Source of the DNA: Enterobacteriaceae endosymbiont of Donacia crassipes
Lineage (GTDB): Bacteria > Pseudomonadota > Gammaproteobacteria > Enterobacterales > Enterobacteriaceae
NCBI RefSeq assembly: GCF_012569785.1
Contig: NZ_CP046202.1
Location: 353,405-417,404 of the forward strand
Direction: 5' to 3'
DNA: 64,000 bases
In this document: positions 1 to 64,000 of the stretch, piece after piece
Layout: every line of letters starts with the position of its first letter
Position numbering within the stretch: position 1 is the first letter of the stretch
Notes under the pieces: generated by a model
The model's input: the letters and a program-made list of their open reading frames with translations, nothing else
Databases searched by the model: none
What the model was told of the DNA's origin: nothing
Position numbers and translations under genes: made by a program

Positions 1-61
1 TATAAACAATTTAACAAAATAAATTCATAAATTTTATTTAAAATAAACTTATAAATTTAAT

Positions 62-79
62 ACTCTCTTTAAAGAGAGT
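62..79. other. 18-bp perfect palindrome in rRNA leader
   Basis: ACTCTCTTTAAAGAGAGT is a perfect palindrome inside the predicted rrn leader. In RNA it could form a short G+C-containing hairpin. It may be a processing or leader structure. It has no T-run on the rRNA side, so an ordinary terminator is less likely. Confidence 0.4.
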
Positions 80-96
80 GTCCTCAAAAGTTTTTT

Positions 97-113
97 ATAA
101 ATTTTTAAAGAAC
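97..113 (-). promoter_or_regulatory. boxA-like antitermination site in rRNA leader
   Basis: The minus strand reads GTTCTTTAAAAATTTAT, close to the E. coli rrn leader boxA region (core GCTCTTTAACA followed by ATTTAT). It lies about 20 bases downstream of the predicted -10 box, as expected for an rrn leader. This element recruits the Nus antitermination factors in E. coli. Only the resemblance and the context are seen. Confidence 0.6.
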
Positions 114-132
114 TATAAAATTAGTAATAATC

Positions 133-160
133 ATATTACATCTATTAAATAAATAGTCAA
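133..160 (-). promoter_or_regulatory. predicted rRNA operon promoter
   Basis: On the minus strand a TTGACT -35 box (155-160) and a TAATAT -10 box (133-138) are separated by 16 bases. The site lies just downstream of murI, is followed by a boxA-like sequence, and points out of the window to the left. In E. coli murI is directly followed by rrnB in the same orientation, so this is most likely the promoter of a 16S rRNA gene beginning beyond base 1. The rRNA gene itself is not visible. Confidence 0.7.
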
Positions 161-191
161 GTATTTTATTTTAATTTTTATAAAAGATATT

Positions 192-1004
192 TTATGTTCT
201 AAATTTTTTAAACATATGAAAATTTATTTTCAAAAAAATATTCTTTATTTTGTTTATATTTTTATCTATTTTTGTAAAATAAACAATATTTTTTTTTGTA
301 TTTGATAAATTTTTATTATATTTAATTAGTTGTTTAAATTTATAAATAATATATTTTTTAGCATCCAAAAATTTTATATTTTTAGGAAAAATAATTTTTA
401 ATTCATTTTTAATTAATGGGAAATGAGTACAACCTAATATGATAGTATCAGGAAATATTTTTAATTTATACCAAGAGAAAAAAATTTTTTTTATCTCATT
501 TAATATAATTTTATCTCCTAATAACTTTTGTTCTGCTAAAAAAACTAATTTAGGAGATGATATAATTTTTATTATATATTTTCCTTTTAATAAATGTATT
601 TTATTTTGTATTTTATAATTTTGTAGTGTAGTATTTGTAGCTAAAAAACCAATTATTTTATTTTTTGTTTTTGTAATAGCTAAATCAATAACAGGAGTTA
701 CACCAATAATAGGAAAACTAAAGTATTTTTTTAATTCAGGTAAACTTGTAATGCTAGCTGTATTACATGCTATAATTACTAATGTAATATCATGATGTAA
801 TGAAATTTTTTGTAAAATTTTAATTAAACGTTGTAAAATAAAATTTTTTGATTTATTCCCATATGGAAAATATTTATTATCTAATAAATAAATAAAATTT
901 ATATTCAAAAAAATATTTTTAATATAATTATATATTGTAATTCCACCTAATCCAGAATCAAAAATAAAAACAGTAGTTTGTGATGTTAAAAATTCTTTTT
1001 TCAT
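192..1004 (-). CDS. murI: glutamate racemase MurI
   Basis: Converts L-glutamate to D-glutamate for peptidoglycan precursors in the cytoplasm. The 270-residue product (E. coli about 285) has the N-terminal DSGLGG motif (16-21), the first catalytic cysteine in ACNTAS (Cys80) and the second in GCTHFP (Cys192), so the cofactor-independent two-base mechanism is preserved. It is divergent from iscS across a 127-bp gap. Downstream on the same strand is the predicted rRNA promoter, matching the murI-rrn order of E. coli. With murJ in this window it shows that a cell wall is still made. The C-terminal part is lysine- and asparagine-rich, as usual in such AT-rich genomes. Confidence 0.95.
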   Translation of the reverse strand: MKKEFLTSQTTVFIFDSGLGGITIYNYIKNIFLNINFIYLLDNKYFPYGNKSKNFILQRLIKILQKISLHHDITLVIIACNTASITSLPELKKYFSFPIIGVTPVIDLAITKTKNKIIGFLATNTTLQNYKIQNKIHLLKGKYIIKIISSPKLVFLAEQKLLGDKIILNEIKKIFFSWYKLKIFPDTIILGCTHFPLIKNELKIIFPKNIKFLDAKKYIIYKFKQLIKYNKNLSNTKKNIVYFTKIDKNINKIKNIFLKINFHMFKKFRT

Positions 1005-1131
1005 AAAAAAACCTAATTAATTATATTTTATATATTAAAATATTTAATTTTTAATTTACACAATATATAATATTTATTTTAACAAAAATTTTTTTTAAAA
1101 AATATTCAAATTAAATTTATATTATAAAATT

Positions 1132-2295
1132 ATGAAAAAATTAATTTATTTAGACTATGCTTCTACAACACCAGTTGATAAACAAGTATTAAAAGATATG
1201 AAAAATTATTTTACTATAAAAGGAATATTTGGCAATCCTTCTTCTTATTTACATTCATTTGGAATAAATGCAAAAAATGCTATTGAAAATGCTAGAGTAA
1301 ATATATCCGATATTATCGGGAGTAAAAAAGAAGAAATAATTTTTACTTCTAGTGCAACAGAATCTATTAACTTAGCAATTAAAGGAATTGCATTTAATTA
1401 TATAAATTATAAAAATAAAAATATTATTACAAGTTTAATAGAACATAAAGCTGTATTAGAAACTTGTAATTTTGTAAAAAAATTAGGTATAAAAATCATA
1501 TATATTAAAAACTCTTGTATAGGAAAAATTAATTTAAATATATTAAAAAAAAAAATCACAAATAAAACTATATTAGTATCTATAATGCATATTAATAATG
1601 AAATAGGTACCATTAATGATATAAATCAAATTGGTTGTATTTGTAAAAAAAAAAATATATTTTTTCATGTAGATGCTACACAAAGTGTAGGTAAATATTT
1701 ATTTAATTTAAAAAATATGAATATTGATTTATTATCATTTTCAGCTCATAAATTTTATGGACCTAAAGGTGTAGGTGTTTTATACATAAAAGATAATAAA
1801 AAAAAAATAAATTTGTTACCATTAATACATGGTGGTGAACAAGAAAACGGTCTAAGATCAGGAACCTTAGCTGTACACCAGATAATTGGTATGTCTACAG
1901 CATTAAGAATTGCTAATTCTATAATGGAAAAAGAAAAAAAAAGAATAACATTGTTAAAACAAAAATTATGGAATGGAATAAAAAATATTTCAGGTGTATA
2001 TTTAAATGGTAGTTTTAAAAATAGTTCTCCCTATATAATAAATATAGGTTTTAAAAATATTTTTAATAAAATACTTATATTAGAAATGAAAAATATTGCA
2101 ATATCTACTTCTTCTGCATGTAATTCAAATAAATATTATTTATCTTATGTATTAAAATCTTTAGGATTAAATCCTAAATTAATCCAAAGTTCTATTCGCA
2201 TTTCTTTTGGTAAATTTACAACTGAAAAAGAAATAGATTATACAGTTAAAAAATTAAATCTTATTGTAAAAAAAATTAAAAAAAATTATTTGTAA
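1132..2295 (+). CDS. iscS: cysteine desulfurase IscS (C-terminally shortened)
   Basis: A PLP enzyme that removes sulfur from cysteine as a protein persulfide for tRNA thiolation and Fe-S assembly. The 387-residue product follows E. coli IscS (404 aa) through the PLP lysine in SAHKFYGPKGVG (Lys207) and the active-site loop STSSACNS (Cys330). It stops just after the EIDYT helix, so about 17-20 residues of the tail that in E. coli helps bind IscU are missing. No iscR, iscU, iscA, hscBA or fdx lies next to it. With a full suf operon 1.5 kb away, its likeliest remaining role is sulfur donation to tRNA modification. It converges on pykF over a short hairpin. Confidence 0.93.
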   Translation: MKKLIYLDYASTTPVDKQVLKDMKNYFTIKGIFGNPSSYLHSFGINAKNAIENARVNISDIIGSKKEEIIFTSSATESINLAIKGIAFNYINYKNKNIITSLIEHKAVLETCNFVKKLGIKIIYIKNSCIGKINLNILKKKITNKTILVSIMHINNEIGTINDINQIGCICKKKNIFFHVDATQSVGKYLFNLKNMNIDLLSFSAHKFYGPKGVGVLYIKDNKKKINLLPLIHGGEQENGLRSGTLAVHQIIGMSTALRIANSIMEKEKKRITLLKQKLWNGIKNISGVYLNGSFKNSSPYIINIGFKNIFNKILILEMKNIAISTSSACNSNKYYLSYVLKSLGLNPKLIQSSIRISFGKFTTEKEIDYTVKKLNLIVKKIKKNYL

Positions 2296-2299
2296 ATAT

Positions 2300-2324
2300 A
2301 AATTATAACTATAATTTTTTTATT
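2300..2324 (+). terminator. iscS terminator-like hairpin
   Basis: An 8-bp stem, AAATTATA and TATAATTT with a two-base loop (2300-2317), starts five bases after the iscS stop and runs into a T-rich tail. The stem has no G:C pair, so it is weak, but it sits exactly between the convergent iscS and pykF genes. Confidence 0.4.
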
Positions 2325-2334
2325 TTTAAAAATT

Positions 2335-3744
2335 TTAAATAATATGTACAGAAGTTGTATTTGTAGTCCCACTAGGTACTAAAGCACCAGAAACCATTAC
2401 AATAACATCTCCTTTTGTTGCATATTTACTAAATAATGCTACTTTTTTACCTATTATATAAAAATCATCTGTAGATGATATTTTATTAACTAATTTAGGT
2501 ATTATTCCTTTACTTAAAATTAAATGTTTTACTGTTTTTTTATTTGTAGTTAAAGCTAAAATTATTGATCTAGGAAAATATTTTCTAATAGCTTTAGCTG
2601 ATTTACCTAATTGAGTAGCTACAATTATTAAAGGAGCTTTTAATTTTTCTGCTATTTCAACTGCACTACGACATACAGCATCTGTAATACTCATGTCATC
2701 ATTACGATAATAATTAATTCTATTATCCATAGTAATATCTGTTCTTTCACAAATTGTAGACATAATAGATACAGATTCTAATGGATATTCTCCTTTAGCA
2801 CTTTCTCCAGACAACATTACAGCATCAGTTCCATCTAAAATAGCATTAGCTACATCACCTGCTTCTGCTCTAGTTGGTCTAGGATTTTTAATCATAGAAT
2901 CTAACATCTGTGTTGCTGTTATAACTATTTTACCTAAAAAATTACATTTTTTTATAATCATTTTTTGAGCAAAAATTACATTTTCTACAGGAATTTCTAC
3001 TCCTAAATCCCCTCTTGCAACCATTATTCCATCAGATACATTTAATATTTCATTAAAATTATTTAATCCTTCTTGATTTTCAATTTTAGCTATAATTTGA
3101 ATATTACTACCGTTATGTTTTTTTAAAAATTTTCTTATTTCTAAAATATCTTGTTTTTTACGAATAAAAGAAGCTGCAATATAATCTATTTTATTTTGAC
3201 ATGCAAAAATTAAATCATGTTTATCCTTTTCAGATAAAGAAGGCAGATTAATAGATATACCAGGTAAATTAATACTTTTATTTTCTGATAATTTTCCATT
3301 ATTTAATATTTTACAAATAATATCGTTATCAATTATTTTCATTACTTCCATAGCGATTAAACCATCATCTATTAATATTTTATTTCCAATTTTTAAATCT
3401 TGAATTAAATAAGGATATGTGATTGCAACACATTTATTATTACCAATAATTGTTTGGTTTGTTGTTAATGTAAAAATTTTTCCAGATTGTAAATCTACAT
3501 CTTTTCCTTTATATAACTTCATAGTACGTATTTCAGGACCTTTTGTATCTAATAAAATTGCTGCATGTATTCCTGTTTCCTTAATCACATTTTTTAAGGT
3601 ATTTATTCTTCTTTGATGATTATCATGATTACCATGTGAAAAATTTAATCTAGCAACATTCATGCCTAATTTTAAAAATTGAGTTAAAATATATTTAGAT
3701 TCTGAACTAGGCCCTATAGTGCATACTATTTTTGTTTTTTTCAT
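2335..3744 (-). CDS. pykF: pyruvate kinase I
   Basis: Makes pyruvate and ATP from phosphoenolpyruvate and ADP. At 469 residues it equals E. coli PykF in length. It keeps the N-terminal [12 protein letters not shown] start, the active-site segment AKIENQEG (Lys220, Glu222) and [10 protein letters not shown] (243-252). The C-terminus [12 protein letters not shown] matches the PykF-type ending rather than PykA. In E. coli pykF lies just beyond sufE (with ldtE and lpp between), so its place next to sufE here is ancestral order after deletion of those two genes. It provides pyruvate and ATP in a genome that has kept aerobic respiration. Confidence 0.96.
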
Positions 3745-3835
3745 AAAATTTATATTTCCTGAATATATTTAATTAAAAACTATAAATTTTAATAAAATTT
3801 ATTATATTTTTTTTATCAAATAATCTTATTTAAAT

Positions 3836-4261
3836 TTATTTATGAATTAATTTTTTTAATTTGTTTCTAATAGTTTTTATAATAATATCTATTCCTTCTA
3901 ATCTAGAAGTTGTTAAATATTTATCAAAAGATAAATTTTTGAAATAAGTTTTAATATTAAAATTAATAATTTCGTTATAATTTTTTTTATTATAAAAAAT
4001 AAAAATCATTGTTAATAGTCCTCTAATAATAGAAGAATCACTATCACCTTTAAATTTTATATTATTATTTAAATCAATTTCTATTAAAATCCAAACTCTA
4101 CTTTGACATCCTGGAACAAAGTTTTTTAAAGAATGTTTTTTTTTTGATAAGATAGGAATTTGATTGCCTAATTCTATTAAATAAAGATATCTTTCTTCCC
4201 AATTACTACAATTTAAAAAATTATTTTCAATTTCATTTTGACTAGGTAAATTACATGACAT
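3836..4261 (-). CDS. sufE: SufE sulfur acceptor
   Basis: Accepts persulfide sulfur from SufS and passes it to the SufBCD scaffold. The 141-residue product (E. coli 138) has the acceptor loop FVPGCQSRVW with Cys52. It is the last gene of the sufABCDSE operon and starts six bases after sufS ends, so the two partners are almost certainly translated together. Nothing looks degraded. Confidence 0.94.
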   Translation of the reverse strand: MSCNLPSQNEIENNFLNCSNWEERYLYLIELGNQIPILSKKKHSLKNFVPGCQSRVWILIEIDLNNNIKFKGDSDSSIIRGLLTMIFIFYNKKNYNEIINFNIKTYFKNLSFDKYLTTSRLEGIDIIIKTIRNKLKKLIHK

Positions 4262-4267
4262 ATATTA

Positions 4268-5500
4268 TTATCGATTTAATAAATTTTTTATATATATTAG
4301 TCTATCTATAAAATAATCAATATCACTTTTATTATTATAAATAGAAAAAGAAATTCTACACATAGATTCTACTTTATAAAATTTCATAACAGGAATAGAA
4401 CAATGATGACCAGTACGTATAGCAATACCATATTGATCTAAAAAATTACCTATATCGTAGGAATGATAATTAACTAAATTAAATGCAATTATACCAATTC
4501 TATTAATATTAGAATATTTTTGTCCAAAAATTTTAATATTTGTAATAGAACTAAATTTTTTTAAAGCATATTCTGTTAAATATTGATTATGTTTAATAAT
4601 ATCATTTATATTAAATGACATAAACCATGATAAAGCCGCACCTAACCCTATTATGCCAGATATATTAGGAGAACCTGCTTCAAATTTCCAAGGTATTCTT
4701 TCCCAGATAGGATTATTTTGATATATATCTATAATCATTCCACCTCCTCCTTGCCATGGAGGAATAGATTTTAGTATTTTTTTTATACCATATAATACAC
4801 CAATACCAGTAGGACCAAAAATTTTATGACCTGAAAATACAAAAAAATCACAATCTAATTCTTGAACATCAATTTTTTGAATTGAAATTGCTTGAGCACC
4901 GTCAATTAAAGTAATAATATTTTTTTTCTTAGCTAATTTTATTATAGTTCTAACTGGATTAATAGTTCCTAAAACATTAGAAATATATGTGATTGAAATT
5001 AAACGAGTGTTTTGATCAATTAATTCATTAATTTTATATAATTCTAAATTTCCATTTTTATTTAATGGTATAACACGAATATTAAATCCTATTTTTTGAG
5101 ATAATATTTTCCACGGAATAATGTTGGAATGATGTTCCATTTCAGATATAATAATATTTTCATGTGATGAAATATTCTTTACACCCCAAGTATTAGCAAT
5201 TAAATTAATACTTTCTGTAGTGCCTTTAGTAAAAATTATTTCTTCTGTATATTTTGCATTAATAAAACAAGCTATTTGGGTGCGTACTTGTTCCATTTTT
5301 TTTGTTGCATTTATACTTAAACTATAAATACTTCTATTTACTGAAGAATATTCATTTTTATAAAAATTATTTAACGAAGAAATTACTTTTTTTGGTTTAT
5401 GTACAGTAGCTGCATTATCCAAATAAACAAGTTTATTTCCATTTATTTTTTTTGAAAAAATAGGAAATTGTTTCCTAATATTTTTTATATTAAAACTCAT
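4268..5500 (-). CDS. sufS: cysteine desulfurase SufS
   Basis: A group II cysteine desulfurase that supplies sulfur to SufE in the Suf Fe-S pathway. It has 410 residues (E. coli 406), the PLP-lysine segment SGHKIFGPTGIG and the active-site cysteine in RTGHHCSIP (about residue 367). The start overlaps the end of sufD by 11 bases, suggesting translational coupling. It is the second cysteine desulfurase in the window after iscS. SufS should serve cluster assembly while IscS serves tRNA thiolation, which is inferred from the operon context. Confidence 0.95.
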   Translation of the reverse strand: MSFNIKNIRKQFPIFSKKINGNKLVYLDNAATVHKPKKVISSLNNFYKNEYSSVNRSIYSLSINATKKMEQVRTQIACFINAKYTEEIIFTKGTTESINLIANTWGVKNISSHENIIISEMEHHSNIIPWKILSQKIGFNIRVIPLNKNGNLELYKINELIDQNTRLISITYISNVLGTINPVRTIIKLAKKKNIITLIDGAQAISIQKIDVQELDCDFFVFSGHKIFGPTGIGVLYGIKKILKSIPPWQGGGGMIIDIYQNNPIWERIPWKFEAGSPNISGIIGLGAALSWFMSFNINDIIKHNQYLTEYALKKFSSITNIKIFGQKYSNINRIGIIAFNLVNYHSYDIGNFLDQYGIAIRTGHHCSIPVMKFYKVESMCRISFSIYNNKSDIDYFIDRLIYIKNLLNR

Positions 5501-6773
5501 TTATAAAATTCTCTACTGATAAATAAAACGATATTTTTTGTAAAATTTCATTTTTTATAATAATATTATTAATTTCATTTAAAGAATCTAATATAAAAGA
5601 TATAAGTAAAATATTATATGCCTTTTTAAAACTTATACCTCTAGTTTTTAGAAAAAAAATTTGATTATAATCTATTTTACCTGTAAAAACACTATGTGTA
5701 CATTTTACATTATCATTTAAGATATCTAAACCAGGTTGAATATTTATTCTAGATAACTTATTTAATAATAAACTACTATAATTTAGTTGTCCATTAGTTT
5801 TTATAGCGTGTTTATTAATTTTTAATAATCCTATTAAATTTATTAATGATTGATCTAGAGCAATTGCTTTATGTAATTGTACACTACAAGAATTTTTTTT
5901 ATTATGTTCTAAATGATTATTTACATTTATTATATTAGAATTTTTGGAAAATAATAGACTGTTATATATTAATTTTGTTTTTTCTCCTAAAAATTGAAAA
6001 TTATTATTTTGATGAATATATTGATTTGACATTAATACATCATATTTTTTATAAAAAACATTGTTATATAAAAGAAATTCATTACTAATAGAACAAAAAT
6101 TATTATTATTTTTATTATTATAATTAGTAATAAAAGTATAATGTTCTAATTTAGAATTATCATTTATAATAAAAGTATTATAAATATTATTAATATATGA
6201 TTTATCTGTATTTATATGATGTTCTATTATAGTAGAAAAAGTATTTTTTATATAAATAAAATTTCTATAATTAAATATAGCAATTTCATTTTTTTTATTT
6301 TTATCATTAAAATATACTATATATAATGGTTTTTTACCCTTAATATTTTTTATATGATTAATATTAATTATTATATTTTCTTTAGTAAAAGATTCAGATA
6401 AATAATGATAAATATCTTTTTTTAAAAAATTACTATTATGAATATCATTATATGAGTTAATATGGATTTTATAATATTTATTATCTATATTACTAATAAT
6501 TTTATCAATTTTACCATTAATAAAAAATAATATAATTGCATCTATTGGAAATAATAGTTTAAATAATTTATTATTATTAATAGGTAATGATTTCGAGTTA
6601 ATTAATAAATTATTATTTAAATATTTAAATAATAATTTTTGATTATCATATAATAATTCTTTTTTTAAAAAATTTTTTAATTTATATAAATCCATTTTTG
6701 ATTTATTAGAATAAAAATATTTTTTATTTAATTTATAAAGATTTTTTAATTTTTTATAGATATTATCTTTCAT
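5490..6773 (-). CDS. sufD: SufD, Fe-S scaffold subunit
   Basis: Partner of SufB in the SufBC2D scaffold. I use the ATG ending at 6773 (427 aa), preceded by a GGG ribosome-binding motif. An in-frame ATG at 6791 would add six residues and a 29-bp overlap with sufC. The C-terminal beta-helix is recognisable (CTHSVFTGKID, then LKTRGISFKKAYNILLISFI). The N-terminal two thirds are highly diverged and asparagine/lysine-rich, much more so than SufB or SufC, as is common for SufD in reduced genomes. Its place between sufC and sufS is what makes the call firm. Confidence 0.88.
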   Translation of the reverse strand: MKDNIYKKLKNLYKLNKKYFYSNKSKMDLYKLKNFLKKELLYDNQKLLFKYLNNNLLINSKSLPINNNKLFKLLFPIDAIILFFINGKIDKIISNIDNKYYKIHINSYNDIHNSNFLKKDIYHYLSESFTKENIIININHIKNIKGKKPLYIVYFNDKNKKNEIAIFNYRNFIYIKNTFSTIIEHHINTDKSYINNIYNTFIINDNSKLEHYTFITNYNNKNNNNFCSISNEFLLYNNVFYKKYDVLMSNQYIHQNNNFQFLGEKTKLIYNSLLFSKNSNIINVNNHLEHNKKNSCSVQLHKAIALDQSLINLIGLLKINKHAIKTNGQLNYSSLLLNKLSRINIQPGLDILNDNVKCTHSVFTGKIDYNQIFFLKTRGISFKKAYNILLISFILDSLNEINNIIIKNEILQKISFYLSVENFINEF

Positions 6774-7506
6774 TAATATACCCATATCCATATTGATCTA
6801 AATCAGAAAGAATGCTCATATTTCCTGATTTTATAATATTTTTATTATATAATATATGGATATAATCAGGATTAATATAATCAAGAATACGACGATAATG
6901 TGTAATAATTAAAAATGATCTATTTTTATTTTTCATAAAATTAATTATTTTAGATACTAACTTTAAAGCATCTATATCTAATCCAGAATCAATTTCATCT
7001 AAAATACAAAAATTTGGTTCTAATACAAACATTTGTAATATATCATTAATTTTTTTTTCTCCTCCAGAAAATCCAACATTTACAAATCGTTGTAAAAAAT
7101 CTTTTGTTTTCCCTAAAAATTTTATTTTTTCATTTATAATTTTATTATAAGTAAATCTATCCAATATATTATTATTCCTATATTTTTTTATTGCTTTTAA
7201 AGCATTATATAAAAATATATTATTAGTAACTCCAGGTATTTCTATAGGATACTGAAAAGAAACAAAAATACCTTCTCTTGCTCTAATTTCTGGTGTTAAA
7301 TTTAATAATTTTTTTTTTTTAAAAAATATTTCTCCTTTAGTAACAATATATTCTTTTTTACCAGATATTACATATGATAAAGTACTTTTCCCAGATCCAT
7401 TAGGTCCCATAATAGCATGAATTTCTCCTGAATTTATAGATAAATTAAATTCATTTAAAATAATTTTATTATTTATATTAACACGTAAATTTTTAATTTT
7501 TAACAT
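6763..7506 (-). CDS. sufC: SufC, Fe-S assembly ATPase
   Basis: ABC-type ATPase of the SufBC2D complex; it drives the conformational change that forms clusters on SufB-SufD. The 247-residue protein (E. coli 248) is strongly conserved: Walker A GPNGSGKS (34-41), Q-loop region SFQYP, signature FSGGEKK (146-152), and Walker B CILDEIDSGLD (167-177). The 3' end overlaps sufD by about 11 bases. No transmembrane partner is near, consistent with a soluble ABC ATPase. Confidence 0.96.
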   Translation of the reverse strand: MLKIKNLRVNINNKIILNEFNLSINSGEIHAIMGPNGSGKSTLSYVISGKKEYIVTKGEIFFKKKKLLNLTPEIRAREGIFVSFQYPIEIPGVTNNIFLYNALKAIKKYRNNNILDRFTYNKIINEKIKFLGKTKDFLQRFVNVGFSGGEKKINDILQMFVLEPNFCILDEIDSGLDIDALKLVSKIINFMKNKNRSFLIITHYRRILDYINPDYIHILYNKNIIKSGNMSILSDLDQYGYGYINER

Positions 7507-7542
7507 AATTTTTTTAAATTATTATTTACTAAATATATTATT

Positions 7543-8976
7543 TTATCCTATACTATTATCTAAATGAATAGATAATAATTTTTGTGCCTCAACTGCAAAT
7601 TCTAAAGGAAATTTTACAAAAATTTCTCTACAAAATCCATTAATAATAAGAGAAACAGCATCTTCCATATTTAATCCTCTTTGTAAACAAAAAAAAATTT
7701 GATCTTCTTCTATTTTAGAAGTGGAAGCTTCATGTTCAATTTGTGCAGTATTATTTAATATTTTTAAATTAGGATATGTATGTGTACTACATTTAGAACC
7801 AATTAAAATTGAATCACATTGAGTAAAATTACGAGAATATTCAGCATGTTTATTAATATAAACTAATCCACGATAAGTATTTTTACTTTTTTCTGTAGAA
7901 ATACTTTTAGAAATAATTGTTGACTTTGTATTTTTACCTATATGAATCATTTTAGTACCAGTATCAGCTTGTTGATTGCCGTTAGTTAATGACACAGAAA
8001 AAAACTCTCCAACAGAATTATCTCCTTTTAAAATAACACTAGGATATTTCCAAGTAATAGCTGCTCCTGTTTCTGATTGTGTCCAAGACATTTTACTATT
8101 TTTTCCATAACATATTGCTCTTTTAGTTACGAAATTTAAGATACCTCCTTTATTTTTTTTAGTACCTGAAAACCAATTTTGTACAGTTGAATAATTTACT
8201 TGTGCATTTTTATGTAAAATTACCTCAACTACAGCAGCATGTAATTGAGAATTATTTCTAATTGGAGCAGAGCAACCTTCTATATAATTTAGATAACTGT
8301 TTTCATCTGCAATTAAAATAGTACGTTCAAATTGACCAATATTTTTTTGATTAATTCTAAAATAAGTAGATAAATCTATAGGACATTTTGTATTTTTTGG
8401 AATGTAAATAAATGTACCATCAGAAATTACAGCTGCATTTAATGATGCAAAAAAATTATCATCAGCAGGAACTACAAAACCTAAATATTTTTGAACTAAT
8501 TTAGGATAATGTTTAATTGCATAATTTAATGAACAAAAAATAATTCCTTTATCTAAAAGTTTTTTTTGATTAGTTGTAATAACTGAAACTGAATCAAAAA
8601 TAGCATCAATTGCTATATCTGAGTTATCTTTAATAGGAAGTTTTAATTTATGAAAAGTCTTTTTAACTTCAGATGTAAAATATTTGTTTTTATCACTATT
8701 TAATTTAGTAGATAAGGGAGCTGAATAATAAATATATTTTTGATAATTTAATTCTTTATAATTTCCATTTAACCAATGAGGTTCTATTTTTTTTATCCAA
8801 GAATTATATCCTTTTAATCTAAATTCTAACATCCATTTTGGTTCATTACGCATTTTAGAAATTTTATATATAATATCCATATTAATACCTGGAACAAATT
8901 TTTTATTTTTTAATTTAGTAAAAAATCCTTCTTTATATATATTTTTTTTTTTTAAATATTTAGAATTAATATTCAT
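7543..8976 (-). CDS. sufB: SufB, Fe-S scaffold
   Basis: Main scaffold subunit on which Suf clusters are built. 477 residues (E. coli 495). The C-terminal core is well kept, with the segments AQIEHEASTSKIEEDQIFF and GFCREIFVKFPLEFAVEAQK and several conserved cysteines. It lies between sufA and sufC in the canonical order, 36 bases upstream of sufC. The full set sufABCDSE is present, so this is probably the main or only cluster-assembly route. It must supply the many clusters of the complex I encoded nearby. Confidence 0.95.
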   Translation of the reverse strand: MNINSKYLKKKNIYKEGFFTKLKNKKFVPGINMDIIYKISKMRNEPKWMLEFRLKGYNSWIKKIEPHWLNGNYKELNYQKYIYYSAPLSTKLNSDKNKYFTSEVKKTFHKLKLPIKDNSDIAIDAIFDSVSVITTNQKKLLDKGIIFCSLNYAIKHYPKLVQKYLGFVVPADDNFFASLNAAVISDGTFIYIPKNTKCPIDLSTYFRINQKNIGQFERTILIADENSYLNYIEGCSAPIRNNSQLHAAVVEVILHKNAQVNYSTVQNWFSGTKKNKGGILNFVTKRAICYGKNSKMSWTQSETGAAITWKYPSVILKGDNSVGEFFSVSLTNGNQQADTGTKMIHIGKNTKSTIISKSISTEKSKNTYRGLVYINKHAEYSRNFTQCDSILIGSKCSTHTYPNLKILNNTAQIEHEASTSKIEEDQIFFCLQRGLNMEDAVSLIINGFCREIFVKFPLEFAVEAQKLLSIHLDNSIG

Positions 8977-8994
8977 TTTATTTATTCTTTTTTT

Positions 8995-9369
8995 TTATTT
9001 AAAAGTAAAACTTTTTTTACATCCACAAAATTGTTTAATTTTACTATTATAAAATTGGAAAGATTGATGAAAATTATTTTTTGTAAAATTAATAATAGTA
9101 CCATCTATAAAAATAAGATCTTTATTATTAATAAAAATACATATTGTATCTTTTTGAAATATAATTTCATTATTTAATAAATTATCTAATAATAAAATAT
9201 TATATTTAAATCCAAAACAGCCAGATTTTTTTAAAAATAATTTTATTCCTTTACTATTATTTTTTTTAATTATTTTATTTATTTGTAAAAATGCTGTTTG
9301 TGTTATATATAAACCTTTATAATTATTTTTTGTACATGTTAAATGAATTAAATTTTTTTGTTTTCTCAT
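8995..9369 (-). CDS. sufA: SufA, A-type Fe-S carrier
   Basis: Carrier that passes clusters from SufBCD to target proteins. 124 residues (E. coli 122), with the cysteine motif CGCKKSF at the C-terminus and an upstream KSGCFGFKY segment, giving the three-cysteine pattern of the HesB/IscA family. It is the first gene of the suf operon. The 174-bp gap upstream, up to the end of murJ, should hold the promoter. I see no convincing IscR, Fur or OxyR operator in it. Confidence 0.9.
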   Translation of the reverse strand: MRKQKNLIHLTCTKNNYKGLYITQTAFLQINKIIKKNNSKGIKLFLKKSGCFGFKYNILLLDNLLNNEIIFQKDTICIFINNKDLIFIDGTIINFTKNNFHQSFQFYNSKIKQFCGCKKSFTFK

Positions 9370-9543
9370 AATAAAAACCTATAAATATTATTTATTTTAA
9401 TTCTGAAAATTTAAATAAGTTTAATAAAATAAAAATATAAAAAATTTTTTTTAATAAAAAAATATTAATACTGAAACTAATATAAAAAATATATTTCATA
9501 TAATATTTAAATTAAAATTTATAATTTATAATTATAAATATAA

Positions 9544-11091
9544 TTATTTTATTATATTTTTTAAAGAAAATTCTTTTATACGAAAACCTAATAAAAATAA
9601 TATAAAAATATATAACATAAAAATTATAGAACAAATACTTAATAAATAAATAATACGTATTTTAAAAGAAGATAAAATTAACCATTTTTCAGGAACTTGA
9701 TTAGCAATCAATAATAAAATAATACTTAAAATTACTGTAACTATTAAAATTCGAAATAAAAAATATAACCAACCATGTTCTGGTTTATATAATTTTCTTT
9801 TAATTAATATTTTATATAATAAAATTACATTTAAAAAAGCAGCAATACATATTGATATAGGAAATCCTATATGATGTAGAAAAAAAATAAATATAGGACT
9901 CATAAATTGAGTAATAACTAAAATTAATATATTAATTTGAACAGGTGTTTTTACATCTTGTCTAGCATAAAATCCTATTGCTAAAACTTTAGCAATTATT
10001 AAAAATAATATTCCAATAGAATATATAATAATATTAACTTGAGTCATTAATACATCAAAATAAGTAAATGCTCCATATTGGAATAATGAAATTAATAATA
10101 ATTTTGATAAAAATCCTAAAATTAATGAACTAGGTACTATTAATAAAAAACATAAACGCAAACCTATATCCATTAATTGATTATATTCATTTTCTTTGTT
10201 TTGAGTATAAGCATCAGTTAAAGCAGGTAATAATACAATTGTTAATGCAATACCAAACATACCAACAGGTAATTCCATAAGGCGATCAGAATAATAAATC
10301 CAAGTAATTGATCCTGTAATTAAAAAAGAAGAAAAGGCAGAATTAATTAATAAAGATATTTGTGTTGCTGCTACGCCAATAATTGCAGTACACATCTTTT
10401 TTAAGACTCTTAATACTCCTTTATCAAAATTTTTAAAACTTGGAAATATTAACATATTTATTTTTTTTAAATAAATTAATTGATAAAAAATTTGTGATAA
10501 TCCACCAATTAATACAGCCCAAGCTAAAATTAATATTGATGGCTCCAAAAGATTAGGAAATATGATAATTAATAATATCATACTTACATTTAATAAAATA
10601 GGAGTTATGGCTGGTACAAAAAAATTTTTCCAAATATTTAAAATAGAACTTGCTAATGATGATAATGATATTAATAAAATATACGGGAAAGTCATTTTTA
10701 AAATTTTTGATGTAAGTTTTAATTTAAAATCTGTATTTACAAAACCTGGTGCAATTATAGAGATAATAAAGGAAGAAAATAATATACCTAATATTACTAT
10801 TATAGAAAGTATAATAATTAATATACCTAATGTAGAAGCAATAAATTTTTTTGTTTTTTTATTACTTCTTTTATTTTTATATTCAGCTAATATAGGAGTA
10901 AAAGCTTGAGAAAAAGCTCCTTCTGCAAATATACGTCTTAATAAATTAGGTAATTTAAATGCTATAAAAAAAGAATCACTATAAATGCCAGCACCAAAAA
11001 CTTTTGCAATAAGACTATCTCTAATAAAACCTAATAATCTAGAAAGCAATGTAATTATACTAACTGTCGTTAATGACTTTAATAAATTCAT
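9544..11091 (-). CDS. murJ: lipid II flippase MurJ
   Basis: Polytopic inner-membrane protein that moves lipid II across the membrane for peptidoglycan synthesis. 515 residues (E. coli 511), hydrophobic throughout, with about fourteen membrane segments. It keeps the MurJ/MviN N-terminus (SLLGFIRD-type: SRLLGFIRDSLIAKVFGAG) and the loop RRIFAEGAFSQAFTP. With murI it indicates an active cell wall. It is divergent from ribA across 174 bp. Confidence 0.95.
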   Translation of the reverse strand: MNLLKSLTTVSIITLLSRLLGFIRDSLIAKVFGAGIYSDSFFIAFKLPNLLRRIFAEGAFSQAFTPILAEYKNKRSNKKTKKFIASTLGILIIILSIIVILGILFSSFIISIIAPGFVNTDFKLKLTSKILKMTFPYILLISLSSLASSILNIWKNFFVPAITPILLNVSMILLIIIFPNLLEPSILILAWAVLIGGLSQIFYQLIYLKKINMLIFPSFKNFDKGVLRVLKKMCTAIIGVAATQISLLINSAFSSFLITGSITWIYYSDRLMELPVGMFGIALTIVLLPALTDAYTQNKENEYNQLMDIGLRLCFLLIVPSSLILGFLSKLLLISLFQYGAFTYFDVLMTQVNIIIYSIGILFLIIAKVLAIGFYARQDVKTPVQINILILVITQFMSPIFIFFLHHIGFPISICIAAFLNVILLYKILIKRKLYKPEHGWLYFLFRILIVTVILSIILLLIANQVPEKWLILSSFKIRIIYLLSICSIIFMLYIFILFLLGFRIKEFSLKNIIK

Positions 11092-11265
11092 ATAATTCCT
11101 AAAAATAATAGTTTATTATATAAATAAATTATTTTAATAAAAAATTCAATATAATAAATTATTTTCTTTTATAAAAATAATTTTTAAAATATTATTTTTT
11201 TATTAAAACATTAAATAAATATTTATTTTTTATAAATTTTAATTTTAAAAAAAAGGAAAATATTT

Positions 11266-11862
11266 ATGAATATAAAAGAAATATCTAGAGCAAAATTACC
11301 TACAAAATGGGGTAAATTTATTATTATAGGTTTTGAAGAAATAAATACAGGTAATAATCATATTGCTTTAGTAAAAGGTTTAAAAAATATTAACAAAAAT
11401 TTAACTATTTTAACAAGAATACATTCAGAATGTTTAACTGGAGATGCATTTTATAGTTTACGTTGTGATTGTGGTTTACAATTACAATTATCTTTAGATA
11501 GAATTGCTAAAGAAACTTGTGGTATATTAATATACCACAGACAAGAAGGAAGAAATATTGGAATCTTAAATAAGATTAAAGCTTATAATTTACAAGATAA
11601 AGGATTAGATACTGTAGAAGCTAATTATAAATTAGGATTTCATGCAGATGAAAGAAATTTTCTTTCTTGTATTAATATATTAAAAATTTTAGGTATTAAG
11701 AATATTAAATTATTAACAAATAATCCTTATAAAATTAAAATTTTAAAAAAATATGGAATAAATATTATTGACAGAATACCATTAATTGTAAATTACAATA
11801 TTTATAATTTTAAATATTTAAACACTAAATATTTAAAATTAAAACATTTATTATTTTCATAA
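11266..11862 (+). CDS. ribA: GTP cyclohydrolase II
   Basis: First step of riboflavin synthesis: GTP to 2,5-diamino-6-ribosylamino-pyrimidinone phosphate, formate and pyrophosphate. 198 residues (E. coli 196). The three zinc cysteines lie in [18 protein letters not shown] (Cys56, Cys67, Cys69), followed by the catalytic [10 protein letters not shown] motif. It is a RibA-only protein with no RibB domain. A good AGGAAAA ribosome-binding site lies upstream. It suggests the organism still makes riboflavin, which the NuoF FMN and MnmG FAD need, if the other rib genes lie elsewhere. Confidence 0.95.
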
Positions 11863-11869
11863 TATTTTA

Positions 11870-13282
11870 TTATATTATATAAAAATAATTTTTAACATAT
11901 TTGAGTAATTTTTTTAAAGTTAGATTTTTTTTGTTACAAAAATTTTTTTTTAAAAGTTTTTTAATTTTACATATATACTTTTGAAGAAATTTTCGATTAA
12001 ATATATTTTTTTGATATATATTCCATTTTTTTTGTTCTATCACATTTAATTTTATAGGAAAATTTCTTGCTTTATATTTAAATAATAAAATATTAGCTCT
12101 TTGATCTTTAAAAGATAATTTATTTAAAAAAATAAATTTTTTATTATGTACTTGTTTGAATTTTAATAAATCTTCATTAGAAAAAAAATTATTATATAAT
12201 TGTTCATCAACATTATAAATATTAGTTTTAATATATTTTACAGTAAAATTAATTAGAGAATACTTTATAATATTTTTTATCTTTAAAAAATTTTTTTGTA
12301 ATAAAATAAAATTATTTATGTAAAATAGATTATTAAATTTTAAACGATTAATATCAATTTGTTTTAAAAAATTAAATGGTAATAATAAAGGAACTTTATT
12401 TAAATTAATAAATTTTATATATGAAAAAATACATTTTTGATATAATTGATTATTTTTTTTTAAAATTTGTAAAAAATAATTTACATCTTTTATTAAATTA
12501 AAAGTAACTAATATATTTTTATTTTGTGGATGCCAAAATAATGGAGTTATACAATTTATATTATTATCTTTATTTTTGTAAAGATTACTAATATGAATTA
12601 AAATTTGAATTTTTGATAAATTTATGATTTTTAATAATTCTTCTTTATTTCTATTTTTAAAAAAATATTTATATAACAATGGTTGTTTATTTTTAATTAA
12701 TTTTGTAATAGATATTGTAGTATATACATCAGATAATGCATCATGAATCTTATATGGTATCAGATTATTTAATTTTGCTATTTTTTCAAGATTAAAAATG
12801 GGTATATTATTAATTTTAGGCCAAAAAATTCCATTAGGTCTTAATATATAACATGCTATAACTAAACTAAGTATATCCCATCTACTATTATTATTTTTCC
12901 AAAACCAACTATATGGATCATAAAAATTTCGATAAAATAAAAATTTACTAAATTCATCATCGAAATAAAGGTTATTATATCCAACAATACAAGTATTTGG
13001 ATATAGAAATATATTATTAATATAATTTGCAAATTTATTTTCTTGTAATCCTTTCAAATTTACCATATATGGGTTTATATTATGTACAATAATTGATTGA
13101 GGATCAGGTAAATAATCACTAGATAATTTACAATAAAGAACTATAGGTTTATTAATAATATTAAAATTAATATCAGTACGTATACAAGCAAACTGGGCAA
13201 TTCTATCTTTTTTAGGATTTAAACCAAAGGTTTCATAATCATAAAATAAAAAATTAAATTTTAATCTTTTTTTCTTTAACAT
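11870..13282 (-). CDS. sbcB: exonuclease I
   Basis: Degrades single-stranded DNA 3' to 5' in recombination and mismatch repair. The 470-residue product (E. coli 475) keeps the DEDD acidic residues: FYDYETFG (Asp15, Glu17), GYNNLYFDDE, and HDALSDVY. Conservation continues through the SH3-like and C-terminal parts (AQLYNGFFS-like VDEQLYNNFFS, then FKYKARNFP). The active site looks intact. It converges on ribA with seven bases between the stops. Confidence 0.93.
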   Translation of the reverse strand: MLKKKRLKFNFLFYDYETFGLNPKKDRIAQFACIRTDINFNIINKPIVLYCKLSSDYLPDPQSIIVHNINPYMVNLKGLQENKFANYINNIFLYPNTCIVGYNNLYFDDEFSKFLFYRNFYDPYSWFWKNNNSRWDILSLVIACYILRPNGIFWPKINNIPIFNLEKIAKLNNLIPYKIHDALSDVYTTISITKLIKNKQPLLYKYFFKNRNKEELLKIINLSKIQILIHISNLYKNKDNNINCITPLFWHPQNKNILVTFNLIKDVNYFLQILKKNNQLYQKCIFSYIKFINLNKVPLLLPFNFLKQIDINRLKFNNLFYINNFILLQKNFLKIKNIIKYSLINFTVKYIKTNIYNVDEQLYNNFFSNEDLLKFKQVHNKKFIFLNKLSFKDQRANILLFKYKARNFPIKLNVIEQKKWNIYQKNIFNRKFLQKYICKIKKLLKKNFCNKKNLTLKKLLKYVKNYFYII

Positions 13283-13337
13283 AGTATGTAATACTAATAT
13301 ATTGTTGATATTTTTACAATAATTATTAATTAATTAT

Positions 13338-13422
13338 GGTGAGATGGCCGAGTGGTTGAAGGCGCATGCCTGGAAAGTATGTATATGGGAACATATCAGG
13401 GGTTCGAATCCCCTTCTCACCG
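13338..13422 (+). tRNA. tRNA-Ser (anticodon GGA)
   Basis: An 85-base tRNA with a seven-pair acceptor stem (GGTGAGA with TCTCACC), D arm, five-pair anticodon stem with loop CTGGAAA (anticodon GGA), a long class II variable arm, and T loop GGTTCGAATCC. It reads UCU and UCC codons. The discriminator base is G, as serine tRNAs require. The next three bases are AAA, so CCA is not encoded and must be added enzymatically. It sits between sbcB and the DedA-family gene. Confidence 0.95.
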
Positions 13423-13454
13423 AAATAAACTATATATATTAACTATTTTAAAAT

Positions 13455-14042
13455 ATGATATCAAATATGTTTGATATAAATTTAACAAAAATAATGTATA
13501 AATATGGTTATTTTATAATATTATTAAGTTCTTTAATTGAATGGGAAACATTTATTATTATTGCTGGCATGTTAGCTCATAAAAAAATTTTAAATTTAAA
13601 TAATATTATAATTATTACTATAGTAGGTTCTATCTTAAGTAATCAAATACTATTTTTTATAGGTAAAAAATATAGTAAAAATTTTTTATCTTTTTTTAAA
13701 AATTATAATTTAAAAATTCAAAAATATCGTGTTTTATTTAAAAAATATCCTTATTTTTTTATTATTATTACAAGATTTATTTATGGATTTAGATTAATAA
13801 GTCCTATAACAATGGGTATTACTAAAATTTCTAGTATAAAATTTTTTTTCTTAAATATTATTGGAGCTTTTATTTGGACTATTTTTTTTACTATTTCTGG
13901 ATATTTTTTTGGTGAAATTATATCTAAGTGGATAAAGGATACTACTAAAATTATTCAATACTTTTTATTTATTTTTTTATTATTAATAATAAGTCTTTTT
14001 TTATTTAAAATTATAAAAAAAAAGTTTAAATATTTTAAATAA
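13455..14042 (+). CDS. yohD: DedA-family membrane protein (YohD-like)
   Basis: A 195-residue integral membrane protein with an N-terminal re-entrant region, the DedA signature here as TRFIYGFRLISP, and several C-terminal membrane spans. From memory it aligns best with E. coli YohD (192 aa), including the YPYFFIIITRF stretch. DedA proteins are thought to be lipid transporters or scramblases needed for envelope homeostasis; the exact substrate here is unknown. The start could also be the ATG twelve bases further in. It converges on nuoN with 16 bases between stops. Only one DedA member is seen in the window. Confidence 0.8.
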   Translation: MISNMFDINLTKIMYKYGYFIILLSSLIEWETFIIIAGMLAHKKILNLNNIIIITIVGSILSNQILFFIGKKYSKNFLSFFKNYNLKIQKYRVLFKKYPYFFIIITRFIYGFRLISPITMGITKISSIKFFFLNIIGAFIWTIFFTISGYFFGEIISKWIKDTTKIIQYFLFIFLLLIISLFLFKIIKKKFKYFK

Positions 14043-14058
14043 TTATTTTTTATAAAAT

Positions 14059-15528
14059 TTAATTTAAAATAAACTTTATTAAAAATTCAGGATATAGTCC
14101 TAATATAATTGTTATTATTGCAAATAATAATAATAAATTTTTTATAAAAAAATAATAATTATTATTTTTTGTTTTAGTAAGATAAAATTTTTTATTTATT
14201 TTAGATGGTTTTAAATATAAACTAATAATTATATTTAAATAATAATATATTCCTATAGAACTTCCAAATATAATTATATATGTTAAATACCACATTTTCA
14301 TTTTTATACTTAAAGCTATTAAATAAAATTTTGAGATAAATCCTATAGTAAGAGGAATACCAGCTAGAGATAATAACATTATAGTTAAAATAAAAGTTAA
14401 AATAGGATCATACCAAAATAAACCACGATAATAATATAATTTATCTATATTAATTTCATTAACATTGAAACTAGCAAAAATACTCATTACTCCTAAAATA
14501 CCTAAATTATTTATCAAATATCCAATAACATATATTACCATAATTTCTAATGAAAAAATATACGTTTCGTATTTTTGATTATAAATTAATATTATAAACA
14601 TATATCCCATATGAGCTATAGATGAATATGCTAATACACGTTTAATATTATTTTTAGTTGTAATGCCCATAATATTACCAAATAATATTGATAATATTGA
14701 TAATAAAATTATTATTTGCAATATAAAAGATTGCATATAATGAATATATCTAAAATTAATTAAAAATTTAAATAAAAATATAAAAATTGATAATTTACTA
14801 AATGTAGATAAAAATAATGTAATAATAGTTGGTGATCCTTGATAAACATCTGGAGTCCATAAATGAAATGGAACTATTGATAGTTTAAATCCTAAACTTA
14901 TGATTATTAATAATAAACCAATAATTGTTAAATAATTTATAGAAAAAAAACTATGAATTATATCATTATTTAATAAATTAATAAAATGTAAACTACCATT
15001 ATCTAAATAAATAAAAGATATTCCTAATATTAGGAATGATGAAACTAACGTAGAAATTATTGTATATTTAATACTAGCTTCTAATGCATATTTTAATTTT
15101 AAGTTATAAAATATAAGACCAAAAATAGGTATAGATATTAGTTCAATACCGATTAACATTGAAATTAAATTGTTTGAATCTAATAATACTAAACTTCCTA
15201 TAGTTGAAATTATAATCAATAAATAAAATTCATCTTTATTATATTTAATAACAGATAACCATTTATAAGCTAATAAACATATTAGCATATTATGAAATAA
15301 TAATATAATTTTATAAAAAATAGAATATTTATCTTGTAAAAATAAATTATTTATAAAAAAATTATCATTTTGTATATAAAAAAGAGATATTATTGTAAAT
15401 ATAAATCCAATAATTGTAATACTTAAGCTTATAATATTATCACGTTTTATTATTATCTTAATTAATAAAAATATTAATGATATAATAATAATAGTTAAAG
15501 GTATTAATGGTATTAATGATTTAGTCAT
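14059..15528 (-). CDS. nuoN: NADH dehydrogenase subunit N
   Basis: Proton-pumping, antiporter-like membrane subunit of complex I. 489 residues (E. coli 485) with about fourteen membrane segments. It keeps the family sequence PFHLWTPDVYQGSP and the SIAHMGYM segment with the discontinuous helix. It is the last gene of the nuoA-N operon, 51 bases after nuoM. With NuoL and NuoM it forms the distal proton channels. Confidence 0.95.
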   Translation of the reverse strand: MTKSLIPLIPLTIIIISLIFLLIKIIIKRDNIISLSITIIGFIFTIISLFYIQNDNFFINNLFLQDKYSIFYKIILLFHNMLICLLAYKWLSVIKYNKDEFYLLIIISTIGSLVLLDSNNLISMLIGIELISIPIFGLIFYNLKLKYALEASIKYTIISTLVSSFLILGISFIYLDNGSLHFINLLNNDIIHSFFSINYLTIIGLLLIIISLGFKLSIVPFHLWTPDVYQGSPTIITLFLSTFSKLSIFIFLFKFLINFRYIHYMQSFILQIIILLSILSILFGNIMGITTKNNIKRVLAYSSIAHMGYMFIILIYNQKYETYIFSLEIMVIYVIGYLINNLGILGVMSIFASFNVNEINIDKLYYYRGLFWYDPILTFILTIMLLSLAGIPLTIGFISKFYLIALSIKMKMWYLTYIIIFGSSIGIYYYLNIIISLYLKPSKINKKFYLTKTKNNNYYFFIKNLLLLFAIITIILGLYPEFLIKFILN

Positions 15529-15579
15529 AAAATTTTCTATTTTATCTAAAAATTTATCAAAAATAATATATAAATTTAA

Positions 15580-17097
15580 TTAATAATTAATCATTATAAT
15601 TCTATTATATATACTATTAATAGTATTATTTGATATATTCAAAATAAATTGTGGATAAAAACCTAAAATTATTAATAAAATTAATAATATAAATAAAATA
15701 ATTTTTTCTCTTAAAAACATATTTTTTTCTAAAATATTTATTCTAGTTTTAGAACCATAAAAAATTTTTTGTATCATATTTAATGCATAAATACTAGAAA
15801 ATAATAAACTAAAAGTAGAAATACATGCACAAATAGGATTTTTATAAAAAACACCTAATAGAATTAAAAATTCTCCTATAAAATTTCCTGTTCCAGGAAT
15901 GCCAATACTAGCTAAAGTAAAAAAAATAAATAAACCCGGTAATGTATTTATATGATTCCATATCCCTCCCATTAATTGAATATTACGTGTTTTTAATTTT
16001 TCATATATTTGTCCACAAAGAATAAATTGTGCAGAAGCGGAAATACCATGTGATATCATTTGTATAATTACACCTTGATAGGCTAATTTGTTAAAACTAT
16101 AGATTCCTATTAAAATATATCCCATATGAGATATGGACGTATATGCTATAATTTTTTTTATATCTTTTTGTATATACGCCATCCATAAACCGTAAAAAAT
16201 ACCACATATTCCTAATAATATTGCAATAAATGAAAATTTTAAAGATGATATAGGAAATAATGGTAATGTAAATCTCAATAAACCATAAGCAGCTGTTTTT
16301 AATAAAATACCAGCTAAATCAACAGATCCTGCGGTTGGAGCTTGACTATGTGCATCAGGCAACCATCCATGAAATGGAATAATAGGCATTTTAACCGCAA
16401 ATGCAATAAAAAAAGATAACATTAAAAAAAATTCTGTTTTTAAATTTAAATGATTATTTAATAAAGCATCATATTCAAAAGTTAATATGCCAGTAGATTT
16501 ATAATAAGAAAAAACTAAAGTTAAAATTCCGCATAACATTAATAAACCACTAGATTGAGTATAAATAAAAAATTTAGTTGCTGCTTTAATACGACTATTT
16601 CCTTGAATATTTTTATGTCCCCACAAAGATATTAAAAAATACATAGGTAATAACATTATTTCCCAAAATAAAAAAAATAAAAACATATCTACAGATAAAA
16701 ATACACCAATAACTCCACTTAAAATCCATAATAAATTTAAATGAAAAAAACCATGAAGTTTTTTTATTTCATTCCAAGAACATATTACAGCCATGATACC
16801 TAATAATCCAGTTAGATTTATCATTATTAATGATAATCCATCTATAGCTAAATGAAAATTTATTCCAAATCTTGAAATCCAATTTAATTGGAATTCTGAT
16901 ATCCATGTAGGATATATAAAAAATATATCATTTTTAAAAAAATACGTATATAAAATTAATTTAATAATTGATATTATAAAAATAAAACTAATAGAAATTA
17001 AAGATATCCAACGAGGAAATTTAGAATTTATTTTTTCACTTTGCCAACAAATTAAACCACTAAAAAAAGGGATTAATATAAACCAAGGTAATAACAT
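15580..17097 (-). CDS. nuoM: NADH dehydrogenase subunit M
   Basis: Proton-pumping, antiporter-like subunit of complex I. 505 residues (E. coli 509). Conserved parts include FFLFWEIMLLPMYFLI with the key membrane glutamate, and PFHGWLPDAHSQAPTAGSV. It is polytopic throughout. It lies 51 bases after nuoL in the operon. No interruption or lost motif is seen. Confidence 0.95.
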   Translation of the reverse strand: MLLPWFILIPFFSGLICWQSEKINSKFPRWISLISISFIFIISIIKLILYTYFFKNDIFFIYPTWISEFQLNWISRFGINFHLAIDGLSLIMINLTGLLGIMAVICSWNEIKKLHGFFHLNLLWILSGVIGVFLSVDMFLFFLFWEIMLLPMYFLISLWGHKNIQGNSRIKAATKFFIYTQSSGLLMLCGILTLVFSYYKSTGILTFEYDALLNNHLNLKTEFFLMLSFFIAFAVKMPIIPFHGWLPDAHSQAPTAGSVDLAGILLKTAAYGLLRFTLPLFPISSLKFSFIAILLGICGIFYGLWMAYIQKDIKKIIAYTSISHMGYILIGIYSFNKLAYQGVIIQMISHGISASAQFILCGQIYEKLKTRNIQLMGGIWNHINTLPGLFIFFTLASIGIPGTGNFIGEFLILLGVFYKNPICACISTFSLLFSSIYALNMIQKIFYGSKTRINILEKNMFLREKIILFILLILLIILGFYPQFILNISNNTINSIYNRIIMINY

Positions 17098-17148
17098 AAA
17101 ATTTCCTAATTATATTTGTTATTATTTAATATATAAAAATTAAATTTA

Positions 17149-19032
17149 TTATATAAAATAATATTGATTATTAATAAATATTGTTAAATATACTAAAATT
17201 AGTATTGTTCCTATATATATAGATAATATATACCAACGAATATATCCATTTTCACTTATTAATAATAAATATCCTATTTTATTTAATAAATTTATAAATA
17301 AATAATCTATTATTTTTGAAATAGGATCATTTTTTATTAACGATAAAAATCGTTTAAAAATATTTGTAAATAAATTTTTATAAATATTATCTATATAATA
17401 ACCATTTAAAAAAAAATCATTTATAAAATAAAAATAATAATAATAATTTTTAATAATTTTTTTTACTAAAAAATTATTTTTTATATAAAAAATATATAAT
17501 AAACAACTATTAATTAAAATTAATACAGATATTATTTCTAAAACAAAATAATTTCTATGATTTAGAATTAATAATTTATTAGGAAATAAAAATTTTTGTT
17601 TTATTGGTAATAATGTTACACCAACATAACTAGATAATATTGTTAATATTATTAATGGAATATTATGTATAAATGTATTATTTTTAATTTTATTAAAATA
17701 AATATTACTTTTACCATAAAAAATTTTATAAATCATACGAATAGTATATAAAGCAGTAAAAATACTACCTATAAAGCTAATAATAAGTAGAAAATTATAT
17801 TTATTTACAAAAATTTCATATAGTATCTTTTCTTTTGTAAAACCACTCATAGTAATAAAAGGTAATGAAATTAAAGATATTGAACCAAATAAAAAAATAT
17901 AGTATATAAATGGGAAATATTTTTTTATTCCTCCCATTTTTAATATATTTTGTTCATTCCTACATAAAGAAATAATAGAAGCAACACATAAAAAAAGTAA
18001 TGCTTTAAAAAAAGCATGTGATATTACATGAAATAAAGAAGCTTTCCATGAATTAATACCTAATGCTACAAACATATAACCAATTTGGCTCATTGTAGAG
18101 TATGCCAAAATACGTTTAATATTATTTTGTATTAACGCAGAATAACCAGATAATAATATTGTTATAGCACCAATAATACTACATAAAAACAAGATGCGGG
18201 TATTCATTAAAAATAAAATATTATTACGCAAAATTAAATAAATACCAGCAGTAACCATAGTAGATGCATGAATAAGTGCAGATACAGGAGTAGGTCCAAC
18301 CATCGCATCTATTAACCAAGTATTTAATGGAAATTGAGCTGATTTACTTAAAGATCCTATAATAATCATTATAGATATTATTTTTAAATAATATGCTTTA
18401 TAATAAATAAAGGATGATGTTGAAATATTAAATATTTCTGAAAAATTAAAAGTATTAAATATTTTAAATATAAAAAATATTCCAATAATTAAAAAAATAT
18501 CACTAAAACGAGTTATTAAAAATGCTTTTATAGCAGATAATCCATTTAATGATTTCTTATAAAAGAATCCTATTAATAAATAGGAACACACTCCTACTCC
18601 TTCCCATCCAAAAAACATTAAAATAAAATTATCAGCTAAAATAAGTAATGTCATATTAGCAATAAATAAATTAGTATATGCAAAAAATCTAGAATATCCT
18701 TCTTTATTTTTCATATACCAAATAGAAAATATATGGATAAAAAATCCTACCCATGTAGTAATAAATAACATAGTTAGAGATAACATATCTAAATATAAAT
18801 TGAAATTAATATGTAGAGAATTAATACTTAATATTTCCCATAAAAATTGTTTATAAAACAATAATTTACTTTTTAAAAAAATATATCCTATTATTAATGT
18901 TAATATTGCACTTATACCTATACAAATAACTCCTATTATTGAAATTTGAGTTTTATTTAAATAATTAGAAAATAATGATAGTATTAAGAAACTAGTTAAT
19001 GGCATTAAAATAATTAAAAAAAGTAATTTCAT
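17149..19032 (-). CDS. nuoL: NADH dehydrogenase subunit L
   Basis: Largest proton-pumping subunit of complex I. 627 residues (E. coli 613). It keeps FFGWEGVGVCSYLLIGF and PLNTWLIDAMVGPTPVSAL, plus the long C-terminal region forming the lateral helix HL. The start overlaps the nuoK stop by four bases (ATGA), so the two are translationally coupled. The slightly long C-terminus is rich in Ile, Tyr and Asn, reflecting base composition. Confidence 0.95.
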   Translation of the reverse strand: MKLLFLIILMPLTSFLILSLFSNYLNKTQISIIGVICIGISAILTLIIGYIFLKSKLLFYKQFLWEILSINSLHINFNLYLDMLSLTMLFITTWVGFFIHIFSIWYMKNKEGYSRFFAYTNLFIANMTLLILADNFILMFFGWEGVGVCSYLLIGFFYKKSLNGLSAIKAFLITRFSDIFLIIGIFFIFKIFNTFNFSEIFNISTSSFIYYKAYYLKIISIMIIIGSLSKSAQFPLNTWLIDAMVGPTPVSALIHASTMVTAGIYLILRNNILFLMNTRILFLCSIIGAITILLSGYSALIQNNIKRILAYSTMSQIGYMFVALGINSWKASLFHVISHAFFKALLFLCVASIISLCRNEQNILKMGGIKKYFPFIYYIFLFGSISLISLPFITMSGFTKEKILYEIFVNKYNFLLIISFIGSIFTALYTIRMIYKIFYGKSNIYFNKIKNNTFIHNIPLIILTILSSYVGVTLLPIKQKFLFPNKLLILNHRNYFVLEIISVLILINSCLLYIFYIKNNFLVKKIIKNYYYYFYFINDFFLNGYYIDNIYKNLFTNIFKRFLSLIKNDPISKIIDYLFINLLNKIGYLLLISENGYIRWYILSIYIGTILILVYLTIFINNQYYFI

Positions 19033-19331
19033 CCATTCATCTCACTAATTGAATCAATATTAATATTATTTTTATAAAAATATAATTTTATTAATAAAAT
19101 TAAACCTATACAAGTTTCTATAGCTGATATACTAATAGATATAATGTACATAATTTCTCCTTCTGTTTGTTTCCAATAATTACCAGAAATTATACATGAC
19201 AAAGCAGAAGCATTAACCATTAATTCAGTACAAATTAAAATATACAACATATTATTTCTAATTAATATTCCTGTTAATCCAATAATAAATATTATAATAA
19301 TAAATATTAAAATATGATATAAAGGTATCAT
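19029..19331 (-). CDS. nuoK: NADH dehydrogenase subunit K
   Basis: Small three-helix membrane subunit of complex I. Exactly 100 residues as in E. coli, with the buried glutamates of the helices (LICTELMVNA and SAIETCIGL) retained; these are part of the proton path. It overlaps nuoL by four bases and follows nuoJ by 38 bases. Confidence 0.95.
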   Translation of the reverse strand: MIPLYHILIFIIIIFIIGLTGILIRNNMLYILICTELMVNASALSCIISGNYWKQTEGEIMYIISISISAIETCIGLILLIKLYFYKNNINIDSISEMNG

Positions 19332-19369
19332 TTTATATTCTTCTTTATTGTATAGAAATAAATAAAATT

Positions 19370-19870
19370 TTAATTTTTTCTTTTATTTCCTATATGTAAA
19401 ACAATAATTATACCTGATAATAAAAGTATAGATATTAATTCTACAATAATTTTATATTGTGTAAATAAATTTATACCAATATTTTGTATATTAATAAAAT
19501 TATGAATAATTAATTTTTTTGTATACAAATGTTTTAAAATATAAAATATTAATATTAAAAAAAAGAAATTTATAATTAAAATATTAATTAAAAATAATTT
19601 TTTTTTGTAAAAAAAAAACTTTTCTTCTAACTCAATATTTTTATAATTTAAAAACATTAAAACAAATATATATAATATAATAATAGATCCAGTATATATA
19701 ATAATTTCTAGTGCTCCAGCAAAATAATTACCTAATAAAAAAAATATACATGATATTGAAATTAATGAAATTAAAAAATATAACAATGTATAAATAGGAT
19801 TAACACTAATAATAATTAAAAATGTAAAAATTATTGATACAAATCCTAATAAATATAATATTATTTCCAT
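19370..19870 (-). CDS. nuoJ: NADH dehydrogenase subunit J
   Basis: Membrane subunit of complex I with five helices. 166 residues (E. coli 184). The region LLGNYFAGALEIIIYTGSII keeps the pi-bulge helix that couples quinone reduction to pumping. The short C-terminus ends HIGNKRKN. It sits between nuoI and nuoK. Confidence 0.93.
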   Translation of the reverse strand: MEIILYLLGFVSIIFTFLIIISVNPIYTLLYFLISLISISCIFFLLGNYFAGALEIIIYTGSIIILYIFVLMFLNYKNIELEEKFFFYKKKLFLINILIINFFFLILIFYILKHLYTKKLIIHNFINIQNIGINLFTQYKIIVELISILLLSGIIIVLHIGNKRKN

Positions 19871-19893
19871 ATAAAATACCTCTATAATTAAAA

Positions 19894-20436
19894 TTATGGT
19901 AAAATATTTTTTATATCTACTTCTATACTTGAATTTTCTATATTATTTTTTTTATTATTTTTAATTTTAACTCCTGAAATATTATAAAAATTATATTTTA
20001 AATCTTTTCCGGGATTGTTAATTAATAAATTTTCTTTTTCATATATTAAATTTTTTCTATTAAATTCACATAATTCAAAATCTGGAATTAATTGTATAGC
20101 TGATGTAGGACAAGCTTCTTCACAAAATCCACAGAAAATACATCTAGAAAGATTTATTCTAAAAAATTTAGCATATGATCGTTTATCTTTATTTATAGAT
20201 TTTTTTAAAGTTATACAACTAACTGGACAAACAACTGCACAAAGATTACAAGCAACACAACGTTCATTATTATCTAAATCAGATGTTAATACTATTCTAC
20301 CTCTATATCTTGGTGGTAAATAAATTTTTTCTTCTGGATACATTATTGTTTCTCTTTTACTAAAGAGATTTAATAAAATAAAAAAAATACTTCTTATTTG
20401 ACTTATTATATTAATAAAAAATTTTTTAATGTTCAT
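19894..20436 (-). CDS. nuoI: NADH dehydrogenase subunit I
   Basis: Carries the two [4Fe-4S] clusters N6a and N6b that lead electrons from NuoG to NuoB. 180 residues, the same as E. coli. Both ferredoxin motifs are complete: [15 protein letters not shown] and [12 protein letters not shown]. An N-terminal amphipathic helix attaches it to the membrane. Its clusters would depend on the suf operon of this window. Confidence 0.96.
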
Positions 20437-20453
20437 TATTTAATTTTAAAAAG

Positions 20454-21428
20454 TTATTTAAATTTTGTTAAACATGCAGTAAGTATAAGATTAATTAATG
20501 TTAATGGTAAACATATGAACCATCCAAAATATATTACTTTATCATAACGAGGTCTAGGCAATGATGCTCTTATTAAGAAAAATAATATTATAAATATAAT
20601 AGTTTTAATTAAAAACCATATTATTGGTGTAAAAAATGGTCCTAACCATCCCCCAAAAAATAAAATAACAATTAAAGAAGATAATACTATTATATTAATA
20701 TATTCTCCTATAAAAAAAAGTCCAAATTTCATTCCAGAATATTCAATATGATAACCATCAATAAGTTCTTGTTCTGTTTCTGGTTGATCAAAAGGATGTC
20801 TATGACATAATGCTATAGAAGCAATTAAAAATGGTATAAAACCAAAAAATTGAGGAATAATATTCCAATAATGTTTATACTGATAATAAATTATATCTAA
20901 CAAATTAAAAGATTCTGTTTGACAAACAATACCCATTAATGATAATCCTAAAAAAATTTCATAACTAATAATTTGTGCTACTCCTCTTATTGCTCCCAAT
21001 AAAGCATATTTATTATTACTTGCTAATCCTGCAAATAATATCGAATATACTGAAATACTAGCCATCATAAAAAAAAAAAGTATTCCAATATTTAAATTAG
21101 ATATTATTATATATGGAGTAATAGGTAATATAGCAAAAACAGATAATAATGTATTAAATGCTAAAATAGGAGCTAAATTAAATAATAATTTATTTGAAAA
21201 ATTTGGATTCCAATCTTCTTTAAAAATAATTTTTATCATATCAGCCAATACTTGGAGACAACCAAATAATCCTACTCTATTAGGACCATAACGGTTTTGA
21301 AATAAAGCAAGTATACGTCTTTCTATAAAACTTAAAAAAGCACTACTTATTAATAATAATAATAATATAAATAATATTTGTAATACATAAAATAATTTTA
21401 TAGAATTAAATAAAGAAAAAAATATCAT
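20454..21428 (-). CDS. nuoH: NADH dehydrogenase subunit H
   Basis: Membrane subunit forming much of the quinone channel of complex I. 324 residues (E. coli 325), with eight helices and the conserved segments [33 protein letters not shown] and [20 protein letters not shown]. It overlaps the end of nuoG by four bases. Confidence 0.96.
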
Positions 21429-24157
21429 TTTAATACCTTTATTTTTTCAATAATTTTACCTAAAAAAGATAATGGAATATTTTTAACTCCTAATGGAAGG
21501 CTTATTAAGCCTTGATTTAAAAATTTTGAAATATGTGTTTTTAGTATAAAAATATTATTTAAACAATATAATTTAACTAAATAATTATTTAAAATTCCTA
21601 ATTGTTTAGCATCATTTTTATTAAAAATTACATAATAATTCTTAAAATATTTTTTTATTAAATTAGATTTTTGCATTAAACTGTTATTTTGAAATAAATT
21701 TTGATGTGCAATAATTATTAATTGGTTATTGTGATTAACATTATTATTTTTATGATATATTCTTTTAATATGTATTTTACATTTATTTTTTTTACAAATT
21801 TTAAATCCTGTAATACCATATTTAGATGAAATGCCAATTTCTTTTTGAAATTTATGTAATGCTTGGGAAGAATTCCATCCAGGAGCCCATAAAAATGGTA
21901 TATGTGTATAATTAATATCTGAACCATAATTTCCTTCCATAGAAAAATTAAAAATAGTATCTTTATCTTTAGGTTGTTGAGGTTCATGTATATTTATATT
22001 AGAAAACATTGATGTTCTCCCACTATATCTAATAGAAGATCTTGCAAATTTTCTATTATATACTTTATAAGTAGCAGGTGGTGCTGCTAAATTAATACCA
22101 TTAAGTATTGGGATATATTTTTCACATTTTTTTATAATTTCATCTAAAGTAATATTTTTATTGAAACCATTTAATTTTGCATATATTTCATATATCCATT
22201 TCCAACTAGATTTTCTATCATTATTTTTATTATAAAAAGAAGGATTATAAACTTGAAAATATCTTTGTGCTCTACATTCGTTATTAATAACGGTACCACT
22301 ATTTTCCATAAAATTTGTTACTGGTAATATTATATTAGCTTTTTTCATAGTTCTAGTAACAATATGATCCAATACAATTATATTAGGAATATTTTTAAAA
22401 AAATTATTAAGTATATTTTTATCTTCATAAATATATAAATCATTTTCCATTATAAAAATAGTATCTATATTAGAATTAATATGCGTAATAGATTTTTTTT
22501 TTAGAAATAAACTATTTAAAGATTTTCCTTTAATTAAACCAGTTCCCATACTATTTACTTCATTTAATACATAAAATAATCCTACATTTTTATTTTTTTT
22601 ATATAATTCTTTGGCTATTGAATATGATGCTGAAATTAATGATAGAGAATTAGAACTTGTTCCAGAAATAATTAAAGGTTTTTTAGAATTTAATAATATT
22701 TTTTTTATTTTTATAATTTTTTTTTTAAATATTGGATCATTTATAATGATATTATTATTTTTAATATAATCTGCTAATGTAAAAATTAATATAGATTGAT
22801 CTAAAGTAGATGCATAATAATTCAATAAAGAAATATCATCTAATAACGTTTCATCATTACTTGTTATTAATAACGGATTTAATTTTTTATTTCTCATATT
22901 TGAAATTGCATCAGCCTTCCAATAAGGAATATCTAAATTATTATTTTTAATATTAAAATATTTTTTTATAGCTTGTCTAACTGCTAAAGCAGCTCTAGGA
23001 TTAGTATTACTTAGATCTTCTCCTATTATTAAAATCGTATCATAATTTTCAATTTCAGATAATGTAGGAAAATATATATCTGTATTTTGTATTATATCAA
23101 TAATATAATTAATTTGTTTTTTTTCATTTTTTAAAATACCTAAATAAAAATTATTTTTTCCGACTAATTTTTTTAAAATAACATTACTTTCTATACTTGC
23201 TCTTGGTGAGCCAATACCAATTATATTTTTAGAATTTAAAATTAAATGGATAATTTTTTTTAAAATTTTATCATAATTAAAAATAAGTTTTTTATTATCT
23301 TGATAATATATAATTTTAATAGGATTATTTTTTAAATAAGTATAATCATAACCAAAATAACCTTTATCACATAAAAAATAATGATTTATTTTTTCATGAA
23401 ATCTATTTTGTATGCTAGACAGTTTTCCGTAACGTTCTCCAATAAAAATATTACATCCTAATGAACAATTTTGACAAATACTTGGAGCATATTGTAAATC
23501 CCATTTTCTTGAATAATTTATATTATAAACTTTATCTGTAAAAACTCCAGTAGGACATAATTCAATTAAATTACCAGAAAATATATTTTTTAATCTACCA
23601 TGTATATATCTACCAAAATAAATATTATTTTTAGATCCAAAAACATTAAAATCTTGTCCATCTGCATAATCTTTATAAAATCTTACACAACGATAACATG
23701 TAATACAACGATTCATTGTATGAGAAATAAAAGGACCTAAATATTGATTTTTATATTCTCTTTTAAGAAAATTATATCTACGATTATTATGTCCTGCCAT
23801 GACAGTCATATCTTGTAAATGACAACTACCACCTTCATCACAAATAGGACAATCATGTGGATGATTTAACATTAATAATTCAATATTTTTTTTACGAAAA
23901 TTAATTAAATCACTATCATTAATAATAATATGTGAATTATTGATAGGCGCAGACATGCAAGACATAATTATATATTCATTTTTTTTTTTTGGATCATCAG
24001 ATTGTTTTATTGCACATTGGCGACATGATCCTATACTTCCTAAAACAGGATGCCAACAAAAATATGGTATATCAAAACCTAAAGATAAACATATTTTTAA
24101 TAAGTTATCTTTTTCACTAACTTTATATAATTGACCTTCTATATTAATATCAATCAT
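21425..24157 (-). CDS. nuoG: NADH dehydrogenase subunit G
   Basis: Largest peripheral subunit of complex I. 910 residues (E. coli 908). The N-terminal ferredoxin part has [15 protein letters not shown] with a later cysteine (cluster N1b), then the HxxxC and [15 protein letters not shown] sets (N4, N5). The molybdopterin-type part carries CQNCSLGCN and a later CDKG cysteine, so the extra N7 cluster known from E. coli is kept. The middle is highly diverged and Asn/Ile/Lys-rich. A small hairpin lies just upstream of its AAGGAA ribosome-binding site. Confidence 0.95.
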
Positions 24158-24170
24158 AATATATATTCCT

Positions 24171-24188
24171 TACTACTATTTAGTAGTA
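24171..24188. other. hairpin upstream of nuoG start
   Basis: A perfect 8-bp inverted repeat, TACTACTA and TAGTAGTA with a two-base loop, lies in the 92-bp gap between nuoF and nuoG, next to the nuoG ribosome-binding site. A second, all-AT palindrome lies at 24228-24249 just after the nuoF stop. These are the only such structures I noticed inside the nuo operon. They could affect stability or translation of nuoG; that is inference. Confidence 0.4.
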
Positions 24189-24249
24189 TAAAAAATATTT
24201 TAATTTATTATTTATAATATATAAGTTAAAATTTTTATATAAAAATTTT

Positions 24250-25530
24250 TTAATTCATTACTCCATATTTAAATTCATTTAAAAAATATTTCAATGCACT
24301 ATTTAAAGGTTCCATCGCACTCGGAGCATGAGCACAAAAAGCTCCCCCATTAATTAATTGATTACTTATATCCTTAAGAAGGTAAATATCTTTTTTAAAT
24401 CCTTTTTTTTTTTCTAGTTTATTTAATATTTTAACAATCCAAGGCAAACCTTCCCTACAAGGAGTACAAAAACCACAAGATTCTCTAGCAAAAAATATTT
24501 CTAAATTTTTTAATATAGATATAATACTTATACTTGTGTCTATCGCAAGAGATATACCAGTTCCTAATCTACTACCAGCTTTACTAATATTTATAAAATC
24601 CATTGGTAAATCTAAATGATTTTTTGTTAAAAAACCAGTTCCTGCACCACCTGGTTGCCAAGCTTTTAAAAAAAATCCTTTTTTCATTCCTCCTGCATAT
24701 TTTTCTAAAACTAAACGAGCAGGTGTTCCAAAAGGTAATTCCCATACTCCTGGAGTATTAACATTTCCTGAAAAACCTAACATTTTTGTACCAGTATCAT
24801 ATATACTATTAGATATATTATGATACCATTTAGGTCCATATTTTATTATACCAGGTATATTAAAAATAGTTTCAACATTATTAATACATGTAGGTTTACC
24901 CCATAAACCAATCGTAGCTGGATATGGAGGTTTAAAACGAGGATTAGGACGTTTTCCTTCTAAAGAATTAATTAAAGCTGTTTCTTCTCCACATATATAT
25001 CTTCCAGCTCCTGTATGGAGGTATAAATCAAAATCAAAATTACTATCTAATATATTTTTTCCTAAAAATTTAGCATTATATGCTTCTTTTATCGCTATAT
25101 TTAAAATTTTTATACATTTTATATATTCTCCTCTTAAAAAAATATATCCTTTATTAGCTTGTATAGCAAAAGCACTTATAATTATTCCTTCTATTAATTG
25201 ATGTGGAATATGTTCTATTAAAAAACGATCTTTATATGTTCCAGGTTCCATTTCATCAGCATTACATAAAAAATATCTAATTTCATCATCATTTTTTTTT
25301 GGAGGAATTAAACTCCATTTTAATCCAGTATAAAATCCAGCACCACCTCTACCCTTTAATTTTGATTTTTTTACAATATTAATTATATCTTGTGGTGTAT
25401 TTTTAATTAAACTATTTCTTAAAATTTTATAACCATCTTTTTTTATATATTTATTTAGAAATAATGTTTTATTTTTATTAATACGCCATGTTAGAGGATG
25501 TGTTTCTGGATTTGGTTTTATAATTTTCAT
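24250..25530 (-). CDS. nuoF: NADH dehydrogenase subunit F
   Basis: NADH-oxidising subunit of complex I carrying FMN and cluster N3. 426 residues (E. coli 445). It keeps the glycine-rich GRGGAGFYTGLKW, the FMN/NADH region GAGRYICGEETALINSLEG, and the N3 cysteines ESCGFCTPCREG with a later Cys. The start PETHPLTWR matches E. coli and lies 53 bases inside the nuoE reading frame. The C-terminus is about 19 residues shorter than in E. coli. Confidence 0.96.
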   Translation of the reverse strand: MKIIKPNPETHPLTWRINKNKTLFLNKYIKKDGYKILRNSLIKNTPQDIINIVKKSKLKGRGGAGFYTGLKWSLIPPKKNDDEIRYFLCNADEMEPGTYKDRFLIEHIPHQLIEGIIISAFAIQANKGYIFLRGEYIKCIKILNIAIKEAYNAKFLGKNILDSNFDFDLYLHTGAGRYICGEETALINSLEGKRPNPRFKPPYPATIGLWGKPTCINNVETIFNIPGIIKYGPKWYHNISNSIYDTGTKMLGFSGNVNTPGVWELPFGTPARLVLEKYAGGMKKGFFLKAWQPGGAGTGFLTKNHLDLPMDFINISKAGSRLGTGISLAIDTSISIISILKNLEIFFARESCGFCTPCREGLPWIVKILNKLEKKKGFKKDIYLLKDISNQLINGGAFCAHAPSAMEPLNSALKYFLNEFKYGVMN

Positions 25531-26023
25531 TAATATAATTATCCAATATTTGATCTATATAATTAATAGATAATGAAGTATAAATTTTTTCATTAATCAT
25601 TATAACAGGACTATTTTCACAATGTCCTAAACAACATATAGGTATTAAAGTAAATAATTTATCAGAAGTTGTTTCTCCAGATTTAATTTTTAATTTTTTT
25701 TTAATATGTTTTAAAATTTTTTTATATTTTGTTATATAACAAACAATACTATCACAATATTTAATAACATATTTACCTACTGGAGATCGAAAAATTTGAC
25801 TATAAAATGTTGCTATACTATCAATTTTAGAAGGATTTATATTTAAAATATTAGAAATATCAATAATAATTTTATCTGATATCCATCCATATTTTTTTTG
25901 AAAAAATATTAATGTTTCAATAATCATTGCGTTATTACATTCATAATTATTTAAAATTTTATTTATAATTTTAAAATCTTTTTTATCTAAATATAAACTA
26001 ATATTTTTATTTTTTTTTTTCAT
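25478..26023 (-). CDS. nuoE: NADH dehydrogenase subunit E (extended C-terminus)
   Basis: Thioredoxin-like subunit holding the [2Fe-2S] cluster N1a. 181 residues against 166 in E. coli. The cluster cysteines lie in YCDSIVC and CCLGHC. Similarity to E. coli ends near the DNYI segment; about 15 more residues (ending SSNMAY) follow and run into the nuoF coding region in another frame, giving a 53-bp overlap. The ancestral stop was probably lost and translation ends at the next stop. The overlap may couple translation of the two subunits, which form one module. Confidence 0.92.
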   Translation of the reverse strand: MKKKNKNISLYLDKKDFKIINKILNNYECNNAMIIETLIFFQKKYGWISDKIIIDISNILNINPSKIDSIATFYSQIFRSPVGKYVIKYCDSIVCYITKYKKILKHIKKKLKIKSGETTSDKLFTLIPICCLGHCENSPVIMINEKIYTSLSINYIDQILDNYINENYKTKSRNTSSNMAY

Positions 26024-26032
26024 AATATTATT

Positions 26033-27859
26033 TTAACGATCTACATCAGACATAACAAAATCAATACTTCCTAAATAAGCAACTAAATCAGATACTAAAC
26101 TACCACAGATAACAGATGGTATTTGTTGCAAATGAGGAAAACTAGGTGTTCTTATTCTAGTACGATAACTAGTTGTATTACCATCACTTATTAAATAATA
26201 ACTATTAACACCTTTAGTAGCTTCAATCATTTGAAATGATTCATTAGCAGGTATTAAAGGCCCCCATGAAACTTGTATAAAATGATTAATTAAATTTTCT
26301 ATGTTATTTAACATTTTTTTTCTAAGTGGTGGAGTTGTTAAGGGATGATCAACTTTATATTCTCCTTCAGGCATATAACTTAAGCATTGTTTTATAATAT
26401 GTAAACTTTGCCAAATTTCTTCAAATTTTAATAATACTCTAGAATAACAATCACTAATATTATTCCCAATAGGGATATCAAAATCAAAATTTTCATATCC
26501 TGAATAAGGACGCCATTTTCTTACATCAAAATCTAATCCGGTAGCTCGTAAACCAGCACCGGTTACGCCCCAAGATATTGCTTCTTTTTGATTATAAACT
26601 GCTATATTTTTAGTTCTAGATATTAAAATACTATTTTGTAAGGCTGTTTTTTTATATAGAATTAATCTTTTAGGCAACCATGTTAATAATTTTTGTATTA
26701 GAATATTCCATTTTTTAGGTAAATCTTGTGCTAATCCTCCTATTCTAAACCAAGCAGGATGCATTCTAGCACCAGTAATTGCTTCAATGATATCATATAT
26801 TTTTTGTCTATCTGTAAAAGCTAAAAAAACAGGAGTCATCGCTCCTACATCTTGTATAAAAGTTGAAAAATATAATAAATGACTATTAATACGAAATAGT
26901 TCAGATAACATTATTCTAATTACTTTAATTCTATCAGTAACAACAATATTAGCTAATTTTTCTATTGCTAGAATATAAGGCATTTCATTTATACATCCAC
27001 CTAAATATTCAATTCTATCTGTATATGGGATATAAGTATGCCATGTTTGTCTTTCAGCAATTTTTTCAGCGCCTCTATGATGGTAACCAATTTCTGGTAT
27101 ACATTGTATAATTTCTTCTCCAGATAGTTGTAAAATAATTCTAAATACACCATGTACAGAAGGATGATTAGGTCCTAAATTAAGATACATATAATCATTA
27201 TATTTGTTTTTTTCTGATGTATTAAAATCATGTGGAAAAAATTTTGTTGCTTCAATATCTGTTTTATATTTTTCTTTTGTTAAGATATAGGGTGTTAAAT
27301 CAGTAGCTCTAGAAGGGAAATCTTTACGTAATGGATAACCATTATCCCAATTTTTTGGTAATAGAATATGTGATAAACAAGGATGATTAATAAAATTAAT
27401 TCCAAACATTTCCCAAATTTCTCTTTCATACCAATTTGAATTTTTAAAAATTCCTGTGATACTATCAATAGATAATGATTTTTTTTTAAAAGGAATTTTT
27501 ATAATAATATCAGAATTTCTATTAATAGAAATTAAATGATAAAATAAAGAAAAATCTATTTTTTTCATTAGATAAAATTTATTTAAATGCAATCTTTCAT
27601 CTATGCCATGCATATCATATAACATATTATATGGATTATGAATAATTTGTGAAAAAAATTTCATAAATTTTATCAGATCATCAGATTTAATCCAAATAAC
27701 TAATGGCATTTTTTTATTATAACCATTTTGTATAATAAAATCTTTAAAAGAAAATTTTTTATTTAATTCATCTATTATAGGTTCTATTTTCTTTTTAGAA
27801 AACGATTTATTATGTTTATCTCCTATTTTAGTAACTATTTTATTAAAAATATTATTCAT
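26033..27859 (-). CDS. nuoCD: NADH dehydrogenase fused subunit C/D
   Basis: Fusion of the 30-kDa (NuoC, about residues 1-190) and 49-kDa (NuoD, rest) subunits, as in E. coli and its relatives (about 600 aa; 608 here). NuoD carries [15 protein letters not shown] and the quinone-site segment [11 protein letters not shown]. NuoC has the ERE.WEMFGI segment. The fusion itself supports a gammaproteobacterial origin. The C-terminus is [10 protein letters not shown], the standard end. Confidence 0.96.
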
Positions 27860-27878
27860 AAATAAATACCTATAGATA

Positions 27879-28541
27879 TTATATGTTTTTTGGTGATTTA
27901 AATTTAATATTTTTATTATAAAATTTTTTATTAGGTGATTTTATTTTAGCTTTATAAATACCTTGATCTCCTATTATCCAAGATAAAGGACGTCTTTCAT
28001 AATTAATGGATTTTTGTAATAATAATAATGCTTGTATATATGCTTCTGGTCGGGGAGGACATCCTGGAATATAAATATCTACAGGTAAAAATTTATCTAC
28101 TCCTTGTATTACAGAATATATATCATACATTCCTCCAGAATTAGCACATGATCCCATCGAAATAACCCATTTTGGTTCTAACATTTGATCGTATAATCTT
28201 TGTATTATAGGAGCCATTTTTAAAAAACATGTTCCTGCTATTACGATAAAATCAGCTTGTCTTGGAGAAGCTCTTAAAACTTCAGAACCAAAACGAGAAA
28301 TATCATTAATGGATGTAAATGATGTTGTCATTTCAACATAACAACATGATAATCCAAAATTATAAGGCCATAAAGAATTTTTTCTGCCCCAGTTAATAAT
28401 TTGATGAGTAATTTTTTTTAAACTACCTAAAAAAATATTTTTATTAACTTGTTCATCTAATGGATCTGTACTAATATATTTTTTTTCTTCTAAAGGATAT
28501 TTTTTTTTTTTATTTTTATATTTATTAAGAATATATTTCAT
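27879..28541 (-). CDS. nuoB: NADH dehydrogenase subunit B
   Basis: Holds cluster N2, which reduces quinone. 220 residues, equal to E. coli. The adjacent-cysteine motif in [10 protein letters not shown], the GTCF segment and the later GSCANSGG and PGCPPRPEA motifs supply the cluster ligands. It lies between nuoA and nuoCD with short gaps. Confidence 0.97.
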
Positions 28542-28572
28542 ATTGTATTATATATTTATTATTTTAATATTA

Positions 28573-28956
28573 TTAAATATTTCTATATTTCGAGTTTAAT
28601 ATATTTGTTTTAAATAAATAAAATAAAGTAATTAAAATAGTTAAAATAAATAAAATTCCTTCAATAAAACCTTCTAATCCTATTTTTTTTATAGAAAGAG
28701 ACCATAAATATAAATATAAGGATTCGACATCAAAAATAATAAAAAATATTGCTATTAAATAAAATTTAATATGTATTTTTATTTGTGAATTTCCATAAGA
28801 CATAACACCTGATTCAAATGGTATTTGTTTATCTAAATTAGATGAACGTCCCCCTAAAAAAAATGATATTAATATCATTATACAACTAGTAAAAATGGCA
28901 AATATTTGAAATAAGATGAAATATTCATGATTATAAGTCAATTTATGTATTAACAT
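28573..28956 (-). CDS. nuoA: NADH dehydrogenase subunit A
   Basis: Three-helix membrane subunit of complex I. 127 residues (E. coli 147; the E. coli C-terminal tail is absent). It keeps PFESGVMSYGNSQIKIHIKF with the flexible loop near the quinone site and the acidic IIFDVESLYLY helix. It is the first nuo gene but starts only 33 bases after the thrC stop, leaving little room for a separate promoter. Confidence 0.94.
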   Translation of the reverse strand: MLIHKLTYNHEYFILFQIFAIFTSCIMILISFFLGGRSSNLDKQIPFESGVMSYGNSQIKIHIKFYLIAIFFIIFDVESLYLYLWSLSIKKIGLEGFIEGILFILTILITLFYLFKTNILNSKYRNI

Positions 28957-28989
28957 AATTAATATTCTTTATATAAAAATATATGTAGT

Positions 28990-30297
28990 TTAGATTATAT
29001 AATTTTTTATTAAAAAATTTTTTAAAACTAAAAAATTATTAGGTAATTTATAAGATAAATTTTCTTTTTTTATACAATTAGTTAAAATTTTAGGTAACAT
29101 TATTTTTTTATGTAAAGTATTATAGATATATTCTTTAAATTTTGCTGGATGAGCAGTACCAAGAAATATATTAAAAGTATTTTTTTCTAAAATATATTTT
29201 TTTAATGCACAAAAACTTACAGCTGTATGTGGTTCTAAAATATATTTATATTTATTAAATACATTTATTGTTGTTTGTGTTGTTTCTAAATCTGTTATAG
29301 ATTTAGATTCTAATAAATTTAAATTCCAATTATTAGTTTGAAAAATTTTTTTAATTCTAGGCCAGTTATTAGGTATACTTACATCCATAGCATTAGATAA
29401 TGTAGATATAGTTTTCTTAGGTTCCCAATGTTTTAAATTTAAATATCTAGGAATTGTATCATTTATATTAGTTGCAGCTATAAATTTATGTATAGGCAAA
29501 CCCATAACTTTAGCTATTAATCCAGCAGTTAAATTTCCAAAATTTCCACTTGGAACTGATATAATTATTTTTTTTTTTCTTTGATCTAAAGGTATTTGAC
29601 TAAATGCTTCAAAATAATAACATATTTGTGCAAGTAATCTACTAATATTTATTGAATTAGCAGAATTTAAATTTAAAGTTTGTTTTAATTCTTGATCATT
29701 AAAAGATTTTTTAATAAGTTTTTGACAATCATCAAAATTACCTTTAATAGCAATAGTTTTTATATTATTTCCTAATGTACAAAATAATTTTTCTTGTAAA
29801 ATAGAAATTTTTTTATAAGGATATAATATTACTATTTCAATATTTTTAATATTATAAAATGCATGAGCAACAGCCGCTCCAGTATCTCCAGAAGTAGCAG
29901 TTAAAATAATAATTTTATTTTTTTTTCCTTTATTAAAAAATTTTAGCATTTGTGCCATAAAACGAACACCAAAATCTTTAAAAGCTAAAGTAGGACCGTG
30001 AAATAATTCTAAACAAGCAAGATTTTTATCAAAAATATTAAAGATTAAGGGAAAATTAAATCCTTTTTTTATTTTTTTATTTAAAATATTTAATTCCATT
30101 TCTTTTTCTAAAAAAAGTGAAAGTATATAACTACTTTTATCTATAAAATTAAGATTTAATATATTTTCAATAGTTTTATTATTTAATTTAGGTATGTATT
30201 CAGGAAAAAATAAACCTTGATTTATACCTAATCCTTGTTGTAAAGCTTGACTAAAAGTTTTTTTTTCTTTGTGATAATTAATATTATAAAATTTCAT
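28990..30297 (-). CDS. thrC: threonine synthase
   Basis: Last step of threonine synthesis: O-phosphohomoserine to threonine, using PLP. 435 residues (E. coli 428). The PLP lysine lies in HGPTLAFKDFG (Lys107, the same number as in E. coli) and the phosphate-binding loop reads TATSGDTGAA. The start overlaps the thrB stop by four bases. The gene runs into nuoA with a 33-bp gap. Confidence 0.96.
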   Translation of the reverse strand: MKFYNINYHKEKKTFSQALQQGLGINQGLFFPEYIPKLNNKTIENILNLNFIDKSSYILSLFLEKEMELNILNKKIKKGFNFPLIFNIFDKNLACLELFHGPTLAFKDFGVRFMAQMLKFFNKGKKNKIIILTATSGDTGAAVAHAFYNIKNIEIVILYPYKKISILQEKLFCTLGNNIKTIAIKGNFDDCQKLIKKSFNDQELKQTLNLNSANSINISRLLAQICYYFEAFSQIPLDQRKKKIIISVPSGNFGNLTAGLIAKVMGLPIHKFIAATNINDTIPRYLNLKHWEPKKTISTLSNAMDVSIPNNWPRIKKIFQTNNWNLNLLESKSITDLETTQTTINVFNKYKYILEPHTAVSFCALKKYILEKNTFNIFLGTAHPAKFKEYIYNTLHKKIMLPKILTNCIKKENLSYKLPNNFLVLKNFLIKNYII

Positions 30298-31235
30298 TTA
30301 CTCTCCATAATTTTAGTTCCTATATTATTTATTTTACATATATGAACAAAACCTGTTTTGTTTTTTAAATAATTTTTTTGTAACCAATTAACCATATTAT
30401 ATGCAATATTTAAATTATTAAAAATACTAAATATAGTAGGTCCTGACCCTGAAATACCATAACTTAAAGCTCCTAATTTTTTTGCTGTACAAGAAATTTT
30501 ATCAAAATTAGGTATAAGTGATTTTCGATATGGTTCGGCTATAAAATCCTTCATTAATTTTGCAGCTAGTAGTTCATTTTTTGTATATATAGCATTAATA
30601 AATCCAGCTAAATATTGATTTTGTTTAATAAAAATTTCTTTTTTATATAATTTTGGTAAAATTTTTCTAGAAGAAAATGTAGATAATTTTATTCCAGGAT
30701 ATGCTATTACCCAAAACCAATTTTGAAAAATTGGTAAATTTTGAATAATTAAGTCATTTTTGTTTATAATTAATATTAATTTCATACCACCTAATAAACA
30801 TGGTGCAATATTATCATAATGTATTTTGCCAGATAAAAATCCTTCTAGTTTTCCCATTAATTTTAATAGAGTTAAATTATTTAATGGATTATTACAAAAT
30901 AAATTTATTGCTTTTAAACAAGCAACTATAGAACATGCACTTGAACCTAATCCTGATGCAACAGGAATATTTTTTTCTAAAACTATTTTTAAAGGAATTT
31001 TTTTTCTAATTTTATCACAAAATTTTATCCAACAATTAAAAATAATATTTTCATAATTATTTTTTGGTAAATCATTAAAAAATAAACCTTTATTTATTAA
31101 TTCAAATTTTTTAGAAGTAGAAATTGTTATAAAATCTCCTAAAATTCCTCCATCTATTCTAGATAATGCTATTCCTAATGAATCAAAACCTACATTAATA
31201 TTACCAATAGAAGCAGGAGAATAAATTTTTATCAT
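30294..31235 (-). CDS. thrB: homoserine kinase
   Basis: Phosphorylates homoserine in threonine synthesis. 313 residues (E. coli 310), a GHMP-family kinase with the N-terminal SPASIGNINVGFDSLG, the ATP loop PVASGLGSSACS (91-102) and the C-terminal GISGSGPTIFS motif. It is translationally coupled to thrC by an ATGA overlap and follows thrA by 22 bases. Confidence 0.96.
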   Translation of the reverse strand: MIKIYSPASIGNINVGFDSLGIALSRIDGGILGDFITISTSKKFELINKGLFFNDLPKNNYENIIFNCWIKFCDKIRKKIPLKIVLEKNIPVASGLGSSACSIVACLKAINLFCNNPLNNLTLLKLMGKLEGFLSGKIHYDNIAPCLLGGMKLILIINKNDLIIQNLPIFQNWFWVIAYPGIKLSTFSSRKILPKLYKKEIFIKQNQYLAGFINAIYTKNELLAAKLMKDFIAEPYRKSLIPNFDKISCTAKKLGALSYGISGSGPTIFSIFNNLNIAYNMVNWLQKNYLKNKTGFVHICKINNIGTKIMESK

Positions 31236-31257
31236 AAATAATAATTCCTTATTTATT

Positions 31258-33714
31258 TTATAAAATTATATGCAATAAATCAGTTAATGCTCCTGCTGCA
31301 GTAACATTATTACCAGCTCCGTATCCTCTTAATACTAATGGATAAGGTTGATAATAATTAGTATAAAAAGCAAAAGAATTTTCTCCATTTTTGATATTAA
31401 AAAATGGATGATTATTATCAATTTGAATAATTTTTACTTTACATATACCTTTTTCATCAATACTTCCTACATAACGTAGAACTTTATTATTTTGTTTTGC
31501 ATATTCAATTTTTTTTATGTAAATTTGATTTATATCTGATAGAGAATTAAAAAAATCTTTCATAGAAAGATTATTGTTTAATTTATTAGGTATAACAGAT
31601 TCAATGATAATATCTTTTAATTCTATATTAAAACCAATTTCTCTAGCTAATATAAGTAATTTTCTTGCTACATCTATACCTGTAAGATCTATACGTGGAT
31701 CTGGTTCTGTAAAACCCATTTTTTGAGCCATTATTATAGATTCAGATAAAATAATTCCTTCTTCTAGTTTGCCAAAAATAAATGATAGCGAACCAGATAA
31801 AATTCCAATAAATTTATTAATTTTATTACCTGTTTGTAATAAATTTTTTAAAGTACTAATAACTGGTAATCCAGCACCAACATTTGTTTCATAATAAAAT
31901 TTTAAATTTAATTTACTTGCTGTTAAACGTATTTGATTATAGTATTCCATACTAGAGGAATTTGCTTTTTTATTAACAGCTATTATATTAAAACCATAGT
32001 TAAAAAAATTGATATATTGATCAGCAATTCTTTGTGAGGAAGTACAATCAATAATAACTGGATTAATTAATTTATATTTATCAATATGTTGTAATAAATA
32101 TTTAATCTGATTTTTATTAAAAGGATGATATTTAATTTTTTTTTGCCAATTTTTAATATTAATTCCATTAAAATCTATTAATGAATATTTTGTATTTAAA
32201 ATACTACAAATTTTTAAAATAATATTTTTTTTTTTAAAATAATTTATATTTTGATGAATTTGTTGTAATAAAGTACTTCCAATACCTCCAGTACCTATAA
32301 TAAAAATTTCTAATATTTTATTTTTATGAAATAAAATTTCATGTGTTATTTTTATAATATTTTTTGCATAGCATTCTTTTATAGCAACAGTAATATAATT
32401 TTGGAAAATATTTTGTGATATACCAAAAATATTGGTTTTTGTTATTTTAAATATTTTTAAAAAATTGGAAATTATATTTTTAGAATAATTAACTTGATTA
32501 ATAATTAAAGTAACTAATGATAATTTTTGAATAATTTTTATAGATTTAATTAAATTATATTTAAATTCTAAATGAAATTCTTCTTCTAACAAATTTTTTA
32601 AATTATTTAAATCTTTATCTAATAAAAATACATTAATATTACAATCTTCAGAAGATTGAGTTATAAAATAAATAGATATTTTAGATTGTAATATAAAAAA
32701 TAATATTTTTGATATAATATTATTTATGTATTTATTTTTATTACCAAAAATATTTAACATTGATATATTTTTTAATTTAGTAATACTTCTTATTTCAGGT
32801 AATAAATATTTAGTCATATCAAAATTTTTAATTAAAGTTCCATTAAATTTAGAATTCATTATATTTTTTATAACACAAGGTATGTTTGTTTTTAACATAG
32901 GTAATAATGTTTTATAATGGATTACCTTAGCACCAAAATATGATAAATTAATTGCTTCTTGATAATTAATAAATTTTAATAATTGTGCATTAGATATAAT
33001 ATTAGGATCTGCAGTATAAATACCATTAACATCAGTCCAAATTTCACAACAACTAGCTTTAAAACAAACAGCCAATACTGTAGCAGAATAATCTGAACCA
33101 TTTCTACCTAATAAAACAGTCTCCTTATTTTTATTAACAGCAGAAAATCCAGGCATTAATATTAAATCAATATTTGACAAATCAATTTTCTTAAGATTTT
33201 TAGAAGTTATAGAAATATCTACTGTTGATTCTAAATAATTACCATAAGCTAATAAGTATTTTTTAGGAGAAATAATATATATTTTGTATTTTTTTATATT
33301 TAATAAAGATTCTAATAAAAGTATAGAAAATTTTTCACCTTGCGATAAAATTTTTGCTTTAATTATATCCGGACAATAATTTATTAATTGAATACCTTGT
33401 AATAGATCTTCTATTCTAGATAATATCTTATTTATTTTATTATGTAAAATAATAATATCTATATTATTAACTTTTTTTTTTAAATCATTAATTAAATTAA
33501 TAAAAAAATCTTTTATATATATAAAAGATTTTTTACAATTTTTTTTTTCTAAATTTTTTTTTATTATTAATTCTAGACTATTAGTAATAGTTGCTGGAGC
33601 AGATAAAACAACAGCTATTTTTTCTTTTTTCAAATAATTATTAATTATATTTGTCACTAATAAAAATTTTTCTGCATTTTTTAATGAAGTTCCACCAAAT
33701 TTTAATACTTTCAT
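31258..33714 (-). CDS. thrA: aspartokinase I / homoserine dehydrogenase I
   Basis: Bifunctional enzyme for the first and third steps from aspartate to threonine. 818 residues (E. coli 820). The kinase part begins with KFGGTSL (5-11) and contains GRNGSDYSA. A central regulatory ACT region (about 310-450) is present but diverged. The dehydrogenase starts near 460 with IIGTGGIGSTL and keeps GILSGSLSFIFG and EPDPRIDLTGIDVARK. Both catalytic halves look intact. The E. coli thr leader peptide is not seen in the upstream 251 bp. Confidence 0.96.
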   Translation of the reverse strand: MKVLKFGGTSLKNAEKFLLVTNIINNYLKKEKIAVVLSAPATITNSLELIIKKNLEKKNCKKSFIYIKDFFINLINDLKKKVNNIDIIILHNKINKILSRIEDLLQGIQLINYCPDIIKAKILSQGEKFSILLLESLLNIKKYKIYIISPKKYLLAYGNYLESTVDISITSKNLKKIDLSNIDLILMPGFSAVNKNKETVLLGRNGSDYSATVLAVCFKASCCEIWTDVNGIYTADPNIISNAQLLKFINYQEAINLSYFGAKVIHYKTLLPMLKTNIPCVIKNIMNSKFNGTLIKNFDMTKYLLPEIRSITKLKNISMLNIFGNKNKYINNIISKILFFILQSKISIYFITQSSEDCNINVFLLDKDLNNLKNLLEEEFHLEFKYNLIKSIKIIQKLSLVTLIINQVNYSKNIISNFLKIFKITKTNIFGISQNIFQNYITVAIKECYAKNIIKITHEILFHKNKILEIFIIGTGGIGSTLLQQIHQNINYFKKKNIILKICSILNTKYSLIDFNGINIKNWQKKIKYHPFNKNQIKYLLQHIDKYKLINPVIIDCTSSQRIADQYINFFNYGFNIIAVNKKANSSSMEYYNQIRLTASKLNLKFYYETNVGAGLPVISTLKNLLQTGNKINKFIGILSGSLSFIFGKLEEGIILSESIIMAQKMGFTEPDPRIDLTGIDVARKLLILAREIGFNIELKDIIIESVIPNKLNNNLSMKDFFNSLSDINQIYIKKIEYAKQNNKVLRYVGSIDEKGICKVKIIQIDNNHPFFNIKNGENSFAFYTNYYQPYPLVLRGYGAGNNVTAAGALTDLLHIIL

Positions 33715-33965
33715 ATTATTAAACCTATATCAATTCATAAAATATAAAAATATAAATAATTAAATATTTATGGTTTTTATAAAATAAATATACATTAATA
33801 CAATTATTATTAATATTAAAATATTAAATTTATTTTATATAAATTATTAGTTAAAACTAATTTATATTTTAATGTATAGATTAATTATATTAATTATTTG
33901 TTTTTAAAATAAATAATTTTTTAAAAAAAATAAATTTACATGAAATTAAATATTAATAAATTATT

Positions 33966-36218
33966 TTAATAATTATTTTTGATAAAAATATCTTTAATAT
34001 TTTTTATATTTTTATAAAAAAAACCTTTTTTACCTTTTAATGAATAAAATTTTTTTATTTCTTCATAATTTAATATAAACTGTTCTTTATTAGTTTTTAT
34101 ATAAATCATAGAATTTTTATTAATACAAAATATCCATTTTAATTTATCTTTATTTTGGATAAAATCTTTTTTATTAATAAAAATTAATCTACTTCCTTTT
34201 CCTTTAGATAATTTAGGAATTTCATTAATTGAAAATAATAAAAATCTATTTAATAGAGATATAGTTAAAATTTTAGTATTTTTATTTTTAATGACTAAAG
34301 GTGATAATATTTCTGCATTTTTAGATAAAATCATAGATAATTTTCCATTTCTATTACATGCAATTAAATCATGAAATTTACATATAAAACCGTAACCTGA
34401 ACTAGAAGATAAAATAATTTCTTTATTAGAAGATTCCATTAATAAACTTTTAATTATAGATCCTTTAGAAATGTTTAATTTAGCATTTAAAGGTTCTCCT
34501 TGACTTCTTGCTGCAGGTAATGAATGTGTATCAATACTATAACTACGTCCAGTAGAATCTAAAACTACTATAGTTTGATTTTTTTTTCCTTTTACAGAAA
34601 GTAAAAATGAATCTCCAGATTTATAATTAAGGTTTAATGGATCTATAGTATGTCCTTTTGCACATCTAATCCATCCCATTTTAGACAAAATAATTGTTAT
34701 AGGTTCACTTAAAATTAATTCTGATTCATTTAATAATTTTGCTTCTTTTCTTTTTTTTAAAATTGAACGACGATCATCATTATAATAATTAGATAATAAT
34801 GATATTTCTTTTTTTAATAAAATATTAATTTTTTTTTCTGAAGATAATATTTGTATAATATTTTTATATTCTATTTCTAATTTTCTTTTTTTATTTTTTA
34901 AATTTTTTTCTTCTATAAATGAAATAGAACGTAATTTAAAATTAAGTAAAGTTTCTATTTGTAAATTAGTTAAATTAAATTGTTTTTGAAAAATAGGTTT
35001 AGGATCTATATTTAGACGAATAATTCTAATAAATTTTTCTAAATTTGAATATACAATTAGTAATCCTTCTATAATATGTAATTTTTGAATTATTTTTTCT
35101 AAATAAAAATGTAAACGTTTTTTTACTATTATTTTTCTAAATAAAATCCATTCTGATAATATTTCTATCAAGTTTTTTACAGCTGGTTTATTATTTAAAC
35201 CAATCATATTTAAATTAATACGATAACTTTTTTCTAAATCAGTAATAAAAAATAAATGCAACATAATTTGTTCAATTTTTAAATAATTAAAATTATTACG
35301 AATAAAAATAACTATTCGTGTAGGATTTTCATAATCAGATTCATCTCTAATATCCTCAATCATTGGTAATTTTTTATTTCTCATTTGTGTAGTAATTTGT
35401 TCAATAATACGTATTCCTGAAATTTGATAAGGTAATGATGTAATAATTATTGAATTATTTTTAATTTTCCATATTGCTCTCAATTTAATTGAACCTTTAC
35501 CTTTTTCATATATTTTATATATTTCATCTTTAGATGTTATAATTTCACTTCCTGTAGGAAAATCTGGACCTTGTATTGTATTTAAAAGTTCATTTAATGA
35601 AATTTGAGGATTATCAATAAGTTGAATTATTGCACTAGATATTTCTTTAATATTATGTGGAGGTATATCTGTTGCCATACCTACTGCTATTCCTGTTGAT
35701 CCATTTAAAATAATATTAGGTAAACATGCAGGTAATATTTTAGGTTCTAATAATGTACCATCAAAATTAGGAATAAGATCAACAGTACCTTTTTCTATTT
35801 CATTTAATAAAATATTAGAATATTTAGATAAACGAGATTCTGTATACCTCATTGCTGCAAATGATTTTGGATCATCTTGAGCTCCCCAATTACCTTGACC
35901 TTCTATTAATGGATATCTATAAGAAAAAGTTTGTGCCATTAAAACCATCGCTTCATAACATGCTATATCTCCATGAGGATGATATTTACCTATTACATCA
36001 CCAATAGTTCTAGCAGATTTTTTATATTTAGATGAAGATTTTAATCCTAATTCAGACATAGAATATATAATTCTTCTTTGAACTGGTTTTAATCCATCTC
36101 CAATATGTGGTAATGCTCTATCAGATATTACATAAATAGAATAATTTAAATATGCATTTTCTGCGAATTTATCTAATTGTATAGATTCTATTATATTTTT
36201 TTTTAATAATTTATTCAT
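33966..36218 (-). CDS. parC: topoisomerase IV subunit A
   Basis: DNA-cleaving subunit of topoisomerase IV, which decatenates sister chromosomes with ParE. 750 residues (E. coli ParC 752; much shorter than GyrA), and the sequence follows ParC throughout, including [15 protein letters not shown] and LSKGKGSRL in the C-terminal beta-propeller. The active tyrosine is Tyr125 in AAMRYTESR. In the quinolone-resistance region the residue matching E. coli Ser80 is Ile85 ([12 protein letters not shown]). It is divergent from aroF across about 200 bp. Confidence 0.96.
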
Positions 36219-36251
36219 TTGATATTTCCTAATAAAAATGTTTATATAAAA

Positions 36252-36295
36252 AATATTTTAATTATAAATAATATTTATAATATTTTAATTATAAA
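36252..36295. repeat. 17-bp direct repeat between parC and aroF
   Basis: AATATTTTAATTATAAA occurs twice, at 36252-36268 and 36279-36295, a period of 27 bases, in the divergent promoter region between parC and aroF. It may be a duplicated operator or just a local slippage duplication; it does not match the TyrR box of E. coli. Confidence 0.45.
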
Positions 36296-36415
36296 AAAAT
36301 TATTTTTATTTTTAATTTATATTTTAAAAAATTTAAATATGAATTTTATTGAATTTGATAGAATAAATATGTTATTTTTATGCAATAAAATTTTTATATA
36401 TATGGATATTTTATT

Positions 36416-37492
36416 ATGCAAAAAAATAATTTTGATAATAAAAATAATTTAATTACTCCAAAAGAATTAAAAAATAAATTACCAATATCTCAAGATATTA
36501 AAAATAATATATTAATATCACGTAAAATTATATCAAACATTATTAATGGCAAAGATTGTAGACTTTTAATTGTTTGTGGACCATGTTCTATACATAATAT
36601 TGAAGAAACTATAGAATATGGAAATTTATTAAAAAATTTATCTTTAAAATTAAAAAAAAATATATATTTTGTTATGCGAGTATATTTTGAAAAACCTAGA
36701 ACAATTTTAGGATGGAAAGGGTTAATTAATGATCCATACATGAATCAAACTTTTAATATAAATAAAGGATTATATTTAGCCCGTAAATTATTAATAAGAT
36801 TAGCTACAAAAAATATATTATTAGCAACTGAAATATTAAATCCTAATACATTTCAATATATAGATGATTTATTAAGTTGGGTGGCTATTGGAGCTCGTAC
36901 AGTAGAATCTCAAATTCATAGAGAAATAGCTTCTTTAATTAATATTCCTGTAGGATTTAAAAACAATACAAATGGTGATATTAATGCAGCTATTAATGCT
37001 ATCCAAGCATCAGCTATAGAACATCATTTTATTAGTTTAAATCAAAATGGAAAATCATATATAGTTAATACTATAGGAAATAAAAATTGTCATATTATCT
37101 TAAGAGGAGGTAAAAAACCTAATTATTACAAACATAATATAATAAAATGTGAAAAAATTTTATTAAATATCGGATTAAAATCTAAAATAATGATAGATTG
37201 TAATCATGGAAATTCTAATAAAGATTATAAAAAACAAATTTTAGTTATTAAATCAATAATTTCTCAAATTAAAGAAGGAAATATATCTATTATAGGAATA
37301 ATGATAGAAAGTTATATTAATCAAGGAAATCAAATTTTAAATCTTAAAAATAATAAAAAATTAAAATATGGAATTTCAATCACAGATGGATGTTTAGATT
37401 TTAAATCTACAGAAAAGATTTTATTACAAATAAATAATGAATTAGATTTAATACTTAAAACACGTTTTTTTAAAAAAAAAAATAATCATTAA
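36416..37492 (+). CDS. aroF: DAHP synthase (AroF type)
   Basis: First step of the shikimate pathway: phosphoenolpyruvate plus erythrose 4-phosphate to DAHP. 358 residues (E. coli AroF 356). Active-site residues are kept: VCGPCSIHN (metal cysteine), RVYFEKPRT, DCNHGNSNKDY (metal His), MIESYINQGNQ (metal Glu) and SITDGC (metal Asp). The AroF isozyme is assigned from the MQK start and from the position 18 bases before tyrA, as in the E. coli aroF-tyrA operon. No TyrR box is evident upstream. Confidence 0.92.
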   Translation: MQKNNFDNKNNLITPKELKNKLPISQDIKNNILISRKIISNIINGKDCRLLIVCGPCSIHNIEETIEYGNLLKNLSLKLKKNIYFVMRVYFEKPRTILGWKGLINDPYMNQTFNINKGLYLARKLLIRLATKNILLATEILNPNTFQYIDDLLSWVAIGARTVESQIHREIASLINIPVGFKNNTNGDINAAINAIQASAIEHHFISLNQNGKSYIVNTIGNKNCHIILRGGKKPNYYKHNIIKCEKILLNIGLKSKIMIDCNHGNSNKDYKKQILVIKSIISQIKEGNISIIGIMIESYINQGNQILNLKNNKKLKYGISITDGCLDFKSTEKILLQINNELDLILKTRFFKKKNNH

Positions 37493-37510
37493 ATATAAAT
37501 TTAAAATAAT

Positions 37511-38584
37511 ATGCTAAATAAAATAAATTTATTACGTAATCAAATTGATGCTTTAGACATACAATTATTAAATATTTTAAAAAAAAGATTAAATTTAGTA
37601 AAACAAATTGGATTAATAAAATATAAAAATGGATTACCTATTTGTTTCCCAGAAAGAGAAAAAAATATTATTAAATTAAGAAGACAAGAAGCAAAACAAA
37701 AAGGAATATCTCCTGATTTTATAGAAGATATATTATATCGTATAATTAGTGAATCATACCTTCATGAAAAAAATAAAATATTTAAAAATTTACAACCTAA
37801 TTTTCCTACAATACTTATTATTAGTAATAATAAAATAGGTTCTTTTTTTCAAAAAATGTTAATATTAACGGGATATAATATTAATTATATGGAAGAAAAA
37901 AATTTAAATATAAATAATATAGATTCCATATTTATGGATATAGGTATGATTATTATTGATGTATCTATTTCTTTTTTAAAAAAAATTATTAAAAAATTAT
38001 TAATTTTACCTAAAAATTGTATTTTAGTTGATTTATCTTCTACTAAACAAATTTCTTTTAAACTAATACTTAAAATATATAAAGGACCTGTTCTTGGTTT
38101 ATATCCATTATTTAATATAAAAAAGAATTTTTTTTTAAAAGAATCAATAATGTATTGTCATGGACATAATAAAAAACTTTATTTTTGGTTTTTAAAGCAA
38201 ATAAAAGTTTGGGGAATAACTATTTATAATATTGATGTTATAAAACATGATCAATATCTATTTTTTATAGAATCATTAAAATATTTTTTTGTATTTACAT
38301 ATATAACTTTATTATCTGAAAATAAAATCTCATTAAGTAAAATATCTATTTTATCACAACCTATACATGATTTAAATTTATTTATTTTAAAAAATTTTTT
38401 TATTTATGATATACAATTATATATAAATCTTATTTTAAAATTTAAAAATAATAAAGAAAAGATTAAAAAATATTTAATTTGTATAAATAACTTATTTTTT
38501 TTAATTAAAAATAATAAAATAAATAAAATAGAAAATATTTTTAAGAAAATACAAAATTTATTAAAAAATAATATTAAAAATTAG
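37511..38584 (+). CDS. tyrA: TyrA: intact chorismate mutase, degraded prephenate dehydrogenase
   Basis: In E. coli TyrA turns chorismate into prephenate and then oxidises it to 4-hydroxyphenylpyruvate. The 357-residue protein (E. coli 373) aligns end to end. The mutase domain (1-90) keeps Arg9, Arg26, Lys37 and Glu50 of PEREKN. The dehydrogenase domain is damaged: the NAD-binding glycine motif GGGGQMG is ISNNKIG (104-110), the catalytic histidine of GLHPMF is Tyr198 (GLYPLF), and the position of the prephenate-binding Arg294 is Asn295. So it probably works only as a chorismate mutase. A strong hairpin follows the stop. Confidence 0.9.
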   Translation: MLNKINLLRNQIDALDIQLLNILKKRLNLVKQIGLIKYKNGLPICFPEREKNIIKLRRQEAKQKGISPDFIEDILYRIISESYLHEKNKIFKNLQPNFPTILIISNNKIGSFFQKMLILTGYNINYMEEKNLNINNIDSIFMDIGMIIIDVSISFLKKIIKKLLILPKNCILVDLSSTKQISFKLILKIYKGPVLGLYPLFNIKKNFFLKESIMYCHGHNKKLYFWFLKQIKVWGITIYNIDVIKHDQYLFFIESLKYFFVFTYITLLSENKISLSKISILSQPIHDLNLFILKNFFIYDIQLYINLILKFKNNKEKIKKYLICINNLFFLIKNNKINKIENIFKKIQNLLKNNIKN

Positions 38585-38609
38585 ATTTTAAATTAATGAT
38601 AAAAATATT

Positions 38610-38643
38610 AAAAACTTAATATTAAAAAATATTAAGTTTTTTT
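38610..38643 (+). terminator. tyrA / bamD bidirectional terminator
   Basis: A perfect 14-bp stem, AAAAACTTAATATT (38610-38623) with AATATTAAGTTTTT (38628-38641) and loop AAAA, is followed by more T. It lies between the convergent tyrA and bamD stops, so it can serve both strands. Confidence 0.65.
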
Positions 38644-38652
38644 ATTATAGTA

Positions 38653-39378
38653 TTAAAAATTGTTAAGTTTTAATTTATTTAAAGAATTATTTAAAATTTT
38701 TTTTATTATATTAGTATTAATATCATTATACGGACTATTTTTTAAAAAAATTAAACATCTATTAATTGTTGATATATATTTTTTTTTTTGATAAAGAAAT
38801 TTAATAATATTTAAATCAAAATTTTTAATACGTTGGTTCATGTGAATTAATTTTTTTTTTAAAAAAGGAATATAAATACTATTTGGATATTTTTTAAAAA
38901 ATATTTTTGTATCATTAATAGCCAACTGAGTATAAAATGGATTACAATTTTTTCGATTAATTTTAAATAAATTTTGTATTTTACTATTTGTATCTAAAGA
39001 TATCTCTGTTATTATTTTAATATAAAAAATATAACTCATAAATGCAGAATGATCATATAATTGTATAAATTCATCTATTAATTCTAAAACAATCAAAAAA
39101 TTATGTTCTAAATAATTTAAATAAATTAAAGAAATTAAAATTTTTTCAGTATATATATTATTTGGATAATTAATATATAAATTATTAAATTTTAATAAAG
39201 CTTGATCATATTTTTTTTCAGATAATAATTTTATAGCATTTATATATTCTTCTTTTAAAGGAATATCAAAATATCTTTGCTCATATGTATATTTATCATA
39301 TTTACAATTAACTGTAATTAATAATATTAATATTAATATATTAATTAAAACTATTTTTTTATTTATAAAATTTTTCAT
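38653..39378 (-). CDS. bamD: outer membrane assembly lipoprotein BamD
   Basis: Essential lipoprotein of the Bam complex, which inserts beta-barrels in the outer membrane. 241 residues (E. coli 245). It starts with a hydrophobic signal and a lipobox-like TVNC (Cys25), followed by TPR-type helices. The segment FKINRKNCNPFYTQLA and KKYPNSIY align with the matching E. coli region (FGVDRSDRDP, RGYPNSQY). The neighbour is rluD, divergent, as in E. coli. Sequence divergence is high, but length, signal, key segments and synteny agree. Confidence 0.88.
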   Translation of the reverse strand: MKNFINKKIVLINILILILLITVNCKYDKYTYEQRYFDIPLKEEYINAIKLLSEKKYDQALLKFNNLYINYPNNIYTEKILISLIYLNYLEHNFLIVLELIDEFIQLYDHSAFMSYIFYIKIITEISLDTNSKIQNLFKINRKNCNPFYTQLAINDTKIFFKKYPNSIYIPFLKKKLIHMNQRIKNFDLNIIKFLYQKKKYISTINRCLIFLKNSPYNDINTNIIKKILNNSLNKLKLNNF

Positions 39379-39441
39379 TTTTTTAAATTTATTATAATAT
39401 TATATATTAAATATAATCTATAATTTATAAATCTTAAATAA

Positions 39442-40388
39442 ATGAAAAATATTAATTTAACTTTTAAAGTTAATCTTTTATATAATAAAAAAAGATTAGA
39501 TTTTTTCCTTAAAGAAAAAATATTACAATGTTCTAGAACACAAATAAAAAAATTAATACTTTGTAATAAAGTTCAAATTAATTATAAAATTATTAATATA
39601 CCTAAAAAAAAATTTTTTTAGGAGACATAATTAAAATTAATACTTTTATTTTAAATAAAAAAATAATATGGAAAGCACAAAATATACCATTAGATATAAT
39701 TTATGAAGATCGATATATTTTAGTTATTAATAAAAAATCTAATATTGTAGTACATCCTGGTAATAAAAATATAGATAATACTATATTTAATTCAATAATA
39801 TATTATTATCCACATGCAAGAGATATACCTAGAGCAGGTATTGTACATAGATTAGATAAAAATACTACTGGATTGATGATAATAGCAAAAAATATTTATT
39901 CTTATTTTTTTTTAAAACAAGAATTAAAAAAACATAATATAATTAGAAATTATGAAGCTATTGTTAATGGGATTATTAAAAATAATAATATTATAGATTA
40001 CCCAATAAAACGTATATATAAAAAAAATAATATTTGCATGAATGTACATCCATTAGGTAAATCAGCAATAACAAAAATTTTTATAAAAAATATTTTTCAA
40101 AATCATACTCATTTAAAAGTTCAATTAAAAACAGGTAGAACTCATCAAATTAGAGTTCATTTATCATATATTAAACATAGTATTGTTGGTGATCAGATTT
40201 ATAAAAATTATATTAACAATATTAAATTTTATGAAAAAAAAATTAGTAAAATAATTAAAAGACAAGCTTTACATGCACGTTGTATTAAATTTATACACCC
40301 ATTCTATAATATATTAATAAAATTAAATACAATTTTACCAAATGATATAAATAATTTGATTAATTTTTTAAAAAATGTTAATATATAA
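39442..40388 (+). pseudogene. rluD: RluD 23S rRNA pseudouridine synthase with a -1 frameshift in a homopolymer
   Basis: RluD makes pseudouridines 1911, 1915 and 1917 in helix 69 of 23S rRNA. Reading from 39442 gives the S4-like domain (RLDFFLKEKI ... KLILCNKVQINY) and stops at TAG 39619-39621, straight after a run of nine A and seven T (39604-39619). One base more in that run would join it to the second frame, which reads LGDIIKINTF, then INKKSNIVVHPG, the catalytic HRLDKNTTGL and KTGRTHQIRVHLSY to 40388. Everything else is intact, so this may be a gene rescued by polymerase slippage, a recent pseudogene, or a sequencing error. Synteny with bamD is as in E. coli. Confidence 0.85.
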
Positions 40389-40391
40389 TTT

Positions 40392-40422
40392 AAAACTTTT
40401 AATTTTTTATATTAAAAGTTTT
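40392..40422 (+). terminator. hairpin after rluD
   Basis: A perfect 12-bp stem, AAAACTTTTAAT (40392-40403) with ATTAAAAGTTTT (40411-40422) and a seven-base loop, starts three bases after the rluD stop. It has a single G:C pair and no clear T tail, so termination strength is uncertain. Confidence 0.45.
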
Positions 40423-40456
40423 GATATAAAATTAACAAATTTTTTTAAAAAATAGT

Positions 40457-40487
40457 TTGACTTTAAATATCTAGTAAAATAGATATT
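40457..40487 (+). promoter_or_regulatory. dsbA promoter-like region with hairpin
   Basis: TTGACT (40457-40462) is followed after 17 bases by TAGATA (40480-40485), a good -35 and a weak -10. An 8-bp inverted repeat, AATATCTA and TAGATATT with a six-base loop, overlaps the spacer and -10 (40466-40487). It lies 43-73 bases before the dsbA start. Confidence 0.35.
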
Positions 40488-40529
40488 AAATCATATTAAT
40501 CTTATATTTTAATTAAGAGTTATAAAACT

Positions 40530-41210
40530 ATGATAAATATAAAAAAAAAATGTGTATTATTTTTTAGTATATTATTTTTAGTATTAGTTACATCTAATAA
40601 TTGTTTTGCATATAGAAATCCACCAAAAGAACCTTTTTACGAAAAATTAACAAAAGAAAATCAATTATTATATAAAAAAGAATTTGGTAATAAACCAGTT
40701 ATAATTGAATTTTTTTCATTTTTATGTCCTCATTGTTATGAATTTTATAAAAATATTAATAAAAAAATTTTTATAAATAAAATTCCTAAAAATATTAAAA
40801 TTATAAGAATTCATTATAGTAAAATGGGGCAAGAAAATGGATTTGCTACTTTATTAGGTTATACATGGGTTGTTGCTAAAATATTAAATGTAGAAAATAA
40901 AGTTATGGGTCCTATTTTTGATGGTATCCATAATACTGAAACCATTCATGATTATAAATCTATAAAAAAACTTTTTATAAAAATTACAGGTATAACTAGT
41001 AATGTATTTGATGCGGCATGGAATAGTAATATAGCAAAAACATTATTTGAAAAAGAATACGATTTAGTTGAAAAACTTGATATACATTTAGTTCCAGATA
41101 TTTATATTAATAATAAATATGTAATTAATTTATCATCATTATATGATACTTATGAAAATAATCTTTATTCACACTATATAGATTTAGTATTAAAACTTTT
41201 AAAAAAATAA
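40530..41210 (+). CDS. dsbA: thiol:disulfide oxidoreductase DsbA
   Basis: Periplasmic enzyme that puts disulfide bonds into exported proteins. 226 residues (E. coli precursor 208). A signal peptide (1-27) ends at CFA. The thioredoxin-fold active site FFSFLCPHCYEF has Cys66 and Cys69, and the cis-proline is Pro189 in LVPDIYINNKYVIN. An AGAG ribosome-binding site precedes the start. In E. coli dsbA is two genes from polA; here they are adjacent. It needs DsbB for reoxidation, which is not in the window. Confidence 0.93.
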   Translation: MINIKKKCVLFFSILFLVLVTSNNCFAYRNPPKEPFYEKLTKENQLLYKKEFGNKPVIIEFFSFLCPHCYEFYKNINKKIFINKIPKNIKIIRIHYSKMGQENGFATLLGYTWVVAKILNVENKVMGPIFDGIHNTETIHDYKSIKKLFIKITGITSNVFDAAWNSNIAKTLFEKEYDLVEKLDIHLVPDIYINNKYVINLSSLYDTYENNLYSHYIDLVLKLLKK

Positions 41211-41251
41211 ATTTTTTTTTAAAAAAAGATTTAATTTAGTAATATAAATAT

Positions 41252-42115
41252 ATGAAAAAAAAAATAATTTTAATAGATGGAACATTTTGTTTATACCGTG
41301 CATATTATGCTTTACCTAATTTAATTAATAGTAAAGGATATCCTACTGGTGCAGTATATGGTTTTATTAATATTTTTAATAAAATTGTAAACATGAATAT
41401 TAATAGTTATTTTTTAATTATATTTGATACTAAAGGAGAATCTTTTAGAAAAAAGATTTTTAGTAAATATAAATTAACTAGAGTTAATATGCCGAATAAT
41501 TTAGTTATACAAATTAAACCTTTGTATAAAATTATACAGGCTATGGGATATAATATTATATCTATAAAAAATACAGAAGCTGATGATATTATTGGTACTT
41601 TATCAATATATGCAGAAAAAAAAAATTATTTAATTTTTATTTTTAGTTTAGATAAAGATATATCTCAATTAGTTACAAAAAATATTAAAATAATAAATCC
41701 AATTAATTACTCTATTTCTGGACCACAAGAAATATATAATAAATATGGAGTATACCCAAAATTTATTAGTGATTTCTTAGCATTAAGTGGAGATTCTATA
41801 GATAATATTCCTGGGGTCCCAGGAATAGGGGCTAAAACAAGTCAAAAATTAATTAATAAACTAGGAAATTTAAAAAATATTTATCATAATATAAAAAAAA
41901 TTAATAATATTAGTTTTAGAGGAGGAGAAAATATAAAAAAAAAATTAATAAAATATAAAAAATTAGTATTTTTATATCATAAATTAACAACGATTAAAAC
42001 TAACATTATTCTTGATCAAGAATATTTAAATTTTAAAACTAAAATTAAACCAAAAAAAAATTATTTAAAATATTTATTTAAATTGTATGAATTTAATAAA
42101 TTAATTAATAAATAA
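41252..42115 (+). CDS. polA: DNA polymerase I reduced to its 5'-3' nuclease domain
   Basis: 287 residues matching only the N-terminal 5' nuclease of E. coli Pol I (928 aa). It removes RNA primers and flaps. The metal-binding acidic residues are kept: LIDGTFCLYRAYYA, NTEADDIIGTL, SLDKDISQL, and the helix-hairpin-helix LSGDSIDNIPGVPGIGAKT. The 3'-5' exonuclease and polymerase domains are missing, and the 250 bp that follow hold no remnant I can recognise. Buchnera is known to keep the same short form. The place between dsbA and typA identifies it as polA rather than xni. Confidence 0.92.
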   Translation: MKKKIILIDGTFCLYRAYYALPNLINSKGYPTGAVYGFINIFNKIVNMNINSYFLIIFDTKGESFRKKIFSKYKLTRVNMPNNLVIQIKPLYKIIQAMGYNIISIKNTEADDIIGTLSIYAEKKNYLIFIFSLDKDISQLVTKNIKIINPINYSISGPQEIYNKYGVYPKFISDFLALSGDSIDNIPGVPGIGAKTSQKLINKLGNLKNIYHNIKKINNISFRGGENIKKKLIKYKKLVFLYHKLTTIKTNIILDQEYLNFKTKIKPKKNYLKYLFKLYEFNKLINK

Positions 42116-42193
42116 TAATTTTAGTTAATATTATTATAATAAATTTTATAAAATTTAAAAATTAACATTTGTTTAAATATTTTAAATATATAA

Positions 42194-42222
42194 TATTGAT
42201 AAATATCAATACATATTTTTTT
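42194..42222 (+). terminator. polA hairpin and T-run
   Basis: TATTGATA and TATCAATA with a two-base loop (42194-42211) are followed within six bases by a run of T. It lies 80 bases after the polA stop. In E. coli this gap holds the small RNA Spot 42 (spf), for which I see no counterpart here. Confidence 0.35.
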
Positions 42223-42365
42223 ACAAAAATATATGTTATCTTTATTCTAATAATAAATATAATTAAGGTTATTTAATTTAGTAATTAAAATAATAATAAA
42301 AATTATTTTTTATAAATTAAAAAATTTTAATTAGTTTAAAATACTATTATTCTATCAGAGATTTT

Positions 42366-44183
42366 ATGAAAAAAATACGTAATATAGCCATAGTAGCACA
42401 TATAGATCATGGAAAAACAACATTAATAGATAAATTATTACAAGAATCTGATAGTTTTAAAAACGTTAAAAATTTATTACATAATAAAAATAATAACAAC
42501 AGATTAATGGACTCTAGTGAATTAGAAAAAGAAAAAGGTATAACTATTTTTTCAAAAAATACATCTATTTTTTGGAAAGATTATAAAATCAATATTATTG
42601 ACACTCCAGGACATGCAGATTTTAGTGCAGAAGTAGAACGTATTTTGTCAATGGTAGATTCTGTTTTATTATTAGTAGATGCTATTGAAGGTCCTATGCC
42701 TCAAACACGATTTGTTACATCAAAAGCATTTTTATATAAATTTAAACCTATTGTAATAATAAATAAAGTAGATAGAAAATTTATTAGAACAAATTGGGTT
42801 ATTGACCAAATATTTGATTTATTTATAGATCTAAATGCTTCTGATGATCAACTTAATTTTCCTATAATATATACATCTGCCCTTAAAGGAATGTCAGGAA
42901 ATGATATAAATAAAATGTATAATAATATGGATATTATATATAAAACTATTATTGATTATGTCCCTTATCCCAAATGTAATATTAACAAACCATTTCAAAT
43001 GCAAATATCCCAAATAGAATATAACAATTATATTGGTAATATTTGTATCGGTTTAATAAAAAGAGGTAAAATTACAATAAATCAACAACTAATTTTTATA
43101 AATAAAAATAATAAAATTAAAAAAATTAAAGTTTTATATATAATATTTAATATAGGATTAAAAAATGTATATGCAAATAATGCTCAAGCTGGTGATATTG
43201 TAGGTATAGCAGGAACAGGATTTGAAAATATTAATATTTCTGATACAATTTGTGATATAAATAATTATAAATCTCTTCCAAGATTAAAAATAGAAAAACC
43301 AAAAATTAGTATGTTATTTCAGGTAAATGATTCTCCATTTTCAGGAATGGAAGGAAAACATTTAACATCTAATAAAATATTTCATAAAATTAATAAAGTT
43401 TGTTTATATGATGTAGCTTTACATATAGAAAAAACTAAAAATAATAATATTTTTATGGTTTCTGGAAGAGGAGAATTACATCTTGCTATGCTTATAGAAA
43501 ACATGAGAAAAGAAGGATTTGAATTATCAGTATCAAAACCACAAATTATATCTAAAATTATTAATGGTAAAAAAAAAGAACCATTTGAAGTATTAATTTT
43601 AGATTTTATGCAAAATAAAAAAGGTAATATAATCCAAGTATTAAATAAAAAAAAAGCTATAATAAATAATATTATTTTAAATAATTCTAATAATAGAGTT
43701 AAAATTGAAGCAATTATTTCAAGTAAAGGTTTAATTGGTTTTCGTAATGAATTTATAAATATAACATCAGGAAATGGTATAATAAATTCTTTTTTTAGTC
43801 ATTATGATATAAATAAATATGATATAATACATAAAAGAAATAATGGTGTTTTAATTTCAAATAAAGAAGGTTATGCTGTTGCATTTTCTCTATATAATTT
43901 ACAATCAAAAGGTAAATTATTAATTAATCCTGGAGATAAAATTTATAGAGGACAAATAATAGGAATACATAATAAATCAAATAATCTTCTTGTAAATTGT
44001 CTAATTAATAAAAAACTCTCAAATATGAGAGCATCAGGTAGTGATAATCCTATAAATTTAATACCTATAAAAAAAATATCTTTAGAAGAAGCAATAGATT
44101 TTATTCAATATGATGAATTAATAGAAATTACACCTAAATCAATTCGTATTAGAAAAAAACATTTAACTAAATTTATTATTTAA
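42366..44183 (+). CDS. typA: ribosome-associated GTPase BipA/TypA
   Basis: Translation-factor GTPase that acts in 50S assembly and stress adaptation. 605 residues (E. coli 607). GTPase motifs are complete: AHIDHGKTT (11-19), DTPGHAD (79-85), NKVD (133-136) and TSALKG. The EF-G-like domains and the BipA C-terminal domain ([20 protein letters not shown], then [16 protein letters not shown]) follow. The upstream 250 bp is non-coding. Position after polA is ancestral. Confidence 0.96.
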
Positions 44184-44212
44184 ATATTAAACAGTATCCA
44201 ATGAAATATTAC

Positions 44213-44562
44213 TGGAGCTGGGGGGATTCGAACCCCCGTCCAAAATTATTACACTCTCAGCACTACATGTTTAGTTTTATCTTAAATTCGATGATATAAA
44301 CTGATAAAACAAAGTTTAATATTATCTAGTCTTAATAATTTAATATATAATTTCAGACAAATTATATACGATCTTTTTGTTTATGACTGTTTACTTTTTA
44401 TTAAAAAGAAAATAATAAGAAACAGAGCCTATACAGTTTTTTATGCTGCTAAAGCGTAGTTTTGATTTTCTGCAATTATCTTTACACGGTTTTTTTACAA
44501 GGCCTACCGTACCTTGACATGCTCTTTAAGTTTTATAACTTTGTCAAATCCTAATCAGCCCC
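44213..44562 (-). ncRNA. ssrA: transfer-messenger RNA
   Basis: Rescues stalled ribosomes with SmpB. The 5' end GGGGCTGATTAGGATTTGACA and the 3' part GGACGGGGGTTCGAATCCCC...AGCTCC form the tRNA-like domain. The tag frame (44441-44473) starts at resume codon GCA and encodes AENQNYALAA followed by TAA; the E. coli tag is ANDENYALAA. Pseudoknot regions are AT-rich and diverged. After the discriminator A the genome reads GTA, so CCA is not encoded. The 5' end is only four bases from the smpB stop, so it may be cut from an smpB-ssrA transcript. Confidence 0.96.
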
Positions 44563-44566
44563 ATAT

Positions 44567-45022
44567 TTAAATACTTTTTTTTAATAAACGTACTTTTTTA
44601 ATATTCCATATTTTTTTTTTTAAAATATTTCTTTTATCATATTTTTTTTTACCTTTAACAACTGCAAGATTTATTTTGCACCATGATTTTTTCCAAAATA
44701 AGCCAATTACTACAATTGTAAAACCTTTATTATTTATATAGTTTTGTAAAAATTCTATTTCTTTTTTTTTTAATAATAATTCTTTAATTCTTTTAGAATT
44801 AAATTTAATATGATTACATACTGTTTTTAATGGACTAATATTTAAATTATATACATAAATTTTCTTATTATAAATAGTTACATAACTATTTATAATAGTC
44901 ACTTTATTTAATCTTAAAGATTTTACTTCCCAACCTTTTAAAATAAGACCAGCATCAATTCTTTCTTTAAGAAAGAAATTATTATATACTTTTTTATTAA
45001 AAATAAAAAATTTTTTTTCCAT
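44567..45022 (-). CDS. smpB: SsrA-binding protein SmpB
   Basis: Binds the tRNA-like end of tmRNA and takes it to stalled ribosomes. 151 residues (E. coli 160). The oligonucleotide-binding barrel is recognisable from FFLKERIDAGLILKGWEVKSLR, then LLLKKKEIEFL. The C-terminal tail is basic (KKYDKRNILKKK) as needed for decoding-centre contact. The gene directly precedes ssrA on the same strand, as in E. coli but without the intergenic space there. Confidence 0.95.
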   Translation of the reverse strand: MEKKFFIFNKKVYNNFFLKERIDAGLILKGWEVKSLRLNKVTIINSYVTIYNKKIYVYNLNISPLKTVCNHIKFNSKRIKELLLKKKEIEFLQNYINNKGFTIVVIGLFWKKSWCKINLAVVKGKKKYDKRNILKKKIWNIKKVRLLKKSI

Positions 45023-45146
45023 TATAAAGAAATTTTATTATTTGAATGTTTAAATTATAACTTTTTTTTTTATAAAAAACAATGTATAAAAAAAATAATT
45101 ATTTTATATAAAAAAATTAATTTAATAAAAATTAAATACCTTGCAA

Positions 45147-45197
45147 AAATTTTATTTTTATACAAAATAAAATTTATTATCTATCTATAATAGATAG
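45147..45197 (+). promoter_or_regulatory. two hairpins upstream of grpE
   Basis: In the 213-bp gap between the divergent smpB and grpE starts lie two perfect inverted repeats: AAATTTTATTTT with AAAATAAAATTT (45147-45175, five-base loop) and CTATCTA with TAGATAG (45181-45197, three-base loop), the second 38 bases before the grpE start. I see no clear sigma-32 promoter (CTTGAA ... CCCCAT). The hairpins could lie in the 5' untranslated region. Confidence 0.35.
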
Positions 45198-45235
45198 TTT
45201 TAAATAATTAAAAATTAATCCTATAAGGATAAGAT

Positions 45236-45982
45236 ATGAAAAATAATATAGAAAAAAAAAAAAATGACAACACTGTTAATAATACAGAATTAGATAAAAA
45301 TGACAACACTGTTAATAATACAGAATTAGATAAAAATGACAACACTGTTAATAATACAGAATTAGATAAAAATGATAACACTGTTAATAATACAGAATTA
45401 GATAAAAATGATATAAATAATAGTTTATCTATTAATAAACATAAAAAAAAATATACAATTGAATATTTTAAAGAAAAAAATGACATATTAAAAATAAAAA
45501 TTCTTGAATTACAAAATAAAATTAAAAAGATAAGACAAAAAATATTGGATTTAAAATTATATTCCCAATCTGAAATAGAAAATATGAGACGTAGATCAAT
45601 TTTAGATATAGAAAATGCTTATAAATTTTCTTTAGAAAAATTTATTTATGAATTATTACCTGTTATAGATAATTTAGAAAGATCTTTAGATTTAAAAATA
45701 CATAAAGAAGAAAATTCTTTAAAAGTTTCTATAATAGAAGGTATTAAATTAACTTTGCAATTATTAATAATATTAATTAAAAAATTTGGTGTAACAATTA
45801 TAAATGAAATTAATGTACCTTTTAATCCATCTAAACATCAAGCAATGTCAATAGTTGAATCAGATAAAATAAAAGAAAATTATATAATAAAAATTTTACA
45901 AAAAGGATATTTTCTTCATAAAAGATTATTAAGACCTGCAATGGTTATTGTATCTAAAATAAAAGAAAATATAAATAATTAA
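45236..45982 (+). CDS. grpE: nucleotide exchange factor GrpE with an expanded N-terminus
   Basis: Releases ADP from the chaperone DnaK. 248 residues against 197 in E. coli. The difference is an N-terminal low-complexity region made of four copies of the 12-residue unit NDNTVNNTELDK (residues 10-57). After it come the coiled coil (about 75-120, LKIKILELQNKIKKIRQKI), the segment SEIENMRRRS, the four-helix part LPVIDNLERSLD, and the beta-wing PFNPSKHQAMSIVESD ending in LLRPAMVIVSK. So the functional part is complete. A 13-A run lies at the beginning of the frame. Confidence 0.95.
   Translation: MKNNIEKKKNDNTVNNTELDKNDNTVNNTELDKNDNTVNNTELDKNDNTVNNTELDKNDINNSLSINKHKKKYTIEYFKEKNDILKIKILELQNKIKKIRQKILDLKLYSQSEIENMRRRSILDIENAYKFSLEKFIYELLPVIDNLERSLDLKIHKEENSLKVSIIEGIKLTLQLLIILIKKFGVTIINEINVPFNPSKHQAMSIVESDKIKENYIIKILQKGYFLHKRLLRPAMVIVSKIKENINN
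45263..45406 (+). repeat. 36-bp tandem repeat, four copies, in grpE
   Basis: Four adjacent 36-bp units start at 45263, 45299, 45335 and 45371. The first three look identical; the fourth differs by one silent C-to-T change in the second codon (GAC to GAT). A fifth copy is begun by AATGAT at 45407 and then diverges. The unit length is a multiple of three and the frame is open through all copies. Confidence 0.95.
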
Positions 45983-45991
45983 TATAAATAT

Positions 45992-46035
45992 TAATAATAT
46001 GTTTATTTACTATTATATAGTAATGAACATATTAT
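45992..46035 (+). terminator. grpE terminator-like hairpin
   Basis: AATAATATGTT (45992-46002) pairs with AACATATTATT (46025-46035); an inner TTACTA/TAGTAA pairing extends the stem. It is followed by a T-rich stretch, ten bases after the grpE stop and before rpmB. Confidence 0.5.
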
Positions 46036-46071
46036 TATTTTAATAATTAAACATTATTAAGGAATTAATAA

Positions 46072-46290
46072 ATGACTAAAATTTGTCAAATAACTAATAA
46101 AAAAACAATAAAAGGTAATAATCGTTCTCATGCGATGAATGCAACTAAAAGAAAATTTTTACCAAATATTCATTATCATAAATTTTGGTTAATTAAAGAA
46201 AAAAAATTTATTACTTTAAAAGTGTCTGCAAAAGGAATAAGATTAATTGATAAAAAAGGGATAGAAAATATAAAATTTAATAAAAAATAA
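46072..46290 (+). CDS. rpmB: 50S ribosomal protein L28
   Basis: Large-subunit ribosomal protein. 72 residues (E. coli 78). The N-terminus [21 protein letters not shown] and the segment [14 protein letters not shown] match bL28. An AAGGAA ribosome-binding site precedes it. It is followed after 13 bases by rpmG, the conserved rpmB-rpmG pair. Confidence 0.95.
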
Positions 46291-46303
46291 GGATAATAAT
46301 TTT

Positions 46304-46468
46304 ATGGCAAAAAAAAAACGTGTAATAATTAAATTAGTTTCATCTGCTAAAACTGGACATTTTTATACTACTACTAAAAATAAAAAAAATACAAAAAAAT
46401 TATTTTTAAAAAAATTTGATCCTTTATTAAGAAAACATATTTTATATAAAGAAAAAAAAATAAAATAA
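46304..46468 (+). CDS. rpmG: 50S ribosomal protein L33
   Basis: A 54-residue protein (E. coli 55) beginning [20 protein letters not shown] and containing [10 protein letters not shown] and [19 protein letters not shown]. These match bL33. It has the cysteine-free form, as in E. coli. A GGATAATAATTTT leader precedes the start, 13 bases after rpmB. It is followed by a strong hairpin shared with rpmE. Confidence 0.95.
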
Positions 46469-46487
46469 AATAATTTTTTTATTAATT

Positions 46488-46530
46488 ATTAATCAATAAT
46501 GATTTTTTTTATTAATCATTATTGATTAAT
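46488..46530. terminator. rpmG / rpmE bidirectional terminator
   Basis: A perfect 17-bp stem, ATTAATCAATAATGATT (46488-46504) with AATCATTATTGATTAAT (46514-46530), nine-base loop. It lies between the convergent rpmG and rpmE genes. It is one of the longest perfect stems in the window. Confidence 0.65.
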
Positions 46531-46558
46531 TTTAATATAATTATTTAAAATTAAATAT

Positions 46559-46780
46559 TTATTTAAATATTTGAAAATTTTTAAATTTTTTTCTAAATTT
46601 TTCAACACGTCCTTTGTTGTCTGTAATCTTTTGTTTACCTGTATAAAAAGGATGACATAAATAACAAACATCTAAATTTAATTCTTTATTATTTTTTAAA
46701 GTTGATTTAATATTAATTAAATTACCACATGAACATTTAGCTGTAATATTATTACATTGAGGATGAATATTTTTTTTCAT
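46559..46780 (-). CDS. rpmE: 50S ribosomal protein L31
   Basis: 73 residues (E. coli 70). It begins MKKNIHP and has the zinc-type cysteines in AKCSCGNLI and [16 protein letters not shown], so this is the C+ (zinc-binding) form. It lies divergent from priA, as in E. coli. Confidence 0.95.
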
Positions 46781-46873
46781 ATATAATTATTTTTTATTAG
46801 AAGTAATTTATATATTTTATAAATAAAAAATTTTATTACAAGTAAATTTTATAAAAAATAAAAATTTTAAATC

Positions 46874-48979
46874 ATGAAAATTATTAAAGTTGTAATTAAT
46901 AATTCTATTATAAATAATAAATTTGATTATTTATTACCAAAAAATACTATTATTTCAATTGGATGTAGAGTTTTAATATCGATTAAAAAAAAAAATTATA
47001 TAGGTATAGTAATAAAAATTACTTCTTCTTCTAAAAAACCTATAGATAAATTAAAATTTATATCTAAAGTTTTAGATAAAAAATCACTTTTTAATTCTTT
47101 AATATTAGATTTTGCAAAAAAAATTTCTCAATATTATCAATATCCTATTGGAAGCATCTTATTTCAAATATTACCTATTTTTTTTAGAAAAAAAAATAAT
47201 TCTTTAGAAGAATTATCAGATACTTTAAAAGTAAAAAAAAATAATTTTCTAAATAATATTAAAGTTATAAATTATTATAATTTTAAAAAAATTAATTTTA
47301 CATTTCATAACAAAAAATGTACTTGTTTATATAAAAATCAATTTAATTCTATTCAAAAAAAAAAAAATAATAGTTTTTATAAAGAAAATATACAAAACAT
47401 ACTAAAAAATTTTGAAGAAAAATATCACAAAAATAAATTTTTTGTTTGGATTACACAAAATAATATTATTTTTTTAGAAAAAATTAATATATATTTAAAT
47501 ATTATTAAAAAAGTTTTATTACAAAAAAAACAAATACTAATAATAGTTCCTCAATATTATTTTTTTTTTCAATTATATGAATATTTTTTATCTAAATTAG
47601 ATATACATATCTGTTTATTATATTCAAATTTTACCAATAAAAAAACATTGCCAATATGGGAAAATATTAAAAACGGGATAATATCTATTATTATAGGTAC
47701 TAAATTTTCTATTTTTACACAGTTTTTACAATTAGGATTAATAATCCTAACAGAAGAACATAACTTTATATATAGAAAAACAAATATATATAAATATAAT
47801 ACACGAAATATAGCTATTTTAAGAGCTAAAACAGAAAATATTCCTATAATATTAAGTTCTAATACATTAAATATAGAAACAATATACAATATAAATATTG
47901 GTAAATATAAATTTTTATTTAAAAATAATACAACAATTTTATATAAAAATTTTTTTAAATTTTTGATAATAGATAAAAATAAAAAAACATTTAGATCTCA
48001 ATTATTTTCTAATATTTTAATACAAATGATATTAAAATGTATTAAAAATAATGAACAAATTATTATTTATAATAAATATATTGGATATTCAATTAATATT
48101 TTATGTAATTTTTGTCAAAAAATTTTAAAATGTATAGATTGTAATAGTAATTTAATTTTTTATAAAAAACTTTGGAAATTATATTGTTATTGTTGTAAAA
48201 AAACTATTAATATGTTTACTATGTGTCCATTTTGTAAAAAAAATTTTTTTATACCGATAGGTATCGGTACAGAACAATTAATTGAATTATTAAATAATGT
48301 TTTTCCAAATATATTAATTTTAAATATTAATAATAATAATTTTTTTAAAAAAATTTTACTTATTGATAATAAAAAACCATTAATAATTATTTCATCTCAA
48401 ATTTTATATAAAGAATATTTTTCTATTTTAAAAAATAGTTTAATTATATTTTTTAATATAGATGATATTTTATTTTCTAAAAATTTTAAAGCTACAGAAT
48501 ATTTTATACAGTATATTTTTAATATATTAAATAATCATTTAGATAAAAAAAAAAAAACGGTTATTATTCAAACATATTATCCACAAAATAAAATATTTTT
48601 AAAAATTTTTAAAGAATATAAAAATTATTATGATATAACTAATTTTCTTTTAAAAGAAAGAAAATTAATGTTATTACCTCCTTTTACTAAGCATATTTCT
48701 ATAGTTTTTGAATCTAAAAATAAAAAAATTTTATTAAATTTTTTAAATATTTTTAAAAAAAAAGTACAAAAAAAATATATAAATGAAAAAAATTTTATTA
48801 TTATTGGACCTTTATCATTAAAACAATGTAAAAGAAAAGGTTTTTTTAGAAAACAATTAATTTTACAACATTTTTCAAAAAAACAATTACAGTTAATTAT
48901 AAAATATATTTTTTCTATTATAAAAAAAATTGTATTTTTTAATAAAATTAAATTTATTATTAATGTTGATCCGATTTAA
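46874..48979 (+). CDS. priA: primosomal protein PriA with lost helicase motifs
   Basis: PriA restarts stalled replication forks by binding branched DNA, unwinding it and loading the primosome. 701 residues (E. coli 732). The DNA-binding N-terminus (FDYLLP, GCRVLI, PIGSILFQILPI) and all four zinc CxxC pairs (Cys411/414, 420/423, 438/441, 451/454) are kept, as is the C-terminal GPLSLKQCKRKGFFRKQLILQH. The ATPase is lost: Walker A (GVTGSGKTE in E. coli) reads ITQNNIIFL (193-201), DEEH is TEEH (293-296), GTQMLAKGH is SSQILYKEY, and QVAGRAGR is replaced. The frame is open, so it may act as a structural loader only. Confidence 0.9.
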   Translation: MKIIKVVINNSIINNKFDYLLPKNTIISIGCRVLISIKKKNYIGIVIKITSSSKKPIDKLKFISKVLDKKSLFNSLILDFAKKISQYYQYPIGSILFQILPIFFRKKNNSLEELSDTLKVKKNNFLNNIKVINYYNFKKINFTFHNKKCTCLYKNQFNSIQKKKNNSFYKENIQNILKNFEEKYHKNKFFVWITQNNIIFLEKINIYLNIIKKVLLQKKQILIIVPQYYFFFQLYEYFLSKLDIHICLLYSNFTNKKTLPIWENIKNGIISIIIGTKFSIFTQFLQLGLIILTEEHNFIYRKTNIYKYNTRNIAILRAKTENIPIILSSNTLNIETIYNINIGKYKFLFKNNTTILYKNFFKFLIIDKNKKTFRSQLFSNILIQMILKCIKNNEQIIIYNKYIGYSINILCNFCQKILKCIDCNSNLIFYKKLWKLYCYCCKKTINMFTMCPFCKKNFFIPIGIGTEQLIELLNNVFPNILILNINNNNFFKKILLIDNKKPLIIISSQILYKEYFSILKNSLIIFFNIDDILFSKNFKATEYFIQYIFNILNNHLDKKKKTVIIQTYYPQNKIFLKIFKEYKNYYDITNFLLKERKLMLLPPFTKHISIVFESKNKKILLNFLNIFKKKVQKKYINEKNFIIIGPLSLKQCKRKGFFRKQLILQHFSKKQLQLIIKYIFSIIKKIVFFNKIKFIINVDPI

Positions 48980-49032
48980 TTATTAATTTTAATATAGAAT
49001 AATTAGATATTTTAAACTTTGGTATATAATAT

Positions 49033-50910
49033 ATGTGTGATTTTAATAAATTTGATGTAATAGTAATAGGTGGTGGACATGCAGGTACTGAAGCTGCTTT
49101 AGCTAGTGCTAAAATGAAAAAAAAAACTCTTTTAATTACAAATAATATAGATACAATTGGACAAATGTCTTGTAATCCAGCAATAGGAGGTGTTGGTAAA
49201 AGTCATTTAGTAAAAGAAATAGATGCATTAAATGGTATTATGGCTACTGCAATTGATTATTCCGGTATTAATTTTAAAATACTTAATTATAGTAAAGGTC
49301 CAGCTGTTAGATCTACAAGAGTACAAATAGACAGAGAATTATATAAAAATCAAATAAAATATTTATTACAAAAAGAAAAAAATTTGTTTATTTTTCAACA
49401 AGAAGTAAAAAAAATTATAATTAAAAATTATAAAATAACCGGCATTATAACTATGAATAATGATATTATTAATGCAAGAGTTGTAATTTTAACTACTGGT
49501 ACTTTTTTAAATGGAAAAATTTATATTGGATTAAATAATCAATATATAGGAGGAAGAATTAATGATATTTCATCTATTCATTTAGCTAGTTTTTTAAATG
49601 AATTACCAATTAATAAAGGAAGATTAAAAACAGGAACACCTCCTCGTCTTGATAAAAGAAGTATTAATTTCTCTGAATTAGAAATACAAAATAGTGATAA
49701 TCCTTTGCCATTTTTTTCTTATATTGGAAATGCAAAACAACATCCTAAACAATTACCTTGTTATATTACATATACTAATAAAAATACACATCAAATTATA
49801 TTAGATAATATAATTAAAAGTCCTATATATAGTGGCTTAATAAAAGCTAAAGGACCTAGATATTGTCCATCTATTGAAGATAAAATTATTAGATTTTCAA
49901 ATAAAGAAAAACATCAAATTTTTTTAGAACCAGAAGGTATTATTAATCATGAAATATATCCTAATGGAATTTCTACTAGTTTGCCATTTAAAATACAATT
50001 TTTAATTATAAAATCAATTAAAGGTTTAGAAAATGCATATATTACTAGACCAGGATATGCTGTAGAATATGATTTTTATGATCCTAGAGGGTTGAAACTT
50101 ACAATGGAAAGTAAATTTATAAAAAGATTATTTTTTGCAGGACAAATTAATGGAACTACTGGTTATGAAGAAGCTGCAGCACAAGGATTAATAGCTGGAT
50201 TAAATGCTTCTCTTTTAATAGATGATAAAAAACAATGGTATCCATTAAGAAATCAGGCATATATAGGAGTTTTATTAGATGATTTATGTACATTAGGTAC
50301 AAAAGAACCATATCGTATGTTTACATCAAGAGCAGAATATAGATTATTATTAAGAGAAAATAATGCTGATATAAGATTAACAGAAATAGGACGTAAATTA
50401 GGTTTAGTAGATGATTTTCGTTGGAAGAAATTTAATGAAAAATTAGAAAATATTGAACAAGAATATCAAAAAATTAAAAATTTTTCTATTAATTTTAATG
50501 ATAAACAAAAATTGAAAAAATTTAAATATTTATTAAAAACATCTAATATAAAAAATATTAATGGTATTAATTTATTAAAACGTTCTGAAATATCTTATAA
50601 AGATTTAATAAAATTAAATATATTATCTTTTGATAAAAATAAAACAGAAATTTTTGAATATATTGAAACACAATTAAAATATCAAGGATATATTAAAAGA
50701 CAAGAAGAACATATAAAAAAACAAAAAAAAAATGAAAATATATTTATACCTATAAATATTAAATTTAATAATATTAAAAGTTTATCTCATGAAGCAATAG
50801 ATAAATTTAATCATTATAAACCTTATACTCTTGGACAAGCTTCAAGAATACCTGGAATAACACCAGCAGATATTTCAATACTTATGATTTATTTGTTAAA
50901 GAATAAGTAA
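49033..50910 (+). CDS. mnmG: tRNA uridine-5-carboxymethylaminomethyl synthase MnmG
   Basis: With MnmE it puts the carboxymethylaminomethyl group on U34 of several tRNAs. 625 residues (E. coli 629). FAD-binding [10 protein letters not shown] (13-22), the [20 protein letters not shown] segment, [11 protein letters not shown] and the C-terminal [20 protein letters not shown] are all kept. The thiolation partner pathway would use IscS. In E. coli it lies next to oriC; here the upstream neighbour is priA, and no DnaA-box cluster is seen. Confidence 0.96.
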
Positions 50911-51507
50911 TTAACATAAATTTATTATTTAATAAATTTATATTGATAATCTAATATATATTTTTTAAAATTTTATTATTTATATGTAAAAAATAATTTT
51001 TTAATTAAAAATATAAAATTTATTAATATTATTATTTTTGATAATAATTAAAAAAAAACTATAAATTTAAAATTATCTAAAATAGATAATATTTAGTAGA
51101 GTATTTAATTAAATAAATATATTATTAGAATATTATTAAAAAATTTAAATAATATGATTAAAATTATATATCGTATATATTTTTAATAAAAAATTTTCAG
51201 TAATATTTAAAAATAAATATATAAATTAAAATAATTAAAATAGAATATAATGTTAAATATATTTAATTAAAATTTTATTTAAAAAAATATTTTATATTTA
51301 TAATGATATATTGTCTCCTATTTTACATATAATATTCTTATTAAGATAAGATACTAAAATAAAGTATAATATTAATTATTTTTGTAATTTATATTTTTAA
51401 ACAAAAATAAATTTTTATATAAAATTATTTTTTTTAATTTTAATTAGTTATATTTTAAATTTATTTAATAAATATTATGAATATTTTTTATTTTAAAAGG
51501 TATTTAT
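50911..51507. other. 597-bp gene-free gap between mnmG and nrdA
   Basis: The longest non-coding stretch in the window. It holds an 11-bp hairpin right after mnmG (ATAAATTTATT with AATAAATTTAT, 50916-50941), an ATTATCTA/TAGATAAT hairpin (51072-51090) and a TATAAT (51365-51370) that may be part of the nrdA promoter. I see no ORF, RNA gene or DnaA-box cluster. It could be the remains of a deleted gene, a regulatory region for nrdAB, or both. Confidence 0.5.
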
Positions 51508-53790
51508 ATGAAAAAAAATTTATTTGTTATTAAAAGAAATAAATGTAAAGAATTAATAGATATGAAAAAAATAAATGTTTTATTATCTCGTACTGCTCAA
51601 AATTTAAAAAATATATCTTTTTTACAAATAAAAAAACAATTATGTTTACAATTATATAATAAAATTAGTACAGTTAAAATTCATAATATTATAATTAAAA
51701 TTACAGCAGATCTTATTTCAGAAGAAAATCCTGATTATCAGTATATGGCAGCTAGATTAGCTATATCATATTTTAGAAAAGAAGCATATGGAACATTTAC
51801 TCCTCCAAAATTATATAATCATGTAAAAAATATGATTTTTTTAAAAAAATATGATTCATTACTTTTAAAAAAATATACTGAAAAAGATTTTTTAATTATG
51901 GAAAAATTTCTTAATCATAATCGTGATATGAATTTTTCATATGCAGCAGTAAAACAATTAGAAGGTAAATACTTAATAAAAGATAGAATAACAGGTAAAA
52001 TTTATGAAAGTGCTCAATTTTTATATATATTAATTGCAGCCTGTTTATTTTCTCAATATCCTGTAAATGAAAGAATTTATTATATTAAAAATTTTTATAA
52101 TGCTATTTCTACTTTTAAAATTTCTTTACCTACACCTATAATGTCTGGAGTGCGTACTTTAACTAAACAATTTAGTTCATGTATTTTAATTGAATGTGGT
52201 GATAATATTGATTCTATTAATGCTACAACTAGTAGCATAGTAAAATATGTATCTCAAAAAGCAGGAATTGGTATTAATGGAGGACGTATACGTGCTTTAG
52301 GTAGTCCTATTAGAAATGGGGAAGCATTTCATACTGGTTGTATTCCTTTTTATAAACATTTTCAAACTGCTATTAAATCATGTTCACAAGGAGGTGTAAG
52401 AGGAGGAGCAGGTACATTATTTTATCCTTTATGGCATTTAGAAATAAGTAATTTATTAGTATTAAAAAATAATAGAGGTGTAGAAGATAATAGAGTAAGA
52501 CATCTAGATTATTGTGTACAAATTAATAAAATATTATATCAACGTTTAATTAATGGAAAAAAAATTACTTTATTTAGTCCTTCAGATGTTCCTGATTTAT
52601 ATGAATATTTTTTTTCAAATCAAAAAAAATTCAATAATCTTTATAAGAAATATGAAAAAAATAACAAAATTAGAAAAAAAACTATTAGTGCTGTTAATTT
52701 ATTTACATTAATGATGCAAGAACGTACTTCAACAGGAAGAATATATATTCAGAATGTTGATCATTGTAATACACATTCTGCTTTTAATCCTAAAATTGCT
52801 CCAATAAGACAATCAAATCTTTGTTTAGAAATTACTTTACCTACTAAAATATTAGATAATATTAATGATTTTAAAGGTGAAATAGGATTATGTACTTTAG
52901 CTGCATTTAATTTAGGAAAAATTAAGAATTTAAATGAAATTAAAAATTTATCAGATTTAATTGTAAGAGCATTAAATTGTTTATTAGATTATCAAAAATA
53001 TTTAATTCCTGCAGCAAAAAATTCAGCTTTAGGTCGTAGACCTTTAGGTATAGGAGTTATTAATTTTGCTTATTATTTAGCAAAAAATAATGTACGTTAT
53101 TCTGATAATAGTGCAAATAATTTAACACATAGAACATTTGAAACAATACAATATTATTTATTACAAGCATCTAATAATTTAGCAAAAATTGAAGGTTATT
53201 GTCCTTTGTTTAAAGAAACAAATTATTCAATGGGTATTTTACCTATAGATACATATAAAAAATATGTGGATAATATCCATACAGAAAAATTACATCATAA
53301 TTGGGAAAAATTAAGAAAAAATATAAAAAAATATGGATTACGTAATTCTACTTTATCTGCTATAATGCCTTCTGAAACTTCTTCTCAAATATCAAATGCT
53401 ACTAATGGTATAGAACCACCTAGAGGATTTATTAGTATAAAAGCATCTAAAAATGGTACTTTAAAACAAGTAGTTCCTGAATTTTTAAAATTAAAAAAAA
53501 AATATGAATTATTATGGAATATTCCAAATAATAATGGATATTTAAATTTAATAGGTATAATACAAAAATTTATAGATCAATCTATTTCTTCAAATATTAA
53601 TTATGATCCTACTCGTTTTAAAAAGAATAAAATACCAATGAAACAATTATTATATGATTTATTAATTTCTTATAAATTAGGTATAAAAACATTATATTAT
53701 CAAAATACTAGAGATGGAGCTCAGAAAATTTATAATAATAATATTTTAGAAAAAAATAATATATGTTTAAATGGTTCTTGTATAATTTAG
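51508..53790 (+). CDS. nrdA: ribonucleotide reductase class Ia, large subunit
   Basis: Reduces ribonucleoside diphosphates to deoxy forms. 760 residues (E. coli 761). The N-terminal ATP-cone is present (about 5-95). Active-site residues are kept: FSSCILIECGDN (first redox Cys), SNLCLEITLPT (thiyl-radical Cys and Glu) and GLCTLAAFNLG (second redox Cys). The C-terminal swinging pair is CLNGSC. YYQNTRDGA holds the radical-transfer tyrosines. It forms an operon with nrdB. Confidence 0.97.
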   Translation: MKKNLFVIKRNKCKELIDMKKINVLLSRTAQNLKNISFLQIKKQLCLQLYNKISTVKIHNIIIKITADLISEENPDYQYMAARLAISYFRKEAYGTFTPPKLYNHVKNMIFLKKYDSLLLKKYTEKDFLIMEKFLNHNRDMNFSYAAVKQLEGKYLIKDRITGKIYESAQFLYILIAACLFSQYPVNERIYYIKNFYNAISTFKISLPTPIMSGVRTLTKQFSSCILIECGDNIDSINATTSSIVKYVSQKAGIGINGGRIRALGSPIRNGEAFHTGCIPFYKHFQTAIKSCSQGGVRGGAGTLFYPLWHLEISNLLVLKNNRGVEDNRVRHLDYCVQINKILYQRLINGKKITLFSPSDVPDLYEYFFSNQKKFNNLYKKYEKNNKIRKKTISAVNLFTLMMQERTSTGRIYIQNVDHCNTHSAFNPKIAPIRQSNLCLEITLPTKILDNINDFKGEIGLCTLAAFNLGKIKNLNEIKNLSDLIVRALNCLLDYQKYLIPAAKNSALGRRPLGIGVINFAYYLAKNNVRYSDNSANNLTHRTFETIQYYLLQASNNLAKIEGYCPLFKETNYSMGILPIDTYKKYVDNIHTEKLHHNWEKLRKNIKKYGLRNSTLSAIMPSETSSQISNATNGIEPPRGFISIKASKNGTLKQVVPEFLKLKKKYELLWNIPNNNGYLNLIGIIQKFIDQSISSNINYDPTRFKKNKIPMKQLLYDLLISYKLGIKTLYYQNTRDGAQKIYNNNILEKNNICLNGSCII

Positions 53791-53827
53791 TTTTTAAATA
53801 ATTTTAAATTTTTCTTTGGATAATAAA

Positions 53828-54958
53828 ATGAGTTATACTACTTTTTCAAAAAAAAAAAATAATCAATTAAAAGAACCTATGTTTTTTGGACAATCTGTAA
53901 ATATTGCACGTTATGATCAACAAAAACATCAAATTTTTGAAAAGTTAATTGAAAAACAATTAAGCTTTTTTTGGAGACCTGAAGAAATAGATATATCATA
54001 TGACCGTATCCATTATCAAAATTTACCAAAAAACGAAAAACATATATTTATTAGTAATTTAAAATATCAAACTTTATTAGATTCAATTCAAGGTCGCAGT
54101 CCTAATATAGCTTTTCTTCCTTTAATTTCTATCCCAGAATTAGAAACATGGGTGGAAACTTGGTCATTTTTTGAAACAATACATTCAAGATCTTATACTC
54201 ATATTATTAGAAATATTGTAAATGATCCATCAATAATTTTTGATGATATTATTACTAATAATAATATTCTTCTTAGAACAAAAGATATTATTAAATATTA
54301 TGACGAACTTATTGAAATGTCTAATTACTGGCATTTATTTGGAGAAGGTACTTTTTTATTGAAAAAAAAAAAAATTAAAATTAATTTATATGACTTAAAA
54401 AAAAAATTATATTTATGTTTAATGAGTGTTAATATTTTAGAAGCAATAAGATTTTATGTAAGTTTTGCTTGTTCTTTTGCTTTTGCTGAAAGAGAATTAA
54501 TGGAAGGTAATGCTAAAATTATTAGATTTATAGCACGTGATGAATATTTACATTTAGTTGGAACACAATATATAATTAATAGTATGAGAAAAGGAGAAGA
54601 AGATAAAGAAACAGCAAAAATTGCGCTTGAGTGTGAAAAACAATGTTATAAATTATTTCTTGATGCTTCTATACAAGAACAACAATGGGCAGAATATTTA
54701 TTTTCTAATGGATCAATGATAGGTTTAAATAAAAATATATTATGTCAATATATAAAATATATTACTAATGTTAGTATGGAAAAAGTAGGTTTGAAATCAC
54801 CTTTTAAAATTAAAAAAAATCCTCTTCCATGGATTAATTCTTGGTTAATATCTGATAATGTACAAATGGCTCCTCAAGAAGTAGAAATAAGTTCCTATTT
54901 AATAGGACAAATAGATTCTTCTGTAAATATTCAAGAATTTAAAAATTTTAAACTTTAA
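53828..54958 (+). CDS. nrdB: ribonucleotide reductase class Ia, small subunit
   Basis: Provides the diiron-tyrosyl radical for NrdA. I start it at ATG 53828, which gives [20 protein letters not shown], matching the E. coli N-terminus ([20 protein letters not shown]) and the same 376-residue length; an upstream in-frame TTG at 53816 is less likely. Iron ligands and radical tyrosine lie in [15 protein letters not shown] and in the [14 protein letters not shown] [12 protein letters not shown]. It follows nrdA by 37 bases and ends at a strong terminator. Confidence 0.96.
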
Positions 54959-54966
54959 TTCTAGTA

Positions 54967-55012
54967 ATATCATGACTATTATATATAACAGTCATGATAT
55001 ATTTTTTATTTT
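54967..55012 (+). terminator. nrdAB rho-independent terminator
   Basis: An 11-bp stem, ATATCATGACT (54967-54977) with AGTCATGATAT (54990-55000), contains three G:C pairs and is followed by ATTTTTTATTTT. It lies nine bases after the nrdB stop and seven bases before the end of the convergent transporter gene. It is the clearest intrinsic terminator here. Confidence 0.8.
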
Positions 55013-55018
55013 AAAATT

Positions 55019-56413
55019 TTAATTAAATAAAAAATATAAAGCATAAAAAAACGTAATAAATAAAATAAAACATAATAATTTTTCTATTTTATTCAAAAAA
55101 AGAATTTTTGGATTTATAGTTTTAATTAATAATAAAAATATTAATCCAGGTGTATATAATATTAAAGATAATAATAGATTTATAAACCCAGCTGCATATA
55201 ATAACCAAATAGAGTAAATACATGAACCTATGCCAATAAATAAATTAAACTTGTTAATTTTTTTTCTACAAGATATATTTACTAAATAAGCACCAACTAA
55301 AAAATATGGTACCAATATCATTTCAGATGCAATAGTTAATAATTTATTATAATTTATTTTAGTTATCCAAATTAATATTAAACATATTTGCATACTAATA
55401 TTAGTAAACCACAAAGCATATGATGGAGCTTGATAATCATTTTGTTTAGATAATATTTTAGGAAAAATTTTATTTTTAGCAGCTATCCAAGGCACTTCTG
55501 CAGCCATTATAGTCCAACTAAGGTATGAACCACATACTGATATAATTAATCCTAAAGAAATAAAAATATCTCCCCATTTCCCAATTAAAACAGTCATAAT
55601 ACTAGCCATTGAAGGATTTTTTATCTTAGATAAATCTAATCTAGACATAATACCGAAGGGTAATAAAGATATAAGTAAATATATAAATAAAGCAATCAGA
55701 ACTGCTAATAATGTTGCTTTACCTACATCTTTAGAATTTTTTGCTTTATTTGAAAGAATAACAGCACCTTCTAAACCAATAAATACCCATAAAGTAATTA
55801 ACATAGTATCTTTAACTTGTTTAAAAATAGAAATTTTGGTTTGTAACCCTAATAAATCTATACTAAATAATTTAAAATTAAAAACTATACAAGTTAAAAC
55901 TATAAAAATAGTTAAAGGAATTAATTTACATAATGTAGTAATTATATTAATATTAGAAGCTGTTTGTGTTCCTTTTAATAATAAAAAATGAATTATCCAT
56001 AATAATATAGAAGCTCCTAAGATAGATATCCATGTATTACCACAACCAAAGATAATATGATTTGGAGTGTCAATTAGAATTCCTATTGCAGAAAATACAA
56101 TTACTAAATAAGAAATATTAGCAATAACAGCACATAACCAATATCCCCATGTAGAATAAAACCCAATTAAATTACCAAATCCATTTTTAGCATAAGAAAA
56201 AATTCCTCCTTGTAAATTAGGTTCTAATTTATTAAGTAATAATAACGATAAAGCTAAAAAAATAATACCTATACCAGTTATACTCCAACCTATTATTAAG
56301 GCTAAAGGACTTGCAATCATAGCCATATTTTGGGGTAAACTAAATACTCCAGCCCCTAACATAGAATTAAGAACTAATGATGTAAGTGCTATTAAATTTA
56401 ATTTTTTATTCAA
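55019..56413 (-). CDS. ydgI: APC-family amino-acid antiporter, YdgI/ArcD type
   Basis: A 464-residue inner-membrane protein with about twelve spans. It aligns from end to end with E. coli YdgI (putative arginine/ornithine antiporter), including SSMLGAGVFSLPQNMA-type start (LNSMLGAGVFSLPQNMA), GYWLCAVIANISYLVIVFSA, MLITLWVFIGLEGAV, GSYLSWTIMAAEVP and LLTIASEMILVPYFLVGAY. The glycine-rich first helix is the substrate site of the family. It is the only transporter of small molecules in the window besides MurJ and DedA. In a symbiont it could exchange amino acids with the host; the substrate is inferred only. Confidence 0.88.
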   Translation of the reverse strand: MNKKLNLIALTSLVLNSMLGAGVFSLPQNMAMIASPLALIIGWSITGIGIIFLALSLLLLNKLEPNLQGGIFSYAKNGFGNLIGFYSTWGYWLCAVIANISYLVIVFSAIGILIDTPNHIIFGCGNTWISILGASILLWIIHFLLLKGTQTASNINIITTLCKLIPLTIFIVLTCIVFNFKLFSIDLLGLQTKISIFKQVKDTMLITLWVFIGLEGAVILSNKAKNSKDVGKATLLAVLIALFIYLLISLLPFGIMSRLDLSKIKNPSMASIMTVLIGKWGDIFISLGLIISVCGSYLSWTIMAAEVPWIAAKNKIFPKILSKQNDYQAPSYALWFTNISMQICLILIWITKINYNKLLTIASEMILVPYFLVGAYLVNISCRKKINKFNLFIGIGSCIYSIWLLYAAGFINLLLSLILYTPGLIFLLLIKTINPKILFLNKIEKLLCFILFITFFYALYFLFN

Positions 56414-56494
56414 AATAATTCCTTTAATTATATTAATAAATAATTTTTTAATTTATTTAAATAAGATTTTATTAAAAATATAATTTTAAAAATT

Positions 56495-57244
56495 TTATAT
56501 TGGATTATATATATCTATAAAATGAGTTTTTAATTTTAATTTTTTTTTCAACCATTTACCTAACATAATAACACCACCTTTTTCTGTTGCATGATGTCCT
56601 GCACTAATAAAATGAATTTTATTTTCATTTGCAATATGTAAATTCATTTCTGATATTTCTCCTGTTAAAAATACGTCTACATTAAAATATAAAACTTTTT
56701 CCAAAAATTTTTGTCCTGCTCCACTACACCAAGCAATTTTATAAATTTTTTTAGGTGCATTTTTACCGAAATGTAATGGAATACGATTTAATTTATTTTT
56801 TATTTTTAAAAGAAATTTTTTAATACTAATTTTATTTTTTAAATAACCGTAAAAAATAAAAGGATTAATTTTACCTTGTATTTTTATATCTAAAATTTGA
56901 GCTAAATAAATATTATTTCCTATTTTTTCATTAATATCTAAAGGTAGATGCCAACTATATAAATTAATATTTTTCCTTAATAAGGTATATATTCTTTTTT
57001 TTTTAAATCCTTTAATAACTGGAGATTCATTATTCCAAAAATATCCATGATGAACAATAATAGCATCAGCTTTAAGTTTAATTGCAATATTTAATAATTG
57101 TTGACAAGCACTTACTCCAAGTATAATATTTTTTATATGTTTTTTCCCTTCTATTTGTAGACCATTAGGAATGTAATCTTGTATATTTAAATTAGTTTTT
57201 AACTTATTATTAATTATTTTTTCTAATATTATATTTTTTATCAT
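56495..57244 (-). CDS. ybgI: Nif3-family metal-binding protein YbgI
   Basis: 249 residues (E. coli YbgI 247). It has the dinuclear-metal motifs IVHHGYFW, the SWHLPLD segment and AGHHATEKGG near the C-terminus, and the N-terminal DYIPNGLQIEGK. The family is also annotated as GTP cyclohydrolase 1 type 2, but the physiological role is not settled. Its retention in a small genome is notable. It is divergent from ffh across 171 bp. Confidence 0.9.
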   Translation of the reverse strand: MIKNIILEKIINNKLKTNLNIQDYIPNGLQIEGKKHIKNIILGVSACQQLLNIAIKLKADAIIVHHGYFWNNESPVIKGFKKKRIYTLLRKNINLYSWHLPLDINEKIGNNIYLAQILDIKIQGKINPFIFYGYLKNKISIKKFLLKIKNKLNRIPLHFGKNAPKKIYKIAWCSGAGQKFLEKVLYFNVDVFLTGEISEMNLHIANENKIHFISAGHHATEKGGVIMLGKWLKKKLKLKTHFIDIYNPI

Positions 57245-57415
57245 ATTAATTAATTTTTTTTTATTAATATAATTAATATATATAATTTTTTATATTTTAT
57301 ATAATTAAATATTTTTTTTAAAATAGATATATTTATTTTAATTTTAAAAAAATTATATATTATAAATAAATAAAATTTAATTTTATATTTATAAAATAAA
57401 ATATAAGGAAACTTT

Positions 57416-58789
57416 ATGTTTAAAAATCTAAGTAAAAAATTATCTGAAACATTATTAAAAATTAAAAATTATGGACGTTTAACAGAAAAAAATATACAAG
57501 AAATTTTAGATAAAATTTATATTAATTTATTAGAAGCAGATGTTGCTTTAGAAGTTATAAAAAATTTTATTAAAAATATTAAAAAAGATTCTATTGGTAA
57601 AAAAATTAATAATAATTTTACTCCAGGACAAGAATTTATAAAATTAGTATATAAAAATTTAATTAAAATTATGGATTCTCCTGACAAAAATATTAATATG
57701 GCAATTCAACCTCCTGCTGTAATTTTATTTACAGGATTACAAGGAGTTGGAAAAACAACGAGTGTAATAAAATTAGCGTATTTTTTAAAGAAAAAATACA
57801 AAAAAAAAATTATTGTTACATCAACAGATGTATATAGACCTGCTGCTATGGAACAATTAAAAATTTTAGCAGAAAAAATAAAAATTGATTATTTTAATGT
57901 AAATAAAAATTTGTATCCAATAGATATTTCTAAAAAGGCACTTAATTATGCTAAAAAAAATTTTTATGATATATTAATAGTTGATACAGCAGGTAGACTT
58001 CATATAGACCATTTTATGATGAATGAAATTAAAGATATTTATAAGATATTATCTCCTATAGAAACTATTTTTACTATTGATGCAATGACAGGTCAAGATT
58101 CTATTAATAGTGCTAAAAAATTTAATACTACTTTACCTATTACTGGAATTTTTTTAACTAAAACTGATAGTGATACTAGAGGAGGAGCTATTTTGTCTGT
58201 TAAATATATAATAAAAAAACCTATTAAATTTATTGGTACTGGAGAAAAAATAAATAATATGTCAATATTTTCTCCAGAAATAATTGCTTCTAAAATATTA
58301 GGTATGTCTTCTGAATTATCTATTATTGATAATATAAAAAAAAAGATTAATTTAAAAAAAAATAAAAAATTAATAGAAAAATTAAAAAATAAACATAAAT
58401 TAAATTTACAAGATTTTTTAGAACAAATAAAACAAATAAAAACAGTAGGTAGTAAAAATATTATCAATCTTTTAAGTAAAATAAAAATGAATAATATTCA
58501 AAATTTTTCTAATCCAATTATGAATATTTTAAATATAGATGATAATATTATAAAAAATACAAAAGCAATTATAAATTCTATGACTAAAATTGAAAGAAAT
58601 GATGTTAGTATATTAAATCTTTCTAGGAAAAAAAGAATATCATTAGGATCTGGAGTTTCTATTTTTAGAATAAATGTTATACTAAAACAATATAATCAAA
58701 TGAAATTAGTTACTAAAAAAATGAAAAAAAATAATAATTTTAGTAAAATAATTAGTTATATAAAAAATATATTTAATTCTAAAAATTAA
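57416..58789 (+). CDS. ffh: signal recognition particle protein Ffh
   Basis: GTPase that, with 4.5S RNA, targets membrane proteins to FtsY and the Sec translocon. 457 residues (E. coli 453). N domain, then G domain with GLQGVGKTT (107-115), STDVYRPAA, DTAGR and TKTDSDTRGG, then the M domain with the RISLGSGVSIF RNA-binding segment. It precedes rpsP by ten bases, so it is probably cotranscribed with the rpsP operon. It serves the many membrane proteins (Nuo, MurJ) coded here. No ffs gene is seen in the window. Confidence 0.96.
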   Translation: MFKNLSKKLSETLLKIKNYGRLTEKNIQEILDKIYINLLEADVALEVIKNFIKNIKKDSIGKKINNNFTPGQEFIKLVYKNLIKIMDSPDKNINMAIQPPAVILFTGLQGVGKTTSVIKLAYFLKKKYKKKIIVTSTDVYRPAAMEQLKILAEKIKIDYFNVNKNLYPIDISKKALNYAKKNFYDILIVDTAGRLHIDHFMMNEIKDIYKILSPIETIFTIDAMTGQDSINSAKKFNTTLPITGIFLTKTDSDTRGGAILSVKYIIKKPIKFIGTGEKINNMSIFSPEIIASKILGMSSELSIIDNIKKKINLKKNKKLIEKLKNKHKLNLQDFLEQIKQIKTVGSKNIINLLSKIKMNNIQNFSNPIMNILNIDDNIIKNTKAIINSMTKIERNDVSILNLSRKKRISLGSGVSIFRINVILKQYNQMKLVTKKMKKNNNFSKIISYIKNIFNSKN

Positions 58790-58799
58790 GGAATAATAT

Positions 58800-59024
58800 A
58801 TGGTTAAAATTAGATTATCTAGAAAAGGTATTAGGAAAAAACCTTTTTATCAAATAATTGTTACAAATAGTAGAAATTCTAGAGATGGACGTTTTATAGA
58901 AAAATTAGGTTATTTTGATCCTTTAAATTTAAATAAAAGATTGCATTTTAATAAAAATAGAATAGATTTTTGGATATCTAAAGGAGCTATTCTTTCGAAA
59001 AGAGTATATAGTTTAATAAGATAA
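58800..59024 (+). CDS. rpsP: 30S ribosomal protein S16
   Basis: 74 residues (E. coli 82). It begins MVKIRLSRKGIRKKPFYQII and contains NSRNSRDGRFIEKLGYFDPL, the bS16 signature. The last eight or so residues of the E. coli protein are absent. First gene of the rpsP-rimM-trmD-rplS operon, ten bases after ffh. Confidence 0.95.
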   Translation: MVKIRLSRKGIRKKPFYQIIVTNSRNSRDGRFIEKLGYFDPLNLNKRLHFNKNRIDFWISKGAILSKRVYSLIR

Positions 59025-59040
59025 TTTTATATACTTATTT

Positions 59041-59565
59041 ATGACTATTTTAAAAAAAAAAATAATTTTAGGACAATTTAGTCAAACGTATGGAATAAAA
59101 GGATGGATTAAGTTATATTCTTATACTCAAAATAAAAAAAATATTTTTTTGTATAAGAAAATATTTATAATAAACAATATAAAAGATATTTGTTTTATAA
59201 AATTTTATAAATATAAAGTTTATAAAAAAAATTATATTGTTAAATTTAAAAATTTAAATAATATTAATGATGTTTCTAATTTAAAAAATAAAAAAATTTT
59301 TATTTTCAAAAATGAGTTAAGAAAATACAAAAATATAAAAGAATATTATTGGTATGAAATAATTGGATGTTATGTATTTAATAAATATTTTTTTTTAGGT
59401 AAAATTATTAATTTAATAAGTTTGAAAACACATGATGTTCTTATTATTAAATCTAATTTATTAAAAATTAATAAAAAAAAAATATTAATTCCTTTCATAG
59501 AACCTAATATTATTACTAAAATAGATTTAATTAATAAATTTATTAAAGTAAACTGGGATATATGA
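59041..59565 (+). CDS. rimM: 16S rRNA processing protein RimM
   Basis: Helps mature the 30S head with S19. 174 residues (E. coli 182). The N-terminal LGQFSQTYGIKGWIKLYSYT is the RimM barrel start; the C-terminal PRC-type barrel contains EYYWYEIIGCYV and ILIPFIEPNIITKIDL. The middle is diverged. It lies between rpsP and trmD as in E. coli. Confidence 0.93.
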   Translation: MTILKKKIILGQFSQTYGIKGWIKLYSYTQNKKNIFLYKKIFIINNIKDICFIKFYKYKVYKKNYIVKFKNLNNINDVSNLKNKKIFIFKNELRKYKNIKEYYWYEIIGCYVFNKYFFLGKIINLISLKTHDVLIIKSNLLKINKKKILIPFIEPNIITKIDLINKFIKVNWDI

Positions 59566-59596
59566 TTTATTTAATAAATAAAATAATAAAATATTT

Positions 59597-60349
59597 ATGT
59601 GGATTAGTGTTATTAGTTTATTTCCTGAAATGTTTAAAGAAATTATAAAATATGGATTAATTAATAAAAGTATAAAAAAAAAATTATTAAATATTAATTT
59701 TTTTAATCCTCGAGATTTTACTAAAAATAAAAAAGTAGATTCATTAATTTATGGAGGAGGTGGTGGTGTTATATTAAAAGCAAAACCTTTAATAAGAACT
59801 ATTTATCAAGCAAAGTTACAAATGCAGCATCATGTAAAAATTATTTTTTTATCTCCTCAAGGTAAAAAAATAAATGTATCTTGTATTAAAAAATTATTAT
59901 CTTATAAAAAAATGATATTTATTTGTGGTAGATATAAAGGTATAGATGAACGTATAATTAATAATTTTGTAGATGAAGAAATTTCAATAGGAGATTATAT
60001 TCTTAGTGGGGGAGAGTTACCAGCTATGGTTTTAATAGACGTTTTAGTAAGAAATATTCCTGGTGTGTTAAATACAATTTCGTCATGTACTACAGATTCT
60101 TTTTTTAATAATGGATTATTAGGATCTCCTAATTATACTAAACCTAAAATATTAAAATTTTTAAAAAATAATAATGTTCCTAAAGTTTTAATATCAGGTA
60201 ATCATAAAAAAATAAAAGAATGGAGATTAAAACAATCATTAGGAATGACCTGGTTAAAAAGACCAGATTTATTTAAAAAAAAAATATTAACAAAAAAAGA
60301 AAAATTTTTATTTAATAAATTTAAAAATTCCTATTTAAAAAAAAGATAA
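59597..60349 (+). CDS. trmD: tRNA (guanine37-N1) methyltransferase TrmD
   Basis: Methylates G37 of tRNAs reading CUN, CCN and CGG codons, preventing frameshifting. 250 residues (E. coli 255). It keeps SLFPEMF, DSLIYGGGGGV, FICGRYKGIDERI and the knot segment SIGDYILSGGELPAMVLID, plus the C-terminal WRLKQSLGMTWLKRPDL. It is a SPOUT enzyme that dimerises. The usual proline of YGGGPG is glycine here. Operon context is standard. Confidence 0.96.
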   Translation: MWISVISLFPEMFKEIIKYGLINKSIKKKLLNINFFNPRDFTKNKKVDSLIYGGGGGVILKAKPLIRTIYQAKLQMQHHVKIIFLSPQGKKINVSCIKKLLSYKKMIFICGRYKGIDERIINNFVDEEISIGDYILSGGELPAMVLIDVLVRNIPGVLNTISSCTTDSFFNNGLLGSPNYTKPKILKFLKNNNVPKVLISGNHKKIKEWRLKQSLGMTWLKRPDLFKKKILTKKEKFLFNKFKNSYLKKR

Positions 60350-60367
60350 TACTTTGGAGTTATTATA

Positions 60368-60724
60368 ATGAATAATATTATTAGTTATATTGAACAAGAA
60401 CAAATTAAAAATTATAAAAAATTTCCATTATTTAGATCAGGAGATACATTAGAAATACATATTTGGGTTGTAGAAGGTTCAAAAAAAAGAGTTCAAATTT
60501 TTGAAGGTATTGTAATTGCAATTTCTAAAAAAAATAGTTTTAATTGTTCTTTTACCATTAGAAAATTATCAAATGGTATTGGAATAGAACGCGTTTTTTC
60601 TTTATATTCTAAAATAATTAATGATATTAAAATAAAAAAAAAAGGTTATGTAAAAAAAGCAAAATTATATTATTTACGTAAATTAGTAGGCAAAGCTGCA
60701 CGTATTAAAGAACGTTTAATGTAA
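60368..60724 (+). CDS. rplS: 50S ribosomal protein L19
   Basis: 118 residues (E. coli 115). It has [28 protein letters not shown], the [20 protein letters not shown] segment and the C-terminal [20 protein letters not shown]. Last gene of the operon. An all-AT 20-bp palindrome (60729-60748) follows and may end transcription. Confidence 0.96.
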
Positions 60725-60777
60725 TTAAATATTTTTATATAAAAATATATGAGGATTTATTTAAACAAATAAAATAT

Positions 60778-62622
60778 TTATATGTGATTAATGATTTTGT
60801 TTTTAATATTAGAAAATCTTTTAATTTGAGATTTTATTGCTTTATAAAAAATAATTTTATTACTGTAGATAGTAATTTTTTTTTTAGCTCTTGTAATAGC
60901 AGTATAAATTAATTCTCTAGTTAATACAGAATAAAATTTATTTGGTAATACTAATGCAATATTTTGAAATTCTGATCCTTGTGATTTATGAGCTGTTATT
61001 GCATATGCTATTTCATATGACGGTAAGTTTTCAATGCATATAATTTTTTGTTCCCCATTAAATAAAAAAAACTTAATTTTTAATTTTTGATCTTTTTTAT
61101 CTAAAAAAGTAATGCCAATATCTCCATTAAATAAATTTAAATAGCTATCATTTTTGGTAATAATTATAGGTTTTCCTACATACCAATTGTGTTTCTGAGA
61201 ACTAATGTTTATTATATTATTACTTAATAATTCTTTTTCAATGATAGAATTAATTTTTTTTGTACCAAACAATCCATATTTTATAGCACATATAATTTGA
61301 TAATTATTAAATTTATACAAAATATTTATATCATATTTTTTATATTTTTGTAAATAAATAAAATATTTCTTATATTCTTCAATAAAAAAAGATATCATTA
61401 ATTTATATTTATTTATATTTAACATATTAAAATATTCGATATCATTATATTTTTTTAATAAAAAAATTCTTTCAATTTTTTTTTGATTACCATTCTTAAT
61501 ATTTAAAGCTAATTTATTAATACCAGAATTTATTGCATATCTATAATTATATTTTAAAACAGTAATAAAATTACGAAAAAAAAATTTTTGTATATTTTTA
61601 TTTTCATATTGATATTTAATTATAGAATTTAACCATAAAAAATACTTTTTTGTAAAACAAAATTTTTTAAAATAACATAAATCTTTAAATAAATTTCCAT
61701 ATTCTATAGAAGGCAATTGATATTCATCTCCTAATAAAATTAATTTAGTTTTTTTAGGTAAAATATTTAAAATAATAGACATTAAATTAAAATCAATCAT
61801 CGATGATTCATCGATAATTAACAAATCTATATTAAGTTGATTTAAATCATTAAATTTAATTTCTTTAGTATAAATTTCCATTTTTAATAAATGATGTATA
61901 GTAGTTGCTTTTTTAGGAATATTTGCTCTTTTTTTTTTATCTATTATTTTATCAGAAAAATTTTTAAAAAAATGATTAATAGATTGTGTTAATCTAACTG
62001 CAGCTTTACCAGTAGTAGCTACAATTTTTATTTTTAAATTTGTATTAAAAATTTTTATAAATGCAAAAATTATTTTTGATATTATACTAGTTTTTCCTGT
62101 ACCAGGAGATCCAGTAATTATACTAATTTTATGAGTTAATGCTGAACAAATAGCTTCTTGTTGTATAACATCTGTTTTATTACATAATAATTTCAAAATT
62201 TTTTTTATTTTTTTTGGTTCTATAAAAGAAAAATTATTATTAAGAAAATTTTTTACTATTATATTTTCTTCATACCACATTTTATGTAAATACAAATAAT
62301 TATTTATTAAAATAATAGGAGTATTTTTTTCTCCATTACTAACAATATCTTTATAAGAAGATAAAATTTCTTTCCAATTTTTAATTTTATTAATTTCTTT
62401 TATTTTTTTTAATAAAAAACTATTTTTATTATTTTTAATATTTATATCTAAATATAATTTAGATATGGGCAAACAAATATTACCTTTGCCAATATAATTG
62501 CTAAGTAAAGCAATAGCAAACATTAATAAATCTTTTTTTTTATTTGTTAGTATAGATGCTAAATATAAATCAATTAAACGAATAATTTTAATTTTACATA
62601 ATTTTTTTAAAAATAAATACAT
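60778..62622 (-). CDS. recD: exodeoxyribonuclease V subunit alpha (RecD)
   Basis: 5'-3' helicase of the RecBCD double-strand-break repair enzyme. 614 residues (E. coli 608). Helicase motifs are intact: ITGSPGTGKTS (Walker A at 171-178), LLIIDESSMID (Walker B), LLGDEYQLPS, and AYAITAHKSQGSEF with YTAITRAKKKI near the C-terminus. The N-terminal 100 residues and the middle are diverged. It lies 32 bases after recB, the E. coli order. Confidence 0.94.
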   Translation of the reverse strand: MYLFLKKLCKIKIIRLIDLYLASILTNKKKDLLMFAIALLSNYIGKGNICLPISKLYLDINIKNNKNSFLLKKIKEINKIKNWKEILSSYKDIVSNGEKNTPIILINNYLYLHKMWYEENIIVKNFLNNNFSFIEPKKIKKILKLLCNKTDVIQQEAICSALTHKISIITGSPGTGKTSIISKIIFAFIKIFNTNLKIKIVATTGKAAVRLTQSINHFFKNFSDKIIDKKKRANIPKKATTIHHLLKMEIYTKEIKFNDLNQLNIDLLIIDESSMIDFNLMSIILNILPKKTKLILLGDEYQLPSIEYGNLFKDLCYFKKFCFTKKYFLWLNSIIKYQYENKNIQKFFFRNFITVLKYNYRYAINSGINKLALNIKNGNQKKIERIFLLKKYNDIEYFNMLNINKYKLMISFFIEEYKKYFIYLQKYKKYDINILYKFNNYQIICAIKYGLFGTKKINSIIEKELLSNNIINISSQKHNWYVGKPIIITKNDSYLNLFNGDIGITFLDKKDQKLKIKFFLFNGEQKIICIENLPSYEIAYAITAHKSQGSEFQNIALVLPNKFYSVLTRELIYTAITRAKKKITIYSNKIIFYKAIKSQIKRFSNIKNKIINHI

Positions 62623-62654
62623 GTTATTTTATTCAATATCTATTAAATATCATT

Positions 62655-64000
62655 TTATAAAAATAATTTATTTAATTTATCAATTAATTTGATTGATGGT
62701 TTTGTTTCCCAAACACCATTATATTTTTTTATTTTATGATCAAAACCTCTAATATAGAAATAAATAACACCTCCAAAACATTTATTATAATTATAATTTT
62801 TAATACGATATTTTAAATATTTATGTAAAGCTAATGTATAAAATTGATATTGTATATCATAACGATTTAAATATATATCTTTTTCAAGATTTTTTGTTTT
62901 ATAATCTTTGTTATTATTACCTAACCAACTTGATTTATAATCTATAATGTAAAATTTGTTTTTCCATAAAAATATTAAATCTATAATTCCTGATAAAAAT
63001 CCATTAATTGTTTGAAAATTTAATTTATTTAATTTATTAGAAATAATGTCATATTTATTTATAATATTATTATATTCTATAGAAGAAAAATCTTTTTTTA
63101 TAGATAAATAAAATTTAAATTCTGTTTTTTTTTCATGATTATTTATCTGATGTAAAATAATTTTATTTTTACCTATTGGTATATTTAAAATATTATTAAA
63201 CCAATTAGTTATCATAATATGCCAAGTCACATTAATATTTGTTTCCATTAATTCTTTTTTAATAAAACTTCTAGAAATATTTTTTGTAAAATCTAATTTT
63301 TCTAAAATTTTATGAATAATAATTCCTATATTTTTCCCTATAGGAAAATTATATTGTGTTTTTTTCCCACTATTTTTAGTTAAATTTAAAAAATTATATT
63401 GATAATTAATACTAAAATAATTTAAATTAAAATTTTGTTGTTTTTTTATTTTAGAAAAACTAGATATTATTTTATTTTTAAAATAAAAGTTTTTTACTGG
63501 TAATGTAAATAATTTTTTATTTTCTAGTCTTGTATAAATATCATGATCTAATTTTATTTTTTTTTTTTTATTAAAAATTTTAATAGAAATATTTTTATCT
63601 TTTAAATTATATAAAATTTTTTTCAAATCAGTATTTGAAATATTATTTTTTTTTTTTAATAGAAAATTTAAAGCATTTATATAAGATAAATATAAATTTT
63701 TTTTTTTAAAATTATAAAATTTTAAATTAGTAATACCAATACTACAATGAAAAATTGATCTAGTTAAAGAAACATATAATAATCTTAAATTTTCAGAAAG
63801 AGTTTCTTCTAAAAATAATTTTTTACTTTCTTCATCTTTTATAAAATCTAAAGTTATTTTAAAATTTTTTCTATTATGATAAATAATTCCATCTTTATTT
63901 ATAAATTCAATAATATTTGAAGAAATAAATGGTAACCAAACAATAGGAAATTGTAATCCTTTAGATTTATGTATAGTCATAATTTTAATTTTATTAATTT
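62655..64000 (-). CDS. recB: exodeoxyribonuclease V subunit beta (RecB), 3' part
   Basis: C-terminal part of the 3'-5' helicase/nuclease of RecBCD; the frame stays open to the right edge, so the gene continues outside the window. The visible part starts with helicase motif V/VI sequence (MTIHKSKGLQFPIVWLPF, RLLYVSLTRS) and ends with the nuclease domain: GIIDLIF, FYIIDYKSSWLG with the catalytic Asp and Lys, and RYDIQYQFYTLALHKYL. The nuclease looks active. The apparent ATG at 63980 is internal; upstream codons agree with E. coli RecB. Confidence 0.95.
   Translation of the reverse strand, partial: INKIKIMTIHKSKGLQFPIVWLPFISSNIIEFINKDGIIYHNRKNFKITLDFIKDEESKKLFLEETLSENLRLLYVSLTRSIFHCSIGITNLKFYNFKKKNLYLSYINALNFLLKKKNNISNTDLKKILYNLKDKNISIKIFNKKKKIKLDHDIYTRLENKKLFTLPVKNFYFKNKIISSFSKIKKQQNFNLNYFSINYQYNFLNLTKNSGKKTQYNFPIGKNIGIIIHKILEKLDFTKNISRSFIKKELMETNINVTWHIMITNWFNNILNIPIGKNKIILHQINNHEKKTEFKFYLSIKKDFSSIEYNNIINKYDIISNKLNKLNFQTINGFLSGIIDLIFLWKNKFYIIDYKSSWLGNNNKDYKTKNLEKDIYLNRYDIQYQFYTLALHKYLKYRIKNYNYNKCFGGVIYFYIRGFDHKIKKYNGVWETKPSIKLIDKLNKLFL

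Follow-up and report, generated by a model that had tools for sequence, protein, structure and literature searches.

A priA gene in the chromosome of a reed beetle symbiont

The stretch of DNA analysed here (the window) comprises 64,000 nucleotides from the symbiont of the reed beetle Donacia crassipes, whose genome totals 464,968 bp, of which the chromosome makes up 458,439 bp; these sizes equal those tabulated for it by Reis et al. 2020 (458,439 + 6,529 bp; Table 1, PMC7289800). On the plus strand, positions 46874..48979 hold a priA gene of 701 codons plus stop, whose frame is open throughout, as a preliminary description of the window had stated, and whose motor is dead by sequence. The frame scored 268.1 bits against the curated model TIGR00595 (cut-off 230.35), matched NF004065 (residues 1-701, 407.5 bits) and other PriA models more strongly but under their own cut-offs, and carried the Pfam 3' DNA-binding domain (3'BD) and PriA_C domains both above theirs. 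It has the features of the family, namely the match to a curated model, the 3'BD, an eight-cysteine zinc region, the C-terminal domain and the overall fold, and its product is a true PriA (primosomal protein N').

The protein opens with the 3'BD (residues 1-105, 46874..47188, PF17764 at 74.3 bits), followed by a little conserved and mostly unmodelled linker or winged-helix region (106-188, 47189..47437). Helicase lobe 1 (189-376, 47438..48001) is kept as a domain in the structural model and is predicted to be catalytically dead; alignment places in it the former Walker A segment NIIFLEKIN (197-205, 47462..47488) and the former Walker B segment TEEHN (293-297, 47750..47764). The zinc region (411-454, 48104..48235) precedes the second part of helicase lobe 2 (462-600, 48257..48673), which contains the former motif V, SSQILYKEY (507-515, 48392..48418), and the former motif VI, now NILNNHLD (550-557, 48521..48544), and the C-terminal domain (601-701, 48674..48976, PF18074 at 43 bits) closes the protein. 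Downstream on the same strand lies a frame that reads by eye as mnmG (49033..50910), the first part of which served as the control for selection. The window also holds the end of RecB and, on the minus strand, recD (60778..62622; so named in the preliminary description and by eye), which shows GSPGTGKT and IDES and so has intact helicase motifs, as had been claimed for it.

The genus set consisted of 24 genomes (G000-G023, GC 19.6-23.3%), that is, 24 of the 26 in Table 1 of PMC7289800, the symbionts of D. versicolorea and D. semicuprea being the two table genomes outside it. When the window protein was used as query against 99 genomes, PriA matches were obtained in 92, including all 24 of the genus, whose frames are all open over 676-744 codons from stop to stop and whose identity to the window protein goes down to 44%. 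The seven genomes with no PriA match in this search were six small ones (G029, G030, G033, G041, G044 and G082) and a 4-Mb draft (G076).

Loss of the motor motifs and retention of the zinc cysteines

We aligned the 24 genus PriA with 26 PriA from outside the genus, among them an E. coli-like row (L038). The signatures SGKT (Walker A), DEE (Walker B) and GR[AS]GR were all missing in 24/24 genus proteins, while 22 of the 26 outside the genus kept all three; among the other four, L025 departs only by GRTGR, and L027, L031 and L032 are degenerate. Compared with L038, the window protein reads NIIFLEKIN for GITGSGKTE in motif I, VPQYYFFFQ for VPEIGLTPQ in motif Ia, TEEHN for DEEHD in motif II, SSNTL for GSATP in motif III, IYNKYIG for LFLNRRG in motif IV, SSQILYKEY for GTQMLAKGH in motif V and NILNNHLD for QVSGRAGR in motif VI, the last of which has become a fairly constant ILNNHL-like stretch in the genus (mean column entropy 0.67; GR[AS]GR in 0/24). 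None of the 24 proteins has the intact Walker A, Walker B, motif V and motif VI of an active SF2 helicase. The motif loss is thus confirmed as real and genus-wide, and because the state is common to 24 genomes, assembly error does not explain it.

The preliminary description had rightly reported, for the window genome, the loss of the first Walker B acid (TEEH) and, as the alignment bears out, the disappearance of GTQMLAKGH and QVAGRAGR. Its replaced, glycine-free Walker A also holds, but had been placed four residues off (193-201, aligned at 197-205) and is not lysine-free, since K203 occupies the aligned place of the Walker lysine. This lysine, together with the largely kept EEH of Walker B (22, 24 and 22 of 24), would be what is left to an active ATPase with unorthodox motifs. 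Against such an enzyme, the place of K203 holds Lys in 13/24 genus genomes and another residue in 11/24, lysine being common in the AT-rich priA; none of the 24 keeps any of the three P-loop glycines (and Thr is replaced by Ile in 22/24), the G507 and H515 positions of motif V are altered in 24/24, and Asn stands in the place of R584 (E. coli numbering) in 24/24. We consider an active ATPase very unlikely, and ATP-driven unwinding has probably been lost.

The first Walker B acid is present in only 2/24 proteins, those of the Donacia symbionts G018 (L013) and G008 (L015), where it is followed by K or Q and where N stands for H, unlike in their relatives.

All eight zinc cysteines (411, 414, 420, 423, 438, 441, 451 and 454), already seen in the window protein by the preliminary description, are kept in 24/24. 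Residues invariant in a reference that left out the degenerate L027, L031 and L032 and also L050 were then counted; L049 and L050 are motif-intact, with incomplete starts in the extracted frames. In the 3'BD, nine of 17 reference-invariant residues are kept in 24/24 and one is lost in all, and in the zinc region seven of the ten non-cysteine invariants are lost in all 24. Within what we take to be the SSB-tail pocket (Tyr87, Lys371, Trp83 and Gln702), Tyr87 and Lys371 are kept in 24/24, Gln702 in 13, and Trp83 is lost in 24/24.

Purifying selection on PriA

Selection was estimated under GY+F3X4 on a fixed 24-taxon tree, with grid values of omega and kappa fixed at 4. Grid omega was 0.13 for the 3'BD, 0.09 for lobe 1, 0.07 for the zinc region (411-461), 0.13 for the second part of lobe 2, 0.20 for the C-terminal domain and 0.25 for the linker, and it was 0.13 both for the whole motor and for the pooled 3'BD, zinc and C-terminal parts (the scaffold); the mnmG part took 0.03, the bottom of the grid. 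Neutrality (omega = 1) was rejected throughout, both in the eight PriA partitions (2dlnL 55 to 1072, kappa fixed) and in the mnmG part. Where the program converged, fitted omega was 0.143 for the 3'BD, 0.095 for lobe 1, 0.122 for the motor, 0.141 for the scaffold and 0.042 for mnmG. Among ten close pairs, motor omega was 0.085-0.155 in eight and undefined in two, and scaffold omega was 0.128-0.260 in six and undefined in four. Since motor omega is like that of the scaffold, the lobes decay no faster than the rest of PriA; omega in PriA exceeds that in mnmG by a factor of three to four, which means weaker constraint than on this housekeeping enzyme.

Such weaker constraint, the fast evolution of the linker and the lack of a PriA match in G029, G030, G033, G041 and G044, five small relatives from the family that can therefore dispense with PriA, would suit a pseudogene in slow decay that lost its motor first, with the rest to follow. 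This history is highly improbable given the rejection of omega = 1 in all eight partitions, frames that are open in every one of 24 genomes of such low GC, and the eight cysteines kept in each of them; PriA is under purifying selection and is no decaying pseudogene.

What has changed is the distribution of constraint within the protein. With 21 motif-intact PriA as reference (L027, L031, L032, L049 and L050 left out), the ratio of amino-acid tree lengths, motor to scaffold, was 0.52 in the reference vs 1.02 in the genus. Near-invariant reference columns were kept in the genus at 26% in the catalytic motifs (50 columns), 55% in the other motor columns (87) and 66% in the scaffold (53), with P = 4e-5 for motif vs non-motif and P = 0.06 for non-motif vs scaffold, values that serve as a guide because columns are not independent. 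Column entropy in the motifs vs the other motor columns was 0.18 vs 1.06 in the reference and 1.10 vs 1.09 in the genus. Catalytic constraint is gone and structural constraint is left in the motor lobes, and the relaxation is motor-specific and well short of neutrality.

The preliminary description had PriA kept as a scaffold and its motor dropped. Its core stands, in that catalytic signatures are gone in 24/24, many reference-invariant residues persist in the DNA-binding, zinc-ligand and C-terminal parts and selection is purifying, but the motor has not been dropped as a structure: its RecA-like lobes are as constrained as the scaffold (0.13 vs 0.13) and are modelled as a PriA fold. The same description had named equal relaxation across the gene as the mark of a simple pseudogene; omega is far below 1 in every tested partition, and the shift (0.52 to 1.02) is specific to the motor.

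Predicted structure

The AlphaFold2 model of the window PriA (pLDDT 80.8, pTM 0.83) is confident in the 3'BD, the zinc region and the C-terminal domain and mostly so in the lobes, but not at residues 112-165 (pLDDT < 50). Its nine best PDB matches by Foldseek were PriA chains, the best being fork-bound E. coli PriA (8fak; TM 0.91 by target, 0.83 by query), from which it differed by an rmsd of 3.4, compared with 8.0 to 12.9 for the other PriA chains. We rejected the fork-bound conformation as a special property of the symbiont protein: a motif-intact control, Samsonia PriA, predicted with the same 27 rows, also fitted 8fak best (TM 0.94 by target, rmsd 2.9), this structure being fifth by E-value and first by TM-score and rmsd. 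The better fit to the fork-bound form thus appears to be a tendency of the prediction.

Degenerate PriA in other symbionts

Degenerate PriA was also found in Candidatus Lightella neohaematopini (L171), G028 (L031) and G053 (L032), and partly in G038 (L027), where SGKT is kept and GRAGR is lost. Like the genus, Candidatus Lightella neohaematopini and G028 combine a putatively motor-dead PriA with zinc cysteines; the two proteins are 75% identical with a pair omega of about 0.2, and the replacement residues of L031 (NIRDNDKTK, DDEHS) differ from those of the genus. DnaB, RecA and DciA are present in G028, and DnaA was not detected there. To our knowledge, actinobacterial PriA of the PRK14873 type is without helicase motifs, and the window PriA gave weak NCBIfam matches to this type.

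Independent, repeated motor loss in several symbionts was considered and rejected, as all degenerate PriA form one clade with the genus, with support of 98 under LG+F+G4 (30 sequences, including 9/24 genus members) and of 95 with recoded amino acids and 94 without 62 motif columns (24 sequences each). This clade may reflect shared ancestry or long-branch attraction, and we do not claim independent origins.

In the 0.6-Mb relative G053, the motor-dead frame L032 spans 627 codons and is without the 3'BD. The 0.35-Mb genome G056 (L033) gave no DnaA match and keeps its helicase motifs, so that small genome size alone does not explain motif loss.

Replication and restart partners

DnaB was above cut-off and RecA was present in 24/24 genus genomes. 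With E. coli queries, DnaC was found in 0/24 at E 10 or less, under a search that matched the 0.5-Mb symbiont G033 at 1.1e-95; DnaT was likewise found in 0/24 at E 10 or less, a weak search that gave matches in 10/60 genomes (of 1e-70 or better in only four) and missed many free-living relatives. PriC was found in 0/24 at E 10 or less, again by a weak search (matches in 20/60 genomes, many free-living relatives missed). As to PriB, looked for at its operon place only, no frame lies between rpsF and rpsR in 13/13 genus genomes inspected (13/24), the gap being below 95 bases. Besides RecB-size frames, each genome has one full-size match of the Rep/UvrD type (in two pieces in G003), and the window-genome copy fits UvrD best (NF008743 835 bits vs TIGR01074 rep 572, all below cut-offs); Rep was not detected, a statement that takes its family fit from the window-genome copy alone. 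The genes priB, dnaT and rep, which the preliminary description had singled out in the rest of the genome, were thus missing from the operon place where inspected, found in 0/24 and not detected, respectively. PriA and DnaB were the only members of the E. coli loading set detected in the genus, and neither the DnaC and DnaT of the E. coli preprimosome (0/24 each) nor the E. coli Rep/PriC route to restart was recovered.

A different loader is present. DciA gave a Pfam match in 21/24 genomes at E 10 or less, always on the minus strand between 141 and 161 kb and mostly sub-threshold, G019 alone reaching the curated cut-off; in G008, G018 and G017 it was found by direct comparison, bringing the total to 24/24. 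The window-genome DciA scored 16.9 bits against a cut-off of 24 but, in a small set, matched a free-living DciA at 2.4e-18, and in this genome and in G017 it adjoins a frame that reads by eye as secA. Both parts of DciA-type helicase loading, DciA and DnaB, therefore occur in the genome. The preliminary description had made its scaffold depend on DnaB/DnaC loading partners; half of that pair, DnaC, went undetected, while DnaB is present together with DciA.

A PriA that probably marks DNA for helicase loading

The reading that we favour, and hold to be probable, is that symbiont PriA is a selected pseudohelicase which binds branched DNA and marks forks for DciA and DnaB. Having lost unwinding, the protein would be kept by selection as a folded binder of branched DNA; its targets would most likely be D-loops and forks arising from recombination (RecA, RecBCD), recognised through the 3'BD, the lobes and the zinc region. 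PriA would then mark where DciA loads DnaB on the lagging strand, its link to DnaB being either direct contact, which is reported for the Deinococcus protein, or contact by way of DciA. The lack of ATPase, fork binding, contact with DnaB or DciA and the link to recombination are properties that we infer for the symbiont protein.

We favour this pseudohelicase because of the Deinococcus precedent and because joint action of DciA and PriA has been suggested as possible in Caulobacter (PMC9825169). D. radiodurans PriA is reported to have no measurable ATPase and 4% unwinding at 10 nM, to bind forks about twofold more weakly than E. coli PriA (108.5 vs 52.1 nM) and to contact DnaB on a native gel (PMC4504706); the values given in that paper for fork binding by three PriAs lie at 52-134 nM. 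Like D. radiodurans PriA, the symbiont protein, known from sequence alone, has degenerate Walker A and B and is kept outside the motor, and the Deinococcus-Thermus control genomes Thermus composti and Deinobacterium chartae have DciA, as the symbionts do. Unlike it, symbiont PriA has every motif rewritten, whereas in Deinococcus the Walker A lysine is described as Arg within GKT; the two control genomes also match DnaA, and the reed-beetle symbionts do not. In E. coli, DnaB is put on forks via PriA, PriB and DnaT with DnaC (PMC13377028), and the K230R protein (priA300) is an ATPase- and helicase-deficient PriA, of the kind predicted here, in a viable cell (PMC9713433, PMC4504706); priA300, unlike the symbiont genes, is a single laboratory change leaning on PriB, and its combination with a priB deletion causes severe defects (PMC9713433). 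Because PriC, DnaT, DnaC and Rep were undetected and PriB is not at its operon place where inspected, the proposed loading route has its one precedent in Deinococcus.

The same gaps among the tested E. coli partners would fit a PriA freed from restart altogether, with another role on branched DNA, such as protecting or blocking D-loops, and without DnaB loading. The retention of DnaB and DciA and the reported contact of Deinococcus PriA with DnaB (PMC4504706) argue against such a release, which we regard as unlikely. As to the cause of motor loss, selection as a suppressor of a supposed loss of RecG is compatible with the pseudohelicase reading, and helicase-dead PriA is reported to relieve the over-replication of E. 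coli recG cells (PMC2764109, PMC4631800). We regard this cause as quite unlikely. RecG, SpoT, Gmk, RnhA and DnaQ had no match within 164 kb of the 458-kb chromosome of the window genome, which is uninformative on the rest.

If the pseudohelicase reading is right, the two jobs of PriA have been separated by nature and kept so across a symbiont genus as far as its radiation was sampled, and PriA, DciA and DnaB would form a very small helicase-loading set for asking how DnaB loads away from oriC. The system would also allow one to ask whether recombination- or transcription-primed replication can sustain a chromosome when PriA does not unwind. A search of open-access literature recovered the Deinococcus paper, and none of the titles and opening lines of abstracts that it returned dealt with a motor-dead symbiont PriA. 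Two published papers on reed-beetle symbionts make no mention of priA in the main text.

Possible replication without DnaA

DnaA was found in 0/24 genus genomes at E 0.001, a search that matched the 0.5-Mb relative G033 at 1.8e-163, and loss of DnaA is known in other insect symbionts (PMC4389277). With DnaA undetected in 24/24, we recognised no recruiter of the replicative helicase other than PriA. Motor-dead PriA might then itself start chromosome replication by marking D-loops or R-loops at which DciA puts DnaB, in which case the chromosome would always be copied by a helicase-less version of the 'stable DNA replication' of E. coli. We hold this extension to be doubtful. In its favour, DnaA-free replication in E. 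coli dnaA rnhA tus rpo* is reported to depend on DnaB loading by PriA, and helicase-dead PriA still allows these cells to grow on minimal medium (PMC4631800). Against it, helicase-dead PriA is reported to much reduce DnaA-free growth on LB and to abolish the DnaA-free synthesis of recG cells, and K230D PriA to reduce DnaA-free synthesis relative to wild type (PMC4631800, PMC2764109); moreover, G029, G030 and G082 have neither a DnaA nor a PriA match.

A strict link between motor loss and DnaA loss was rejected, as G056, with no DnaA match, keeps its motifs and DnaA is present in G038, whose motor is partly dead. In G052 and G053, DnaA matches were sub-threshold only.

Further observations in the window and genome

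Several features elsewhere in the window and genome were recorded in their own right. By eye, a 287-residue frame (41252-42115) resembles DNA polymerase I in its 5'-3' exonuclease part only. Within the window, cumulative G-C reaches its minimum near 36 kb, with a change of skew sign there (about 32000-40000), and ten 10-kb samples together with the window hint at a second skew change at 90-120 kb of the chromosome, with which the 200-kb sample disagrees; since the weak skew closely tracks gene strand, the minimum may be no origin.

In a frame of the window genome that reads by eye as 2-oxoglutarate dehydrogenase E1-like (L226:6207-9065), a masked run lies between two copies of a short stretch, which is perhaps an assembly duplication. 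Finally, a 36-base unit is repeated 4.7 times with 95% matches at 45242-45411, inside a frame that is GrpE-like by eye (45236-45982), where it encodes a repeated N-terminus (NDNTVNNTELDK) and is accompanied by a 92-codon frame on the other strand.
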